DNA of 64,000 nucleotides from Weeksellaceae bacterium TAE3-ERU29 (GTDB lineage: Bacteria > Bacteroidota > Bacteroidia > Flavobacteriales > Weeksellaceae). Below the pieces are notes generated by a model. The model was given only the letters and a program-made list of their open reading frames with translations. It did no database searches and was not told where the DNA came from. Location of the stretch: the NCBI GenBank assembly GCA_019218445.1, contig JAHUUM010000001.1, positions 1 to 64,000 on the forward strand. The letters are read 5' to 3'. Of the stretch, positions 1-64,000 are shown one piece after another; the first letter of the stretch is position 1, and every line of letters starts with the position of its first letter. A program made the position numbers and the translations under genes.

Positions 1-405
1 ATCCATTTCTATCATTCCCTCTAAAGTATAACGAGCATCTCTTTTACCCATGGCTTTACGGATTTTATGTACCATAGCCCATACCGGTTCATAGCGTTTT
101 AAAGCTAATTGTCTTTGTATTTCTTTGGCGGAAAAGCCTTTTTTGGTAGTACTCATTAGAAAAATAGTTTTGTACCATACTAAAAAGGAAAGATTGGAAT
201 TTTCCATAATTGTACCACTTTTTAGAGAAGTTCGACTGCGACATTTTTTACATTCATAACTCAATCGGCTTTTAATCCAATAATGTTCTGTATGTCCACA
301 TCTTGAACAAATAACTCCCTGCTTATCTCTTTGGGCTTTAAAATGAGCTTGACAATCTTGTTCACTTCCAAAGTGAACACTAAAATTAAATAGATTCATC
401 GACAT
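1..405 (-). mobile_element. IS1595-family transposase, 5' part (cut by window edge)
   Basis: A minus-strand reading frame of 135 codons runs off the left edge. Its N-terminus has a zinc-ribbon, two CxxC pairs (CSRCGH near residue 34 and CKKC near residue 52), followed by a helical region with SGTIMENSNL and VWYKTIFLMSTTKKGFSAKE. This is the arrangement of IS1595/ISXO2-like transposases, in which the zinc-ribbon precedes a DDE-type catalytic domain; the catalytic part lies outside the window. Start is the ATG at 405, with a second ATG at 399. I could not identify the terminal inverted repeat in the AT-rich DNA after 405, so the element boundary is not placed. Family call is from recalled family features, not a search. 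Confidence 0.8.
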
Positions 406-711
406 TCTTCTTTATTTCAGGCAAATATAATAATTTATGGGAAATTAAGGATATACAGAATGTTTTATAGTTCAATGACAGATACAAATCTCCAAGTTAA
501 ACTATAAATATATTATTTTTTTATTTTTTATTAAAAATTTTCATCACTAATTATTATACGATTATATTCTATATAAGTCAATAAAACTATAATATTAATT
601 AAAAATTTTCAAAATTCCTTTTCAGTTTTAGATATTTGCTTTCCAAAAAATCAAGAAATAATGAATACTTTCACCAAGTTGATAAAAAGATGACTCTCAA
701 GGCTCAATGAA

Positions 712-801
712 CCGCGTTAGGGATAGAAACGGAAAGCCCGTAGCGTAGTAAAACGGAGCGAGGACTTGCAGTGAATAGCCCGACCCGATAGGGGAACGCC
801 C
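712..801 (+). ncRNA. GC-rich structured intergenic element (Flavobacteria-type repeat)
   Basis: About 58% G+C by hand count over 90 nt, in surroundings that are mostly A and T. GCGTT at 714-718 can pair with AACGC at 795-799, closing the element. An inner hairpin CCC-GATA-GGG lies at 784-793, and AAGCCC near 734-739 can nearly pair with GGACTT near 761-766. From memory, elements of this type (GCGTTAGGGAT...GGAAAGCCC...CGAGGACTT...AGCCCGACCC...AACGCC) occur in many intergenic regions of flavobacterial genomes. It may correspond to the Rfam Flavo-1 motif, but I cannot confirm that. Strand is a guess. Function is unknown. Confidence 0.5.
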
Positions 802-964
802 AAATAAAAATCATTTAAATAAAACCTCGCACCAACCAAACGCAGAGCTGTGAATATTTTGTAAAAGACTTGAAATTTATAGATAACTATTTCATTGTTA
901 AAATCTTATTGAAAACTCCTCAAATTTATTTTTGATATATCATTTCCATGTTAATTATTCTTAA

Positions 965-972
965 TATTTTTG
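965..972 (+). promoter_or_regulatory. Bacteroidota -7 box for the nucleobase transport operon
   Basis: TATTTTTG matches the Bacteroidota sigma-A -7 consensus TAnnTTTG exactly and ends 15 nt before the ATG at 988. No good -33 TTTG is found at the usual distance. Confidence 0.4.
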
Positions 973-987
973 CATAAATTTATTTTT

Positions 988-1668
988 ATGAAAAAAGCTT
1001 TATTTATGCTCGTGTGTTTTTTTGTCATGAAAGCACATGCTCAGGAACTGCAGCTGCATTATGATTTTGGGAAAGACAGGCAGTATGCCACAGCCACTTT
1101 CGAGATTTTTAAACCGGATAATTTAGGGAGTACGTTTATGTTTACAGACATAGATTTTAACCGACCGGACGGTGCTTCTCTCGTTTATTTTGAAATTGCA
1201 AGAAAGTTTAATATCAAAAACAAAACCATCAATGGACTTAATTTTCACATAGAGTACAACGATGGTTTTTTAATATCCGATGGTGACGCTCCTGTGGGGA
1301 TTCCTATTCAACAAGCAGCTTTGACAGGGATCGGCTTTCCTATAAAAATCGGAGATTTCACACTGCACACTTCTTATCTTTATAAATGGATTAAAGGCTC
1401 TAACGGATTAGATGGGCAATTTACAGCAGTTTGGTTTCAAAATTTTGCTCATGATAGAATTACTTTTAGAGGTTTTCTTGATTTTTGGAGTGCTCCAAAA
1501 TTTGGAAAAAAAGATAAAAAACAAGGTATTTTCATTACCGAGCCTCAATTATTATATAACATAAATAAAAATTTCTCTATCGGGACAGAAATAGAAATCA
1601 GTAAAAACTTTGTGCCTTCAGGAGATTTCACAGTAAATCCTACAGCAATGATTCGTTGGGTTTGGTAA
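988..1668 (+). CDS. DUF5020 outer membrane protein, Tsx-like nucleoside channel
   Basis: A 226-residue secreted protein beginning MKKALFMLVCFF with a signal peptide ending at AHAQ. The rest is alternating hydrophobic and polar strands with aromatic girdles, ending in RWVW, as expected of a small outer membrane beta-barrel. I recognise the DUF5020 family, which is related to the nucleoside-specific channel Tsx. The ATG at 988 is preferred over an in-frame TTG at 970, because it gives a normal signal peptide. It is the first gene of an operon with two nucleobase permeases (27 nt, then 7 nt gaps), which supports a role in bringing nucleosides or bases across the outer membrane. Family call is from recall; substrate is inferred from context. 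Confidence 0.7.
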   Translation: MKKALFMLVCFFVMKAHAQELQLHYDFGKDRQYATATFEIFKPDNLGSTFMFTDIDFNRPDGASLVYFEIARKFNIKNKTINGLNFHIEYNDGFLISDGDAPVGIPIQQAALTGIGFPIKIGDFTLHTSYLYKWIKGSNGLDGQFTAVWFQNFAHDRITFRGFLDFWSAPKFGKKDKKQGIFITEPQLLYNINKNFSIGTEIEISKNFVPSGDFTVNPTAMIRWVW

Positions 1669-1695
1669 TTAAATTTAATGATAAATAGTTAAATC

Positions 1696-2997
1696 ATGTT
1701 AGATAAAATTTTTAAAATTAAAGACAGAAACACCTCTGTAAAACAAGAATTTATTGGTGGATTGGTTACTTTCTTAACCATGGCTTACATCATTTTTGTA
1801 AACCCCAATATACTTTCTGAAACGGGAATGGATAAAGGTGCTTTAATTTCTGTTACTTGTATTGCCGCAATCCTCGGAACATTAATCGTAGGGTTTTGGG
1901 CAAATGTTCCTTTTGCCATGGCTCCCGGAATGGGACTAAACGCAATGTTCACTTATACTTTGGTTTTAACACAAGGTGCATCTTGGCAACAAGCCTTAGG
2001 AGTTGTATTTTTATCGGGGGTTGTATTTATAATCATCTCTATATTAGGATTAAGACACAAAATAATTGATGCCATTCCCGAATCATTACGAATTGCTATC
2101 GGGGCAGGAATTGGTTTATTTATAGCATTTATCGGATTTAAAAATATGGGCTTAATTGTGGCTCACCCTGCAACTTTAATCGGTTTGGGCGGATTTACTC
2201 CCGGGTTGGTTATTGGCTTAATCGGATTTTTTGTAACCGTACTTTTAGAGATGCACAAAGTAAAAGGCTCAATATTAATTGGGATTTTACTTTCTACAGT
2301 CTTAGGATTTATATTTGATCCCACAGTAACTATGCCCGATTCCGTTGTAAGCACACCACCGTCTATTATGCCTGTTTTTGGTAAATTAGAAGTTTTATCA
2401 ATTCTGAAAATAGCATTTATAGTTCCAATATTTTCATTCTTATTCGTGAATTTATTTGACTCTATCGGGACTGCAATCGCGTGTTCTATGGAAGCAGGTT
2501 TAGTGAAAAAAGACGGAAAAATGCCTCACATAAAAAAAGTATTGGAAGCTGATGCTTTCACTACCATGTTTAGTGGAATTTTAGGAACAAGTAGTACTGT
2601 AACTTACATAGAATCAGCGGCGGGAATTGCCAACGGAGCAAGAACAGGTTTGAGTTCAGTTTTTACTGCATTGTTCTTTTTATTAGCAATGTTTTTTGCT
2701 CCGCTAATCGGGATTGTTCCTGCTTATGCAACTGCTCCGGCACTTGTATTAGTCGGGATTTATATGTCTAAACATTTAGTAAGAATTGATTTCAGCGAAT
2801 TATATTTAGCCGTTCCGGTATTTTTAACTTTAATATTAATGCCTCTTACTTACAGCATTAGTTCAGGAATTGCTTACGGATTCGGAAGTTACTTATTGCT
2901 TTGCGTAGGAACAGGAAGATTTAATAAGATTCACCCAATTATGTGGTTTATCGGGTCACTTTCCATTTTAGAAATTATAGTTTCTCAATTACATTAA
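1696..2997 (+). CDS. NCS2 family purine permease (AzgA/PbuG-like)
   Basis: A 433-residue inner membrane protein with about 12-14 hydrophobic segments. The N-terminus (LVTFLTMAYIIFVNP, then FAMAPGMGLNAMF near residue 76) is characteristic of the AzgA subfamily of NCS2 transporters, which take up adenine, guanine or hypoxanthine with protons. A second family signature, FDSIGT near residue 254, and the TSSTVTYIESAAGIA segment near residue 300 fit the substrate-binding halves. Length is normal for the family. It sits between a Tsx-like outer membrane channel and a uracil-type permease. Which purine it prefers cannot be read from the sequence. Confidence 0.88.
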   Translation: MLDKIFKIKDRNTSVKQEFIGGLVTFLTMAYIIFVNPNILSETGMDKGALISVTCIAAILGTLIVGFWANVPFAMAPGMGLNAMFTYTLVLTQGASWQQALGVVFLSGVVFIIISILGLRHKIIDAIPESLRIAIGAGIGLFIAFIGFKNMGLIVAHPATLIGLGGFTPGLVIGLIGFFVTVLLEMHKVKGSILIGILLSTVLGFIFDPTVTMPDSVVSTPPSIMPVFGKLEVLSILKIAFIVPIFSFLFVNLFDSIGTAIACSMEAGLVKKDGKMPHIKKVLEADAFTTMFSGILGTSSTVTYIESAAGIANGARTGLSSVFTALFFLLAMFFAPLIGIVPAYATAPALVLVGIYMSKHLVRIDFSELYLAVPVFLTLILMPLTYSISSGIAYGFGSYLLLCVGTGRFNKIHPIMWFIGSLSILEIIVSQLH

Positions 2998-3004
2998 AAA
3001 AAAT

Positions 3005-4285
3005 ATGAATAATTTACCTCAACAGAAAACAGAAAAACTCTCATTACGAACAATTATACTCGGTATTCAATTTATGTTTGTTGCCTTTGGGGCAACGATT
3101 CTCGTTCCCATTTTGGTAACTACAGGCGTTGAAACCGAATTGGCATCAAAAGGAATTACGGAATTTGCCGATACTTATAAAAGTTTTACTCCCGCAGTGG
3201 CTTTGTTTACCGCCGGAGTCGCAACTTTAATTTTCCATTTAATTACTAAAGGAAAAGTTCCCGTTTTCTTGGGAAGTAGCTTTTCTTTCATTGCTCCCAT
3301 TCCGATTGCAGTTGTAGCTTTCGGATATGAAGGAGCTTTATCAGGCTTAGCATCGGTTGGGATTTTATATTTAATATTCGGATTTTTGGTTTATAAATTC
3401 GGAATTAAATTTATTGAAAAAATATTCCCTGCTGTTGTGATTGGTCCCGTGATTATGGTCATCGGGTTATCTTTAGCTCCTGTTGCGATTATGAATGCCT
3501 CAGAAAACTGGATTATCGCAGTTATTACATTGGCAACCGCAATAGTTACTGTAATGTACGGACGAGGAATGCTTAAATTAATCCCGATTTTTACCGCATT
3601 GGTTGTGGGATATACAATTTCTTATTTTACCGGCGGAGTTGATACTTCTTCCATAGAAAACGCTTCTTGGTTTAGTGCCCCAACATTGGTTTTCCCATCT
3701 TTTGATTGGCGTGCTGTTTTATATATCGCCCCGATTGCCATTGCTCCAATTGTAGAGCATATCGGGAATATTTATGCTATCGGAAATGTGGCTAAAAAAG
3801 ATTTTATAAAAGATCCGGGATTACACCGAACTATGATTGGGGATGGTGTAGGTAGCTTTGTAGCTTCTTGCTTAGGAGGTCCGCCAAACACAACTTATGC
3901 AGAGGTTACGGGAGCTATTCAATTAACAAAAGTTACCGACCCTAAAGTTTTAAGAATCTCAGCAATTACAGCAATTATTGTTTCTTTTATTGGTGTACTT
4001 ACGGCTGTCTTAACTTCTATTCCAAAACCTGTTTTAGGCGGAATTATGATTTTATTATTTGGTATGATTGCCTCTATCGGGGTTAATACTTTAATTAATG
4101 ATAAAGTTGATTTCAGTAGAACTAAAAATCAAATTGTAGCCTCTGTAATTTTGATTATCGGGATTGGTGGAGCTGATATTGATTTTGGTTCTTTCCAAAT
4201 GTCCGGAATTGGTTTGTGCAGTATCGTAGGCGTAATTTTAAATTTAATCTTACCTGAGACGATTGGTAAAAAGATTGAGGAATAA
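3005..4285 (+). CDS. Uracil/xanthine permease, NCS2 family (UraA-like)
   Basis: A 426-residue polytopic inner membrane protein starting 7 nt after the upstream purine permease gene. It shows the UraA/UapA-type NCS2 signatures: GIQFMFVAFGATILVPIL near residue 20, GSSFSFIAPI near residue 91, IAPIVEHIGNIYAIG near residue 246 with the conserved glutamate of the substrate site, and GGPPNTTYAE near residue 292. This subgroup carries uracil or xanthine in symport with protons. The two permeases belong to different NCS2 branches, so the operon covers purines and probably pyrimidines. A hairpin terminator follows. Confidence 0.88.
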   Translation: MNNLPQQKTEKLSLRTIILGIQFMFVAFGATILVPILVTTGVETELASKGITEFADTYKSFTPAVALFTAGVATLIFHLITKGKVPVFLGSSFSFIAPIPIAVVAFGYEGALSGLASVGILYLIFGFLVYKFGIKFIEKIFPAVVIGPVIMVIGLSLAPVAIMNASENWIIAVITLATAIVTVMYGRGMLKLIPIFTALVVGYTISYFTGGVDTSSIENASWFSAPTLVFPSFDWRAVLYIAPIAIAPIVEHIGNIYAIGNVAKKDFIKDPGLHRTMIGDGVGSFVASCLGGPPNTTYAEVTGAIQLTKVTDPKVLRISAITAIIVSFIGVLTAVLTSIPKPVLGGIMILLFGMIASIGVNTLINDKVDFSRTKNQIVASVILIIGIGGADIDFGSFQMSGIGLCSIVGVILNLILPETIGKKIEE

Positions 4286-4342
4286 ATAAAACCAATACTC
4301 CTCAAGGGACAAACATGAAAAAAATTAATTCCTAAAACTATT

Positions 4343-4376
4343 AAAGGTCAGCTTAAAAAGTTGACCTTTTTTATTT
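4343..4376 (+). terminator. Intrinsic terminator of the nucleobase operon
   Basis: AAAGGTCA-GC and GT-TGACCTTT form a stem around a short A-rich loop, followed by a T tract. It lies about 60 nt after the permease stop codon. Confidence 0.75.
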
Positions 4377-4380
4377 AAAA

Positions 4381-4420
4381 ATGAGATACTGAAATAAATT
4401 CAGTAAGACTTATTTCAAAA
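4381..4420. repeat. Short dispersed repeat, copy 1
   Basis: Contains the small palindrome ACTGAA-ATAAA-TTCAGT and matches 22701-22740 at roughly three quarters of positions in the same orientation. It lies between two convergent terminators. Confidence 0.45.
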
Positions 4421-4448
4421 TTTCATTGTTGATAAAATTATATAAAAC

Positions 4449-4483
4449 AAAAAAGGTTAGAGAAAAATTCTCCAACCTTTTTT
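4449..4483 (-). terminator. Intrinsic terminator of rpsF-rpsR-rplI
   Basis: Read on the minus strand, AAAAGGTTGGAGAA and TTCTCTAACCTTTT form a stem followed by a T-rich tract, about 20 nt past the rplI stop codon. Confidence 0.75.
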
Positions 4484-4501
4484 AATTTATAATTCTATAA
4501 A

Positions 4502-4951
4502 TTAAGCTTCAGGAACTACATCGAAAGACAATTCTGTCTCTACAGTTCTGTGAGGTTTAATTATAGCTGTGTAGCTTCCTAAGCGTTTAATGTTTCTTCC
4601 TAAGATAGAAACGTGTTTACGCTCAACATTTACACCTTTTTTGTTCAATAAGTCTGTTAAATCTGCATTGTTAATAGATCCGAATAATTTGTCACCTTCT
4701 CCTACTTTTGCAGGAATAACAATTTCTAAACCTTTAACAGCATCTATAATTTTATTTGCTTCTGCAACAAGAGCTTCCTCTTCTGCTTTACGAGCATCTA
4801 AAACTTTATTTAATTCTTCTACGTTTGCCGGAGTAGCTAATTTAGCTAAACCTTGAGGAATTAAGAAATTTCTTCCGTACCCCGGTTTTACTGAAACTAC
4901 TTCGAATTCAAAACCTAAGTTTTCTACATCTTTCGTTAATATTACTTCCAT
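4502..4951 (-). CDS. rplI: Large ribosomal subunit protein bL9
   Basis: 149 residues, the normal length. The N-terminal domain begins MEVILTKDVENLGFEFEVVSVKPGYGRNFLIPQ, with the RNA-binding GYGRN(F/Y)L(I/V)P motif near residue 24. A long charged connecting helix (about residues 40-75) and a C-terminal domain follow. It binds 23S rRNA at the base of the L1 stalk. Last gene of the rpsF-rpsR-rplI operon, 21 nt after rpsR. Confidence 0.97.
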   Translation of the reverse strand: MEVILTKDVENLGFEFEVVSVKPGYGRNFLIPQGLAKLATPANVEELNKVLDARKAEEEALVAEANKIIDAVKGLEIVIPAKVGEGDKLFGSINNADLTDLLNKKGVNVERKHVSILGRNIKRLGSYTAIIKPHRTVETELSFDVVPEA

Positions 4952-4972
4952 TTTTAGTTTCTTATTTTGGGG

Positions 4973-5275
4973 TTATTTTAACAAATCTGTTTCGAATGGT
5001 AATAAAGCTAAGTGACGAGCTCTTTTGATTGCTTGAGCCACTTTTCTTTGATACTTTAATGATGTTCCTGTATAACGTCTTGGTAAAATTTTACCTTGTT
5101 CGTTTACGAATTGTAATAAGAAATCAGCATCTTTATAATCTACATATTTGATTCCGAATTTCTTGAATCTACAGAACATTTCAGTAGATTGTGTTTCTAT
5201 ATCGATAGGAGTTAAATAACGGATTTCTGATTCACCGCCTTGCTCCACTTGTTTTGCTAAGTCATCTATTGCCAT
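4973..5275 (-). CDS. rpsR: Small ribosomal subunit protein bS18
   Basis: 100 residues. The conserved core near the middle reads [25 protein letters not shown], followed by [21 protein letters not shown]. These are the S18 signatures for 16S rRNA binding next to S6. The N-terminus has an acidic extension of about 40 residues, common in Bacteroidota. It lies 12 nt downstream of rpsF and is co-transcribed with it. Confidence 0.97.
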
Positions 5276-5287
5276 AGTTGTTTAATT

Positions 5288-5629
5288 TTATTTGTTAGAC
5301 GATGCTTTTTGTTTTCTTCTATCTTCTGCCCACTCAATTCCGTGTTTATCTAACTTCACAGTTAAATAACGTAATACACGCTCATCTCGTTTGAACATTA
5401 ATTCTAAGTCAGCAACAATGTTACCTTCTCCTTCCCACTCGATTAAGTGATAGAATCCGTTTCTTTTTAATTGGATTGGATACGCTAATTTACGTAATCC
5501 CCAATTTTCTTGATGTACAATGTTTGTACCTCTGTCTTTAATAAAGCTTTCAAATTTTTTAACTGCTTCCTCCACCTGAGAGTCAGATAGAACGGGAGTT
5601 AAAATGAAAACAGTTTCGTAATGATTCAT
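5288..5629 (-). CDS. rpsF: Small ribosomal subunit protein bS6
   Basis: 113 residues beginning MNHYETVFILTPVL, the usual S6 start. The NWGLRKLAYPI segment near residue 42 and the RDERVLRYLTVK segment near residue 81 are family signatures. S6 binds 16S rRNA as a heterodimer with S18, encoded next door. First gene of the operon, with a -7 promoter box about 25 nt upstream. The leader is too short for the known S6:S18 leader RNA and I do not see one. Confidence 0.97.
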   Translation of the reverse strand: MNHYETVFILTPVLSDSQVEEAVKKFESFIKDRGTNIVHQENWGLRKLAYPIQLKRNGFYHLIEWEGEGNIVADLELMFKRDERVLRYLTVKLDKHGIEWAEDRRKQKASSNK

Positions 5630-5653
5630 TTTATAAATTTTTATTTAGGGTTG

Positions 5654-5661
5654 CAAATATA
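5654..5661 (-). promoter_or_regulatory. -7 box for rpsF operon
   Basis: On the minus strand TATATTTG matches TAnnTTTG exactly, 24 nt before the rpsF start codon. Confidence 0.45.
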
Positions 5662-5700
5662 TAAATATTTTTTTGAAATAGAATATTTTATTTCTATTTT

Positions 5701-6516
5701 CTAACTTTCTGCTATTAAACCTTTCACCAATTTTATTACATTCGGCATTGCCACATTTGCTGCGTTTAAAACCTCTTCATGAGAAACCGGTATAGAAATT
5801 TCCGGTCCGCCTAAATCTGTAATTACAGAAAGTGCTGCAACTCTCATTCCTTGATGTCTTGCAACAATAACCTCCGGCACAGTACTCATTCCTACTGCAT
5901 CTCCGCCCAAGACACGAACCATTCCATATTCTGCCGGAGTTTCAAAAGTTGGTCCTTGTAACCCTACATACACTCCTTTTTTAATATCTAAAGATTCTTT
6001 CTTTGCTATTTCTTCAAATTTTGCTATAAAATCGTGATCATAAGCTTTACTCATTTCAGGGAAACGTGTTCCAAATTCAGATAAATTTTTGCCTCTTAAC
6101 GGGTGTTCCGGAAACATATTTATATGATCTTTTATAATCATAACATCTCCTACTTTAAAATCTGCATGAACTCCTCCTGATGCATTTGAAACGATTAAAT
6201 TCTTAATTCCTAACAAATGAAAAACTCTAAAAGGGAAAGTCACTTGTTGCATCGTATACCCCTCATAATAATGAAATCTTCCTGCCATTAAAAGAACTTT
6301 TTTCCCTTCTAATGTTCCGTAAATAAGTTCTCCTGTATGACCTTCTACCGTAGTCTGTGGAAAATTAGGAATCTCATTATAATTTATTTTCTCGATAGGG
6401 GTAACCTCATCTTTTAAGGCTCCTAACCCTGATCCTAAAACTATTGCGAATTCAGGAGTTTCTCCATTTATTCTTTGTTTTATATAATTAGCTGCTTCTT
6501 GAAACTTTGTGTACAT
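5701..6516 (-). CDS. punA: Purine nucleoside phosphorylase (trimeric type)
   Basis: 271 residues. The enzyme splits purine nucleosides with phosphate into free base and ribose-1-phosphate in the cytoplasm. Visible signatures are the phosphate-binding IVLGSGLG near residue 26, EGHTGELIYG, GRFHYYEGY near residue 79, SNASGGV near residue 111, and the base-binding region LQGPTFETPAEYGM with VGMSTVPEV. This is the low-molecular-mass homotrimeric PNP family (PunA/PNPase II). Its start overlaps the end of lpxK by 29 nt, so the two are probably one transcript. It complements the nucleobase permeases at the left of the window. Confidence 0.93.
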   Translation of the reverse strand: MYTKFQEAANYIKQRINGETPEFAIVLGSGLGALKDEVTPIEKINYNEIPNFPQTTVEGHTGELIYGTLEGKKVLLMAGRFHYYEGYTMQQVTFPFRVFHLLGIKNLIVSNASGGVHADFKVGDVMIIKDHINMFPEHPLRGKNLSEFGTRFPEMSKAYDHDFIAKFEEIAKKESLDIKKGVYVGLQGPTFETPAEYGMVRVLGGDAVGMSTVPEVIVARHQGMRVAALSVITDLGGPEISIPVSHEEVLNAANVAMPNVIKLVKGLIAES

Positions 6517-7528
6517 AGTTCTGTATTATATTATTAAACTTTTCCGATTGGTCTACTTCAATCGAAATGGGAAGATAATACAAATTTTCGACAATTCTAT
6601 GCTCATGGCGTAATTTCATATAATCTTTTTCTGTTGTAAGAATTAATTTAGGCTCAGACAAAGACTCAAAAGCTTTTGCTATTGCAGCTACATCATTCGG
6701 TTTAAAATTATAATGATCAGGATATTTTAAATATTGAACTGATTTACTCTCAGCTTTTACATACTTTTCTAAACTACCGGCATTAGCTATTCCTGTAACT
6801 AACAATACATTATAATTTCTCAATTCATCAGTAGGAATATCAAAGTCTATGTGTTTTAATTCCTCATGATACTTAATTGTAGAAAAGAATAAATACTGAT
6901 TTTTCTTAATTTTTAATTCTTGTTTTATTTCTTCTTTTTCCTTTTCACTTAAATCCTTAGGACATTTTGTAACTATAATTATATTTGCCCGATTTGCCTC
7001 TCTTCCCGACTCTCTTAAATTACCCATCGGTAATAAATAATCTTTATTATATCTATTGTTATATTCTGTTAATAAAATATAGAACCCTGCTTTTAAAGCT
7101 CGGTGTTGAAAGGCATCATCTAATATTACAGCATCTAATCTAAATTTCTTTAAGAGTTTTTCTATTGCCTCTACTCTATTTTCTCCTACCGCTACTACAA
7201 TTCTATTCTTAAATCTATTAAAGAAAATCATCGGTTCATCTCCGATTTGTCTTGCACTGGAATCGTAATTAGCAACTATAAAACCTGAAGTCTTTCTACC
7301 ATATCCTCTGCTCAATGAGGCAACTCTAAAGTTTTTATACAATAAATCTAAAAGGTATAAGGTATGTGGTGTTTTTCCTGTGCCTCCTACTGCTAAATTA
7401 CCAACTACAATAATCGGTTTTTTAAACTTTTTTACAGGAAATACTTTTATATTATAAAGTAAATTTCTAATCGCCGTAATAATCCACCAAATAAATGAGA
7501 ATGGTGCTAATAATATTCGCCAAGTCAT
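6488..7528 (-). CDS. lpxK: Tetraacyldisaccharide 4'-kinase
   Basis: 346 residues. LpxK phosphorylates the 4' position of the lipid A disaccharide at the inner membrane. The N-terminus has a membrane-associated helix (ILLAPFSFIWWIITAIRN), followed by the Walker A sequence GNLAVGGTGKTPHT near residue 45. SRGYGRK near residue 73, DEPMIFFNR and DDAFQHR near residue 135 are the further conserved elements of the family. Overlap with punA suggests translational coupling. Together with kdsB at 44495 it shows a normal LPS pathway. Confidence 0.95.
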   Translation of the reverse strand: MTWRILLAPFSFIWWIITAIRNLLYNIKVFPVKKFKKPIIVVGNLAVGGTGKTPHTLYLLDLLYKNFRVASLSRGYGRKTSGFIVANYDSSARQIGDEPMIFFNRFKNRIVVAVGENRVEAIEKLLKKFRLDAVILDDAFQHRALKAGFYILLTEYNNRYNKDYLLPMGNLRESGREANRANIIIVTKCPKDLSEKEKEEIKQELKIKKNQYLFFSTIKYHEELKHIDFDIPTDELRNYNVLLVTGIANAGSLEKYVKAESKSVQYLKYPDHYNFKPNDVAAIAKAFESLSEPKLILTTEKDYMKLRHEHRIVENLYYLPISIEVDQSEKFNNIIQNYVHKVSRSS

Positions 7529-7588
7529 GTCGCAAATATAAATCTGATTATTTAAAAACTCTATAATTTTACATAAATAAAGTTTATT

Positions 7589-8032
7589 TTATTTCAAATT
7601 AATTTTATCGTTGTCATTTTCAAATTCATTTCTAACTCTAAAATTCATAAAATAAGCACAAGTAATAAAGAAACTCACCCAAAACAAATAAAACCCTGCA
7701 TGAAAACTGGAATTTAGCATTTTATGAGAAGTCTCCGTAAAGTCTATATAGGTAAGGTAAACACCTAATAACCCTAATATAAATAATGTAACTGCGACTA
7801 AACGAGTAGTTTTCACATTATAAAAATGCTTTATCATACTTAATACAAGAATTACAATTAATTGAATTGCAAAAAATAAAAGAGCTACTTTCCACCAAAC
7901 TTTCAGTATAGAGTATTCTCTATAAATCAAAGTAATCCCTACCTTTCCCAGAAAAGACATTTTTGAAACTAAAATCCCTGAGATTAAACTCAAAGTGCTT
8001 TGAATCAAAACTAATATTACCCTACCTCTCAT
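7589..8032 (-). CDS. Four-helix membrane protein of unknown function
   Basis: 147 residues with four predicted membrane segments, at roughly residues 5-27, 47-65, 80-98 and 110-130, and an acidic C-terminal tail. I do not recognise a named family. It lies 60 nt upstream of lpxK on the same strand and could share its transcript, which would place it with envelope functions, but nothing in the sequence proves that. Confidence 0.6.
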   Translation of the reverse strand: MRGRVILVLIQSTLSLISGILVSKMSFLGKVGITLIYREYSILKVWWKVALLFFAIQLIVILVLSMIKHFYNVKTTRLVAVTLFILGLLGVYLTYIDFTETSHKMLNSSFHAGFYLFWVSFFITCAYFMNFRVRNEFENDNDKINLK

Positions 8033-8137
8033 CTATTTTTAATTTATAATCATTAAACTTTTAAAACTCAATCCTTAGCTGTAACTTTATAAAAAATTTA
8101 CCACATTATTAATTATTCAAATATAAAAATAAATATT

Positions 8138-8587
8138 ATGGAACATAGACAAATACCTGTTAAAAAAACTATTGCTCTTGTTGCTCATGATCATAAAAAA
8201 CAAGAATTAGCCAGATGGGTAGACAGACACGCAAATGAACTTAAAAAACATAACCTTATTGCCACTCAAACTACAGGAACAGTTTTAGAAAAAAAGTTAG
8301 GTGTAAAAGTTCAAAAAGTAATGAGTGGACCATTAGGAGGAGACCAACAATTAGGCTCTATGATTGCTTCCGGAGATATAAATATGGTCATTTTCTTTTG
8401 GGATCCTATGGAGTCTCAACCACATGACAGCGATGTAAAAGCCCTTTTACGTTTAGGAGTTGTATGGAATATTCCAATGGCATGTTGCCCTGCAACAGCA
8501 GATTTTTTAATAAAATCCTCTTATATGTTAGAACATTATGAGGCCGAAATTTCTGATTATACTAACTATCTAAACAGGTCTTTATAA
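8138..8587 (+). CDS. mgsA: Methylglyoxal synthase
   Basis: 149 residues, the family length. It converts dihydroxyacetone phosphate to methylglyoxal and phosphate, bypassing lower glycolysis when phosphate is short. Conserved elements are IALVAHDHKK near residue 12, TTGTT-like TQTTGTVLE near residue 43, the catalytic region SGPLGGDQQ near residue 63 (Asp is the base), FFWDPMESQPHDSDVKALLR near residue 88 with the catalytic His, and PMACCPATADFL near the end. Single-gene transcript followed by a terminator. Confidence 0.95.
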   Translation: MEHRQIPVKKTIALVAHDHKKQELARWVDRHANELKKHNLIATQTTGTVLEKKLGVKVQKVMSGPLGGDQQLGSMIASGDINMVIFFWDPMESQPHDSDVKALLRLGVVWNIPMACCPATADFLIKSSYMLEHYEAEISDYTNYLNRSL

Positions 8588-8640
8588 AATATTTAAATTA
8601 TAGGAAATTTAAATTCTTAAAACTTAAAGAAACATCTGTA

Positions 8641-8666
8641 AAAACTGCTTTTTTAAGCAGTTTTTT
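8641..8666 (+). terminator. Intrinsic terminator after mgsA
   Basis: AAAACTGCTT and AAGCAGTTTT form a 10-bp stem with a T-rich loop and T tail. Confidence 0.8.
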
Positions 8667-8709
8667 GATTTTTAATACTTAAAAAGCAACCTTATATAAT
8701 TAAAAATAT

Positions 8710-8717
8710 TATTTTTG
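8710..8717 (+). promoter_or_regulatory. -7 box for tamB-tamL
   Basis: TATTTTTG matches TAnnTTTG exactly, 25 nt before the TTG start of tamB. The -33 element is not clear. Confidence 0.4.
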
Positions 8718-8742
8718 TCGCCATATTAAAAACAAACATCAC

Positions 8743-11700
8743 TTGAAGATTAAGGCAAAAAAGGTAGGAAAATACATAGGAATCACGTTAGCGAGTATCA
8801 TTGTTTTATTAATCTTGGCTACGTTGAGTTTACGTATTCCGGCAGTTCAAAATGCCGTGAAAAATCAGATTATTTCTTATGTAGAAGATAAAATTGGGAC
8901 GCCCGTCTCTTTGGATTATGTGTACGTGAATTTCCCGAATGAATTAGAACTGAAAAAATTCTATGTGGAAGGGCAAAATCAAGATACGATTTTATGGGTA
9001 GACAATTTTAAAGTAGGTCTGAATATTCCGGAACTTTTAGATAACAAAGCCAATTTAACTTCCATTGATTTAGAGGGGTTGGTGGCTTTTGTAAAACGGG
9101 ATAAAAACGGAAAATTTAATTACGATTACATCGTGGATGCCTTTGCCACGAAAGACGACCCAGAGAAGGAATCTAAGCCGTTTGTATTGGATTTGAATAA
9201 AATCAATTTAAAAGATATTCGAGTTAATTTTGATGACAAAATGACTCAAAATGAAATAAATGTAGTCTTTAACGCATTCAAAACCAAGGTTGAAAAATTT
9301 GATTTGCAAGAAAACACTTATGCGTTGGGCGACATTGAAATGGACGGATTAAAACTAAAATTAAAACAAGATTTAGTACAAGAAGCGACCCGTAAAACCG
9401 AGAAAAAAGTAGATTCGCTTTCACAACAAAATCCGTTACAAATTCGTTTGTCCGAAATTGATTTAACCAACTTTGATATTGATTACGAAGACGATATCAC
9501 AAAAACCTATGCTAAAGTAAAATTTAAACAGCTTTTTGCTGATGTGGATGACCTCAATTTACAGGAAAATAAATACAAGCTGGACGATTTAAAATTAATC
9601 GATGCCGATATTCTCGCCAATCTTTATATGCCGTCGGAAAAGTCCGAAAAAACAAAGGAATCTAAAACATCAGAGGGCAATCCTTTGTCTTTATTATTGA
9701 ATGATTTAAAGCTGAAAAACGTCAATTTGGTGTATAATAATACGGCGATGCCCGAAGCAAAAAAGGGGATTGATTATAATCATTTGAATGTTCAGAATTT
9801 AGACTTTGAAATGTCAGATTTTGAGATGAAAAACAACACATTTTCGGGCGACATTGAAAAAGGAAGCTTTAGTGAAAAAAGTGGTTTGGTTTTAAAAGAA
9901 TTAAACACCCAATTCCTTTATACAAATCAAACCATTCAGTTGAGAGATTTACTGTTAGAAACCAATTATTCCCGAATCGAGGACAATATTCAAGTGGCAT
10001 TTAACAGTTTAGACGAATTATCTCAAAACCCCGGAAATGCCAATATCGATATTCAATTAAGTGATACAAAAATAGGTTTTCAGGATTTAGCGATTTTAGC
10101 ACCACAAGTCACAAATCAGCGAATTTTTAAGAAATATCCTAACGGTGCTTTGTTCATTAATGCGGATTTGCAAGGTTTGGTAAACGATGTTGCGGTAAAA
10201 AAACTGGACATTTTAGGACCGGATAATTTAAAATTAAAGGCAAAAGGGCGTATTCAAAACGGAATGGATACCGAGCGTTTAACCTATGATATTTTTATTG
10301 AAGAACTGACGGCAAAAGGCAAGACTTTATACGCTATCACAGAGCCGGGAACAATTCCTCAAAACATTGCGTTGCCTACTTCTTTCACGCTTAAAGGCAA
10401 AGCCCAAGGGAGTTTAAAAGAAATTCATACCGATGCGGTTTTAACCTCTACTGCGGGGAATGCAACGGTAAAAGGTTTTGTGGATATGCGTCAAAAAAAT
10501 CATGAGAAGTATGATTTACATTTGGAAACCAAGCAATTGGCAGTCGGTAAAATCATTAAAAACAAAGAATTAGGAACGATTACCGCCCAAATAGATGCCA
10601 AAGGTGTTGGTTTTGAGCCAAAAACAGCCAATGCCGACTTAAAAGGAAGCATTGAAAGTGCATATTATAAAGGTTACCGTTATCATGATATTAATTTTGA
10701 CGGAGGAATAGCAAATTCTCATTTTGATGTCAAATTAAATTCAAGCGATCCCAATATGGATATGAAATTGGTGGCATCGGGGATTTATTCAGAAGAAAAT
10801 TCTCATGTAAAATTGGACGGCGATATCATTAAATTAAATGTACAAGCCTTAGGATTTTATGATGATCCGTTGATTATTGCAGGAAAAATAAAAGGAAAAG
10901 CCGAAAACTTTGACCCGAATAAAATCAATGCGGAATTACTTTTAAACGATTTTGCCATTTCCGATACACAAAATGTTTATCCGATTTCTGATGCCTCGCT
11001 GAACATTGTCAATACAACAGACAAAAACGAAATTACATTGCAATCGGAGTTGGCGGACATAGAAATCAAAGGTAACTACAAATTGACGCAGATTTTTGGT
11101 GCGTTGACGCAAACCATTAATCAATATTATGAATTTACCAAGAAAGAAAATACGGAGATAGAGCCGAATCAGTATTTTACTGTTTCGGGGACTATCAAAG
11201 AAAGTAAATTACTTAAAAAGTTTGTTCCGGAGTTAAAATCCATGCAAAATATCAAAATCAACGGAAAGTTTGATGCTGAGCCCAAAGCACTGAATTTAGA
11301 TTTGACAGCACCCGGCGTTGTGTACGACGATTATACGTTAAACAATGCTGAAATCAAAGTTTTCAATACACAAAATGCTTTAAATTATCAATTAAAACTG
11401 GACGGAATAGAATCTTCTAAATTCGCCTTGAATCAGTTGGATATCAACGGAGATATTGCGGACAATCAGATTCGTTATCATTTAAGTACCAAAGACGAAA
11501 AAGGAGCTACTCGCTATTTAGTGGGCGGAACAGTTTCGCAAAAAGATGCTTTATTAAATTTACATTTGGATGCCAATCAATTAATTTTAAATTATGAAAA
11601 TTGGAGCATCGCACAAGACAACGAAATTTCGATTGAAAACAATAATATTACCGCCAAAAACTTTAATTTACAAAACGGAAACAGCCAAATACAAATCTAT

Positions 11701-13731
11701 TCGGACGAAGCACCTCGTTCACCGTTACAAGTTCATATTCAAAACTTTGAAATAGAGACATTAACACGCATTATAGAGCAAGACAGTTTATTGGCAAAAG
11801 GAACAATCAACGGAAATATTATCATACAAAACCCGATGAATGATTTGCATTTTAATGCCGATATAAAAGTAAACCAATTGCAAATGTACAATGCACTGGT
11901 GGGAGACTTAGACATACAATTAACCGAAAGTACTGCCAACCGAATCAATACCAATATAGCATTAAGCGGACAAAATAACCAAGCGACAATCGCCGGTTTT
12001 GTGGATACAAAATCCAATGCGTTAAACTTAAAAGCCAATATTGAACACCTAAATATGGAGAGTTTACAAGCTTTTTCATTTAATCAAATTAAAGAAGGAA
12101 AAGGCTATTTAAGCGGGAATTTAGATATTAAAGGTACTACTTCGGCTCCACAAATTTTAGGTCAATTGAACTTTAATGAAGTCGGTTTATTCGTTACTCA
12201 ATTGGGGACAAGATTCCAAAAAATAAATGATAAAATTGTATTCAATTCATCGGGAATTTACTTTAATAATTTCACTATTTATGATGAATCGGGCAATCAA
12301 ATGGACTTAAACGGAAACGTAAAAACCAAAACGTACCAAGATTTTGCCTTTGATTTAACTTTAAATGCCGACCAATTTAAAATTGTGGATGCTGAAAAAA
12401 GCGAAGAAAGTATGTTTTACGGTGTGCTGGCGGTCAATACTAATTTAGCCATTACGGGTAATATGGATTTGCCGGAAGTCAATGGAAATTTAGAGATTGA
12501 TGCTCCTACGAGTTTCACGTATATTATGCCACAATCCAGCCCGACTTTGAAGGAAAGACAAGGTGTAGTGAAGTTTGTAGATGAAAGCCAAAAAGCACTA
12601 AATCAAACATTAAAGACAGATACGATTGATACCCGTTCACGTATTCGAGGCATGGACGTTTCTGTAAATATCACGGTAAAAGAAGCCGCAAAATTATCGG
12701 TAATTGTAGACCAAGCTACAGGTGATTTCCTTGAATTACAAGGAACAGCCGAATTAACGGGCGGTATAGACCCGTCGGGAAAAACCTCGTTAACCGGAGT
12801 TTACCAAGTGGAAGATGGAGCGTATCAATTAAACGTGAATTTCCTAAAAAGAAAATTTGATATTCAGAAAGGAAGTAGCATCACATGGACAGGAGATCCA
12901 ATGCAGGCTAATATTGATATTACAGCTGTTTATACTACCGAAGTTGCTCCGATTGACTTACTTGAGCAACAATTATCAGGCTTGAGTCCTTCGCAAATGA
13001 ATCAGTATAAACAACGGATTCCGTTCAATACATTATTGATTATACAAGGAGATTTAATAAAACCTGAAATTACATTTAATATAACAACTGATAAAAGTAA
13101 TCCAGGGGTACCAACGGAAGTATTGGACAACACACAAACCAAGTTAGCGATGATGCGTACGCAACCTAATGAAATTAACAAACAGGTTTTCGCACTCTTA
13201 TTACTGAATCGATTTATTGGAGAAAATCCTTTCCAAAGTAATTCGGGTTTATCAGCAGAATCCATGGCACGCCAGAGTGTAAGCCGAATTTTATCTGAAC
13301 AGTTAAATAATTTAGCATCCGATTTAATTAAAGGCGTAGATGTTAATTTTGATTTAGAAAACAAAGACGATTATTCATCAGGCGAGCAAAATAATAGAAC
13401 CGATTTAAATGTATCTTTAAGCAAAACACTTTTAGATGATCGCTTAACCATTACCGTCGGTAATAATTTTGGCTTGGAAGGTGATGCACGTGCTAATGAA
13501 AATATGAATAATATTGCAGGAGATATTACTTTAAATTATAAATTATCTAAAGATGGAACGTATATACTCCGTGCTTACCGAAAAAATCAGTATGAAGTGG
13601 CATTGCAAGGACAAGTGATAGAAACAGGTTTAGGCTTTATTATTACGATAGATTACGATAGATTCTCGGAATTATGGGAAAGAGATCGAAGACGAAAAGA
13701 CAAAAAGAAGAATAAAAAAACAAAGAAATAA
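8743..13731 (+). CDS. tamB: TamB family translocation and assembly protein
   Basis: 1662 residues. One N-terminal membrane anchor (about residues 10-30, GITLASIIVLLILATLSL) is followed by a very long beta-rich periplasmic region full of short repeats such as NG-D, KGN and L-L-L patterns. A C-terminal DUF490/TamB domain follows, at about residues 1200-1640 (TGVYQVEDGAYQLNVNFLKRKF near 1365, then DRLTITVGNNFG near 1560). TamB spans the periplasm as a lipid-conducting groove and works with TamA-type barrels. Upstream in-frame codons reach a TAA at 8701 without any ATG, so the TTG at 8743 is the likely start. The tamL gene follows after 14 nt. Confidence 0.92.
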   Translation: MKIKAKKVGKYIGITLASIIVLLILATLSLRIPAVQNAVKNQIISYVEDKIGTPVSLDYVYVNFPNELELKKFYVEGQNQDTILWVDNFKVGLNIPELLDNKANLTSIDLEGLVAFVKRDKNGKFNYDYIVDAFATKDDPEKESKPFVLDLNKINLKDIRVNFDDKMTQNEINVVFNAFKTKVEKFDLQENTYALGDIEMDGLKLKLKQDLVQEATRKTEKKVDSLSQQNPLQIRLSEIDLTNFDIDYEDDITKTYAKVKFKQLFADVDDLNLQENKYKLDDLKLIDADILANLYMPSEKSEKTKESKTSEGNPLSLLLNDLKLKNVNLVYNNTAMPEAKKGIDYNHLNVQNLDFEMSDFEMKNNTFSGDIEKGSFSEKSGLVLKELNTQFLYTNQTIQLRDLLLETNYSRIEDNIQVAFNSLDELSQNPGNANIDIQLSDTKIGFQDLAILAPQVTNQRIFKKYPNGALFINADLQGLVNDVAVKKLDILGPDNLKLKAKGRIQNGMDTERLTYDIFIEELTAKGKTLYAITEPGTIPQNIALPTSFTLKGKAQGSLKEIHTDAVLTSTAGNATVKGFVDMRQKNHEKYDLHLETKQLAVGKIIKNKELGTITAQIDAKGVGFEPKTANADLKGSIESAYYKGYRYHDINFDGGIANSHFDVKLNSSDPNMDMKLVASGIYSEENSHVKLDGDIIKLNVQALGFYDDPLIIAGKIKGKAENFDPNKINAELLLNDFAISDTQNVYPISDASLNIVNTTDKNEITLQSELADIEIKGNYKLTQIFGALTQTINQYYEFTKKENTEIEPNQYFTVSGTIKESKLLKKFVPELKSMQNIKINGKFDAEPKALNLDLTAPGVVYDDYTLNNAEIKVFNTQNALNYQLKLDGIESSKFALNQLDINGDIADNQIRYHLSTKDEKGATRYLVGGTVSQKDALLNLHLDANQLILNYENWSIAQDNEISIENNNITAKNFNLQNGNSQIQIYSDEAPRSPLQVHIQNFEIETLTRIIEQDSLLAKGTINGNIIIQNPMNDLHFNADIKVNQLQMYNALVGDLDIQLTESTANRINTNIALSGQNNQATIAGFVDTKSNALNLKANIEHLNMESLQAFSFNQIKEGKGYLSGNLDIKGTTSAPQILGQLNFNEVGLFVTQLGTRFQKINDKIVFNSSGIYFNNFTIYDESGNQMDLNGNVKTKTYQDFAFDLTLNADQFKIVDAEKSEESMFYGVLAVNTNLAITGNMDLPEVNGNLEIDAPTSFTYIMPQSSPTLKERQGVVKFVDESQKALNQTLKTDTIDTRSRIRGMDVSVNITVKEAAKLSVIVDQATGDFLELQGTAELTGGIDPSGKTSLTGVYQVEDGAYQLNVNFLKRKFDIQKGSSITWTGDPMQANIDITAVYTTEVAPIDLLEQQLSGLSPSQMNQYKQRIPFNTLLIIQGDLIKPEITFNITTDKSNPGVPTEVLDNTQTKLAMMRTQPNEINKQVFALLLLNRFIGENPFQSNSGLSAESMARQSVSRILSEQLNNLASDLIKGVDVNFDLENKDDYSSGEQNNRTDLNVSLSKTLLDDRLTITVGNNFGLEGDARANENMNNIAGDITLNYKLSKDGTYILRAYRKNQYEVALQGQVIETGLGFIITIDYDRFSELWERDRRRKDKKKNKKTKK

Positions 13732-13745
13732 GCTTTTTTAAAAAA

Positions 13746-16079
13746 ATGATGTACAAGAATAAAATATATTTCAAATGGCAATGGATAGTACTTTTTTGGA
13801 TAACTGTAAGTTTGTCTTCTTGCCAAGGAACAAAAGGCTTACAAGAAGGAGAAAGGCTCTATACAGGTGCTAAAATAAAGTTGGAAGCTCCGCATTTAAC
13901 AAAGAAAGAAAAGAATAACTTAAAAGATGGAGTCAAAGCCAATGTTACGCCAAAACCGAACATGACTTTTTTGGGAATGCGACCTAAATTGGCAATTTAT
14001 AACATGATAGGCGAAACCAAAAAGAAAAAAGGGATTAAACATTGGCTTAAAACCAAATTGGGCGAGCCACCTGTTTTATTAAAAGACGTGAATAAAAACT
14101 TTAATGTAGAAATCATTGAGAATTATGCACAAAACAAAGGTTATTTTAATGCTCAGGCAGATTTTGAAGTAAATGAAAAAAAGAAAACGGCATCTATCAC
14201 ATATAATGTTAATCCTGAATATCGCTATTTTATTGAATCTGTAAATTTCCCTACGGACACGACTTCGCTTATTTTGAAAGAAATTGCTCAATCTCAAGAA
14301 GAAAGCTTCTTAAAACCTGAAGAAGCCTTTGATTTAGACATTATAAAAAACGAACGGGAAAGAATTAATGCGTATTTAAAACAGCGTGGTTTTTACTATT
14401 TTAACCCCGATAATATCATTGTTTTGGCAGATAGTACCATTTCCAAAGAGCATAAAGTAGCACTGAATTTAGAATTAAAAGAAGACACTCCCGAACTGGC
14501 AACCAAGGCGTTTACCATAGATCAAACGGTGGTATATGCTAATTATGATTTAAGCCAAGTAGAGAAAAATAAATTTACGATTCCTACAAAACTGGAAGGG
14601 TTAAAACCTACAAAAGAAATATTTATTATCGATCCTGAAAACACCTTTAAACCGGAGATTTTTGAACAAGTTTTGGTCTTCAAAAAAGGAGACTTATATA
14701 ATAGAAAAGATCATAATACAACGCTTAACCGATTGATAAATTTAGGTGTATTTAAGTTTGTGAAAAATCAATTTGTAGTTACCGATAGCTTAAAACATAC
14801 TTTCGATGCCTATTATTTATTAACGCCAAGAAAGTTTAAATCTTTACGCTTAGAAACTTTAGCTAAAAGTAATTCAGATAATTTTGTAGGAGGTGAATTA
14901 AACTTAAATTGGTCCCACAGAAACTTATTCAGAGGAGCAGAACATTTTAAATTTTCAATATTTGCATCTACAGATTACCAAATTGGAGGACCGGAGAATG
15001 CCAATAACTTATTAAGATATGGAACATCTGCCAGTTTAGAAGTGCCGCGTCTTTGGATTCCTTTTGTTAAATTAAATACTTCGGGGAACTTCTTGCCGAG
15101 AACCCACATGGATATAAGTTATGAATTTCAAAAGCGAACTCAACTTTATACCTTAGGAAACTTCAATACGAATTTCGGATATATTTGGAAAGAAAATATC
15201 CGTAAAGAACATCATCTTAAAGTAATGGATATGTCGTATGTATATGCTTCCAATGTTACCGACACCTATAAACAGCAAATCGCTAACAATCCTAATTTAC
15301 AACGTGTAATAGAAGACCAGTTGATTTTCGGGCCTACTTATTCTTATACCTATACCAACACGATGTTACCACAACCCAACACCATTTATTATCAAGGACA
15401 GGCTGATATCTCAGCAATTGCAACAGGGCTGATTATGGGAGCAGATGCTAAAGCAGGAAAGCAAAAAGAGCTGTTTAATGTACCCTATAGCCAATATGCC
15501 AAGATTGATAACGACTTTAGATATTATCATAATTTTACACAGAAAAGTATGCTGGCTACTCGCTTAATTGCAGGAATAGCTTATCCGTTTGGGAACTCAA
15601 TTGATATTCCTTTTTCCAAACAATTTTTTGTAGGAGGAAGTAATAGTTTACGTGGTTTTAGAGCAAGAACTATAGGGCCGGGAAGTTATTCGCCCGAAGA
15701 AAATCACCAAAGTATTTTATATGACCAAACAGGGGATATTAAAATAGAAAGCTCATTGGAATACCGATTTAATATTTATAAATTCTTAAATGGAGCAATT
15801 TTTACAGATGCCGGAAATGTTTGGTTAGTGAATGAAAATAAAGACCGTCCCGGAGGTAAATTCACCTCTAATTTTTATAAAGAAATCGCAGTAGATGCAG
15901 GGATAGGATTACGTTTTGATTTCTCTATTTTTGTCCTTCGTTTAGATTTAGCGACACCGCTAAGAGTTCCGTCTCGCCCCGAAGGTGACCGTTGGATGTT
16001 CAACGACATTGATTTCGGGAACAAAGAATGGAGAAAAAATAATTTAATATTAAATATTGGGATAGGATATCCTTTTTAA
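13746..16079 (+). CDS. tamL: TamA-type outer membrane barrel, lipid-anchored (TamL)
   Basis: 777 residues of the BamA/TamA (Omp85) superfamily. The N-terminus has a lipoprotein signal with LSSC at about residues 25-28, unlike proteobacterial TamA. POTRA-like domains follow to about residue 360 (FNVEIIENYAQNKGYFNAQ near 118, NRLINLGVFKFV near 330). A 16-strand barrel occupies the rest, with the loop-6 motif GGSNSLRGFRART near residue 628. In Bacteroidota this lipidated form is known as TamL. It lies 14 nt downstream of tamB, so both subunits are made together. ATG at 13746 or the adjacent ATG at 13749 can start it. Confidence 0.9.
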   Translation: MMYKNKIYFKWQWIVLFWITVSLSSCQGTKGLQEGERLYTGAKIKLEAPHLTKKEKNNLKDGVKANVTPKPNMTFLGMRPKLAIYNMIGETKKKKGIKHWLKTKLGEPPVLLKDVNKNFNVEIIENYAQNKGYFNAQADFEVNEKKKTASITYNVNPEYRYFIESVNFPTDTTSLILKEIAQSQEESFLKPEEAFDLDIIKNERERINAYLKQRGFYYFNPDNIIVLADSTISKEHKVALNLELKEDTPELATKAFTIDQTVVYANYDLSQVEKNKFTIPTKLEGLKPTKEIFIIDPENTFKPEIFEQVLVFKKGDLYNRKDHNTTLNRLINLGVFKFVKNQFVVTDSLKHTFDAYYLLTPRKFKSLRLETLAKSNSDNFVGGELNLNWSHRNLFRGAEHFKFSIFASTDYQIGGPENANNLLRYGTSASLEVPRLWIPFVKLNTSGNFLPRTHMDISYEFQKRTQLYTLGNFNTNFGYIWKENIRKEHHLKVMDMSYVYASNVTDTYKQQIANNPNLQRVIEDQLIFGPTYSYTYTNTMLPQPNTIYYQGQADISAIATGLIMGADAKAGKQKELFNVPYSQYAKIDNDFRYYHNFTQKSMLATRLIAGIAYPFGNSIDIPFSKQFFVGGSNSLRGFRARTIGPGSYSPEENHQSILYDQTGDIKIESSLEYRFNIYKFLNGAIFTDAGNVWLVNENKDRPGGKFTSNFYKEIAVDAGIGLRFDFSIFVLRLDLATPLRVPSRPEGDRWMFNDIDFGNKEWRKNNLILNIGIGYPF

Positions 16080-16120
16080 AATAGAATTTCTAAATAAAAT
16101 TTCAGTTTAAAACATATATA

Positions 16121-16582
16121 ATGAATCGTTTTTTTAAAGAGTTTAAAGAATTTGCCATTAAAGGAAACATGGTTGACATGGCTGTAGGGATAATTATTGG
16201 AGCTTCTTTTAATAAAATGCTTAATACCTTAGTGGATAAAATCATAACTCCTCCACTTAGCTTATTAACGGAAGGTGTACAATTTCAAAATAAAGAATGG
16301 GTTTTAAGAAATGCGGTTATTGGAACTGACGGAGAAATTACTTCTGAAAAATTAGCGATTGGCTATGGCGAATTTCTTCAAGTAATGATTGATTTCTTTA
16401 TTATTGCAATTGTAGTTTTTTCTGTCGTAAAATTAATGAATAACCTCCGTAAGAAATCAGAGGATACCGAAGATAAAGCTGTAGAAACCCCTAAAAATAT
16501 TGTTTTATTAGATAACCTAAATAAATTAATGGCAGAACAAAACAAAATCTTAAAAAGTACTATAAAACATAATGAAAAATAA
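16121..16582 (+). CDS. mscL: Large-conductance mechanosensitive channel
   Basis: 153 residues. The N-terminus reads FKEFAIKGNMVDMAVGIIIGASFNKML, with the glycine-rich pore-lining first helix, and a second membrane helix lies at about residues 88-108 (FLQVMIDFFIIAIVVF). A charged cytoplasmic helix ends the protein. It opens under high membrane tension to release solutes. 41 nt after tamL on the same strand and followed by a strong terminator. Confidence 0.95.
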   Translation: MNRFFKEFKEFAIKGNMVDMAVGIIIGASFNKMLNTLVDKIITPPLSLLTEGVQFQNKEWVLRNAVIGTDGEITSEKLAIGYGEFLQVMIDFFIIAIVVFSVVKLMNNLRKKSEDTEDKAVETPKNIVLLDNLNKLMAEQNKILKSTIKHNEK

Positions 16583-16593
16583 ATTTAACATAT

Positions 16594-16622
16594 AAAAAGC
16601 CGGCTTTTCAGCCGGCTTTTCC
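16594..16622. terminator. Strong terminator between mscL and the convergent DUF4293 gene
   Basis: AAAAGCCGGCT and AGCCGGCTTTT form an 11-bp stem with a TTTC loop. It lies between convergent genes and can serve both strands. Confidence 0.85.
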
Positions 16623-16645
16623 ACACTCAAAAATAATGTGTAAGA

Positions 16646-17053
16646 TTAGCGGATACGATCTATCGATTTTACGAGTTTTTCATCCTTTTTAATTCCTCTA
16701 TTTGCCATAAATAACAAAATGATAGAAATCAAAGGTAGAATTAACCCAATGCCCTTCTGCGAATTTATACCTTCTCCAGGCAGATTAAATAGATTATAAG
16801 CCAGTAATCCCACCAACACTAAATTTAAAACTATATTTAAGTAATTGTAAATTAATTGCCTTTTTCTGTTTTTATACAAGAATATAACAATAAATGAAAG
16901 TAATCCTGATGACATGAACATTGCAAAAATAACTTTATAATCATCCGGTTGCATCCATTCTGTTCCCGCTTTCCATAAATCTACCATATTAGAGATTACC
17001 AAGGAAACCAGTCCTGCTAAAAATAAAAATACAGATTGTATTCGTTGAATCAT
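16646..17053 (-). CDS. DUF4293 family membrane protein
   Basis: 135 residues starting MIQRIQSVFLFLAGLVSLV, the recognised start of the DUF4293 family of Bacteroidota. Four membrane segments lie at about residues 5-22, 43-60, 67-88 and 98-115. Function is unknown. The gene runs convergent to mscL and lies downstream of lipB with 37 nt between, so it may be co-transcribed with lipB. Confidence 0.8.
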   Translation of the reverse strand: MIQRIQSVFLFLAGLVSLVISNMVDLWKAGTEWMQPDDYKVIFAMFMSSGLLSFIVIFLYKNRKRQLIYNYLNIVLNLVLVGLLAYNLFNLPGEGINSQKGIGLILPLISIILLFMANRGIKKDEKLVKSIDRIR

Positions 17054-17090
17054 ACTGCTAATTTGTGCAAATTTAAAAAAAATAACTCAA

Positions 17091-17867
17091 TTAAATAATT
17101 TCACAGTCAAAAACCTCAGAAAAATTTAATAATAATTTCTTTTTCACTTCTTCTATATCCACCTTTCCACCTAATTCTCTTTCTAAAGAAGCCACTGCTT
17201 TATCCTTTATTCCGCAAGGGATTATATATTCAAAATATTTTAAATCCGTATTTACATTTAGGGCAAAACCATGCATCGTAACCCAGCGAGAGGCTTTTAC
17301 TCCCATGGCACAAATTTTGCGCGCATAAGGTCGTCCAACATCTAACCAAACGCCTGTTTCACCTTTACTTCGTTCCCCTTTTAATCCATACTCTGCTATT
17401 GTTTTAATTATAACTTCCTCTAAGTTACGTAAATACCAATGAATATCTGTCTTAAAATTCTCTAAATCTAAAATTGGATAACCAACTAATTGCTGAGGGC
17501 CATGATACGTGATGTCCCCTCCTCTATTGGTTTTTACATACGTTGCATTTATTTCTTTCAATTTATCTTCATTAGCAAGCATATTATGCTCATCTCCGCT
17601 TTTTCCTAATGTGTAAACATGTGGATGCTCTACGTAATAAAAATAATTTGGGGTAATTATTTTCTCTATTTCCGCTTTTATTTGTTGTTTTTCAGTTTCG
17701 GTAGTTGTACTTTCTTCATATTTTCTTTCGAGAGTTCTACGGTGCATTTTTAAATCTACAATTTCCTGTAAAACACTTTCTTGAAAATCCCAAACTTCTT
17801 TATAATCTCTGTTTGAGCCTAAATCTTTAAACTCAACTTTTTTATTTTTTTCGATATTAAATTTCAT
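17091..17867 (-). CDS. lipB: Octanoyl-[acyl carrier protein]:protein octanoyltransferase
   Basis: 258 residues. LipB moves octanoyl from acyl carrier protein to lipoyl domains in the first step of lipoate synthesis. The conserved TNRGGDITYHGPQQLVGYP lies near residue 113, the catalytic lysine region is ARKICAMGVKAS near residue 178, and the catalytic cysteine is in PCGI near residue 216. An N-terminal insert of about 40 charged residues (near 35-75) makes it longer than the proteobacterial enzyme. The next gene upstream, on the same strand, encodes a small lipoprotein. Confidence 0.94.
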   Translation of the reverse strand: MKFNIEKNKKVEFKDLGSNRDYKEVWDFQESVLQEIVDLKMHRRTLERKYEESTTTETEKQQIKAEIEKIITPNYFYYVEHPHVYTLGKSGDEHNMLANEDKLKEINATYVKTNRGGDITYHGPQQLVGYPILDLENFKTDIHWYLRNLEEVIIKTIAEYGLKGERSKGETGVWLDVGRPYARKICAMGVKASRWVTMHGFALNVNTDLKYFEYIIPCGIKDKAVASLERELGGKVDIEEVKKKLLLNFSEVFDCEII

Positions 17868-17878
17868 GATTTATGAAT

Positions 17879-18280
17879 TTATTTTCTTTTTAAAAGAATT
17901 TCATTTTCTGTATAATTTCCGTTTTCGTCTAACACCACTAAATGTTCTTCGTCTGCCCAAGCCAAATATTTATACTTTAAATCTCCTAATTTCGGTTCTA
18001 ATTCAATAGAATTTCCATCTCCACTTATATAAGTTTTTCCCGAATATTCTTTTCCGTTAAAATCTAAATCAAAAGAATCATCATCTATTTTTATAGTATA
18101 ATCTTTTCCGTTCACCTCACCGCTGAACGTTCCATTAAAATCTATTTTATCGGCATTGTTTGCCCCAATTTCTTGTAGGCTTATAATATCTTCTTGCGTT
18201 AATACATGCTCTTCTGTTTGCTCTTTTTGGCAACTTGCGAATAAAAATAAAGCTATAATTAAAAATAAATTCCGTTTCAT
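17879..18280 (-). CDS. Small lipoprotein of unknown function
   Basis: 133 residues with a lipoprotein signal (LFLFASC, cysteine at about residue 17). The mature part is mostly beta, with short repeated units around YTIKIDDDSFDLDFNGKEYSG, and acidic. No family recognised. It lies 42 nt after the LytTR regulator gene and 11 nt before lipB on the same strand, and could be part of either transcript. Confidence 0.6.
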   Translation of the reverse strand: MKRNLFLIIALFLFASCQKEQTEEHVLTQEDIISLQEIGANNADKIDFNGTFSGEVNGKDYTIKIDDDSFDLDFNGKEYSGKTYISGDGNSIELEPKLGDLKYKYLAWADEEHLVVLDENGNYTENEILLKRK

Positions 18281-18322
18281 TTATAAAATTTAATGCCGAA
18301 TTTAAGAATTTATTATCATTTA

Positions 18323-19060
18323 TCAAGTTAACCATTCCTTAAAATCAGAAACTCTTTCTCTACTCACCAGCCAATCCTCCTGATTATCTTTCATTTTTAC
18401 TCTTAAACGACTTCCTGAATAACTATAAATACTTTCTATAAAACAATGTTGCACAATCACTTGCCGACTTATTCTAAAAAAATCATTCGGGTTTAAACTT
18501 TTCTCTAAATCATTTAAAGAAAAATCTATCGGATAATTTCTTTTGCCTGAAACCAAGTAGGTAATTTTGTCTTCACTATAAAAAAATGAAACCTCATCTA
18601 CCATAAAACTCCTAAGCTCCTGTCCTATTTGAACTAAAAAACGCTCTTTGTAATTATTTTGCTCTACTTTAAAATAATTACTTAACGTTTGAAAATCAAA
18701 CCCTTGATTTATTTTTTGAGTTTTATATTTATTAATAGCTTCTTGCAATTCATTTTCTTTTATTGGTTTTAAAAGATAATCTACACTGTTTAATTTAAAA
18801 GCTCGGAGTGCATATTTATCGTATGCAGTTGTGAAAATAATCGCACTTTGGGGTTGAACTTTCTCAAAAATTTCAAAACTGATTCCGTCTCCCAACTGAA
18901 CATCCAGAAAAATTAAATCAGGGGAAATATTTGACTCAAACCACTCCACCGATTCTTGCACTGAATGTAGCAAAGCCACAATATTTACCCCAAGTGTTTC
19001 TACCATTTTCTTTAACCGGCGTGCGGAAACTGCCTCGTCTTCTATAATTACTGCGTTCAT
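18323..19060 (-). CDS. LytTR family response regulator
   Basis: 245 residues. The receiver domain (about residues 1-120) shows the acidic pair in VIIEDE, the phosphoacceptor aspartate in LIFLDVQL near residue 54, threonine in IIFTTAYD and lysine in LLKPI near residue 98. The C-terminal LytTR DNA-binding domain covers about residues 140-245 (FFRISRQVIVQ near 192). It is the partner of the LytS-type kinase gene 23 nt upstream. Targets are not known; see the CTTACCGA note in the findings. Confidence 0.9.
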   Translation of the reverse strand: MNAVIIEDEAVSARRLKKMVETLGVNIVALLHSVQESVEWFESNISPDLIFLDVQLGDGISFEIFEKVQPQSAIIFTTAYDKYALRAFKLNSVDYLLKPIKENELQEAINKYKTQKINQGFDFQTLSNYFKVEQNNYKERFLVQIGQELRSFMVDEVSFFYSEDKITYLVSGKRNYPIDFSLNDLEKSLNPNDFFRISRQVIVQHCFIESIYSYSGSRLRVKMKDNQEDWLVSRERVSDFKEWLT

Positions 19061-19083
19061 TTTATTTATTGATTTTTTAAATA

Positions 19084-20370
19084 TTATTTATTATAATATG
19101 CCATAATCATTGCCTTTGCAAAAAACCCAATTCCCATACCAATTGCACCACCCATAGGAATCGCATTACATAAAAAACCAATTCCTCCACCAATAAACAT
19201 ACAGCCTACAAATACAGAATCCGCTATTGTTTTCACCTGTTTTTGATTGTTTTCCATTTTATTTTCTTGTTTTTCTTTTTCTACTAAACTCTGCTCTCCG
19301 TTTAAGTCTATCTTTTCTGATGAAAATATGTCTTTAATAACTGTCAAATTCAATAATGGGATTTCTACTTTAAAGGTTTTACTATCATCAAAAACTATAA
19401 CTTTTTTATTTATAGCCTCATATCTATCGATAATATTTTGTAAGCCTTTCCCTTCTCTTTTCTTCAATAATTTTTTAGGATTGATATTATTTTCTACTAT
19501 TAAAAAACCATCTTTTTCTTCAATATTTATCTTTAAAGTTTTCTGATTACTAATGGCATTATGCTTTATCGCATTTTCCAATAACAATTGAAGACTAAGC
19601 GGAGCAATCAGTTTTTCCGAGTATTTTAATTCTTCTTGGATATGAATTTCCAAACCGTTTTCAAAACGCATTTTCACCAAATTCAAATAATCCTCTGCAA
19701 ACTTAATTTCGTCTTTTACACTTACCCAATCTTTCTCGGACTGGTCCAAAACATACCGATAAACTTCTGCCAAATCAGCAATAAAATCTTGTGCTTTTTT
19801 AGAATTTTCTTCTACTAATCCGCTTAAAACATTTAATGAATTAAATAAAAAATGAGAACCTATTTGTGATTGTAAAGCCTCATTAGAACGCTGACTTTTT
19901 TTCAAGGCTTGGTCTTTCGCTTTGGCTTTTTCACGACGATAAGCTTGAATAGAAAATACTAAATAAAATCCCGTTCCAATTGTCAAAGAAAAAAGTAACG
20001 GATATTTTAATTGTTGTATAAAATTTCCTCCTATTAATTGATAATTAACATTTTTCAAAATAATTCGTTCTACAAAAAATTGTACAAAAACAAGGACAAT
20101 CACATTTAAAACAGCAACTATCGGAATGAAAGCTAACCAATACAACTCTTTTTTTACAGCAAATTTGTGGCGTAATTTTTTTGCTAAGGAAAAACTATAA
20201 CTTACTGTAAAATACATAGGAAATGTATAAATGAATTTGATTGCCAAAACTTTACCAAACCAATTCCAATCAATTTGTTCTTTTTGAAAAGCAATCCCTA
20301 CCAAAATAGAAACAAAAATTGCCAACCCCAATAGAAGTGCAATCAAAAGATGTTGGATAATTTTTTTCAT
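19084..20370 (-). CDS. LytS-type sensor histidine kinase with C-terminal membrane hairpin
   Basis: 428 residues from the ATG at 20370; an in-frame TTG 48 nt upstream is less likely. Four membrane segments fill about residues 5-145. The His_kinase domain follows, with the phosphorylated histidine in QIGSHFLFNSLNVL near residue 172. The ATPase part shows LQLLLENAIKHNA near residue 265 and GKGLQNIIDRYEA near residue 309. After the kinase ends at about residue 340, an extra tail of about 85 residues has a charged linker. It then has two glycine-rich hydrophobic stretches (VGCMFIGGGIGFL and GGAIGMGIGFFA). That tail is unusual for the family. The gene is followed directly by the LytTR regulator. 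Confidence 0.87.
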   Translation of the reverse strand: MKKIIQHLLIALLLGLAIFVSILVGIAFQKEQIDWNWFGKVLAIKFIYTFPMYFTVSYSFSLAKKLRHKFAVKKELYWLAFIPIVAVLNVIVLVFVQFFVERIILKNVNYQLIGGNFIQQLKYPLLFSLTIGTGFYLVFSIQAYRREKAKAKDQALKKSQRSNEALQSQIGSHFLFNSLNVLSGLVEENSKKAQDFIADLAEVYRYVLDQSEKDWVSVKDEIKFAEDYLNLVKMRFENGLEIHIQEELKYSEKLIAPLSLQLLLENAIKHNAISNQKTLKINIEEKDGFLIVENNINPKKLLKKREGKGLQNIIDRYEAINKKVIVFDDSKTFKVEIPLLNLTVIKDIFSSEKIDLNGEQSLVEKEKQENKMENNQKQVKTIADSVFVGCMFIGGGIGFLCNAIPMGGAIGMGIGFFAKAMIMAYYNK

Positions 20371-20392
20371 ATTATTGTAATTCTTATAAAAC

Positions 20393-20412
20393 CTTACCGA
20401 TTTCTCGGTAAG
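20393..20412. repeat. Perfect inverted repeat CTTACCGA-TTTC-TCGGTAAG
   Basis: Eight-bp arms with a 4-nt loop, 23 nt upstream of the kinase ATG and just past the end of the upstream gene. Read on the minus strand it is followed by GTTTTAT, so it could be a weak terminator or a regulator-binding site. Confidence 0.5.
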
Positions 20413-20435
20413 ATCCAAAACTAATTCAAAATAAA

Positions 20436-21062
20436 TTACTTACAAAATTGTGTTTGAGTGATTTTTGCTCGTTCCAATCCCCACGAAGGCTCAAAGCCTT
20501 TCGCTTTTTCTTTACTAAATAACGAAATGGATTTTTCCAAATCAGAACAATATTTTTGAGGTTTTTCATCAATATACGGGGCTTGGAACATTTGATATTC
20601 TGCCAATAGATACACCGCTCTCGGATTGTTGGGTTCTTCTGCTAAAACAGCTTGATAAATGGTGGGGATTTTTCCATATAATTCTGCTCCGTACACTTGC
20701 GGATTAGTTTTTACTTTTAGTGTTAAAATCAATCCTTGTAAAATCTCAACTTCGGTATTACCCGTTTTCTTTTGAAGAATTTGCCACTCTTTTTCCAATG
20801 TTGGAACAAGTGCTAAGGCTTCTTCGTTTGAGTAATGAAAAGCTTGAGTGGTCTGAAACAAAATTTTGTAATACAAAGGCAACCATTCGTCGGGATAGGC
20901 ATCGGCAATATCTTGAAATTCATTTGCCAATGATTTTACTTCCGTTTGATTTTCAACGGTTTTCCACTTCATCAAAGCAGTTTTCATCGCTTGTGGGTAC
21001 GTGTTTTGTGCGTAGGCGTTCATTCCTATTAACACGGCAAGGGTAATCATTAAATTTTTCAT
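20436..21062 (-). CDS. Secreted tetratricopeptide-like protein
   Basis: 208 residues from the ATG at 21062 (an in-frame TTG at 21092 is less likely). The signal peptide ends at NAYAQ. The mature protein is helical, with TPR-like pairs such as AYPDEWLPLYYKILFQ near residue 58 and NNPRAVYLLAEYQMF near residue 150. I recognise no precise family. It lies upstream of the two-component genes on the same strand, with the inverted repeat between, and may be a periplasmic partner of that system. Confidence 0.6.
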   Translation of the reverse strand: MKNLMITLAVLIGMNAYAQNTYPQAMKTALMKWKTVENQTEVKSLANEFQDIADAYPDEWLPLYYKILFQTTQAFHYSNEEALALVPTLEKEWQILQKKTGNTEVEILQGLILTLKVKTNPQVYGAELYGKIPTIYQAVLAEEPNNPRAVYLLAEYQMFQAPYIDEKPQKYCSDLEKSISLFSKEKAKGFEPSWGLERAKITQTQFCK

Positions 21063-21193
21063 TTTATATCTGTTTTTAAATTTATGAAACAAATATGAAG
21101 CACTTTGATATCATTCCGAAAAAAGACTTACCGAATTGTCCGTTTTTAGCGATGAGTTGTAATATATAGTTTTTCATATCATCAAACTTACAT

Positions 21194-21201
21194 TATCTTT
21201 G
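21194..21201 (+). promoter_or_regulatory. -7 box for the flippase gene
   Basis: TATCTTTG matches TAnnTTTG exactly, 17 nt before the ATG at 21219. The -33 element is not obvious. Confidence 0.45.
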
Positions 21202-21218
21202 CGAAATATTATGAAATA

Positions 21219-22688
21219 ATGGGAATTGTTGCACGACAAGGGATTAAATATTCGATTGTAGGATATCTAGGATTTTTACTGGGTACTCTTGCCGTGATTT
21301 ATATTTTCCCGAATGATATTGCCTTTTACGGAAAGTTACGTTTTATAATGGCTTCAGCAGAAATGTTACTCCCAATTGTGGTTTTTGGCGTTTCTTTTTC
21401 TAACGTAAAATTCTTTAATCAAGCCCGAAAAGAGAATAGACATCAAAACTTTTTATCAATTTCTTTAGGTTTTGTTGTGTTTAATTTCGTTGTGTTTTCT
21501 CTGCTTTATTTTTTGATTAATTTATTGTTTCCTTCGTTGGAAAACTCGGAATTATGGCGAATGAAAATGCTTATTTTTCCGTTGATTTTAATCATGGCAC
21601 TTTCTTCGGTTTTGAATAAATATATTTCTAATTATAAGCGAATTGCAATCCCAAATATTTTCCAAAACTTATTCCCGAAACTTGCTAATTTAGGAGCATT
21701 CTGTTTATTTTTCTATTTAGGATTTTCGGAGAAATTTGCTTATTCATTTTTCTTGGGAATGTTTGTTTTGGCACTTTTCGGATATGTTTTATATGCGAAT
21801 AAATTAGAACAAATCACTCCGAATTTTAGTTTAGATTACATCAAGAAAAATCAACGCTGGAAAGAAATTCTTAATTATAGTTTCTACGGATTCTTAGGAA
21901 ATATCGGCTACTTTATCGCTTTTAGGATTGATAATTTTATGATTGGTGAACTTATTAATTTTGAAGAAAATGGTGTTTATAGCATCATCATGGCAACGCT
22001 TTCTTTTATTATGATTCCGCAAATGGGAATTAATAGTATTTCTGCTCCAATCATTAATCAATCCATTGAAAATAAAGATTTTAAAGGTTTAAATATTTTC
22101 TATAAAAAAACTTCTCTTAATCTATTTTCGTTAGGGTTGGTTTTATTTTGTTGTATTCTCGTTGGTTTTCCATTTCTTACAGATTTCATTAAAAACGGGG
22201 ACAAATTACTTGCAGCTCAATCACTTATCTGGATTTTAGGAAGTTCTATGCTTTTTGATTTAGCTACCGGTTTTAATGGTGATATTATTTCGCTTTCTAA
22301 ATATTACAGATTTAATATTGTAATGATGCTTTTTCTGGCAACGCTTACGGTTACGCTAAATCTTTTATTTATCTATTTCACCGATTTAGGAATTTTCGGG
22401 GTAGCTCTTGCAACCGCAATTTCTTTAATCTCTTTTAATATTCTGAAAATTATTTTCAATTATAAGAAATTCGGAGTTTCACCTTTTTCTAATAAAATGC
22501 TTTATATTTTTGGAATTTGTATTGCTGCAACGGGAATTGCACTGCTTCTACCCGATTTTAATTCAAATTTTTTAAATCTAATTTATAAACCTTCTGTTGT
22601 TTTATTATTAATAATTATTGTCAATCATTTTGCTAAAATATTTCCTTTAGAGGAATACATTAAAAATCTGATTAAGAAGAATAAATGA
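21219..22688 (+). CDS. Polysaccharide biosynthesis flippase (Wzx/MVF type)
   Basis: 489 residues with about 14 membrane helices. It begins MGIVARQGIKYSIVGYLGFLLG, the typical start of oligosaccharide flippases, and the middle GNIGYFIAFRIDNFMIGEL near residue 226 is another family feature. Such proteins flip lipid-linked sugars or O-antigen repeats across the inner membrane. No polymer synthesis cluster surrounds it; the nearest glycan gene is the convergent glycosyltransferase that follows. The exact substrate is unknown. Confidence 0.85.
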   Translation: MGIVARQGIKYSIVGYLGFLLGTLAVIYIFPNDIAFYGKLRFIMASAEMLLPIVVFGVSFSNVKFFNQARKENRHQNFLSISLGFVVFNFVVFSLLYFLINLLFPSLENSELWRMKMLIFPLILIMALSSVLNKYISNYKRIAIPNIFQNLFPKLANLGAFCLFFYLGFSEKFAYSFFLGMFVLALFGYVLYANKLEQITPNFSLDYIKKNQRWKEILNYSFYGFLGNIGYFIAFRIDNFMIGELINFEENGVYSIIMATLSFIMIPQMGINSISAPIINQSIENKDFKGLNIFYKKTSLNLFSLGLVLFCCILVGFPFLTDFIKNGDKLLAAQSLIWILGSSMLFDLATGFNGDIISLSKYYRFNIVMMLFLATLTVTLNLLFIYFTDLGIFGVALATAISLISFNILKIIFNYKKFGVSPFSNKMLYIFGICIAATGIALLLPDFNSNFLNLIYKPSVVLLLIIIVNHFAKIFPLEEYIKNLIKKNK

Positions 22689-22700
22689 TTTTTTCTCATG

Positions 22701-22740
22701 ATGTGATGCTGAAATAAATTCAATATGATTTATCCGAATA
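22701..22740. repeat. Short dispersed repeat, copy 2
   Basis: Matches 4381-4420 at about three quarters of positions, with core CTGAAATAAATTCA. Lies between convergent genes, where such palindromes can end transcription. Confidence 0.4.
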
Positions 22741-22745
22741 AAATA

Positions 22746-23648
22746 TTAATCAACGATTTTTCTCTTTAAATCTTCTCGTATTTTAATAATAGAAAATCCG
22801 TTGATCGCAGGGTAAAAAATCAATCTAAAACCACTGACTATATTAAGTTTAAGGTATTCCATAAAAGCCTCTTTCCAAACTTCAATCAAGCATTGCTTAT
22901 AACTATTATTAATATCGTGCATAAGAACTCTTGCTCTAATTTCTAATCTTTTTTGTTCAAATTTTTTACTGAATTTTCCGGCACGTTCATCTCTGCAATG
23001 ATGAATAAAAACGCTCGGGGCGACCGCTACTTTATAACCAAAATATTGCAATCTTTGAATAAAATTTCGGTCTTCTCCATAATGATAAAAGACTTTAGAA
23101 AATAAACCACCAATATTTTTAACAGCTTTTACATCTACCAACCACGCAGCTGCATTCACAAAATCAACAATATAATAATCTTTTACTTTACTTAAACTTA
23201 AATCTGAAACTATATCGGGACATTGTTTCGGGGCTAAATATTGCTCAAACTTTGAATCTAATTTATCTCCTTTTTCATTTAAGTGCATCGGACTTAAAAT
23301 TGCAATCGGCTCTGTTGTTTTTTGCCAAATATTTAATAACTTTCCTATATTATTCGGATAACTTATCGTGTCTTGATTTAATAAATAAACATAATCAGCA
23401 TCACGTTCAACCGCCATTTTATAACCTAAATTATTAGCTTTCCCAAAACCTAAATTTTCTTTGGACTCTACTACCTCAACCTCAGGAAATTGGCTTCTTA
23501 TAATAGCTAAAGTATTATCCTTAGACGCATTATCTACTACGATAATTTTTAAATCTAAATGATCTTCTACCAAAGTAGAAAGACATTTTTCTATCCAAGG
23601 CTCGGCGTTATAAGTAACTATTATGCAAAAAACTTTTGTGTTTTTCAT
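22746..23648 (-). CDS. Glycosyltransferase family 2 (rhamnosyltransferase-like)
   Basis: 300 residues. The GT-A fold begins VFCIIVTYNAEPWIEKCLSTL, followed by IIVVDNASKDNT near residue 35, GFGKANNLG near residue 66 and the metal-binding YLLNQDTIS near residue 89. A later VFYHYGEDRNFIQRLQYFG near residue 186 is typical of rhamnosyltransferase-like members with an ED catalytic motif. Donor and acceptor sugars cannot be told. It converges on the flippase gene, so both likely serve surface glycan synthesis. Confidence 0.85.
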   Translation of the reverse strand: MKNTKVFCIIVTYNAEPWIEKCLSTLVEDHLDLKIIVVDNASKDNTLAIIRSQFPEVEVVESKENLGFGKANNLGYKMAVERDADYVYLLNQDTISYPNNIGKLLNIWQKTTEPIAILSPMHLNEKGDKLDSKFEQYLAPKQCPDIVSDLSLSKVKDYYIVDFVNAAAWLVDVKAVKNIGGLFSKVFYHYGEDRNFIQRLQYFGYKVAVAPSVFIHHCRDERAGKFSKKFEQKRLEIRARVLMHDINNSYKQCLIEVWKEAFMEYLKLNIVSGFRLIFYPAINGFSIIKIREDLKRKIVD

Positions 23649-23669
23649 CGGCTAAATATACGGAAAAAG

Positions 23670-24506
23670 CTAAGATTCCTTAAAAAATTCATCTATTCTT
23701 TTTCTTGCAGATTTTTGAACGTTATCGGGCGTAAATTTTCCGTTTTTCCATTCTAATTCTTTAGTAATGGTTACTGCTTCTGTATTATAAGAACTTTCAT
23801 CAGTGCTGAATCCTTGCTCAATAGAATAAATGATTTTATTTTCCATGCCATTCTCATCGGTTGGAAAAGTTAATGTTTCACCGAGCCAAAAAATTCCCGC
23901 GTCTGATATTTGAGCAACTTCAAATACTTTTTTCAGATCATTTTTTACTTGAAAGAAGTAAATTCCGCCACCGTCCACACCGCAAGCCTCCGATAAATAA
24001 TTGATATATAATATATTTTCTATTCCTTGAACTCCTTTATTATCAAAGATATCAATAGAGAATGTAGGCGTTTCTAAATTAGTAATGATTTCTTTAAAAC
24101 CGGGCTCAGCATTTAAATACCTGATGATAAGAGAATAATCGTATTCTCCCGTCTTTTTATAAGCAAATAAATATTCAGACTTATAATAGCCTCTTTTCTC
24201 CAACGAAATTAAACCACCTAAAATGTATCCCATTTTGTCTTGGTATTTTACTTTATAAAACGGAGATTCTAATCCGTTGTAATTTAATGTATGATTAGTT
24301 TTTGAAATTATTTTTATGGGTGTGCCAATTTTTAATAAATCCAACACTTCCGAATCGGTATTAGGCTCAGCTCTTAATTTTACATCATCTCCAAAAAGAT
24401 AATAGGTTTCTCCATTTGTAAAATCAGCATTCAGCTCATGGTATTTATTTTCTTGTGCGAAGACAAAAGTAGTGACTAATGATAATATAATGAGTAATTT
24501 ATTCAT
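23670..24506 (-). CDS. Secreted SH3-like domain protein
   Basis: 278 residues with a signal peptide ending at FVFAQ. An SH3b-type domain covers about residues 35-100 (GDDVKLRAEPNTDSEVLDLLKIGTPIKI, then the GYILGG turn). The remaining 180 residues are beta-rich with a DGGGIYFFQVKND element and are not recognised. SH3b domains often bind peptidoglycan or cell surface. The gene lies 21 nt upstream of the glycosyltransferase on the same strand. Confidence 0.65.
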   Translation of the reverse strand: MNKLLIILSLVTTFVFAQENKYHELNADFTNGETYYLFGDDVKLRAEPNTDSEVLDLLKIGTPIKIISKTNHTLNYNGLESPFYKVKYQDKMGYILGGLISLEKRGYYKSEYLFAYKKTGEYDYSLIIRYLNAEPGFKEIITNLETPTFSIDIFDNKGVQGIENILYINYLSEACGVDGGGIYFFQVKNDLKKVFEVAQISDAGIFWLGETLTFPTDENGMENKIIYSIEQGFSTDESSYNTEAVTITKELEWKNGKFTPDNVQKSARKRIDEFFKES

Positions 24507-24623
24507 ATTTCAAAGCTACAAATTTATATTAGCTATACGTTTATATAGTTATTTATTTTTTGATTTGTCAATGATTTTTAAAAATAAATCCTAATAAAAC
24601 CACTATTAACAAATTTTATATAT

Positions 24624-24631
24624 TAAGTTTG
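24624..24631 (+). promoter_or_regulatory. -7 box for the first yetF-like gene
   Basis: TAAGTTTG matches TAnnTTTG exactly, 19 nt before the ATG at 24651. Confidence 0.45.
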
Positions 24632-24650
24632 CAACCTTAAATTTATTATA

Positions 24651-25169
24651 ATGAACTGGATTATAGAAGAACAAAGTATTTTAATTCATGCCGTAATTAC
24701 TGCAGTTACTATGCTGTTAGTTACCATGTTTATCTTAAAAATAAACGGACTGAGAAGTTTGGCGAAAATAACGCCATTGGATTTTATTGTAACCATTACC
24801 ATCGGGTCTATCATTAACTCCACATTAATTTCCGATAGCAATTCTATTGTAAAAGGCGGTTTAATGATTGCTGTTCTATTGGCTTTTCAAACACTCTTTG
24901 GGAAACTTAAAGCGAAATATAATTGGTTTGATAAAAATGTTTACAATAATCCCGTTTTAGTGATGCGAAATGGTGAATTTTTAAAAGATAATATTTCTAA
25001 ACTCAATATATCCGAAACCATTATCATTTCTAAATTGAGAGAAAACAACATTAAAAAACTCTCCGAAGTTCAGGCAGTTATTTTAGAAACTACCGGAGAC
25101 ATCAGTGTTATTAGCGGAGAGGAAAAAATGGACGATATTTTATTGAATAATGTGAGATTAAAAATCTGA
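24651..25169 (+). CDS. DUF421 (YetF-like) membrane protein, copy 1
   Basis: 172 residues. Three membrane segments (about residues 10-28, 40-60 and 65-82) precede a soluble domain with NPVLVMRNGEFLKDNISKLNIS near residue 100 and AVILETTGDISVI near residue 140. This is the YetF/DUF421 layout; YetF domains are known from spore and envelope proteins, and the function is largely unknown. It runs convergent to mgtE and resembles the minus-strand copy at 26678, though the two are clearly diverged. Confidence 0.85.
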   Translation: MNWIIEEQSILIHAVITAVTMLLVTMFILKINGLRSLAKITPLDFIVTITIGSIINSTLISDSNSIVKGGLMIAVLLAFQTLFGKLKAKYNWFDKNVYNNPVLVMRNGEFLKDNISKLNISETIIISKLRENNIKKLSEVQAVILETTGDISVISGEEKMDDILLNNVRLKI

Positions 25170-25198
25170 TAATTTTTAAAAAAAATTAAAATTTAATC

Positions 25199-25236
25199 AT
25201 AGAATTAACTCTCTATATACAAGGAGTTAATTCTAT
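25199..25236. terminator. Bidirectional hairpin between convergent genes
   Basis: ATAGAATTAACTC at 25199-25211 pairs perfectly with GAGTTAATTCTAT at 25224-25236, a 13-bp stem with a 12-nt loop. It separates the convergent yetF copy 1 and mgtE. Confidence 0.65.
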
Positions 25237-25304
25237 TATCTGATTTTAAATACATAATATATTATCAACTTTCTGAATCCTGATCAATTTATAGTATATT
25301 ATTT

Positions 25305-26621
25305 TTATAATAATTTACCCGATAAAAAGATAGCCGCTATCGTAAAATAAATGATTAATCCGGTAACATCCACTAATGTAGCCACAAAAGGTGCAGAAGC
25401 AGTTGCCGGGTCTAATCCTGCTCTACGTAATATAAACGGAATTAATGATCCGGAAAGCGTCCCCCATAGAACAATAAATATCAAAGAGATAGAAACAGTT
25501 ATCGCAACAGAAAACCAATAAATTCCATAATCAAAAAAGCCGATTTTTTGCCAAATTAATATTCTAATAAAACCGATTACTCCTAATATTAAACCTAACA
25601 TTAATCCTGAAAATATTTCTTTTTTCATTACATACCACCAGTCTTTTAATTTTAATTCTTGCAATGCCATTGCTCTTATTATTAAAGAAGCAGCTTGAGA
25701 ACCCGAGTTCCCTCCGCTGGAGATAATCAACGGAACAAATAATGCTAAAACTACTGCCTTTTCTATTTCATCATCAAAATAGCCCATAGCAGAAGCTGTT
25801 AGCATTTCACCCAAAAATAGTATAATCAACCAGCCGGCTCTCTTTCGCACTAATTCTACCCAAGGGGTTTTGGTATAAGATAAATCTAAACCTTCCGTTC
25901 CCCCAAATTTTTGAATATCCTCTGTGTCTCTTTCTTTTATTTTATCTAAAATATCATCAAATGTTACAATCCCCACTAATGTTCCGTTTTCGGTTATTAT
26001 AGGAAGAGCGGAGCGATCATATTTTTCAAAAATTTCAAAACTTTCTTCAAGTGGTAAAGTTGCAGGAATACTTATAAAAGAATAATCTAAAAGATCTTTT
26101 ATCTGTGTATCATTCTCCGCAATTAATAATTGTCCTATTTTTAAATCATCTATTAATTTATTATTCTCATCAACTATATAAATATAAGTTAAAGTTTCTG
26201 CATTCTTTCCATATTTCTTTATTCGAGCAAGCACTTTCCCTATTGTCCAATCCGGCGAAGCTTGTATGTAATACGGTGTCATTAATCTCGCAATACTATT
26301 TTTAGGGTAGCCTATTAAATTAAGAGCAGTATCTTTTTCTTGATCATTTAATAAATTAATAGATTTCTTTATGATTTGATCCGGAAAATTCTCAAAGAGA
26401 CTCGTTCTATCATCCGGATTCATTTGGTTAAGGACTTCTGCAAACTCTTTATCCCCTAAAGATTTTGCAATATCCTGCTGAATGTCAGGGTCAAAATAGG
26501 TAAACACCTCTGATTTAACTTTACTTGGTAATATTAAAAACGAAAGATTTCTTTCTTTAGGTTCTAACTTAGATAATTGCTCTGATATATCTGCCGGATG
26601 TTTTTCTTGTATTTTTATCAT
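25305..26621 (-). CDS. mgtE: Magnesium transporter MgtE
   Basis: 438 residues. An N-terminal MgtE superhelical domain spans about residues 5-125 (LGDKEFAEVLNQMNPDDR). Two CBS domains follow to about residue 245 (YIYIVDENNKLIDDL; SALPIITENGTLVGIVTFDDI). Five membrane helices form the pore, with FVPLIISSGGNSGSQAASLIIR near residue 297 and ATASAPFVATLVDVTGL near residue 407. MgtE is a Mg2+-gated channel for Mg2+. It is the second gene after yetF copy 2, with 56 nt between, and its leader may carry an attenuator (see 27214-27353). Confidence 0.94.
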   Translation of the reverse strand: MIKIQEKHPADISEQLSKLEPKERNLSFLILPSKVKSEVFTYFDPDIQQDIAKSLGDKEFAEVLNQMNPDDRTSLFENFPDQIIKKSINLLNDQEKDTALNLIGYPKNSIARLMTPYYIQASPDWTIGKVLARIKKYGKNAETLTYIYIVDENNKLIDDLKIGQLLIAENDTQIKDLLDYSFISIPATLPLEESFEIFEKYDRSALPIITENGTLVGIVTFDDILDKIKERDTEDIQKFGGTEGLDLSYTKTPWVELVRKRAGWLIILFLGEMLTASAMGYFDDEIEKAVVLALFVPLIISSGGNSGSQAASLIIRAMALQELKLKDWWYVMKKEIFSGLMLGLILGVIGFIRILIWQKIGFFDYGIYWFSVAITVSISLIFIVLWGTLSGSLIPFILRRAGLDPATASAPFVATLVDVTGLIIYFTIAAIFLSGKLL

Positions 26622-26677
26622 TTTATTAAATTGTGAGAATGTTATAAAATATTTGAAATTATTTGTTATTTTACAAA

Positions 26678-27214
26678 TTAGATAGGCTTAACTCCTTTGA
26701 AAATATAAGGATCTAACTCCACATTATCTGATTTCTTTAAAATATGAACATCGCCTGTGGTTTCGAATACTACTGCTTTCACTTCTTCTCTATTTAAAAC
26801 ACCGCTTTTTCTGAGTTTAGCTCGTAATTCGTCGTGTGTAACATTACAGGTTTTTAAATTTTCCTCAATAATAACTCCGTCATATAATAGAAAAACAGGC
26901 TCATTACTCGTTAACACTTCAAAAGATTTACTTCTTTGTCTAATAATGGAGAAAATAATCCGAATTAAGAATACCATAAATATAGCAAATGCACCGGTAA
27001 GTAAACTTGGCGAACCATTCACTATGCTGGATGCCAATAAACTACCGATAGCTACGGTATTAGCAAAATCAACAATCGTCATTTTACTAAAGCTTTTTAA
27101 TCCAAACAAACGAGTGTAAAAAACAATGATACAGAAAATAACCACTGTGCCTATCGCAATTTCTAAATAAGGTGCCGACGGATTATAGAAATAATCCCAT
27201 TGTATATTTTTCAT
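26678..27214 (-). CDS. DUF421 (YetF-like) membrane protein, copy 2
   Basis: 178 residues with three membrane segments at about residues 16-35, 45-62 and 68-88, then a soluble domain (EPVFLLYDGVIIEENLKTCNVT near residue 104, AVVFETTGDVHIL near residue 148). Same family as 24651-25169. It is the first gene of a two-gene unit with mgtE, which suggests a link to Mg2+ or membrane stress, but the biochemical role of DUF421 is not settled. The start ATG is only 13 nt from the T tract of a terminator-like hairpin. Confidence 0.85.
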   Translation of the reverse strand: MKNIQWDYFYNPSAPYLEIAIGTVVIFCIIVFYTRLFGLKSFSKMTIVDFANTVAIGSLLASSIVNGSPSLLTGAFAIFMVFLIRIIFSIIRQRSKSFEVLTSNEPVFLLYDGVIIEENLKTCNVTHDELRAKLRKSGVLNREEVKAVVFETTGDVHILKKSDNVELDPYIFKGVKPI

Positions 27215-27226
27215 AGATATATAATT

Positions 27227-27265
27227 AAAAAATCAACCCTCTCACTTTTGGAAATAAAAGGGTTG
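27227..27265 (-). promoter_or_regulatory. Terminator-like hairpin in the yetF-mgtE leader (candidate attenuator)
   Basis: On the minus strand TCAACCCT (27265-27258) and AGGGTTGA (27240-27233) form an 8-bp stem, with a small inner CTTTT/AAAAG helix, followed by six T. The T tract ends 13 nt before the yetF start codon. That is too close for a promoter between them, so the hairpin most likely sits inside the transcript that it could stop. Confidence 0.55.
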
Positions 27266-27345
27266 ACAATATACAAGAATATTTGAAAAATAAATGCTTT
27301 AATTAAAATTTAACATTTCGTGTCGGTAAGATTCTATAGAAACAG

Positions 27346-27353
27346 CAAAGTTA
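27346..27353 (-). promoter_or_regulatory. -7 box for yetF-mgtE
   Basis: On the minus strand TAACTTTG matches TAnnTTTG exactly. Transcription from it would give a leader of about 125 nt that contains the hairpin at 27227-27265. The -33 element is not clear. Confidence 0.4.
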
Positions 27354-27516
27354 TATAATAAATGATAAGATGTTTTTCATTTAGAATTAATCGTCAAGTT
27401 TTCTCTTTTAAATTTTCAAATTTCTTGTATCACCAAAAGTCAGGAGTAACCAAAGAATTGAAAAAACAGTTTGAAAAATCTCATTTACGAATAGAGTTCT
27501 TTTCTTAAGGGTGTTT

Positions 27517-30500
27517 TTAATTCAATATTAATTCTGATGAGACTGGTTTTGTATTTTCAAAATTTGCTTTTATAAAATATACTCCCTTTTTAAAATCCGA
27601 TACATTAATTTTCGTATCATAGATATTAAAGATGTTTTTAGAGTAAATCAGTTGACCTAAAACATTATAAAATTCGATAGACTTTATTTTTTCAGAAATG
27701 TTAGATTTAATATTTACAAAATCAGTTGCCGGATTAGGATATATTGATATTTCCTTTTTCAAACCAATGCCTCCGGTTGTGTATTTATAAGTATCTGAAT
27801 AAATTGTCCTTCCATCATGTGTAGCTACTAATCTATAGTAATATGTTTGATTCGGTATTAAGTTGTTAATCAAAGCTGTTATTAGGTTAGTATTGTAATT
27901 ATAAACCTCATTTGGTGTTCCAATAATGGTTGAACCAAAACTATCAGTAACTCCATATTCAAAATGAACATCTGTTAAATTACGTCCATAACTATTAATT
28001 AAACCTCTTAACTCTATAGAGTTTGATTGAGCTTTCTTCATTGTACCATCAACTATTATAATATCTTCTGAGAAATTAAAAACCCTTTCTACACTATAAA
28101 TAGCTTCTCCATTATAAGTAGCTTTTAGCCTATAACGGTAGTTTAAACTTGTATCTATATTAGGTATTGTAGCAGTAACATATTTTGAATGATTAGCATT
28201 AACTCGCGAAGGTGTAGCCGGAACGCTATTTTTATAATCAGTAGTTCCATATTCAAACACTATGTCCGTTATACTTTCATTATTAGACTGTAAATGTGCT
28301 AATAATGTTACATTAGCACCTTCAATATCTATAGGATAAAGACTAATTTTATAATCCGGATATGTAGAAAAAGATAGTATATCTCCATAAATATTTTCTC
28401 CTTGATAAATCGCTTTTATTCTACAATAATATTGAGTATCCGGTTCTAAGTTATTTAAATTTACCCTAACACTTTCTGTTGTATTCCCTTTTATAAAATC
28501 CGGAGTTACTCTTATAGTTTTATTTAAAGCATCAGCACTTGTGCCATATTGAATCTCAATATTTGTAATATCATGTTCATTAGAAATTATATCAGCATAA
28601 ATTACAGCGGTAGTACGTGACAAGCCAGATAGGGAAATTATTTTCATTTCATAATCAGGGAGAGTTTTAAAACTTAAAATTTGACTATAACCTGTACTTG
28701 AATTCTGCTTTCCGGATAATCTGTAATAATAAGTAGTATTGGGCTCTAAATTCTTTAAATCAACAGAAACACTTAAAGATTCACTTGTGTCAACTGTACT
28801 AGCGGATGCAGTCATAAAATTATCAAAAGACTGATTAGTACTATATTCAAATTGAATGTTTGAAATAGTTCCCCCATTAGAGGTAATATTACCAGTTATA
28901 GTTGCACTTGAATTAGTAATATTCTCCGCAGGATTAACATAAGAAACTATAGTTCTATACTCTATATTACTTCTGAAGATTTTACCATTTGTACCTGCTG
29001 TATAAATCTTATTATCAACAAGATCAATAGAGTTGATAACATACTGACGAGTGAGGTACTCCCAATTCAAACCTCCGTTTTCTGTTTTATAAAGTTTCCC
29101 GTCTTCGTCCGCTATATAACCTACATTCTCCGAATAAAAACTAATCTTTGTATAATTTTCATATGGACCTTTTAATTGTATCCAGTCAGCTCCCCTATCA
29201 GTTGTTTTATAAATTAGACCTTCATCTCCTACAGAATAACCGTTATTCTCATTTATAAAGTCAAATGCGACAATATCTTTATTCTCCACATCAAGACTTA
29301 TACTCCATGTATTTCCACCATCAATAGTTTTGTATAGATTACCATTATGTATACCATAGCCAATTTTTTCATTAAGAAATTGAAGGTGTTTAAATTTTTG
29401 ATTATAAATTTGTTTCCAAGTGTTTCCTCCATCAGTAGTTTTTATTAATTTATTTTGATTAAATCCACCTGATATGAAACCAGTATTTTCATCTATAAAA
29501 AAGACTGAACTTATTCCCTCATCAATAAAAACACTCAATCGTTTCCAAGACTTTCCACCATCAGTAGTTTTAAAGATATCACCAGAGTTACTATTAGGTC
29601 CTCCTCCTATAGAATATCCAATCTTTTCATTTACAAAATATAACCCAGTACTATGGCTATAATGATTCACAGAAGATAAATAAAACCAATTGTCTCCAAA
29701 GTCAGTTGTTTTATAATAATTATTCCTTGACCTTGCAAAACCAATTCCGCTATCAAATACTTTAATATTATCAAAATCATTATAATTTTCAGAATATGAC
29801 ACCCAAGTATTACCTCCATCTATTGTTTTAACAATACGACCACGAGCTCCAGTTGCATAACCAATATTACGGTCTTGGAAATAAATTCCATACATAGAAG
29901 TATCTGATATATATCCTTTTTGGAAAAAAATTTTATCCCATGTATTCCCTCCGTCAGTTGTTTTATAAGTAGCTCCCGCGTCTCCGGTAGCAAAGCCATT
30001 ATTTTCATCTATAAAATGAAAGTCATATATTGCAGTATCTGTTCCCGTAATTTTCACCCATGTTTCTCCTGCATCTGTTGTTTTATACATTTCACTATGT
30101 TCCCTTGTAGCAAAACCTATATTCTTATTAACAAAGTAAACCATAAAGTAATTTGAAGGTGTAGTATTACTGTCATCTTTTGTTACATACCAATTTCTAC
30201 CTCCATCTATAGTTTTTAATACAATTCCATTAGAACAAACCGCATGTCCAACTAAAGAACCGGTAAAAAACGTTTTTCTAACTCTATAGTTTGAAATATT
30301 CAATCTTCTCCATGTAGCTCCTCCATTGTCAGTCTTTACAATACTATTTGAAGTTGACAATATAATATTTTCGTCATCAATAATATTAACTGTATTAAAA
30401 TTACCATCAAACCCCGTAGATATTTGGCTCCATGAATTCCCATTGTCGATAGATTTTAAAACATACCCGTGATCTCCAACAATATAACCGGCTGTATTAT

Positions 30501-30738
30501 AGAAACTCATATCATTCCCACTAGATATATTCTGTTTCTTTGACCAAGTATTTCCAGCGTCTATTGTTTCTAACAATTCATTAGATGTTATTATATAACC
30601 AGCATTAGAAGTAACAAACTCAATATCTTTTCCAACACTTGCCGTTGGTTTAGGATTCAATAATTCCCAATTTGTTTGAGAATGAACTTTATTCATAAAT
30701 AAAGTAATACAAAACAAAATAAGTAACTGCTTTTTCAT
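27517..30738 (-). CDS. Type IX-secreted protein with YCF48-like and fibronectin-like repeats
   Basis: 1073 residues. A signal peptide (LLILFCITLFMNKVHSQ) is followed by about 13 short repeats centred on TTDGGNTW-like motifs up to about residue 580. They form the beta-propeller known from YCF48/sialidase-like proteins. Four beta-sandwich repeats of 95-100 residues follow (for example ITNIEIQYGTSADA and TYYYRLSG), resembling fibronectin type III. The last 75 residues carry the type IX sorting tail, with EISIYPNPATDFVNI near residue 1000 and ending SSELILN. It is thus exported to the cell surface or medium by the type IX system. Ligand unknown. Confidence 0.88.
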   Translation of the reverse strand: MKKQLLILFCITLFMNKVHSQTNWELLNPKPTASVGKDIEFVTSNAGYIITSNELLETIDAGNTWSKKQNISSGNDMSFYNTAGYIVGDHGYVLKSIDNGNSWSQISTGFDGNFNTVNIIDDENIILSTSNSIVKTDNGGATWRRLNISNYRVRKTFFTGSLVGHAVCSNGIVLKTIDGGRNWYVTKDDSNTTPSNYFMVYFVNKNIGFATREHSEMYKTTDAGETWVKITGTDTAIYDFHFIDENNGFATGDAGATYKTTDGGNTWDKIFFQKGYISDTSMYGIYFQDRNIGYATGARGRIVKTIDGGNTWVSYSENYNDFDNIKVFDSGIGFARSRNNYYKTTDFGDNWFYLSSVNHYSHSTGLYFVNEKIGYSIGGGPNSNSGDIFKTTDGGKSWKRLSVFIDEGISSVFFIDENTGFISGGFNQNKLIKTTDGGNTWKQIYNQKFKHLQFLNEKIGYGIHNGNLYKTIDGGNTWSISLDVENKDIVAFDFINENNGYSVGDEGLIYKTTDRGADWIQLKGPYENYTKISFYSENVGYIADEDGKLYKTENGGLNWEYLTRQYVINSIDLVDNKIYTAGTNGKIFRSNIEYRTIVSYVNPAENITNSSATITGNITSNGGTISNIQFEYSTNQSFDNFMTASASTVDTSESLSVSVDLKNLEPNTTYYYRLSGKQNSSTGYSQILSFKTLPDYEMKIISLSGLSRTTAVIYADIISNEHDITNIEIQYGTSADALNKTIRVTPDFIKGNTTESVRVNLNNLEPDTQYYCRIKAIYQGENIYGDILSFSTYPDYKISLYPIDIEGANVTLLAHLQSNNESITDIVFEYGTTDYKNSVPATPSRVNANHSKYVTATIPNIDTSLNYRYRLKATYNGEAIYSVERVFNFSEDIIIVDGTMKKAQSNSIELRGLINSYGRNLTDVHFEYGVTDSFGSTIIGTPNEVYNYNTNLITALINNLIPNQTYYYRLVATHDGRTIYSDTYKYTTGGIGLKKEISIYPNPATDFVNIKSNISEKIKSIEFYNVLGQLIYSKNIFNIYDTKINVSDFKKGVYFIKANFENTKPVSSELILN

Positions 30739-30782
30739 ATTGAATTGAATTTGGAGTTTGTTCTTTTAACAAATATACAATA

Positions 30783-31082
30783 TTATTTAACATTAAAAAA
30801 AGTTAAATGCACTATTCTATAACCAAAATACACTATCAAAAAATAAAACTCATGTACGCCTAAAGTAACGAAAAGATGAAAGGCGTGCGTACACGTTTCT
30901 TTTCCGAACTTTATCCAACTGATAACATAACAGGCTATTTCTAAAACAATGATAGTAATAATAAAGAATTTATTTTCAGCAATTAATTGAGGATGAAGAA
31001 TCCAAGTGGCAACCCCAATAGAAAGCCAAAACACCATATCTGTTTGGCTATCTAATCGTCTTAACTTTTCGGTGGAATTACC
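30783..31082 (-). pseudogene. 5'-truncated CDP-alcohol phosphatidyltransferase remnant
   Basis: The open frame encodes 99 residues from a stop codon at 31083-31085. It contains EKLRRLDSQTDMVFWL and several membrane helices. LDSQTD matches the DxxxD end of the CDP-alcohol phosphatidyltransferase signature DGxxARxxxxxxxxGxxxDxxxD, but the upstream DGxxAR half and the first membrane helices are absent and the frame is closed just before. The ATG at 31037 gives only an 84-residue tail that starts inside the motif. The intact enzyme makes phospholipid headgroups in the membrane; this copy should be inactive. Confidence 0.6.
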
Positions 31083-31165
31083 TTATTTTTAGAATATTAA
31101 TATATAACAAACCAAAGAGTTAAAAATATCATTACATATAACGGACATAAAAAATAGTTTATATT

Positions 31166-31197
31166 AAGGAGGAAAACTAAAAACTTTTCTCCTCCTT
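31166..31197. terminator. Hairpin terminator after the 123-residue lipoprotein gene
   Basis: AAGGAGGA at 31166-31173 pairs with TCCTCCTT at 31190-31197. The T run is on the plus strand and weak on the minus strand, where the nearest gene ends 20 nt before it. Confidence 0.55.
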
Positions 31198-31217
31198 TTT
31201 TCTCTATTTGTCAAAAT

Positions 31218-31589
31218 CTAATCTTTCACCAACGTCAAAACTAAACTCTCTGATTGATCAGAAGTATGAGTATCTAATTGATAGGTATAACTACCATTAG
31301 AAAGAGGTTCTTCACCCACATAATCCATAGGCTGAAATGTGTAAGTTTTACCATTCACATCCACTTGTGCATAGGCATATGAATAAGCCGTTTCAAAAGT
31401 CTTATAATCACTTTTTTCACCTGCTTTTAATTTCCCAAAATCAACATTACCTGTAGAAGTATTTATAATAACGTTTTCAAAATCATTAGAACTAATATTC
31501 TCTACCCGAATATTTATTCCCTCTTTTTTTTGTGTTTGGCAACTCATAAGTATTCCCAATGAAGCACAAACTAAAATCCACTTTTTCAT
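31218..31589 (-). CDS. Small lipoprotein of unknown function
   Basis: 123 residues with a lipoprotein signal (SLGILMSC, cysteine near residue 17). The mature part looks like a single beta-sandwich (VENISSNDFENVIINTSTG, then YAQVDVNGKTYTFQP). No family recognised. Single gene followed by a hairpin. Confidence 0.6.
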   Translation of the reverse strand: MKKWILVCASLGILMSCQTQKKEGINIRVENISSNDFENVIINTSTGNVDFGKLKAGEKSDYKTFETAYSYAYAQVDVNGKTYTFQPMDYVGEEPLSNGSYTYQLDTHTSDQSESLVLTLVKD

Positions 31590-31649
31590 ATTATTGAAGT
31601 TTTTAAATACCTATTCAAGTTTTATACCATTATAATCATATAAATTTTA

Positions 31650-31847
31650 ACCCATTGTGCATTATGATATTTTTCGAGAATGTCCTCTATATCATATACT
31701 CCTTCTTCCAAGTATTCAAAGAACTTTCAAGGGGATAATTTTGGAAGTAATTTAGCCTCTACTACGTTCTAATCTCCCCCTTGAAGGGGATTTATTACAA
31801 TAAAAATAAGGTTTTAATTCTTATTTCAAACAAAATTCACAACGAGT
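31650..31847. mobile_element. Diverged copy of the MITE family (copy 0)
   Basis: 198 bp resembling the three copies at 59104-59893 in the same orientation. Ends are ACCCATTGTGCATT and AATTCACAACGAGT, each with one change from the perfect family end. The middle keeps ATTATGATATTTTTCGAGA, TAATTTTGGAAGTAATTTA and AAGGTTTTAATTCTTATTTC. No clear target duplication remains, so it is an older insertion. Its right end is 4 nt from the stop codon of the S41 peptidase gene. Confidence 0.8.
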
Positions 31848-31851
31848 TATT

Positions 31852-33168
31852 CTATTTATTGATGATATTATTTAATGTATATTCAAGAGCTTTTTCGGAT
31901 TTTACCTTAATATTCGGCTCAACTCCTTTCTTATCTATTCGTTCACCTGAATATGTGATGAAATCATTTAATGGGATTCTCAATATAATTTCATTTTCTA
32001 TTTTAAACTCATTTGAAGACAACATTGCTCCGGCTGTATTCTCTCCGATTATTGTTGCGTAATTATGAGCTTTTAATCCATAAACAAATGGCTCACAAGT
32101 ACTACCCGTATTTTTATTGGTTAAAATATATACTTTGCCCTCAAAGTGCTTTTTAGACGGAAGTATTTTTAAATATACTCCATAATTTTGATTTGCTTTA
32201 TCAAACCATTCGTCCATAGTTCCTCCACTAAACTCTGCGAAATTTGAATAATCTTCTTTAGTGGGGACTCTATCAAATTCTTTATACCAATTTTTATTAG
32301 GGAATACTCCGGCAATAAAAGGCTTATCAATTATATATTCGGCAAGAGGAAAGGCAGTTAAATAATTCCCACCGGGATTGTTACGCAAATCAATAATTAA
32401 ATTTTTATACTTTTTATCATCAATAATAGATATTAAACTATCCATTTGCTTTTCCGAACCCGAGAAACGCTTTACTTTTAAAACACAAGTTTCATTATTG
32501 ATTTCTCTAATATCAGCAAAACTTGTATTATTGTGTTTTTTATTTTCAGGACGTGAATCATATAGATAATAATGTGAAAAGGGGAAATCTCTGGTAATAG
32601 CAAAAAAAGCAATTTGGAGTTCCAAATCATCTTTGATTTTCTTGCTCAGCTTGTTCATTTTCTTTTTGAACTTTTTCCAATCTTTTGATTTTAAAAATGA
32701 TTGATTATAAATATTATTTTCTGTTAATCTGAATATTTCATTAAACGTTTTCTGATAATCTCTCATTGGTTTAACTTCCTTAACTCTAATTCCGCTTATT
32801 CTTGTCTTCGAATTATTTTTATTAATTAAAGTAATTAATAGAGAATCATTTTTTATTTCTCCTTTAAAATTCCATTTACTAAAAATCTTATGAAACTCTC
32901 CTTGAAATTGATTATCAGTAAATTCTCCTTTGAAATGAATAATTTCGGGATATTTTATAGAAGTACCTACTTTTAACATCATAAACTTGAACCCTCCAAC
33001 AATATCTTTTAAAGCATTATCTCTCGTATGCCCTACAATTTTGCCATTTTTGATTTCAGTAGTAAGATAATAATTAAAACCATTAGAGTTTTTAATCAGC
33101 CAATTATCCTGCCCTAAACAAATATTTGATAAAAGTAATATTATTAATAGAATATGGATTTTTTTCAT
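31852..33168 (-). CDS. S41 family peptidase
   Basis: 438 residues from the ATG at 33168; the in-frame TTG at 33189 is less likely. A signal peptide ends at NICLGQ. The protease domain in the second half shows NLIIDLRNNPGGN near residue 255, KVYILTNKNTGSTCEPF near residue 335 with the probable catalytic serine, and TIIGENTAGA near residue 362. This places it near the C-terminal processing/tricorn-like serine proteases. There is no visible PDZ domain; the N-terminal 150 residues are of unknown type. It ends right beside a MITE copy. Confidence 0.85.
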   Translation of the reverse strand: MKKIHILLIILLLSNICLGQDNWLIKNSNGFNYYLTTEIKNGKIVGHTRDNALKDIVGGFKFMMLKVGTSIKYPEIIHFKGEFTDNQFQGEFHKIFSKWNFKGEIKNDSLLITLINKNNSKTRISGIRVKEVKPMRDYQKTFNEIFRLTENNIYNQSFLKSKDWKKFKKKMNKLSKKIKDDLELQIAFFAITRDFPFSHYYLYDSRPENKKHNNTSFADIREINNETCVLKVKRFSGSEKQMDSLISIIDDKKYKNLIIDLRNNPGGNYLTAFPLAEYIIDKPFIAGVFPNKNWYKEFDRVPTKEDYSNFAEFSGGTMDEWFDKANQNYGVYLKILPSKKHFEGKVYILTNKNTGSTCEPFVYGLKAHNYATIIGENTAGAMLSSNEFKIENEIILRIPLNDFITYSGERIDKKGVEPNIKVKSEKALEYTLNNIINK

Positions 33169-33442
33169 GATTGATTTTTCAGTATTCAAATATAAACTAT
33201 TTTATTGCTTATCTAAACAAAATCATAAAAAACATCAACATTAAACATAAAAACTTTCAATATTTACAAGTTTGATAAAATTATTTACGTACAATAATGA
33301 CTAAATTAAGATTTACATACAACACGTATTTATGATGTACAATCCGTTTTTGGAAGATGAAATAAACTAATATTAAATTTTGTCAGTTATAATTGGGAGG
33401 TGTTTATCTCTTTTCTCAAATTAAAGTAAATTTCATAAAATA

Positions 33443-34132
33443 TCATTTTTTATTTGCTTCTTTAATAACTTCTATTACTCGTTCAAAACTAACATTTTTA
33501 ATATTTGAATCATTTAGAGTTATACCTGATTTATTAAGAAGTTTTTCAAACTGTTTTCTTGTTAAATAATTACCTAAACTACTTCGGTTTCTATCAAACA
33601 TTCCAGACGATATATCTTCTGTATCAATAAATAAAATTTTCTTTTTTACTCCATTTTTATCTTTCCAGTTTTTACCCCATTTTTGAGATTCTGCTATTAA
33701 TAAGCCCGTTAAACCTCCTCCATAATTAGAGCCTGTTGTGGTTAATACATAAGGAGAATTTTCATCAATAATAATAGCACAATATTTACCTTCTATATCA
33801 AATTTTGCATAGGATTTCCAATGATTCAAATCACTGGAATAGCCTAAATTAAAATAATTATTATTTTTATAATTTAAAGCCCACATAGAATTTCCATCGA
33901 CTATTCTTTGACCTGTTTCTAAATCAAATATTCCTTCAATTGTTATGTGCTGACTACTTTCTTCTGTTATTAAAATTCCGACATGAGCATCTTGAGGTTT
34001 TTTATTGATAAAATCAGTTGAAGTCTCATATAAAATTACTGGAATTAAAGTATTTAATTGGTTCTGAGGTACTTTTTGTATTTCGCAAGAGACAAATGTA
34101 AAAACGATAAAAAGTAAAAATAGTTTTTTCAT
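33443..34132 (-). CDS. Lipoprotein of unknown function
   Basis: 229 residues with a lipoprotein signal (VFTFVSC, cysteine near residue 16). A central segment TTTGSNYGGGLTGLLIAE is glycine-rich. The C-terminal 60 residues are helical and charged (NYLTRKQFEKLLNKSGI). I do not recognise the family. Flanked by AT-rich gaps of 274 and 38 nt. Confidence 0.55.
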   Translation of the reverse strand: MKKLFLLFIVFTFVSCEIQKVPQNQLNTLIPVILYETSTDFINKKPQDAHVGILITEESSQHITIEGIFDLETGQRIVDGNSMWALNYKNNNYFNLGYSSDLNHWKSYAKFDIEGKYCAIIIDENSPYVLTTTGSNYGGGLTGLLIAESQKWGKNWKDKNGVKKKILFIDTEDISSGMFDRNRSSLGNYLTRKQFEKLLNKSGITLNDSNIKNVSFERVIEVIKEANKK

Positions 34133-34170
34133 ATTAATAATTATTATAGACCAAATATACTAAACTTAAC

Positions 34171-35055
34171 TCACCCAAACAAACTCCGCTTAATTCCGTT
34201 CCAGCGGAGTTTTCTTATGTATTTAATTTCCTCCGAAGTCAGCGTTAATTTTCCTTTTTGAGAGCAAAAAGTCTTTAAAATTATGAAAAATGATTTCAGA
34301 GATTTATCTTTAAAAGAAGATTTCCCCGCAGACAAAACCGTCAGAGGAAAACTCAACCCAATATTATAAAAATACTGACCTAATTTTTCGGCTTTTTGAT
34401 TTTTATACTTATACATAGTCGGGCGAAGATGCTTTACCCAGAGGTTTTTATCCGTTTTAGTTTCCCAACCGTACATTTGTGCAAGCATTACATCTATATT
34501 ATCCCAGCCGAGCGTAGGCTTTAGTCCGTTCATTTGAACAAAACACTCTTTTCTGTACGATTTTATAGGACCTCGAATATGATTTTTAGATGAAATATCC
34601 TCAAAACTCCATTGATTATTTTCATTTTCAAAATCAAACGGATTTTTATCTTTTATTCCCGATTTTGCAATTTTCACAATCCCCGAAACCATTCCAACTT
34701 TTGGATTTTGCTTGTAGACTTCATTAATCTTTTCTAAATAATCAGGCGGAAAAATAATATCGGCATCAAACTTACAAATTACATCAATCTCGTTTAAATC
34801 AAACTTTTCCAAGCCTTTATAAAAAGTATTCACAACCTTTGCCCCCGGCGAATGCTCGGAAACAGATAAATTCAATAAAGAAAATTGATTTTTATCTTTT
34901 ATAAAATCTTCCGCAATACTTTGCGTATCATCGGTTGAGCCGTCATTCACAACCATAACCATATAATTACTAAAGGTTTGAGCCTCTAAAGATGCTAAAC
35001 ACAAAGCAATATTGTCTTGCTCGTTATGTGTGGGGATTATAATTAAATACCTCAT
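34171..35055 (-). CDS. Glycosyltransferase family 2
   Basis: 294 residues with a GT-A fold: YLIIIPTHNEQDNIALCLASL at the start, VVNDGSTDDTQSIAE near residue 36 and the metal-binding CKFDADIIFP near residue 90. The later GLKPTLGWDNIDVMLA near residue 176 holds acceptor-side residues. Its ATG directly follows the TAA of the M1 peptidase gene upstream, so the two are almost certainly co-transcribed. The sugar is not known. Confidence 0.85.
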   Translation of the reverse strand: MRYLIIIPTHNEQDNIALCLASLEAQTFSNYMVMVVNDGSTDDTQSIAEDFIKDKNQFSLLNLSVSEHSPGAKVVNTFYKGLEKFDLNEIDVICKFDADIIFPPDYLEKINEVYKQNPKVGMVSGIVKIAKSGIKDKNPFDFENENNQWSFEDISSKNHIRGPIKSYRKECFVQMNGLKPTLGWDNIDVMLAQMYGWETKTDKNLWVKHLRPTMYKYKNQKAEKLGQYFYNIGLSFPLTVLSAGKSSFKDKSLKSFFIILKTFCSQKGKLTLTSEEIKYIRKLRWNGIKRSLFG

Positions 35056-36726
35056 TTAATTAGAGTATTTTATATTTTCACTTTCAACCAAGAAATTATT
35101 ATCAGTAATTAAATTTTGATGTTTTTCTTCTTTAGCTAAAGAATTCCATTCGGTGGTTGGGTAAAGCCATTTTCCGTCTTCCAATTTTACGGGCATATTA
35201 AATCCGTCCACAGCATTTTCCCAACGATAATTTTTTTGCTTTTCATCAAAAACTAATTTCGGAATTTTGGTTGTTCTAATGTATTGCTCCCAAAAAGCAG
35301 ATAAATCTAAATTTGTTTTCTCGGCTATATAATCTTCTATTTCTTTGGCGGTTACAATTTTATGCCTAAAATCTTTATTAAGCCCTCGCATTAAATCCAA
35401 AAACTTAGCATCATCATTTATCCATTGTCGCAACGTATGAATCACATTTGCTCCTTTATAATACATATCCGTTCCGCTTCCCTCTTGATGAACATCGTAT
35501 TTTCCTTGCAACGGAATATCATTTAAAATTAAATTTTTATACCCCTGAACATATCTGTTCCCCGCCTCTTTTCCGTAATAATATTCTACAAAAAGAGCTT
35601 CTGCATAAGTTGTAAAAGCCTCATGAATCCACATATCTGCAATTTGCTCGGTGGTTATATTATTACCAAACCACTCATGCCCTGATTCGTGAATAATAAT
35701 AAAATCAAAAAGATTTCCGTAGCCACTCCCCGACCTGTCCATTCCTAAATATCCGTTTTGATATTTATTTCCGTACGCAATATTACTCTGATGCTCCATG
35801 CCCAAAAACGGCGTTTCCACCAATTTATAACTATCCTCATAAAACGGATAAGCTCCAAACCAATACTCAAAAGCTTTCAACATTTTAGGCACTTGCTGAA
35901 ATTGCTTTTTCGCTTTGTCTAAATTATAATCCAACACCCAATAATCTAAATCGAGCTTTCCGTTTAAGCCAATGTATTCATCTTTAAAATTAACGTAATG
36001 ACCAATATTAGGCGTTATGTTATAAGTATTTATCGGGTTCTTAACTTCCCAATTATAAATATTTTCATTTGATTTCTTGATTGATGATTTCCACAACTTT
36101 CCGTTTGCTACGGCAACCTCATCTTTACCTGTAATTACGTGAATATTTGCCCCGTTATCCGGCTCATCTCCCTGATAATCTTTGCATGGAAACCAAGCAC
36201 TTGCCCCCAAACCTTGCACCGCAAGAGACAACCACGGTCGGTCTAAACTGTCTTTGGTGAAAATCCAACCTCCGTCCCACGGAGCTTGTTTTGCTATTTT
36301 TGGCTTTCCGCTAAAATGAACTTTTAATTTTATTTCATCTTTTAAATCAGTAATTTTATTTAACGGAATAAAATAAAAATCGCCTTTTTCAATAATATAT
36401 TCTTTATTGATTTCTAATGGTTTACTCTTACCGAATTTACCACTATCCCACTGCTCTACTCTGTCGATTTGCATTGGTTTTTGCAAGTCTAATTGTAGAA
36501 ATTCGGCATCTTTATTATTAAATTTTAAATCAATTATTACATTTCCTTGCAATGATTTTCCTTCAAAATTTGGCTTTATGGTTAAATCATAATGCTGAAC
36601 GTCCCAAAAGTTTCTGTATTGATTATTTGAACCTCTTAAAAACTCAGGCTTTAAAGTAATTTCAGATTGTTGAGCGAAACCGACAAGACTAATAAAAAAT
36701 AAGAATACAGCAAAAACTCTTTTCAT
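35056..36726 (-). CDS. M1 family aminopeptidase
   Basis: 556 residues with a signal peptide ending at GFAQQ. A beta-sandwich N-domain is followed by the catalytic domain with FLGMEHQSNIAYG near residue 307 (the GxMEN-like element) and the zinc site HESGHEWFGN near residue 348, completed by MWIHEAFTTY about 18 residues later. It removes N-terminal residues from peptides, presumably in the periplasm. It lacks the long C-terminal helical domain of some family members, like other short Bacteroidota M1 enzymes. Confidence 0.9.
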   Translation of the reverse strand: MKRVFAVFLFFISLVGFAQQSEITLKPEFLRGSNNQYRNFWDVQHYDLTIKPNFEGKSLQGNVIIDLKFNNKDAEFLQLDLQKPMQIDRVEQWDSGKFGKSKPLEINKEYIIEKGDFYFIPLNKITDLKDEIKLKVHFSGKPKIAKQAPWDGGWIFTKDSLDRPWLSLAVQGLGASAWFPCKDYQGDEPDNGANIHVITGKDEVAVANGKLWKSSIKKSNENIYNWEVKNPINTYNITPNIGHYVNFKDEYIGLNGKLDLDYWVLDYNLDKAKKQFQQVPKMLKAFEYWFGAYPFYEDSYKLVETPFLGMEHQSNIAYGNKYQNGYLGMDRSGSGYGNLFDFIIIHESGHEWFGNNITTEQIADMWIHEAFTTYAEALFVEYYYGKEAGNRYVQGYKNLILNDIPLQGKYDVHQEGSGTDMYYKGANVIHTLRQWINDDAKFLDLMRGLNKDFRHKIVTAKEIEDYIAEKTNLDLSAFWEQYIRTTKIPKLVFDEKQKNYRWENAVDGFNMPVKLEDGKWLYPTTEWNSLAKEEKHQNLITDNNFLVESENIKYSN

Positions 36727-36728
36727 TC

Positions 36729-37433
36729 TTAATCAATTAGACGTGATGAATCTGTAATTATTTGAGCGTTTTCTAATTGCCAACCTTTAGCTTCTAACAA
36801 TTCTGTAACTACAGCCTTTATTTGTTCCGCAGCAGTTTGTGGTAACTGACTTTTATAAGCTGCTTTTACCAATTGCTTTTTTCCTTCTCTCTGAATATTC
36901 GCTAAATCCTCTTTTTTGAATAAATCATAGAATTTCTCTTCCATGTTATAATATTCAAAATCTGTATCCATTGAAAGTAGTTCAGGCTTTGGGAATTCTA
37001 TAAGTTTTACGGTTCGTTTATTTTCGTCTATATCCCATTTGCATTTGGAGAAATCATATCCCATGTGTGCTTTCCCTTTTACAATGACTAAGGCTTTTTT
37101 GGTACTTGGCAAAATACTCCAAAGCTTTTTAGTTTCCTGATAATCATATATTTCATTAAAAACTCCTTCTGCCGTTACTATCTTAAAAACCCTCTGCATA
37201 CTTTGCAAAACTGTATGCGAACTCTCAGTTATACGTGTAGGCTCAGCCGCCCTTTTATCGCCATTAATTATATAAACAATGATTGCACCCACAATTAAAC
37301 CTAAAAACAAAATAGCCACCATTAAGCCATTTTGTCCCAGTTCATTTTTAAGGTTATAAGCGATATAAGCAACGTCTAAAATTAAACAAATAGACAATAC
37401 CCAAAGAATTATTCTTTTTTTAAGATAGTTCAT
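36729..37433 (-). CDS. DUF4230 membrane-anchored protein
   Basis: 234 residues. Two membrane helices lie at about residues 9-27 and 38-57. A soluble domain follows with GVFNEIYDYQETK near residue 89 and KKALVIVKGKAHMGYDFSKC near residue 111, the recognisable DUF4230 core. Function unknown. It lies 9 nt after sufS and 2 nt before the peptidase gene, so all three seem to be in one transcript. Confidence 0.75.
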   Translation of the reverse strand: MNYLKKRIILWVLSICLILDVAYIAYNLKNELGQNGLMVAILFLGLIVGAIIVYIINGDKRAAEPTRITESSHTVLQSMQRVFKIVTAEGVFNEIYDYQETKKLWSILPSTKKALVIVKGKAHMGYDFSKCKWDIDENKRTVKLIEFPKPELLSMDTDFEYYNMEEKFYDLFKKEDLANIQREGKKQLVKAAYKSQLPQTAAEQIKAVVTELLEAKGWQLENAQIITDSSRLID

Positions 37434-37442
37434 TTTCTGATT

Positions 37443-38660
37443 TTAACTTAACATATTCTTAGCTAATTCTATACCATTTAATAATTTCTCCACATCTTCC
37501 TGTGTGTTGTACACTGCAAAACTGGCTCTTACCGTTCCCGTAATTCCGAATTTATTCATTAAAGGCTGACAGCAATGGTGTCCCGTTCTTACGGCTATTC
37601 CCATTTTATCCAAAATCATTCCGACATCTGATGCGTGAACTCCGGGTAAATCTAACAAAAATGAAACTGCTCCCGAACGATTAATATCTTCGCCAAAAAC
37701 TCTAATTCCTTTTATGGATTTTAAACCTTTTAGTGTTGCAGAAATTAATTCTTTTTCATGTTTTGAAATTACATCATACCCAATTTCCTGAATGAATTTT
37801 ACAGCTTCAGAAATTACAATATTCCCACAAATATTTGGCGTTCCTGCTTCGTATTTAAAAGGTAAACCTGCATAAGTAGAACATTCCATTGTTACTGATT
37901 CTATCATTTCCCCACCACCTCTGTATGGAGATAATTCCGATAAAATTTCTTTTTTTCCATATAAAATTCCTGTTCCTGTAGGTGCATACATTTTGTGTCC
38001 CGAAAACACATAGAAATCAGCATCTAATGCTTGAACATCTACTTTTAAATGCGGAACAGATTGAGCTCCGTCCACCAAAACCCACGCTCCTACATTATGA
38101 GCTTTTTCAATGATTTCTTTTACGGGATTGATTGTCCCCAAAGCGTTAGATACATGATTACACGCTACAATTTTAGTTTTAGGACTTAATAATTCACCTA
38201 ATTTCTGAATGTCTAAATTCCCCGACTCCAATAACGGAATATATTTCAATTTCGCACCTGTCCATTGGCTTAACATTTGCCACGGAACTATGTTTGAATG
38301 GTGGTCTATCTCAGTAATAATGATTTCATCATCTTTGGATAAATGATTTTTTAAAGCATACGCAATTAAATTGATTCCGTCTGTTGTTCCCGAAGTAAAA
38401 TTAATCTCCGAAACATCTTTTGCATTTATAAATTCCTTTATTATCGCTCGGCTGTCCTCCATTGCAATCGTAGCCTCTTGGCTCAGCGTATGAATTCCAC
38501 GATGAACATTTGCGTTTATTGTTGAATAATAATCTGTAATTGCATCTAAAACTCTCTTTGGTTTCTGAACAGTTGCTCCGTTATCTAAATAAACCAGTTC
38601 TTTACCGTTTATTTTACGTTTTAATATAGGAAATTGCTCTTTTATAGCAGTTATATTCAT
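37443..38660 (-). CDS. sufS: Cysteine desulfurase SufS
   Basis: 405 residues, pyridoxal-phosphate enzyme that takes sulfur from cysteine for Fe-S cluster assembly. Seen are YLDNGATVQKP near residue 25, HRGIHTLSQ near residue 53, EIDHHSNIVPW near residue 120, VDGAQSVPHL near residue 197, the pyridoxal-binding lysine in FSGHKMYAPTG near residue 223, and the sulfur-carrying cysteine in RTGHHCCQPLM near residue 361. It is separated from sufD by a terminator-like hairpin, so it may have its own promoter. Confidence 0.95.
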   Translation of the reverse strand: MNITAIKEQFPILKRKINGKELVYLDNGATVQKPKRVLDAITDYYSTINANVHRGIHTLSQEATIAMEDSRAIIKEFINAKDVSEINFTSGTTDGINLIAYALKNHLSKDDEIIITEIDHHSNIVPWQMLSQWTGAKLKYIPLLESGNLDIQKLGELLSPKTKIVACNHVSNALGTINPVKEIIEKAHNVGAWVLVDGAQSVPHLKVDVQALDADFYVFSGHKMYAPTGTGILYGKKEILSELSPYRGGGEMIESVTMECSTYAGLPFKYEAGTPNICGNIVISEAVKFIQEIGYDVISKHEKELISATLKGLKSIKGIRVFGEDINRSGAVSFLLDLPGVHASDVGMILDKMGIAVRTGHHCCQPLMNKFGITGTVRASFAVYNTQEDVEKLLNGIELAKNMLS

Positions 38661-38724
38661 TTTTATTTATTTGATAATTGTGAATGACAATAAGCCAAAA
38701 TTAACCATTTTATATGATAATAAA

Positions 38725-38755
38725 AAAACCGAACAAATTATTAATGTTCGGTTTT
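38725..38755 (-). terminator. Hairpin between sufD and sufS
   Basis: AAAACCGAAC and GTTCGGTTTT form a 10-bp stem with an AT-rich loop. T runs on both strands make it usable after sufD. Confidence 0.7.
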
Positions 38756-38777
38756 CTTTTCTCTTGTTTTCTATTTA

Positions 38778-40061
38778 TTAAAAAGTAATATCTACTTTTA
38801 GTTTTTTTGCTAAAAGTTTTGTCCAATATTCTTTTAATTCTTCTATTTTGATAGACGATAAAACATCTGCCGAGAAAGCGTATAATAAAAATGCTTTTGC
38901 TTCTTTAGTCGGGATTCCCCTTTGTTGCATGTAAAACAATGCACTTTTATCTAACTGACCAACGGTACAACCATGAGAACATTTTACATCATCTGCAAAA
39001 ATCTCTAATTGTGGTTTTGTATTTATACTTGCATCTTTGGTTAATAAAATATTATTGTTTTGCTGAAAAGCATCAATTTTTTGAGCAACATCATCAACAA
39101 TAATTTTCCCGTTAAATACCCCCTTAGATTTATCTCCTAAGATTGTTCTGTAAAGCTCGTGGCTCTCACAATTTGGTGCAGTATGCTCTACCAAAGTATG
39201 GTGGTCTATTAACTGTTCAGCTTCGCCTACAGTTACAGCCTGCATTAAAGAATTGCAATTCTCTCCTAATTGTTTAAAATTAAGCCCGTTTCTAACGATG
39301 TTTCCACCAAAAGATAAAGTATCCACACTTACTGATGTATCTCTCTGCTGATGTGCATACACTTGGTCTATCAAAGATGATTTATGATGATCATTTTGAA
39401 TTTTATATAAATCAATTTTTGCATTCTCTCCTGCTGAAACTTCTGTAATTGCATTGGTAAAATGGCTCTCTTCAGTTAAACTAACATGAGTTTCTATAAT
39501 ACTTAACTCCGAATTTTTCCCGGTAACAATTAAATTTCTGGGCTGAATAAAACTTGCGGTCTCTTCAGTTAATATAAAAAGAATTTCAATTGGCTTTTCT
39601 ACAATTTGGTTGTGCTTTACATGAATGTAATAACCATTTGTTATTAATGCTGTATTTAAAGACTCTAATGAGTTTTCGTGTTTTACAATTGTATTGAAGT
39701 ATTTATTAAACACTTCATTTTCTTTTGCTTCATTTGTAGGTAAGAATTCTATTTCTTCTCCTACATTAGATAAATCTTCAGCAAAAAAACCATTGATAAA
39801 AATAATTCTATAGCTATCTAAATTAGGAACAAAATAAGGCTCAACATCTGCTTTAGAAAGCTTTTTATCTGTTAAATCTAAATTATAATCTAATTTAATA
39901 ATTGGTTTTATATTGGTAAATCGCCATTCCTCATCTGTTAAGACAGGAAATCCTTCTTCTTCAAATTGCTTAAAGGCTTGTTTTTTATATGGTTCTAAAT
40001 TAGAATTCTCTTTAGATAGAGATTCAAATTTAGAAACTAATTTTTCTAAAAATATCGACAT
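38778..40061 (-). CDS. sufD: Fe-S cluster assembly protein SufD
   Basis: 427 residues from the ATG at 40061, 14 nt after the sufC stop. A TTG farther upstream at 40097 would overlap sufC. The C-terminal beta-helix domain shows HHTLVEHTAPNCESHELYR near residue 280, DDVKCSHGCTVGQLD near residue 355 and ARQRGI-like QQRGIPTKEAKAFLL near residue 378. SufD is part of the SufBCD scaffold, forming a complex with SufC. It is downstream of sufC; sufB is not found in this window. Confidence 0.92.
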   Translation of the reverse strand: MSIFLEKLVSKFESLSKENSNLEPYKKQAFKQFEEEGFPVLTDEEWRFTNIKPIIKLDYNLDLTDKKLSKADVEPYFVPNLDSYRIIFINGFFAEDLSNVGEEIEFLPTNEAKENEVFNKYFNTIVKHENSLESLNTALITNGYYIHVKHNQIVEKPIEILFILTEETASFIQPRNLIVTGKNSELSIIETHVSLTEESHFTNAITEVSAGENAKIDLYKIQNDHHKSSLIDQVYAHQQRDTSVSVDTLSFGGNIVRNGLNFKQLGENCNSLMQAVTVGEAEQLIDHHTLVEHTAPNCESHELYRTILGDKSKGVFNGKIIVDDVAQKIDAFQQNNNILLTKDASINTKPQLEIFADDVKCSHGCTVGQLDKSALFYMQQRGIPTKEAKAFLLYAFSADVLSSIKIEELKEYWTKLLAKKLKVDITF

Positions 40062-40075
40062 AGTTTTCTTTCTGC

Positions 40076-40828
40076 TTATGCTTGTTCTTTTACCCAATCG
40101 TAACCTTTAGCTTCTAATTCTAAAGCTAAATTCTTATCCCCTGATTTTATGATTTTCCCATCTGCTAATACGTGTACAAAATCAGGTACAATGTAGTCTA
40201 ACAATCTCTGGTAATGCGTAATAATAAGTACTCCGTTATCTTTACTTTTAAATTTATTTACTCCGTCTGCTACCACTCTTAAAGCATCTATATCTAAACC
40301 TGAATCGGTTTCGTCTAAGATTGCTAATTTTGGGTTTAACATCATCATTTGGAAAATTTCATTTCTCTTTTTCTCTCCACCCGAAAATCCTTCGTTTAAA
40401 GAACGAGAAAGAAATGATTTGTCTATATTTAATAATTCTGCTTTTTTACGAATATCTTTTAGCATTTCACCAGCCGGCATTTCGTCTAAACCTTGAGCTT
40501 TACGAGTTTCGTTAATTGCAGTTTTTATAAAGTTTGTAACAGAAACTCCCGGAATAGCCACAGGATACTGAAACGACATGAAAATTCCTTTGTGAGCTCT
40601 CTCTGCCGGATCTAACTCTAATAAACTTTCTCCGTCCAACAAAACATCTCCATCTGTTACTTCATATTCTTCTTTTCCTGCAATAACGGAGGACAAAGTA
40701 CTTTTCCCTGCTCCGTTTGGTCCCATGATTGCGTGAACCTCTCCCGGATTAATCTCTAAATTAATTCCTTTTAATATCTCTATACCTCCATCTTCTAAAG
40801 AGGCGTGCAAATTATTTATTTTCAGCAT
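40076..40828 (-). CDS. sufC: Fe-S cluster assembly ATPase SufC
   Basis: 250 residues from the ATG at 40828. An ABC-type ATPase with Walker A GPNGAGKST near residue 35, the signature SGGEKKRNE near residue 146, Walker B LAILDETDSGLD near residue 165 and the switch histidine in VLIITHYQRLLDY near residue 196. It drives the SufBCD scaffold. A -7 promoter box precedes it, separate from the large surface protein gene upstream. Confidence 0.96.
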   Translation of the reverse strand: MLKINNLHASLEDGGIEILKGINLEINPGEVHAIMGPNGAGKSTLSSVIAGKEEYEVTDGDVLLDGESLLELDPAERAHKGIFMSFQYPVAIPGVSVTNFIKTAINETRKAQGLDEMPAGEMLKDIRKKAELLNIDKSFLSRSLNEGFSGGEKKRNEIFQMMMLNPKLAILDETDSGLDIDALRVVADGVNKFKSKDNGVLIITHYQRLLDYIVPDFVHVLADGKIIKSGDKNLALELEAKGYDWVKEQA

Positions 40829-40846
40829 AATTTTATATTGTGTTTG

Positions 40847-40854
40847 CAAAAATA
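40847..40854 (-). promoter_or_regulatory. -7 box for sufC-sufD
   Basis: On the minus strand TATTTTTG matches TAnnTTTG exactly, 18 nt before the sufC ATG. Confidence 0.4.
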
Positions 40855-40951
40855 ATTATTTTTATCTTGAATAAAGCATTATTACAGATAAAGAATATTT
40901 ATATGCTTATAGTTTTTGTATTTATTTACTTTTTTTTTAATGAAAACCCTT

Positions 40952-43549
40952 TCAGTTACTTATACTTACCCATTTAATTTCCCCAACAGAACTTGGTTTA
41001 TTATTCTTTACTTTTATAGATTCAAAAAAAGCATCTTCTTCTATATCATAAGTGATTATTCCTATATCATTAGGTGAATGTTCTGATATAAACCTTTTCA
41101 CTTTTGTAAAGAAAAAATCGTCATTTTCATTATTTTTTGTTTTGAATAAAAACTTAACATTGGCTAAAGGAGAAACAGCATTATCATCCAAACTATTAAA
41201 CCCTTTCAAATCTTTATTTTTAGCCATAAATAAATTCCCGATAGTTAAAACTACTCCATTAAAATTAAATTTATTATTTAGAGTATTTACATATTTAAAC
41301 TCTCCTTCTTCTTGAGGGGTTTCAGGGTTTGTATTATTTATTTTAAAATCCTCTTCTAACCATTCAAATGCCTTATTTTTCAATACTCCTGCTAAACGTG
41401 ATCTGTTGTTTCCTGTATTAGTTCTTTCTAAGTAAATAGTCCCAACCTCTCCACAATATTGTGTTGGAGCAATCAAATTATTAATATCAATAATTTGATC
41501 ATTATGACAATAGCGTAAATGTTCTCCTATTGATTGAAGACTATATAGATTATTTAAAGAATTTCTCCATCCTAATAAGGTACGCCCCACTTTATTAGCA
41601 GACATATTACTGTTTTTAAACATGTTATTAATATTGGAGACATTCGACATATCCCAACTTTCTAAATTTTGATTAAAAGAATGAGCATTCTCAAACATAC
41701 CCTCCATTGTAATAATATTACTGACATTCCAATCAGATAAATCTTGATTAATACTGTAGGCATCTTTAAACATATTTTCTAAAGAAGTGACCTGCGATAA
41801 ATTAGGAGAATCAGTTGCTGAAATCATTAGGTTTTTACAACCATAATACGCATTCTCTTGACTTTTCCATTTAATTCCTCCCCACTGTTCAACTGTTAAT
41901 ATTTTATCTTTATCTCCGGAATTATTAAAATAAATACGTGGAAATTTACCGTTAATAATTACTCTATAACGTCCTGCTTCGGGGAAAACAATAGGAGTAT
42001 CTCCTGTAGACATAATTTCTCCTTTATTTAACGGATTATCTACTCCTTCCCATTGAACAGTATAATTATAGTTCTCATTAGGATAAGTTGGAATTGTTAT
42101 TTTTTCATCAGTTTCATCCACTTTCCAAGTGGTAATAAAAGCTACAGAAGATGGTGACCTTTCTTTAACATAATAAGTTACTGGATTTGACATTTTTTGG
42201 AAAACATTTGAAGTTGCATATACAAGATATTTGCCCGGAGAAGATACTTTCGCTTTATATATTGCAGGTGGAGAATAAGAAATTTGTTGACGTTGATAAT
42301 TCAAATAATAATGAATATATTTTATATCCGGAGAAGGTTTAACAGAAAAAGTAACAGTATCTCCTACATGAAAAATTTGATTATTTTTAGGAGATATAAT
42401 TTTTAAATCATCAGAAAAAATAACTGTATTAGAATTTGTAGTAAAACCGGGTTCTTTTCCTTTAGTTATCTTCTCTTTTGCAGAAAGAATAGCGGACTCG
42501 ACTCCAAGAGGTAGGGAACTTAATGAAAAAGGACGTTTCTCTTCATTATAAAACCAAACATACTCATCAGAAGAAAGAAGCTCCTGGTATATATGGTGTT
42601 CTAATCTTTGTTGATTCTCTTTTTCCTCAATAGGTTTATAATATTTATAAAATAAACCATGCCCTACTTGCATATTTTTTTTTGACTTATTTATTAAATC
42701 AGATGCAATAAAAGGGTTTTCAGAAACTTTATTATAAAATACAGGAGGATATTGCCAATTTATAGTATACTTTAAATAATAACCTATTTCGTTTCCATCA
42801 ATAATTTTAGTATTTCCTACAGCACCTTCAAGCATTCCATCACAAAATGACTTAAGAAGACAATAAGATGAGTTTTCTATATTATCTAACTCTTTAGCTT
42901 CCCACATAGTAAAAATCCATCCCCCTGCACATAAGACTTTTATATCAGGAGAATACATTTGTAATGCCTCTATAAATTGTTTTCCCCGTTCTCTAACTTT
43001 ATTTTGAACTTCTTCAAGATTATATAAAGGATAAAGAGTTCTATTATATTCCCATATAGAAGATTTATAATGCTCTGTATCTAAAAAGATTCCTTTTATT
43101 TTTGCAGAAGTAGTTGCTTTTGATATTAACTTTAAATTGGAAAGTACCATCTCCCACTCGCTATCATCAAACCATTCTGCACGATTAGGACCTACCACCC
43201 AAAATCGAAGAAAATTATCTGTAAGATTACTACTCCATTCAATGTTACTTAATTTATCCAATTCCATATAGTCCTCTGTTACTCGATAAGGATAGAATAT
43301 AGACTGAGGGAAATTGATATCATATTCAGGCCATTTAGATTTAAATACAATCCCATCAAACGGACGCTGAGATAACAAACCTATATTATCTTTCACTTCT
43401 TGGACTGAAAGTATTGACGTTCCAAATTCAATAATTTTTTTATTTGGACTATATCTTGAAGGCAATGGCTCTAACACATCAAGTTGCCCAAAAATTAATT
43501 TTGATAATATTATAAATATAATTACTAACCATTTTTGAAAAACTTTCAT
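40952..43549 (-). CDS. Large BspA-like (DUF285) surface protein with unknown N-terminal domain
   Basis: 865 residues with a signal peptide ending at IFGQ. Residues of about 20-340 look like a TIM-barrel glycoside-hydrolase-like or polysaccharide-binding domain (DGIVFKSKWPEYDINF near residue 66, IKGIFLDTEHYKSSIWEY near residue 150, VLCAGGWIFTMWEAK near residue 205). Beta-sandwich segments follow at about 370-560. DUF285/BspA repeats lie at about residues 575-680 (FKDAYSINQDLSDWNVSNI, FENAHSFNQNLESWDMSNV). No type IX tail is seen. DUF285 repeats are found on adhesins; function here is not known. Confidence 0.75.
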   Translation of the reverse strand: MKVFQKWLVIIFIILSKLIFGQLDVLEPLPSRYSPNKKIIEFGTSILSVQEVKDNIGLLSQRPFDGIVFKSKWPEYDINFPQSIFYPYRVTEDYMELDKLSNIEWSSNLTDNFLRFWVVGPNRAEWFDDSEWEMVLSNLKLISKATTSAKIKGIFLDTEHYKSSIWEYNRTLYPLYNLEEVQNKVRERGKQFIEALQMYSPDIKVLCAGGWIFTMWEAKELDNIENSSYCLLKSFCDGMLEGAVGNTKIIDGNEIGYYLKYTINWQYPPVFYNKVSENPFIASDLINKSKKNMQVGHGLFYKYYKPIEEKENQQRLEHHIYQELLSSDEYVWFYNEEKRPFSLSSLPLGVESAILSAKEKITKGKEPGFTTNSNTVIFSDDLKIISPKNNQIFHVGDTVTFSVKPSPDIKYIHYYLNYQRQQISYSPPAIYKAKVSSPGKYLVYATSNVFQKMSNPVTYYVKERSPSSVAFITTWKVDETDEKITIPTYPNENYNYTVQWEGVDNPLNKGEIMSTGDTPIVFPEAGRYRVIINGKFPRIYFNNSGDKDKILTVEQWGGIKWKSQENAYYGCKNLMISATDSPNLSQVTSLENMFKDAYSINQDLSDWNVSNIITMEGMFENAHSFNQNLESWDMSNVSNINNMFKNSNMSANKVGRTLLGWRNSLNNLYSLQSIGEHLRYCHNDQIIDINNLIAPTQYCGEVGTIYLERTNTGNNRSRLAGVLKNKAFEWLEEDFKINNTNPETPQEEGEFKYVNTLNNKFNFNGVVLTIGNLFMAKNKDLKGFNSLDDNAVSPLANVKFLFKTKNNENDDFFFTKVKRFISEHSPNDIGIITYDIEEDAFFESIKVKNNKPSSVGEIKWVSISN

Positions 43550-43625
43550 ATTTTATAAACTAATATTAAATACAAAAATACAATAAAGTTATCAAAAACA
43601 ACTAATATTAATATATTTTAAATCA

Positions 43626-43853
43626 CTACTTTTTATACTGTTTTTTAAGTGTATAAATAATTTCCTCGAGCCCGTTTGTTTTAATTTCGTGAACAGTAGA
43701 AAGCAACATTCCCAACTTACCATTCGGGAAGCCTTTTGATTTTAGCCACTCCAAATAATGAACAGGAATATCTGCCACCAAAGTACCTTTGTATTTCCCG
43801 AAAGGCATAGGTGTGCGGACAATGTCTATTAAAATTTCTTTATTCAAACTCAA
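43626..43853 (-). CDS. DUF3820 family small protein
   Basis: 75 residues containing TPMPFGKYKGTLVADIPVHYLEW and GFPNGKLGMLL, the DUF3820 core. The start appears to be TTG, at 43853 or 43847; there is no ATG before the conserved motif, so a non-ATG start is inferred from the homologous length. It overlaps the preceding lipoprotein-sorting-like gene by 14 nt. Its role is not known. Confidence 0.8.
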   Translation of the reverse strand: MSLNKEILIDIVRTPMPFGKYKGTLVADIPVHYLEWLKSKGFPNGKLGMLLSTVHEIKTNGLEEIIYTLKKQYKK

Positions 43854-44502
43854 ATCTTCTTGGATTTATGGCTTTATTTGGTTCTATTTTATTAAAAATA
43901 ATGGTATAATCCTTTCCGCCGGTTGGTTGGTTCTCCATTTTTGTTGCAAAAACTAATCCTTTAAAAATCTTGAAATCAGAGTATTTCACAGTTTCTAAAT
44001 TATTTTTATTTTGAATTAAATAATAGTTTTTCACATTAAACCAATAATCTTCTTGTTCTGTATTCTTGATCAATTTTATATGATAAGTCTGCGTTCCATC
44101 AAGATTTTCTTTCCCGATATATTCAACTTTAAATCCTTTTTTATCATAGTTTAAAATATCGGTTTCAAACGCATCAGGCTTATAATTAGGTAATTTTTTG
44201 TTTTTACCATTTACCTCATTAAAAGTATAAGCACTTTCTCCATCATAACCCTCGCTCAATTTTTCTTTTCCGTTTTCTATAAAAGAAACATTTTTATAAT
44301 AAGGTCTACGATGTTCTATTTTTAGTTTTACTGAACTTCCTAAATCAAAATAAACTTCTCCTTCAATATAAATTGAATTAAGGTTATTCCAATTTTTATA
44401 TCCACCTGTTTGTTCAAAATGTTTATTTATTATTTCCTCGGCAGTTTGAGCTTGCAAACTTATTATTGAAAGAAAAATAAATAATATTGTCTTTTTAATC
44501 AT
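43840..44502 (-). CDS. LolA-like outer membrane lipoprotein-sorting protein
   Basis: 220 residues with a signal peptide (FIFLSIISLQAQ). The mature part is an open barrel-like beta fold (INSIYIEGEV-like LNSIYIEGEVYFDLGSSVKLKI near residue 42, YDGESAYTFNEVNG near residue 87, YWFNVKNYYLIQNKNNLE near residue 150). It resembles LolA/LolB-like domains common in Bacteroidota. It overlaps kdsB by 8 nt, so they form one transcript with the DUF3820 gene. Confidence 0.65.
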   Translation of the reverse strand: MIKKTILFIFLSIISLQAQTAEEIINKHFEQTGGYKNWNNLNSIYIEGEVYFDLGSSVKLKIEHRRPYYKNVSFIENGKEKLSEGYDGESAYTFNEVNGKNKKLPNYKPDAFETDILNYDKKGFKVEYIGKENLDGTQTYHIKLIKNTEQEDYWFNVKNYYLIQNKNNLETVKYSDFKIFKGLVFATKMENQPTGGKDYTIIFNKIEPNKAINPRRFEFE

Positions 44503-45238
44503 GTTTAATTGTCTTTAAATATTCTTTTGCTTTTTCTAAATCTTCAGGCGTATCTATCCCAATTGTAGGATTTTTAGATATTGCCAATCTTATTTTATAT
44601 CCATTTTCTAAATAACGTAATTGTTCTAATTTTTCGGTAGATTCCAAAAAACCTCTTTTTAATCCTGAAAACGATAATAAAGCCTCTCGCCTGAAAGCAT
44701 AAATCCCAATATGTTTATAATATTTTGTATTCGGCTGAATTTCTCTATCAAAAGGAATTACCGAGCGAGAGAAATATAAAGCATTTCCGGTATGGTCTGT
44801 CACTACTTTTACATTATTCGGGTTTTCTATATCTTCTTTCATTTGGATTTCTTCCATTAAACTTGCCAAATCTACTTCTTTAGTTCTATCGTTCTTAAAA
44901 ATATTAATCAGCGACTCTAAATCTTCTTTTTTAATAAACGGTTCATCTCCCTGTACATTTACAATAATATCCGCGTTTATATCTTTTGCGACTTCTGCAA
45001 TCCTATCACTTCCCGATTCATGATTTTTCGCAGTTAATTGAGCTTTACCTCCATTATCTTGTATTAAGTCAAATATAGATTTATCATCTGTTGCTACAAT
45101 TACCTCATCAAAAAAATTAGTCTTTAATATATTTTGATAAGTAAATAATATCAGCTCTTTACCTCCAATTTTTTCCATGAGTTTTCCGGGAAATCGTTGT
45201 GAATTAAATCTTGCCGGAATGATAGCTACAACCTTCAT
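44495..45238 (-). CDS. kdsB: 3-deoxy-manno-octulosonate cytidylyltransferase
   Basis: 247 residues. It activates Kdo with CTP for lipopolysaccharide inner core synthesis. Signatures are VVAIIPARFNSQRFPGKLM at the start, TDDKSIFDL near residue 50, SGSDRIAEV near residue 77, VNVQGDEPFI near residue 92, and YKHIGIYAFRRE near residue 168. First gene of a three-gene unit with the LolA-like and DUF3820 genes. Confidence 0.96.
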   Translation of the reverse strand: MKVVAIIPARFNSQRFPGKLMEKIGGKELILFTYQNILKTNFFDEVIVATDDKSIFDLIQDNGGKAQLTAKNHESGSDRIAEVAKDINADIIVNVQGDEPFIKKEDLESLINIFKNDRTKEVDLASLMEEIQMKEDIENPNNVKVVTDHTGNALYFSRSVIPFDREIQPNTKYYKHIGIYAFRREALLSFSGLKRGFLESTEKLEQLRYLENGYKIRLAISKNPTIGIDTPEDLEKAKEYLKTIKHD

Positions 45239-45317
45239 TTTTTTCTCTTTTATCAGGTAAAATTAAACTTTATATTAAGTTTTTGAATAAAATTTTTAAT
45301 TTGTTTTAAAAATAATT

Positions 45318-45325
45318 TATATTTG
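45318..45325 (+). promoter_or_regulatory. -7 box upstream of the 235-residue protein gene
   Basis: TATATTTG matches TAnnTTTG exactly, 17 nt before the ATG. A TTTG at 45300-45303 is 14 nt upstream, a shorter spacer than usual. Confidence 0.4.
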
Positions 45326-45342
45326 AACAAATTTTTTACACA

Positions 45343-46050
45343 ATGAAAAACATTTTTAAAGTCCTTTTAGTAGTATTGGCAATAGTTTTGTCATTCTTTA
45401 TCTACAGATCTATAAGTAGTTATGTTAAGTTTAATAAAGAGAAAATAGATAGATATGCTATCGCTGTAGAACAGTTACAGGATTTAGCATTGGCTGAAAA
45501 GCTGTATAAAACATATACCGGAGAGTATACTGACAATTTAGATTCTTTAAAACATTATATAGAGAATGGGAAAATTTACAGTATTACAAGAAAAGATTCT
45601 TCTGCTTACGTTTTTGACCCTAAAAAGCGTATAGAAGTTATGAAAAACTTTACTATTATTGACACCATAGTATCACCTGTTTCTGTAAAAGATTCAATAT
45701 TTAAAAAAGCTTCCAGTTATGAAAACTTTGGATATGTACCTGTAAATGGTAAAAAATTCCCTATTGAGCTTTACGCTTCTTTTAATGATAGAATTATAGG
45801 GAATGATAGTACTAATATACAAAGAGACCATTTCTTTATGGGAAGTATAAGTAAAAAAGACGTTTTAGACGGAATGGATCCTGAGCTTATTCAAAGAGAA
45901 ATGAAAGATGAGCAATCTCCTATAAAATCAGAAAAAATAAAAGTAGGTAGCGATATCAGACCGTCTCTTGAAGGAAACTGGGCTACAGAAATTGATGTAA
46001 GAATCAAAGAGAAAAAAATTGCAGAAACAAAAGCTAAGCTTAAAAATTAA
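45343..46050 (+). CDS. Membrane-anchored protein of unknown function, pseudopilin-like N-terminus
   Basis: 235 residues. A single N-terminal helix (VLLVVLAIVLSFFIYRSI) is followed by a region AEKLYKTYTGEYTDNLDSLKHYIENGKI near residue 45. Its pattern of Tyr-Thr, small loop and Leu-rich helix resembles pseudopilins, but there is no prepilin cleavage motif. The rest has several beta strands and an acidic and basic tail. It lies 6 nt upstream of the DUF3822 gene, which overlaps rsmD, so all three form one operon. Confidence 0.6.
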   Translation: MKNIFKVLLVVLAIVLSFFIYRSISSYVKFNKEKIDRYAIAVEQLQDLALAEKLYKTYTGEYTDNLDSLKHYIENGKIYSITRKDSSAYVFDPKKRIEVMKNFTIIDTIVSPVSVKDSIFKKASSYENFGYVPVNGKKFPIELYASFNDRIIGNDSTNIQRDHFFMGSISKKDVLDGMDPELIQREMKDEQSPIKSEKIKVGSDIRPSLEGNWATEIDVRIKEKKIAETKAKLKN

Positions 46051-46056
46051 TATTTA

Positions 46057-46812
46057 ATGAATAATAATAATTTATCCATCCTTTTTGAAAAGGGTGGATT
46101 TTCTTTTTCTGTTTTTAAGAATTCCACTGAATTGTCTCACTCTGAATTTATTAATTTTGATATAAATTCAGAAATGAATATAGAGTTGATTTTAGAGAAT
46201 TGTATTAAAGAAAATTTATACTTAAAGCAAGAGTATAACTCTGTAAATATTTGTTTTCTAAACAATCAGTTTAATATTATTCCCAATGAATATTATACAG
46301 CTGAAAACGATAAAGAAATGTGGATTTCTTTTAATACAGAAATCTATGAGAACGACAAAATTATAAAAGAATCTCTTGGCTTGTATGACGCTCAATTTCT
46401 ATACAGCTATCCGCACGAAGTAGAAACTATTTTAGCTAAATATTTCTCTAATTATTCCATACAGAATGCCTCTTTTTTATTTATAGAAAGTATAAAATCA
46501 GAAAATAACGAACCTGAAGTTTTTATAAATCTACACGATAAATCTTTGGAAATCATTTGTCTAAATAATAACAAATTACTATTTTATAATATGTTTGAGG
46601 TAAACTCTAACAACGACATAATTTATTATATATTAAACATTTACAAACAATTAGAGTTAGATACAAATAAAAACATTCTTTATTATTTCGGGAAAGTTCA
46701 AGAAAAAGAAAATCTACTAAAAATGTTATTAAATTTCGTGAGAAATGTAGTTCCGGGAGTGGATAATAAATCTATGTTGAGTAACTTTACACATTATAAA
46801 AATATATCATGA
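46057..46812 (+). CDS. DUF3822 family protein
   Basis: 251 residues beginning NNNLSILFEKGGFSFSVF, a start I recognise from the DUF3822 family of Bacteroidota. Two halves have repeated strand-turn-strand patterns (SVNICFLNNQFNIIP near residue 65, EIICLNNNKLLFYNMF near residue 168) reminiscent of actin-like folds. I cannot confirm the fold. The stop overlaps the rsmD start by 4 nt, so translation is coupled. Function unknown. Confidence 0.75.
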   Translation: MNNNNLSILFEKGGFSFSVFKNSTELSHSEFINFDINSEMNIELILENCIKENLYLKQEYNSVNICFLNNQFNIIPNEYYTAENDKEMWISFNTEIYENDKIIKESLGLYDAQFLYSYPHEVETILAKYFSNYSIQNASFLFIESIKSENNEPEVFINLHDKSLEIICLNNNKLLFYNMFEVNSNNDIIYYILNIYKQLELDTNKNILYYFGKVQEKENLLKMLLNFVRNVVPGVDNKSMLSNFTHYKNIS

Positions 46813-47351
46813 GAATAATCTCCGGAAAGCTAAAAGGAAGACGCATATCTGCTCCAAAAAATTTACCGACAAGACCTACAACAGATTTTGCAAAAGAAGG
46901 TTTGTTCAACGTGATAAACAGTAGATTTTATATAGAAGATTTAAGCGTTTTAGATTTATTCGGCGGGATTGGTAGTATTTCCTATGAATTTGCCTCCAGA
47001 GGTTGCCAAAAAGTAACTTGTGTAGATAAAAATCATGCATGTGTAAAATTTATTTCCGAAACTAAAAATCAATTAGAATTAGATAATTTAGAGGTTTTAA
47101 AATCTGATGTTTTTAAACTTTTAGAGCAAAAAGCATTTGCATCTTATGATTTAATTTTTGCTGATCCTCCCTTCGATTTTGAAGAAGAAAGTTATAAAAA
47201 ACTCATTGATTTAATTACTGAAAATGAATGGTTAAAAGAAACAGGAATTTTGATTTTAGAACACTCTAAACGTATGGATTTAACCCAACTAAACGGATAT
47301 AAAGAAACCAAAAAATACGGAAATGTACATTTTAGTTTCTTTGAAGTTTAA
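46809..47351 (+). CDS. rsmD: 16S rRNA (guanine(966)-N(2))-methyltransferase
   Basis: 180 residues. It begins MRIISGKLKGRRISAPKN, typical of RsmD. The SAM-binding motif is VLDLFGGIGSISYE near residue 47, and the catalytic DPPF motif sits in YDLIFADPPFDFEEE near residue 117. It methylates G966 of 16S rRNA in the small ribosomal subunit. It overlaps the DUF3822 gene by 4 nt (ATGA). Confidence 0.94.
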   Translation: MRIISGKLKGRRISAPKNLPTRPTTDFAKEGLFNVINSRFYIEDLSVLDLFGGIGSISYEFASRGCQKVTCVDKNHACVKFISETKNQLELDNLEVLKSDVFKLLEQKAFASYDLIFADPPFDFEEESYKKLIDLITENEWLKETGILILEHSKRMDLTQLNGYKETKKYGNVHFSFFEV

Positions 47352-47369
47352 TAAGAAACACCCTCCTTG

Positions 47370-47385
47370 CCTCCCTAAAGGGAGG
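47370..47385. terminator. Small hairpin between rsmD and apbE
   Basis: CCTCCC-TAAA-GGGAGG lies between the convergent rsmD and apbE genes, followed by a T-rich stretch. Possible bidirectional terminator. Confidence 0.45.
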
Positions 47386-47388
47386 AAT

Positions 47389-48381
47389 TTAATTTTGCTT
47401 TAAACTTCCAAAGCCATTATATTTTTTAGACAGGTATTCACCCTTATCATCTGTCCAAATAAGTAAGATTTTTAAATCTTTATGATTTTCTGCAAACTGC
47501 TGAGCTTTCTCCAGTCCCATTGCCATTAAAGCCGTTGCTGTTGCATCTGCCTCTGCCGTAGTTGGCGTTACTACTGTCGCACTCAACAATTTACTTATTC
47601 CTGTTTCTCCTGTTATCGGGTTCATGGTATGCACCACTTTATCACCGTTATCCAGCACATGAAATTTTCTGTAATTTCCAGAAGTTGCCAGAGATTCATT
47701 ATTTAACTCTAAAGTTGTAAATAATTCTTGATTTGTATCTCCCTCTTTTGGCACATCTACACCAACCACCCAATTTGTGCCGTCGGCTTTTTTACCTTTG
47801 GCTCTGATTTCTCCACCAATTTCTATTAAATAATCTTTCACGCCTTCTTTCTCTAATAAAATCGAAACGTAATCATTTATATATCCGGTAATTGCATTAA
47901 AAACAAGTTGTGTATTTGGATTGGTTTTAAGAATAGAATCATTTTGAATATAAGTTTTATTTATCCCTATAAACTCCAAAACCGAATCAATTTGCTGTTG
48001 TGTTGGCTTATTATGTATTTTCGATTTCTTAAATCCGTATAAGTTTGACAATGGCTGAACAGTCGGGTCGAAATATCCATTGGTTTTCTCAGAATATTCT
48101 TTACATTTCTTCCATAAATCCAGCACAACGGAATCCACTTTTTCACCTTTTTCAGACGCATTAAATTTTGCTATATCCGTATCTTCTCTATAAGTTGATA
48201 TTTTATCATCAAAAAACTGAAGAGCTTGAGCAATTTCCTCATCCAAATCTTTATCCGAATAATATTGAATCCCATAAGTAGAGCCAAACGCATTTCCTTG
48301 TGCGATTCTAAGTTCGGTTTTAGATTGTTTTTCACACGCAAAAAATAAAAATGCAGTAAATATTATTAATAATTTTCTCAT
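47389..48381 (-). CDS. apbE: FAD:protein FMN transferase (ApbE), lipoprotein
   Basis: 330 residues with a lipoprotein signal (LLIIFTAFLFFAC, cysteine near residue 16). The flavin-transferase family is seen in GNAFGSTYGIQYYS near residue 28, YLIEIGGEIRAKG near residue 185 and TTAEADATATALMAMG near residue 275 (metal site). ApbE attaches FMN to a threonine in proteins such as the Na+-pumping NADH:quinone reductase. It is lipid-anchored, so it acts outside the inner membrane. Its ATG shares one base with the stop codon of the preceding small gene. Confidence 0.92.
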   Translation of the reverse strand: MRKLLIIFTAFLFFACEKQSKTELRIAQGNAFGSTYGIQYYSDKDLDEEIAQALQFFDDKISTYREDTDIAKFNASEKGEKVDSVVLDLWKKCKEYSEKTNGYFDPTVQPLSNLYGFKKSKIHNKPTQQQIDSVLEFIGINKTYIQNDSILKTNPNTQLVFNAITGYINDYVSILLEKEGVKDYLIEIGGEIRAKGKKADGTNWVVGVDVPKEGDTNQELFTTLELNNESLATSGNYRKFHVLDNGDKVVHTMNPITGETGISKLLSATVVTPTTAEADATATALMAMGLEKAQQFAENHKDLKILLIWTDDKGEYLSKKYNGFGSLKQN

Positions 48382-48737
48382 TATTTTAAAAAGTTAAACC
48401 CATTAAACAGAATTTTATAAGCCTCGCCTTTTATCGGCGGTTTTGTAGTATCATTGGCATGAGTAATTCCCACACCTGCAAACCATAAATTAGCATCTTG
48501 CTCATTTGCTTTTTCCAAAACTTTTTGAGCAACTTCCGGAACTCTCGTATAATCATTCGGGGGCAAAGCCGATTGCACCATTACAAAAATATTTTTCTCG
48601 TTCTTTTTATAAGTTACAAACTGAGGATGCTTTTTTAATTTGCTGTTTACTGCCAAAAACTCAAACCCCATTTTTTGCAACTCTTCACCTATAAAATTCA
48701 TTCCGATGTAGTGTAATTCTTCTTCCGTAAATTCCAT
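48381..48737 (-). CDS. Small conserved protein coupled to apbE (often mislabelled NqrF)
   Basis: 118 residues starting MEFTEEELHYIGMNFIGEELQKMGFEF, with LKKHPQFVTYKK near residue 34 and NLWFAGVGITHAND near residue 80. I recall flavobacterial proteins like this being labelled Na+-translocating NADH-quinone reductase subunit F. It has none of the NqrF domains (no ferredoxin cysteines, no FAD or NAD site), so that label is probably an artefact. The stop TAA overlaps the apbE ATG. Function unknown, likely linked to ApbE. Confidence 0.7.
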   Translation of the reverse strand: MEFTEEELHYIGMNFIGEELQKMGFEFLAVNSKLKKHPQFVTYKKNEKNIFVMVQSALPPNDYTRVPEVAQKVLEKANEQDANLWFAGVGITHANDTTKPPIKGEAYKILFNGFNFLK

Positions 48738-48822
48738 TTGTAATTTAAAATCTGTTTAACTTTAAAAATTCCATTAAATTTGTAGTGCAAAGATATTTCA
48801 ATTATTATTTATACGCACTTTT

Positions 48823-49215
48823 ATGAACGTAATCTTTTTCGACGGAGTCTGCAATTTGTGCGATAATACCGTACAATTTATTCTAAAAAATGAAGCTGAT
48901 AAAACTTTTAAATTTTGTCCGCTACAATCTGACTTTGCCAAAAAACAATTACAAATTCACGGAAAAAATAACAAAGATTTAAACACTATTTATTTATTAA
49001 AAAATGGTGTTTTATATAATAAATCAAGCGCAGCTTTGCATATCGCCAAAGGTTTAAAACTTCCTTATAAATTACTTTTTGGTTTTATTATTATTCCCAA
49101 ATTCCTCCGTGATTATATTTATAATTTTGTAGTAAAAAACAGATACAAATGGTACGGCAAAAAAGAATCTTGTATGATGCCTACTCCTGAATTGAATGAG
49201 AGGTTTATTAAATAA
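48823..49215 (+). CDS. DCC family thiol-disulfide oxidoreductase (DUF393)
   Basis: 130 residues. It starts NVIFFDGVCNLCDNTVQFIL, with the family motif DGxCxxC near residue 6, then FKFCPLQSDFAKK near residue 30 and SSAALHIAKGLKLPYKLL near residue 66. Family members have a thioredoxin-like fold and may act on disulfides; the specific role is not known. Next downstream is a thioredoxin-like lipoprotein gene. Confidence 0.85.
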   Translation: MNVIFFDGVCNLCDNTVQFILKNEADKTFKFCPLQSDFAKKQLQIHGKNNKDLNTIYLLKNGVLYNKSSAALHIAKGLKLPYKLLFGFIIIPKFLRDYIYNFVVKNRYKWYGKKESCMMPTPELNERFIK

Positions 49216-49252
49216 AGAAATTTTACCAACTCTTAAAATAAAACACATTAAA

Positions 49253-49732
49253 ATGAATTTTAAATATTTAGCACCATTAGTATTACTTCTAATATTAAGT
49301 TGCAAGAATACTCGTGATTTATGCAGTGAAAGTCCGGAAAACAAATATAAATTCCTTCAAGAAAAAATAAATTATATAACTGATTTAGATGAAGGTTTAG
49401 AAAAAGCCAAGAAGTCTAACAAACCCATTTTTTTATTTTTCACAGGAAGATACAATGTGAATAGTGAGCTGTTCAAATGCTATATCTTATTAAATGATGA
49501 AGAATTATTAAAGAAGTTAAAAAATAATTACATCAATATTTGGTTGTTTGTTGATGATTTAAAAAATGGTAAAAAATGGCGAGAACTTCAAAGAGAAAAA
49601 TATAACACCAATGATAAATATCCTCCTATAATTGTAATACTCGACTCAAATGGGAATGCCACTCATGACGCAATTCTCTATGAAAAGCCGGAAGATGTAA
49701 AAGACCTTATAAATGAAATCAAAAGACAATAG
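49253..49732 (+). CDS. Thioredoxin-like lipoprotein without redox cysteines
   Basis: 159 residues from the ATG at 49253; an earlier in-frame ATG at 49196 lies inside the previous gene and gives no clean signal. A lipoprotein signal (LLLILSC, cysteine near residue 16) precedes a thioredoxin-like fold (EGLEKAKKSNKPIFLFFTGRY near residue 46, then YPPIIVILDSNGNA near residue 124). At the position of the usual CxxC it has RYNVNSELFKC, with no second cysteine. It may therefore be a structural or non-redox thioredoxin-fold protein. Confidence 0.7.
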   Translation: MNFKYLAPLVLLLILSCKNTRDLCSESPENKYKFLQEKINYITDLDEGLEKAKKSNKPIFLFFTGRYNVNSELFKCYILLNDEELLKKLKNNYINIWLFVDDLKNGKKWRELQREKYNTNDKYPPIIVILDSNGNATHDAILYEKPEDVKDLINEIKRQ

Positions 49733-49795
49733 TACTATAACTCTAATAATAAGTAATAAAATTAAACTTTATATAACCTCATAAATATTTTTAGA

Positions 49796-50755
49796 ATGAT
49801 ATACGAACTTCCCAAGCCCAAAAGTCCAGAAACATTTGAGAACTTAGTTTGTGATATAGCTAATAGTTTATACAAAACAACAAGTTTTAACTTATATGGT
49901 AGAAAAGGACAAAAACAAAAGGGGATAGATATTATTTCTTTTGATTTAAACACTATAATTCAATGTAAATTAAGATCTTTAAATATTAACAAAAGAGAAA
50001 CTAAACTTAATTTCATTAATGAAATAATTAAGGATATCAATAATATTTTTTCAAATGGATTTAAACCCTCTAAAATTATTATCGCTACAACAATTGAAAA
50101 TGACACAACAATACAAGATTATTTAAACACAACTCTGTTATTTAATAATATTGGGTGTACTATTGAGTTTTGGAGTTGGACAAAAATAAGTAGTGAGATG
50201 TTTCTTTTTAAGAATATAGTAAACAAATATTACTCTTATAGAGATGATTCTATTGAATTAGCTCGTATTGAAGTTTTAAATAAATCTATTTATCAAAAAT
50301 CAAAAACACACGAAAGATTATATGAATTTAAAAATATTAAGAATAAAAATCAGCTTCCAATATTTGATTTTAGTTTTATAAATAATAGTGATAAAACTAT
50401 TCTCTTAAATTCAATTGAATGCTTTTGTGAAATGCTTCCTGTTGCTCGTGCTGGATTCGCACCTAAACCAAACGGCATATTAAAACCGACAAAAAAATTC
50501 CTAATTGATTTCAACTTTAACCTTTCTCTTACAAATGACAAACCTGATATACAATATATAGAGATTGAAAATCCTATCTATGTTTATCCTAATTCTCCTT
50601 TGAGAATTCAAATTCAGAATAAAAAGCCTCTTATTAACTTTTATAAAATTTATTTCATTTTTAGATTTAATGATATCGATATAAAAACTCCTGAACTATT
50701 TTTTAATTCACATCAGACCTATAGCGGAAAAATAGTAACTGAAATATCAGTATAA
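49796..50755 (+). CDS. Mrr-like restriction endonuclease-fold protein
   Basis: 319 residues. Residues of about 10-130 match the PD-(D/E)xK nuclease fold of the Mrr type: ETFENLVCDIANSLY near residue 10, then GRKGQKQKGIDIIS near residue 38 with the catalytic aspartate, and IIQCKLRS near residue 58 with the Q-x-K pair. A helical segment follows at about residues 60-95 and a Rossmann-like strand (KIIIATTIEN) near residue 98. The C-terminal half is beta-rich and unrecognised, with no helicase or NTPase. The gene is strongly AT-rich. No modification or partner gene is near it, so a stand-alone defence or conflict function is an inference. Confidence 0.65.
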   Translation: MIYELPKPKSPETFENLVCDIANSLYKTTSFNLYGRKGQKQKGIDIISFDLNTIIQCKLRSLNINKRETKLNFINEIIKDINNIFSNGFKPSKIIIATTIENDTTIQDYLNTTLLFNNIGCTIEFWSWTKISSEMFLFKNIVNKYYSYRDDSIELARIEVLNKSIYQKSKTHERLYEFKNIKNKNQLPIFDFSFINNSDKTILLNSIECFCEMLPVARAGFAPKPNGILKPTKKFLIDFNFNLSLTNDKPDIQYIEIENPIYVYPNSPLRIQIQNKKPLINFYKIYFIFRFNDIDIKTPELFFNSHQTYSGKIVTEISV

Positions 50756-50770
50756 AAAAGTAAATATATA

Positions 50771-51415
50771 TTATTTATTCAGGTTAAGAATTTCTTTTAC
50801 TCCTATTTCTTTTAATTTCTGATTGCTGTTTTTACCTTCAATTACTAAAGCTTTGGCTACTTTTGAAGTTGGCAAAGGCTGATAATTTTTCATTAAACCT
50901 AATTTATTTACAAAATTAAGAAAATGCACTCCCACTTTCTCTCCAAAACGTTCCGAATTAGGACGAATAAGAATACTTGGCTGAACGATTATTAAGTTTT
51001 TAAAATCTAATTTTTTAATGCTTTCCTCTAATTTTCCTTTCATTTTAGAATAGAAGAAGAATGAATCAGGGTTAGCATTTTGAGCAGAAAGTAAAACAAA
51101 AGTCGGAATCTCGTTTTCTTTAGCTATTTCAGCAAATTTATATTGATAATCGTAATCAACTTTCCATTGTGCATCTTTACTTCCTGCTACTTTAAGAGTT
51201 GTTCCCAAACACGAAAAAGCAATATCTCCTTTTATCTCATCTCTATAATTTTCGAGATGATCAAAATCCACTTTTATTTCTTTTAATTTTGGATGATGTT
51301 CATTTTTAGGGTTTCTCACTAATGAAATAACTTCTGTGATTTCATTGTCGCCTAAAAGAAATTTAATTAAAGGGTTACCCGTCGCTCCTGTTCCACCAAT
51401 AACAACTGCTCTCAT
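50771..51415 (-). CDS. NAD(P)-binding Rossmann oxidoreductase (HTATIP2-like)
   Basis: 214 residues with an N-terminal dinucleotide-binding motif AVVIGGTGATGNPLIKFLL, followed by VISLVRNP near residue 32 and GDIAFSCLGTTLKVAGSK near residue 63. FVLLSAQNANPDSFFFYSKMKG near residue 100 carries the SxnYxxxK-like catalytic region. It resembles short NAD(P)H-binding epimerase-like proteins of the HTATIP2 type. Substrate unknown. Single gene on the minus strand. Confidence 0.75.
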   Translation of the reverse strand: MRAVVIGGTGATGNPLIKFLLGDNEITEVISLVRNPKNEHHPKLKEIKVDFDHLENYRDEIKGDIAFSCLGTTLKVAGSKDAQWKVDYDYQYKFAEIAKENEIPTFVLLSAQNANPDSFFFYSKMKGKLEESIKKLDFKNLIIVQPSILIRPNSERFGEKVGVHFLNFVNKLGLMKNYQPLPTSKVAKALVIEGKNSNQKLKEIGVKEILNLNK

Positions 51416-51524
51416 ATTATTTATTTTACAGTAAAGGAAAGTATTTTATTTGAAAAATGGTGCTAAACTTCTATTTTATTTAGTCATGAAGTAAGTAACC
51501 ATCTCTTTTTGAATTTTTAAAACA

Positions 51525-51556
51525 AAAAAACCTTTAAGTTAAACTTAAAGGTTTTT
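51525..51556 (-). terminator. Terminator of tRNA-Gly
   Basis: AAAAACCTTTAAGTT and AACTTAAAGGTTTTT form a long stem; on the minus strand it is followed by a run of T. It lies directly after the tRNA gene. Confidence 0.8.
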
Positions 51557-51563
51557 ACTATGA

Positions 51564-51635
51564 GCGAGAGACGGGACTCGAACCCGCAACATTCAGCTTG
51601 GAAGGCTGAAGCTCTACCAATTGAGCTACTCTCGC
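51564..51635 (-). tRNA. tRNA-Gly (anticodon TCC)
   Basis: 72-nt cloverleaf read on the minus strand. The acceptor stem pairs GCGAGAG with CTCTCGC. The D arm has AGCTCAATTGGTAGAGC, the anticodon loop is CTTCCAA in the stem TTCAGC/GCTGAA, and the T arm reads GCGGGTTCGAGTCCCGT. The anticodon TCC reads GGA and other glycine codons. CCA is not encoded. Confidence 0.97.
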
Positions 51636-51748
51636 AATTGGACTGCAAATATAAAACAGATTTTTTAATTTCAAAAAAATATTTTCTATTTTTTTATACT
51701 TTTTCAAGTATTAAATACTTAAATAAAACATTATCAATTCAATAAATA

Positions 51749-52852
51749 TTAATCTTTAAACACATTTCTTTTCTCCCACTCTTTTCCCTTATAGAATAAA
51801 TCAATTATTTTAGGTAAAAACTTATTTAAAACTCTATTTTTTGCTTTTGCCAATCCGTAAATCTCAATCGGCTCTGCTCCTACCGAGCTTTTAATTTCTA
51901 ATGCTGTTCGCGAGAAAAACACTTCTTTTTTCTTTAGTTCTATCGATTTATTTATCATTTCGTACAACATTCTTAAATAAAGTTCATGTCTGTACAGCTG
52001 CTCTGTATCATAACCTAAAAAGCCAGTTTCTGATTCATTTTTATTTAAAATTAAAGTGTAAAAACAAACAATTTCATCATTTAACTTCCCTACAACCAAT
52101 TTAAAATCATCTTTCAATTTATCCTTCAATTCATAAAAATAATTAGACGGCAAAACATAAGCGGAAACCTCTGCATTATTTGCTACATTTTTAAATAATT
52201 GATAGATTTTGGTTTCGTTTTCTTTAATCTCTTCTGCTTTAAATTCAATAAAATTTATCTCTTTTGATTTCTTAAAAGCTCTTTTGGCTCTTGTTCTGTA
52301 TTTGGTTCGCATTGCCAAGAGATAATCCTCAAAAGTTTGCCAATCTTCTTTAATCTCCAAAACCATATTTGGCTGAACTTTTAATGTTGTATAGTCTTTT
52401 AATTTAGCTTTAACCTCCTTTAATCTATCACTTTTCATGTCCTTTAAAAGCGTTAAATGAGATTTTTTATCAGCTAATTTCTCTATTTCTTTTACAAACA
52501 ATTCTATATTATTCAAGAAAAAATCTTCACCGTCTTTTGTAAAACTAAAAATATGATTTCCCGTTAAAAACATATTCCCAAAACAAAAAACATTGAATTT
52601 TAATCTATTAAGAATCCATTTAGGTAAAAATGTTTTTTTGCTTACATTATCAAGACTTACCTCTATTACCTGACATACCGATTTTGCAACTAATTGATTA
52701 TCAACATAAATAGAAATATAGTATAATGTATAATTCTCCGGCAAAGATGCCTCTTTTGATTTTAAATATTTTGTAGAAAGAAATATATCTTCGTCCAAAC
52801 TATCCCAATCATCAGGAACTTTATCTATACTCTTTTCTATGCTGAAATTCAA
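51749..52852 (-). CDS. GNAT/FemAB-like acyltransferase-fold protein
   Basis: 367 residues. There is no ATG after the preceding in-frame TAG, and only a TTG at 52852 fits, so a TTG start is used. The middle segment EDYLLAMRTKYRTRAKRAFKKS near residue 175 and the C-terminal part GFLGYDTEQLYRHELYLRMLYEMI near residue 275 fit the FemAB/GNAT family seen in many Bacteroidota proteins of unknown substrate. It lies 9 nt after ligA. A role in cell-wall or surface acylation is possible but unproven. Confidence 0.65.
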   Translation of the reverse strand: MNFSIEKSIDKVPDDWDSLDEDIFLSTKYLKSKEASLPENYTLYYISIYVDNQLVAKSVCQVIEVSLDNVSKKTFLPKWILNRLKFNVFCFGNMFLTGNHIFSFTKDGEDFFLNNIELFVKEIEKLADKKSHLTLLKDMKSDRLKEVKAKLKDYTTLKVQPNMVLEIKEDWQTFEDYLLAMRTKYRTRAKRAFKKSKEINFIEFKAEEIKENETKIYQLFKNVANNAEVSAYVLPSNYFYELKDKLKDDFKLVVGKLNDEIVCFYTLILNKNESETGFLGYDTEQLYRHELYLRMLYEMINKSIELKKKEVFFSRTALEIKSSVGAEPIEIYGLAKAKNRVLNKFLPKIIDLFYKGKEWEKRNVFKD

Positions 52853-52861
52853 AATCTTATA

Positions 52862-54853
<1,992 letters not shown>

Positions 54854-54914
54854 TTAAAATAAATGAAAGGCAAAATTAAGAAATTTGAAATGAATCTCTC
54901 TAAAATCAAACTAA

Positions 54915-54943
54915 TAAAAAAAGTCACCTATAAAAGGTGACTT
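54915..54943 (-). terminator. Terminator after the coiled-coil lipoprotein gene
   Basis: AAGTCACCT and AGGTGACTT form a 9-bp stem, with a run of T following on the minus strand. Confidence 0.8.
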
Positions 54944-54968
54944 CATAAAATCAAGTTAATTGATTTAT

Positions 54969-55397
54969 TTATTTTACAGCGTCTTTTACTTTTTCAGCTG
55001 CATCCTCTATTTTATCTGTCTGTGCTTCAGCAGATTTCAAAGTATTATCTAAAACATTATCAGCATTATCAGCAGCTCCATTAACTGATTGAATAGCTTC
55101 AGTTGCTCTAGCTTGAATAGCTTCTAATTTCTGTTGTAACTCATCTACTCTTGATTGAGCAGCGTTTACAACTGTTTGGTCTCCTCCAAGTTTTGCTTCG
55201 TTTAAAGCTTCTTGAGCCTCGTTTAAAGCTTCTTGAGCTTCTTTAACTTCTTCGTTAAGATCTTCTTGAGCTTCTGCTACGTTTTCTCCTTCAACATTTG
55301 TTACGTCTGTAGCAACCGGTGTAGTTTCTGTCTTTTTATTACAAGATGAAACGCTAAATGCAATAACTGCAATAATTGGTAATACTAATTTTTTCAT
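54969..55397 (-). CDS. Coiled-coil lipoprotein of unknown function
   Basis: 142 residues with a lipoprotein signal (IAFSVSSC, cysteine near residue 19). The mature part is almost wholly helical, with repeated NEAQEALNEAQEALNEA-like heptads and many alanine and glutamate residues, and few aromatics. Such lipoproteins resemble Lpp-like or OmpA-associated helical anchors of the outer membrane, but I recognise no family. Followed by a strong terminator. Confidence 0.6.
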   Translation of the reverse strand: MKKLVLPIIAVIAFSVSSCNKKTETTPVATDVTNVEGENVAEAQEDLNEEVKEAQEALNEAQEALNEAKLGGDQTVVNAAQSRVDELQQKLEAIQARATEAIQSVNGAADNADNVLDNTLKSAEAQTDKIEDAAEKVKDAVK

Positions 55398-55453
55398 TTC
55401 AATTTAGTTTTAAGCCCACAAAGGTAAGCCTTATTAAACAATAAACAAATTTT

Positions 55454-56800
55454 TTAACTTTTTATATTGTAATTTTTTTCTTTATCTTTTAAAATCTGAT
55501 CTGCAATTACTTCTCCTTCACTCTCTTGTTCTGCCCTTTTGTTTTTATAAGGTCTTATGATTAAACGTACTCCTTTATTATATTGAAAATATTGGATTAC
55601 CCAATTTACAAGGGCTACTACTTTATTCCTGAATCCTACTAATGAAATTAAATGTACAAACATCCAAATTATCCAAGCAAAAAAACCTGTAAATTTAAAC
55701 TTACCAATATCTGCTACCGCTTTATTTCTACCAATAGTTGCCATAGAACCTTTATCTTTATATTTAAAAGGCTTCATTTCTTCTCCATTTCTCCATTTAA
55801 GAATATTCTCTCCTAACAATCTCCCTTGCTGTATTGCAGGCTGTGCAACCATCGGGTGACCTTTCGGCCATTCATTTGATTCCATTTCAGCAATATCTCC
55901 AATTGCGAAAATAGAATCCACGCCTTTTATTCTATTAAACTCATCCACTCTATATCTCCCTCTATTTATAGAATCCTCCGGCAAACCTTTTACTATATTC
56001 CCTTTTACTCCGGCTGCCCAAATAAGTGTTGATGTTTTAAAATTATTTTGATTAGTTTCTACAGTTTCGCCATCATAATCTTTCACCTGAGTATTCAGCC
56101 ATATATTTACATCCATTTTTCGTAAATATTCCTCAGCTGTTTTAGAGGCTTTTTCAGAAAATCCCGGTAGTAACTTATCCGCAGCTTGAATTAAATGAAC
56201 ATTCATCCTATTTATGTCTAAATCAGGATAATCATTTGGCAATACATGGTTTTTAAGTTCAGAGAAAGCTCCTGCCAACTCCACTCCGGTTGGCCCGCCT
56301 CCTACGATTACAAAGTTCATAAGACGCTGTCTTTCTTCTAAATCATTCGTTAGTAACGCAGCTTCCAGATTCTGTAAAACTAAGTGTCTCAAATCCAATG
56401 CCTCCGGAATAGATTTCATTGGAACAGCATATTTCTCTATATTTTTATTCCCGTAATAATTAGTATTAGAACCGGTTGCAATTACTAATAAATCATATTT
56501 TAAATTTCCAATATCTGATTTTATTTGCTTATTCTGTGAATCAATTTCTTTGATTTCCGCTATTCTAAAATGAAAGTTTTTTCCTTTTTTAAATAAAGTT
56601 CTCACTGCATGAGCAATCGAATCTGCTTCTAAACCTGCAGTTGCCACTTGATACAATAAAGGCTGAAAAGTATGATAGTTATTTTTATCAATTAACACTA
56701 CTTGTAACCCTTTATTATTTAATTTCTTAGCTAAATTAAGCCCGGCAAATCCCGCACCTATAATTACAACTCTTTTTATATTTAAATTGGGAATATTCAT
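55454..56800 (-). CDS. ndh: Type II NADH:quinone oxidoreductase (NDH-2)
   Basis: 448 residues. The FAD-binding motif VVIIGAGFAGLNLAKKL lies near residue 11 and the NAD-binding motif NFVIVGGGPTGVELAGAFSEL near residue 162. FQPLLYQVATAGL near residue 44 and VDSIFAIGDIAEME near residue 294 complete the two dinucleotide sites. A C-terminal hydrophobic segment (FFAWIIWMFVHLISLVGF) anchors it to the inner membrane. It passes electrons from NADH to quinone without pumping ions. Single gene divergent from uvrB. Confidence 0.9.
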   Translation of the reverse strand: MNIPNLNIKRVVIIGAGFAGLNLAKKLNNKGLQVVLIDKNNYHTFQPLLYQVATAGLEADSIAHAVRTLFKKGKNFHFRIAEIKEIDSQNKQIKSDIGNLKYDLLVIATGSNTNYYGNKNIEKYAVPMKSIPEALDLRHLVLQNLEAALLTNDLEERQRLMNFVIVGGGPTGVELAGAFSELKNHVLPNDYPDLDINRMNVHLIQAADKLLPGFSEKASKTAEEYLRKMDVNIWLNTQVKDYDGETVETNQNNFKTSTLIWAAGVKGNIVKGLPEDSINRGRYRVDEFNRIKGVDSIFAIGDIAEMESNEWPKGHPMVAQPAIQQGRLLGENILKWRNGEEMKPFKYKDKGSMATIGRNKAVADIGKFKFTGFFAWIIWMFVHLISLVGFRNKVVALVNWVIQYFQYNKGVRLIIRPYKNKRAEQESEGEVIADQILKDKEKNYNIKS

Positions 56801-56841
56801 CTTTAATTATTTTAATGCAAATCTACACAAATTAAAATAGA

Positions 56842-56869
56842 TTGATTTAGTTCTATTTTTGTATTTTTG
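56842..56869 (+). promoter_or_regulatory. Promoter of uvrB
   Basis: TTG at 56842-56844, then 17 nt, then TATTTTTG at 56862-56869, matching the Bacteroidota -33 and -7 elements well. The -7 box ends 5 nt before the ATG at 56875, so the transcript should start almost at the start codon. Confidence 0.6.
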
Positions 56870-56874
56870 CACCA

Positions 56875-58863
56875 ATGAAATTCAATCTGAAATCAGACTA
56901 TAAACCTACCGGAGATCAGCCAAAAGCGATTAAAGAATTGTCCGATGGTATTCTAAACGGAGATAAATATCAAACACTATTAGGAGTTACGGGGTCAGGG
57001 AAAACTTTTACAGTTGCTAATGTAGTGAGTGAAGTACAACGCCCTACTTTAGTTTTAGCCCATAATAAAACTTTAGCAGCTCAATTATACATGGAGTTTC
57101 AAGAGTTCTTTCCGGATAATGCCGTAGAATATTTTGTATCTTATTATGATTATTACCAACCAGAAGCTTATATCCCGCACTCATCAACTTATATAGAAAA
57201 AGATTTATCTATAAATGAAGAAATAGAAAAATTAAGGTTAAGTGCTACTTCTGCCTTACTTTCAGGACGAAGAGATATTATAGTAGTCGCATCAGTTTCT
57301 TGTATTTATGGGATAGGAAACCCTACTGAATTTCATAAAAATGTAATTAAGACAGAAGCCGGACAGCAAATTTCCAGAACTCACTTTTTACATAAATTAG
57401 TAAACAGTTTGTACGCCAGAACAACAGGAGAGTTTTCCCGAGGGCATTTCCGAGTAAAAGGTGATACCGTAGAAGTTTTTCCTGCCTATGCCGATGATGG
57501 AGTTCGCTTCCATTTTTACGGAGATACCGTAGAAGAAATTGAAACTTTTAACGTTCCTACCGGTAAAAGAATTGCCGGATTTGATAAAATTAATGTATAT
57601 CCTGCAAATTTATTCGTGACTTCACCCGATACGTTACAAAAAGCAATAAAAGATATTCAAATAGATTTAGGTAAACAAGTAAATTATTTTCAAGACATCG
57701 GTAAAAATTTAGAGGCAAAACGTTTACAAGAACGTACTGAATTCGATATTGAAATGATGAAAGAATTAGGCTACTGCTCCGGAATAGAGAATTATTCTCG
57801 CTATATGGACGGCAGACTTCCCGGTACTCGTCCGTTTTGTCTTTTAGATTATTTTCCCGATGATTATTTAATGGTAATTGATGAATCTCACGTTACCGTT
57901 CCGCAAGTTCATGCCATGTACGGAGGCGACCGAAGCAGAAAAGAGAATTTAGTAGAATACGGATTTAGACTTCCTGCCGCAATGGATAACCGACCTTTAA
58001 AATTTGAAGAGTTTGAGGGGTTACAAAATCAAGTAATTTATGTTTCTGCCACTCCTGCAAACTATGAATTGGAACTTTCCGGCGGTGTGGTTGTAGAACA
58101 AATTATAAGACCTACAGGTTTATTAGATCCTGTAATAGAAGTTCGACCTTCACAAAATCAAATGGATGATTTAATGGAGGAAATTCAAAAAAGAGCCGAA
58201 ATAGATGAGCGTACCTTAGTTACTACCTTAACCAAGCGTATGGCAGAGGAATTGACGAAATATTTAACTCGATACGGCGTAAGAACACAATATATTCACT
58301 CTGATGTTGACACGCTGGACAGAGTGAAAATCATGCAAGATTTAAGAGAAGGACTTTTTGATGTTTTAGTCGGAGTAAACTTACTGAGAGAAGGTTTAGA
58401 TTTACCCGAAGTTTCGCTTGTAGCAATTTTAGATGCTGACAAAGAAGGTTTTTTAAGAAATCACCGCTCTCTAACCCAAACCGCAGGACGTGCCGCCAGA
58501 AATGTGAATGGTCTTGTAATTATGTATGCCGATAAAATTACAGGTAGTATGCAACAAACCATAGATGAAACTGAACGCCGACGAGAAATTCAAATAAAAT
58601 ATAATAAAGAGCATCATAAAACACCTCAACCGCTTATAAAGAAAATAAATCGCCTGAAACAAGAAGCTGAGTTTGAAAAAAATCCTTATGTAAGAAAAGA
58701 AGCGGTAAAAACAGCAGCAGAAAACAGAGTAAGCTACGGCACTGAAGATATAGAAAAAATCATTGCTAAAAAGACTAAAGAAATGGAAGATGCCGCTAAA
58801 AATTTAGACTTTTTAAGAGCTGCTAAGATAAGAGATGAAATTAATGCACTGAAACAGAATTAA
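56875..58863 (+). CDS. uvrB: Excinuclease ABC subunit B
   Basis: 662 residues. UvrB verifies DNA damage during nucleotide excision repair. Walker [17 protein letters not shown] is near residue 35. The beta-hairpin region is [19 protein letters not shown] near residue 93. The helicase motif II is [13 protein letters not shown] near residue 338. RAGRAAR-like [12 protein letters not shown] lies near residue 534, and a C-terminal UVR motif (EEMEDAA...[13 protein letters not shown]) ends it. A promoter and a near-leaderless start are visible. Confidence 0.97.
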
Positions 58864-59103
58864 TTTTATATTTTTACATTCAATTTCATATCTTAAAGTT
58901 AGGGTAATTTTAAGTATAATGAATTATTCTACTTTTAAATTTACTTCCATTCTTCCCTTTCCAACATTGGATATTTAGGGTCTGCGAATTCGGGAAGTTA
59001 CATTTCTTGTTTATAGAAACTATATTACTTATTTGTACCTTTTTCATATTTGATTTTTATTCGGTTTACTCTTAATATAGTCATTGGGTTTTTACTTTTA
59101 TTC

Positions 59104-59307
59104 ACCCGTTGTGCATTATGATATTTTTCGAGAGCAAACACCCCTATATCACATACTCCTTTTCCAAGTTTTCAAAGGACTTTCCTCAAGGGGGTAATTT
59201 TGGAAGTAATTTAACCTCCACTTGCGTTCTAATTTCCCCTTTGAGAGGGTATTTATTACAAAAAAATAAGGTTTTAATTCTTATTTCAAACAAAATGCAC
59301 AACGGGT
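59104..59307. mobile_element. MITE copy 1
   Basis: 204 bp with perfect 14-bp inverted ends (ACCCGTTGTGCATT / AATGCACAACGGGT). Flanked on both sides by TTTTATTC, an 8-bp target duplication. Differs from copy 3 by one substitution and one single-base indel. Inner arms CTCAAGGGG and CCCCTTTGAG nearly pair, so the element could fold. It encodes no protein. Confidence 0.88.
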
Positions 59308-59411
59308 TTTTATTCATTTATTTAAATGCTGTAAAACTCTATCAACTCACTCCGTTTTTTAAATATTCGTATGATTTTAAAACTAATATACGCTCTAAAG
59401 AAACTAAAATA

Positions 59412-59616
59412 ACCCGTTGTGCATTATGATATTTTTCGAGAGCAAACACCCCTATATCACATACTCCTTTTCCAAGTCTTCAAAGGGCTTTCCTCAAGGG
59501 GGTAATTTTGGAAGTAATTTAACCTCCACTTGCGTTCTAATTTCCCCTTTGAGAGGGTGTTTTATTACAAAAAAATAAGGTTTTAATTCTTATTTCAAAC
59601 AAAATGCACAACGGGT
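59412..59616. mobile_element. MITE copy 2
   Basis: 205 bp, same orientation, same perfect ends. Differs from copy 3 at 4 positions by eye. The flanks are CTAAAATA and ATAATATA, 6 of 8 matching, so the target duplication is imperfect or has changed. Confidence 0.85.
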
Positions 59617-59688
59617 ATAATATATATTATTTCTAAAAGAAAAATAAAAACATGCAAATTTTCTCCATCTAAAATTAAATGACTATAA

Positions 59689-59893
59689 ACCCGTTGTGCA
59701 TTATGATATTTTTCGAGAGCAAACACCCTTATATCACATACTCCTTTTCCAAGTTTTCAAAGGACTTTCCTCAAGGGGGTAATTTTGGAAGTAATTTAAC
59801 CTCCACTTGCGTTCTAATTTCCCCTTTGAGAGGGTATTTTATTACAAAAAAATAAGGTTTTAATTCTTATTTCAAACAAAATGCACAACGGGT
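59689..59893. mobile_element. MITE copy 3
   Basis: 205 bp with the same perfect 14-bp ends, flanked on both sides by GACTATAA, an exact 8-bp target duplication. It ends 16 nt before the stop codon of the small secreted protein gene. Confidence 0.88.
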
Positions 59894-59909
59894 GACTATA
59901 AATTTATAC

Positions 59910-60428
59910 CTAATTCCAAAAATACCAATGCTCTCCGTTAAAAATTGCCAATGATTTACTTTTCACATCATACACAATAGTCCCCGGCTCTGGATTGCTG
60001 ATATCTTTAGTAACGTCATTTACATGCGGAAGCAACAAAGCTTTTTGATTACTATCTAATTTTAATACAGCAGGGTCATTTGTGAAATCCGATAAGGATC
60101 CGTCTGAAATAATTACTCCTTCTCCCACTTCTTCTAATGTTGGTAAATAAATTTCTTGGGTTGACGCTTTCGTTAATTCTACTTCTCCACTTTCTGATTT
60201 ATACATTACTTTCTTTGTGTTAGCATCTAACCATAAAGCACCTTCTTTTGCATAACCCGAATCTTGTAAAATAGGTAATATTATTCCTTTTGCCTCCCCG
60301 TTGGCTTCTTTTACATCATTAAACTCCATGATAGAGCTTGAACTTCTTAAAGTTGATTTATCTATCCCTACTTGTGCCCGTGTTAGTCCACACAAAAATA
60401 GCACAGACAATATGATTACTTTTTTCAT
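59910..60428 (-). CDS. Small secreted protein next to the PL8 lyases
   Basis: 172 residues with a signal peptide ending at TRAQVG. The mature part has two short related units, one with AKGIILPILQDSGYAKEGALW near residue 45 and one with KALLLPHVNDVTK near residue 128. It ends PGTIVYDVKSKSLAIFNGEHWYFWN. The last 30 residues match the pattern P-E/P-G-T/M-I/L-Y/W-D/N...L...W seen at the end of both PL8 proteins. It follows the second lyase by 15 nt in the same operon. Role unknown, perhaps a surface partner. Confidence 0.65.
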   Translation of the reverse strand: MKKVIILSVLFLCGLTRAQVGIDKSTLRSSSSIMEFNDVKEANGEAKGIILPILQDSGYAKEGALWLDANTKKVMYKSESGEVELTKASTQEIYLPTLEEVGEGVIISDGSLSDFTNDPAVLKLDSNQKALLLPHVNDVTKDISNPEPGTIVYDVKSKSLAIFNGEHWYFWN

Positions 60429-60443
60429 ATTACTAATTTATTT

Positions 60444-62864
60444 TTATTCATTACATCCTTGCTTTATACATTTCCAAGCTTCTCCTAACCCAAAATCTTT
60501 ATACATTTCTAAACATTGCTTGTCTTTATTCCAAATCAACATTCCCTCTACAGGATCAGCAATGTTATCTCTTTCATTTGTAGTTAAACGAGTAATGACA
60601 AAAGGTTTGTTATTAGATTCTAACTTTATAAAGCCGTTTCGGGAATCAGCTACCCAATTGTCCGTATGATTTGATGTAGTAATTCCTACTTTTGTGGGCG
60701 ATACAGTTCCATCTAATTTAGGTGGTTTAGAACAAACCAATTGAAATCTTGCTTGGACAGTCTTTCCTTTATATGGTGCTGTAGGCATTATAAATTCTTT
60801 AATATTTTGTATCCCTAAATTTACATAGGTTACATTTATACTTGTTTCTGTTTGATTGGGATCGGCTATGCTTACCTCAACTGTATTATCCGCTAAATGT
60901 CTTATTTGTAAAATACATGGCTTATCTACAGAAATGCTTTCTTCTCCAAAATTTAAAGTTCCTGCTTGATAAAATACTACTTGTGTTATCTTTAACCTTT
61001 TATCTTGAACCGCTTGGATTTGAGCATCATTTCTAATAATTTCGATGTTCTGTTGTGCATGATTATTTATAAGGCTCTCTTTTGTGGTTGCCGGCAAAAC
61101 AATATACGAATACGTTGCATTGTTAGGATTTACTCCATGGTCAAACCAAAGTTTAAATACTTTTGATTGAGTAGGATTGTTAGAATGATTCTCATTAACT
61201 CTATGCCAACTCCCGCTTTGATTTTGATTACTTAGTTGTACGCTCGCCTGATTAGGGAAAACATAAGTAACATGATTATGCCAAATGGCTTCTGTTGTAC
61301 CCCCTCCATTGGTATTTAATTGAGATACTGTACCGCTCTGCAAACTAAATACATTCCCTTTACTAAACGTTTGATTGATTGTGGTTGTAATATTTTCTGC
61401 TCCGACAGCATTGATACCTGCTCCTATACATACAACGGCTTCATCAAAAAAGAAATAAGCTTTTTTTGCAGTAACCCCATCATAATCTTGTGTATAAACA
61501 CTCGCTCCATAAATACCATCTGAAACGCCTCCTACAAAAGTGGTAGCTCCCGGCTCTCCCCAATTAACTGTCATTTCTTTATCAAAATCATAGTCTTTGG
61601 CTGTTACTCCGGGTATTTTATCCCACTCCCATACCGGCATTATATTATAATACTCATCTCCAAAAACTTGAATATTAGTAGATCCATCCGGCAATACCCT
61701 TCCTAATATATTTTCTTTATTACCACTTTCTGTTCTTCTTGTTCTATTTGAAACACTTCTTACATTAAAAGAATATTCCGGTCTAATATGTTGCGTATAA
61801 TCCCCTCGCCAAAAATAGGTATACTTGGGACTTATTCCTTGGGAAATATCATTTGGATTAGATAACCTTTTCTTTAAATTTGCCACTTCTAACTCATAAG
61901 AATCTCCGGCTACTACAGCAATCTGAGACAATAAATTATTGTCATTTTGCTCATCCATTAACCAATATTTATCTAAATATCTAATTCTCGAAATCCCTCT
62001 ACCCTCTAAATTAAAATCCATATATCTCCCCCGTATTCCTCCTATATAACTTTCAAAAAAGAATTTATTTAGAATTTCTGCTTTTTCTTGTGGCAATGCA
62101 TAAGGAGTCCCGACAAACCAAGAAGCAATTCTATAAGAGCCAATCAAAAAAACTGTTCCATAACTGGATATATGTAGCTGAGGACCATGTTGAAAATAAG
62201 AATAATCATATTGAATACCTTCATCCTCTTGGGTGATTTGAATAGGTTCGTATGCATACCCTACAGATTTCGTTAAAAATATACTATCTTCCTCTACCAA
62301 TGCTCTGTAAATATTATGAATGGCAATATCTATTTTATTAGCACCTGTCATACTTTCTGCCGACCTAGTTTTTTTCATAACCAATATAATCTCTTCTTTT
62401 ACAGAAGAACTTATTGGCTGGGATGAAGTAGAGAGTAATATTAATATGCTCCCTAAATATTTAGGTGCACTTATATCATTAAACCACCAATTATTACTTC
62501 TTGGCTTTTTCTGATACCAAAAATGTAATCCTTTTTCAATTGATGATTTTAATTCTATGTTATTAAAGTATGAGCTTTCAGGAAAAGTATAAGCTACTGC
62601 CATTAATTCCAATCTCTTCAAATGTTCTGTAGGTTCCCAATTCGTTCTGCTTTTATCATTATAGTTAATACTTGCCCACGAACCATTGGGCTGAAGCGTT
62701 TGGATATAATTTCCTATTTGATTTGCATTCAAATACTTCCCTTTTTCAGAAAAAATACCTTGTGCAATTCTACCACGAATAAGGGAGAAATCTTGTGCAC
62801 TCACCTTTTGTAAACCACAAATTAATGTGCATAAAAGGGTTATTTGAAGTAATTTATTTCTCAT
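60444..62864 (-). CDS. Polysaccharide lyase family 8 (chondroitin/hyaluronate lyase-like), copy 1
   Basis: 806 residues with a signal peptide ending at KVSAQ. The N-terminal alpha/alpha toroid has SWASINYNDKSRTNWEPTEH near residue 57 and WWFNDISAPKYLG near residue 121. The catalytic site matches PL8: His and Tyr in FQHGPQLHISSYG near residue 224 and arginines in NLEGRGISRIRYL near residue 285. Beta domains follow to about residue 700. The final 100 residues (DPVEGMLIWNKDKQCLEMYK, ending with WKCIKQGCNE) are an extra module not part of PL8. PL8 enzymes cut chondroitin, hyaluronan or xanthan by beta-elimination. Substrate here not settled. Confidence 0.88.
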   Translation of the reverse strand: MRNKLLQITLLCTLICGLQKVSAQDFSLIRGRIAQGIFSEKGKYLNANQIGNYIQTLQPNGSWASINYNDKSRTNWEPTEHLKRLELMAVAYTFPESSYFNNIELKSSIEKGLHFWYQKKPRSNNWWFNDISAPKYLGSILILLSTSSQPISSSVKEEIILVMKKTRSAESMTGANKIDIAIHNIYRALVEEDSIFLTKSVGYAYEPIQITQEDEGIQYDYSYFQHGPQLHISSYGTVFLIGSYRIASWFVGTPYALPQEKAEILNKFFFESYIGGIRGRYMDFNLEGRGISRIRYLDKYWLMDEQNDNNLLSQIAVVAGDSYELEVANLKKRLSNPNDISQGISPKYTYFWRGDYTQHIRPEYSFNVRSVSNRTRRTESGNKENILGRVLPDGSTNIQVFGDEYYNIMPVWEWDKIPGVTAKDYDFDKEMTVNWGEPGATTFVGGVSDGIYGASVYTQDYDGVTAKKAYFFFDEAVVCIGAGINAVGAENITTTINQTFSKGNVFSLQSGTVSQLNTNGGGTTEAIWHNHVTYVFPNQASVQLSNQNQSGSWHRVNENHSNNPTQSKVFKLWFDHGVNPNNATYSYIVLPATTKESLINNHAQQNIEIIRNDAQIQAVQDKRLKITQVVFYQAGTLNFGEESISVDKPCILQIRHLADNTVEVSIADPNQTETSINVTYVNLGIQNIKEFIMPTAPYKGKTVQARFQLVCSKPPKLDGTVSPTKVGITTSNHTDNWVADSRNGFIKLESNNKPFVITRLTTNERDNIADPVEGMLIWNKDKQCLEMYKDFGLGEAWKCIKQGCNE

Positions 62865-62904
62865 TCTGAATATTTTATATATAAAAGTAATAAATATCTT
62901 ATTA

Positions 62905-64000
62905 TCATTCGTTACATCCTTGCTTTATACATTCCCAAGTTTCTCCTAAACCGAAATCTTTATACATTTCTAAACATTGCTTGTCTTTGTCCCAAATTAT
63001 CATTCCTTCTACAGGATTATTTATATTATTTCTTTCATTTGTAGTTAAACGGGTAATGACAAAAGGTTTGTTATTCGATTCTAATTTTATAAAGCCGTTT
63101 CGGGAATTAACTATCCAATTGTCCGTACGGTTTAATGTTGTAATTCCTACTTTTGTTGGTAATACAGTTCCATCTAATTTAGGTGGTTTAGAACAAACCG
63201 ATTGAAATCTTGCTTGGACGGTCTTTCCTCTATAAGGGGCAACAGGCATTGTAAACGCTTTTGTATTTTGTACACCTGAATTTATATACGTAACATTTAT
63301 GCTTGTTTCTGTTTCATTTTGATTAGGATCGGCTATACTTACATCCACTTTGTTATCCGCTAAATGTCTTACTTGCAAAATACAAGGTTTATCTACAGAG
63401 ATACTTTCTTCTCCAAAATTTAAGGTTCCTGCCTGATAAAATACAACCTGAGTTATTTCTAATCTTTTATCTTGAACCGCTTGGATTTGAGCATCATTTC
63501 TAATAATCTCAATATTCTGTTGTGCATAATTATTTATTAAACTCTCTTTTGTAGTCGCAGGCAAAACAATATATGAATAAGATGCATTAATCGGGCTGAC
63601 TCCATGGTCAAACCAAAGTTTAAATACTTTTGATTGAGTAGGATTGTTAGAATGATTCTCATTAACTCTATACCAACTCCCACTTTGAGTTTGATTACTT
63701 AGTTGTACGCTGGTCTGATTAGGAAAAACATAGGTAACATGATTATGCCAAATGGCTTCTGTTGTAACTCCTCCATTGGTATTTAATTGAGATACTGCAC
63801 CATTTTTTAAACTAAAAACATCTCCTTTACTAAACGTTTGATTGATTGTGGTTGTGATATTTTCGGCACCGGTTGCGTTAATGTCTGCTCCCAAACATAC
63901 AACGGCTTCATCAAAAAAGAAATAAGATTTCTTTGCCGTTACACCATCATAATCTTGTGTATAAACACTCGCTCCATAGGTACCATCTGAAACGCCTCCT
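62905..64000 (-). CDS. Polysaccharide lyase family 8, copy 2 (5' end outside window)
   Basis: 365 residues of the C-terminal part; the frame stays open to the right edge, so the methionine at 63894 is internal and not a start. It is clearly a close paralogue of copy 1: it shares GGVSDG, GASVYTQDYDGVTAKK, AENITTTINQTFSKG, WFDHGV, and the same extra C-terminal module ending WECIKQGCNE. The gap to copy 1 is only 40 nt on the same strand, so the two lyases are in tandem and probably co-transcribed. The catalytic residues lie outside the window. Confidence 0.87.
   Translation of the reverse strand, partial: GGVSDGTYGASVYTQDYDGVTAKKSYFFFDEAVVCLGADINATGAENITTTINQTFSKGDVFSLKNGAVSQLNTNGGVTTEAIWHNHVTYVFPNQTSVQLSNQTQSGSWYRVNENHSNNPTQSKVFKLWFDHGVSPINASYSYIVLPATTKESLINNYAQQNIEIIRNDAQIQAVQDKRLEITQVVFYQAGTLNFGEESISVDKPCILQVRHLADNKVDVSIADPNQNETETSINVTYINSGVQNTKAFTMPVAPYRGKTVQARFQSVCSKPPKLDGTVLPTKVGITTLNRTDNWIVNSRNGFIKLESNNKPFVITRLTTNERNNINNPVEGMIIWDKDKQCLEMYKDFGLGETWECIKQGCNE

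Follow-up and report, generated by a model that had tools for sequence, protein, structure and literature searches.

A short gene-less repeat family with IS982-type ends in Weeksellaceae bacterium TAE3-ERU29

Three short units between two convergent genes

The locus was analyzed within a window of 64,000 nucleotides (the whole stretch of DNA under study), in which a cluster of three short units occupies the gap separating two convergent genes. To the left lies a 662-aa open frame which, from its translation, reads as uvrB (excinuclease ABC subunit B), and to the right a gene for a 172-aa protein of no known function. In three congeners only the left gene could be aligned, at about 77-78% identity in the nearest species, and nothing aligned past it. 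A relative of the 172-aa gene with 71% DNA identity occurs on contig C1 of the host genome (C1:110239-110786). The same gene is adjoined by an 806-aa gene that reads by eye as a polysaccharide lyase, the pair spanning positions 59910-62864 of the window. The features are located as follows:

31650-31847, + strand: fourth, older copy of the unit, 198 bp, 87% identical, with decayed ends and no duplication remaining
56875-58863, + strand: left neighbor of the cluster, 662-aa open frame
59096-59103: left target-site duplication of copy 1, TTTTATTC, an exact match to 59308-59315
59104-59307, + strand: copy 1, 204 bp, same sequence as C14:30497-30700
59137-59199, + strand: palindromic intergenic repeat module in copy 1, 97% to the consensus of the free-standing repeat
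59308-59315: right target-site duplication of copy 1, TTTTATTC
59412-59616, + strand: copy 2, 205 bp, 98% to copy 1
59445-59507, + strand: repeat module in copy 2
59681-59688: left target-site duplication of copy 3, GACTATAA
59689-59893, + strand: copy 3, 205 bp, 99% to copy 1
59722-59784, + strand: repeat module in copy 3
59894-59901: right target-site duplication of copy 3, GACTATAA
59910-60428, - strand: right neighbor of the cluster, 172-aa protein of no known function

The initial annotation had described three near-identical units of 204-205 bp in one orientation with 14-bp inverted ends, and their coordinates, common orientation and an identity of 98-99% were confirmed. Each copy starts with ACCCGTTGTGCATT and carries the exact reverse complement at its other end, the inverted repeats being perfect in all three. 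Within the window, eight matches to this 14-bp pattern were found at up to two mismatches, compared to 0.24 expected. The units were also correctly described as gene-less, as their open frames are short, extend beyond the unit and include no transposase gene. In an Rfam search of the window a tRNA was the only match.

The different, exact 8-bp duplications that had been noted around copies 1 and 3 were found as TTTTATTC and GACTATAA, respectively. Copy 2 had no exact target-site duplication, its flanks CTAAAATA and ATAATATA being equal at 6 of 8 positions. The diverged copy at 31650-31847 lies in the same window and was absent from the initial annotation.

Copies of the family across the genome

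The search was extended to the 2.37-Mb draft genome, where allowing up to one mismatch gave 34 occurrences of the 14-bp end and 0 of the reversed control pattern, and where BLAST with the unit returned 28 matches. The family consists of 13 essentially complete copies on nine contigs, plus fragments. The length class of about 204 bp includes the window copies and those on C14 and C8, together with a copy on C6 that has a small deletion near its left end, while copies of 220-232 bp are found on C34 and C2 (two copies) and those of 184 bp on C4, C7, and C39. The size range of 184-232 bp falls within that of short elements (under about 300-400 bp).

Exact duplications of 7, 8, 9 or 11 bp border 10 of the 13 copies and every one is different; the 11-bp repeat of the C7 copy is above the usual length. 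No duplication was found at copy 2, at the 31650 copy or at the C34 copy. The earlier description of the target duplications as 8 bp long thus held for copies 1 and 3 but not strictly for the family, which ranges from 7 to 11 bp. In a flank control of 182 mismatched left/right pairs, 7 bp were reached by one pair and 8 bp or more by none, which excludes chance as the source of the exact duplications, 7 bp or longer, at 10 of 13 copies. The initial annotation had considered that further genomic copies might be missing and that the duplications might be fortuitous, and the 13 copies and the single control pair at 7 bp speak against both.

The C14 copy (30497-30700) is identical to copy 1 and bears its own duplication, so both are independent and probably recent insertions. 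The insertion (region C14:30497-30716) falls exactly on the start codon of a gene for a lipoprotein with leucine-rich-repeat-like sequence, and since the ATG lies inside the duplication, the promoter and ribosome site are displaced. A disruption of this gene, based on a 253-aa frame spanning the insertion, was dropped as a reading, the ATG of the duplication being the most likely start of the gene. At C26:1-181, an end of the unit abuts IS982 sequence that continues from position 935 of the IS, the contig start cutting the unit; this is a copy inserted into an IS copy. The family appears to have been active recently and may still be so.

The common orientation within 800 bp, the identity of 98-99% and the lack of a duplication at copy 2 would fit a cluster made from a single unit by tandem or segmental duplication in place, without transposition. 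However, the exact duplications right at the element ends differ between copies 1 and 3, the spacers separating the copies are unrelated, and an identical copy with its own duplication lies on another contig. Local duplication is refuted for copies 1 and 3 and very improbable for the cluster. The independent transposition proposed earlier for copies 1 and 3, as opposed to tandem copying, is therefore retained, while copy 2 alone could stem from recombination or could have lost one flank.

The candidate parent element and the interior of the unit

The initial annotation had called for a full-length partner transposase acting in trans, had hinted at the IS982 group and had suggested a genome search with the 14-bp end. 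In addition to the further copies, this search led to an autonomous IS with the same ends, by which the parent could be named. The intact element, at C15:16374-17355, is 982 bp long, has 14-bp ends identical to those of the unit (ACCCGTTGTGCATTATGA ... AAAATGCACAACGGGT) and is flanked on both sides by its own 8-bp duplication, ATATCTTT. Its intact 293-aa frame matches the IS982 transposase model NF033520 (NCBIfam) with 246 bits against a cut-off of 130, as well as Pfam DDE_Tnp_1, and acidic residues of the DDE type were read by eye in VDSMP, IADKGY, and RIETL. In length, ACCCGTTGTGCATT ends, duplication and transposase it fits the IS982 family. The insertion splits a host protein frame on the minus strand into parts of 198 and 155 aa. 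Further copies of the parent type (on C33 and C37, at the end of C15 and at the start of C4) are truncated or cut by contig ends, as is common for repeats in draft assemblies, and the true number is thus presumably at least three.

The unit and the C15 IS have 18 bp in common at the left end and 16 bp at the right, with no further match. Judged by these shared ends, the putative parent is the IS982-family element on C15. Descent from this very element rather than from a sister with identical ends is not proven, because nothing beyond the outer 16-18 bp is common to the two. The genome encodes another transposase of IS982 type (C1:147394, 30% aa identity), but the ends around it are different, ACCTGAGTTCGATT, so the end match points to the C15 type and not to IS982 in general.

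The three units are almost certainly a non-autonomous IS982-family MITE, presumably moved in trans by the resident IS982 transposase. A segment of a host intergenic repeat would have been framed by two IS982 ends (18 bp left, 16 bp right), which the transposase of C15:16374-17355 would recognize in trans. The unit would then be moved to AT-rich, mostly intergenic sites, where a target duplication of 7-9 bp, usually 8 bp, would be made. The trans mobilization is suggested by the ends common to MITE and IS, and the route by which the ends came to frame the repeat is likewise a conjecture from sequence. Mobilization by a different IS982 relative, e.g., one since lost, would agree with the 16-18 bp in common and with the occurrence of the same ends on IS982 elements throughout the order. 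It is considered unlikely, as no resident IS apart from the C15 type was seen to carry the MITE ends, those around the second IS982-type transposase differ, and the IS982 types of two congeners are about 63% identical at the aa level.

Between its ends, the MITE matches a palindromic intergenic repeat (AACACCCCTATATCACATACTCC ... CCTCAAGGGG) over positions 34-96 (63 bp). Among 31 genomic places of this repeat that were checked, 14 lay within 170 bp of an IS end with 0-1 mismatch, two had a decayed IS end (3 mismatches), and 15 had none (at least 4 mismatches, the level of random segments). The repeat had no match in the three congeners. An origin of the MITE by internal deletion of the IS is unsupported, as the interior has no match to it. 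The simplest reading of the sequence is that the interior is a captured host intergenic repeat and not derived from the IS, and that the length classes differ through repeat modules gained or lost.

As RNA, the MITE folds strongly on either strand and far better than shuffled sequences (z about -5.5), which is in part due to the inverted ends and the palindromic core. This folding, the match of the inner 63 bp to a dispersed palindromic repeat and its 15 or so occurrences without IS ends could also point to a host-made palindromic intergenic repeat (REP/ERIC-like) in which the IS ends are incidental. In contrast, 10 of 13 copies have duplications that directly adjoin the IS982-type ends, and the unit borders coincide with ends that are the same as in the IS. 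Mobilization of the inner repeat by a RAYT was considered, but a search of the genome revealed no RAYT-type (Y1) transposase. The REP/ERIC-like reading is thus largely refuted, being even less probable than local duplication of the cluster, and stays true only for the cargo of the MITE.

Palindromic intergenic repeats of this genome form a mosaic family with CCCCTCAAGGGG hairpins and CACATACTCC...GACTTTCC modules, found on contigs C22, C3, C10, C50, C12, C23, C24, C5, C16, and C51 and at C1:83688. They often adjoin other dispersed repeats, e.g., CATTGCGAGGAACGAAGCAATC and CTGAAACAAGTTCAG.

A terminator role of the MITE hairpin is speculation. Tentatively, and with a rather low probability, IS982 ends may spread the hairpin repeat to gene borders, where it could serve as a mobile terminator or mRNA-end structure. 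Such ends may also repeatedly capture unrelated short DNA in the bacterial family of the host.

Relatives and known systems

The MITE unit was absent from 119 relatives, in which the few weak matches were internal pieces only. The exact 25-bp start pattern had no match in named genomes, a set from which the host genome is possibly excluded, and plasmid and phage collections gave no match to the MITE. About 40 related IS982 elements were recovered from named Flavobacteriia, nearly all with the same 14-bp ends, and most of those with both flanks readable had duplications of 7-9 bp.

In another genus of the host's bacterial family (genomes G128, G023, and G137), gene-less units were identified that have these IS982 ends but an unrelated interior. 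A 181-bp unit occurs as a single copy at G128:C3:161329-161509. A 237-bp unit with a 7-bp duplication, ATAAATT, lies at G023:C1:574321-574557, with a second copy in G023 and another at G137:C1:181820-182050, i.e., in two species of one genus. Three unrelated interiors were thus seen between IS982 ends in this bacterial family, and the ends have framed DNA other than the transposase more than once. In G123, a genome of the same family, 132 exact 14-bp ends (68 forward, 64 reverse) and a dozen or more IS982 transposase genes of nearly the same sequence were counted, which amounts to a large IS982 expansion.

To our knowledge, IS982 is a poorly studied IS family with a transposition pathway that is not worked out. 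With its parent named, the present MITE offers a clean set of independent insertions for this family, and the 16-18 bp that the MITE has in common with the IS give a good estimate of the minimal end required by the transposase. Otherwise, the finding is an ordinary one for mobile elements, i.e., short DNA parasites presumably moved by the enzyme of another element.

According to a review of the IS982 family (PMC7335449), in which the term MITE is absent, its members have an atypical DDE motif, ends beginning with AC, variable duplications and a length of about 1 kb. The IS982 elements of Confluentibacter, Wocania, Galbibacter, and Chryseobacterium have 14-bp ends as in the MITE and duplications of 7-9 bp, with transposases 65-77% identical, and are autonomous, unlike the MITE. 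The nearest named autonomous relative found for the C15 parent is ISRa1 of Riemerella anatipestifer, which likewise measures about 980 bp and has 14-bp ends starting ACCCGTTGTGCATT. As the two are only about 71% identical (70.6% of DNA positions over the full length), the C15 parent is a separate IS of that group. ISRa1 is autonomous, whereas the present MITE is gene-less, and the papers searched gave no MITE of ISRa1.

The closest counterpart of the unit is MITECca01 of Cardinium cOegib, an IS982-derived MITE of about 240 bp with 169 copies that originated from ISCca4 (PMC9769881). Since MITECca01 is already published, the present family is not the first IS982-derived MITE. Both are gene-less, have IS982-type inverted ends and reside in a Bacteroidota host, and for both a mobilization in trans is inferred, with mostly intergenic positions and some within mobile elements (PMC9769881). 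They differ in abundance, with 169 copies compared to 13 complete ones here. Compared by its description, MITECca01 also keeps a short subterminal IS sequence, whereas the present MITE carries a host palindromic repeat.
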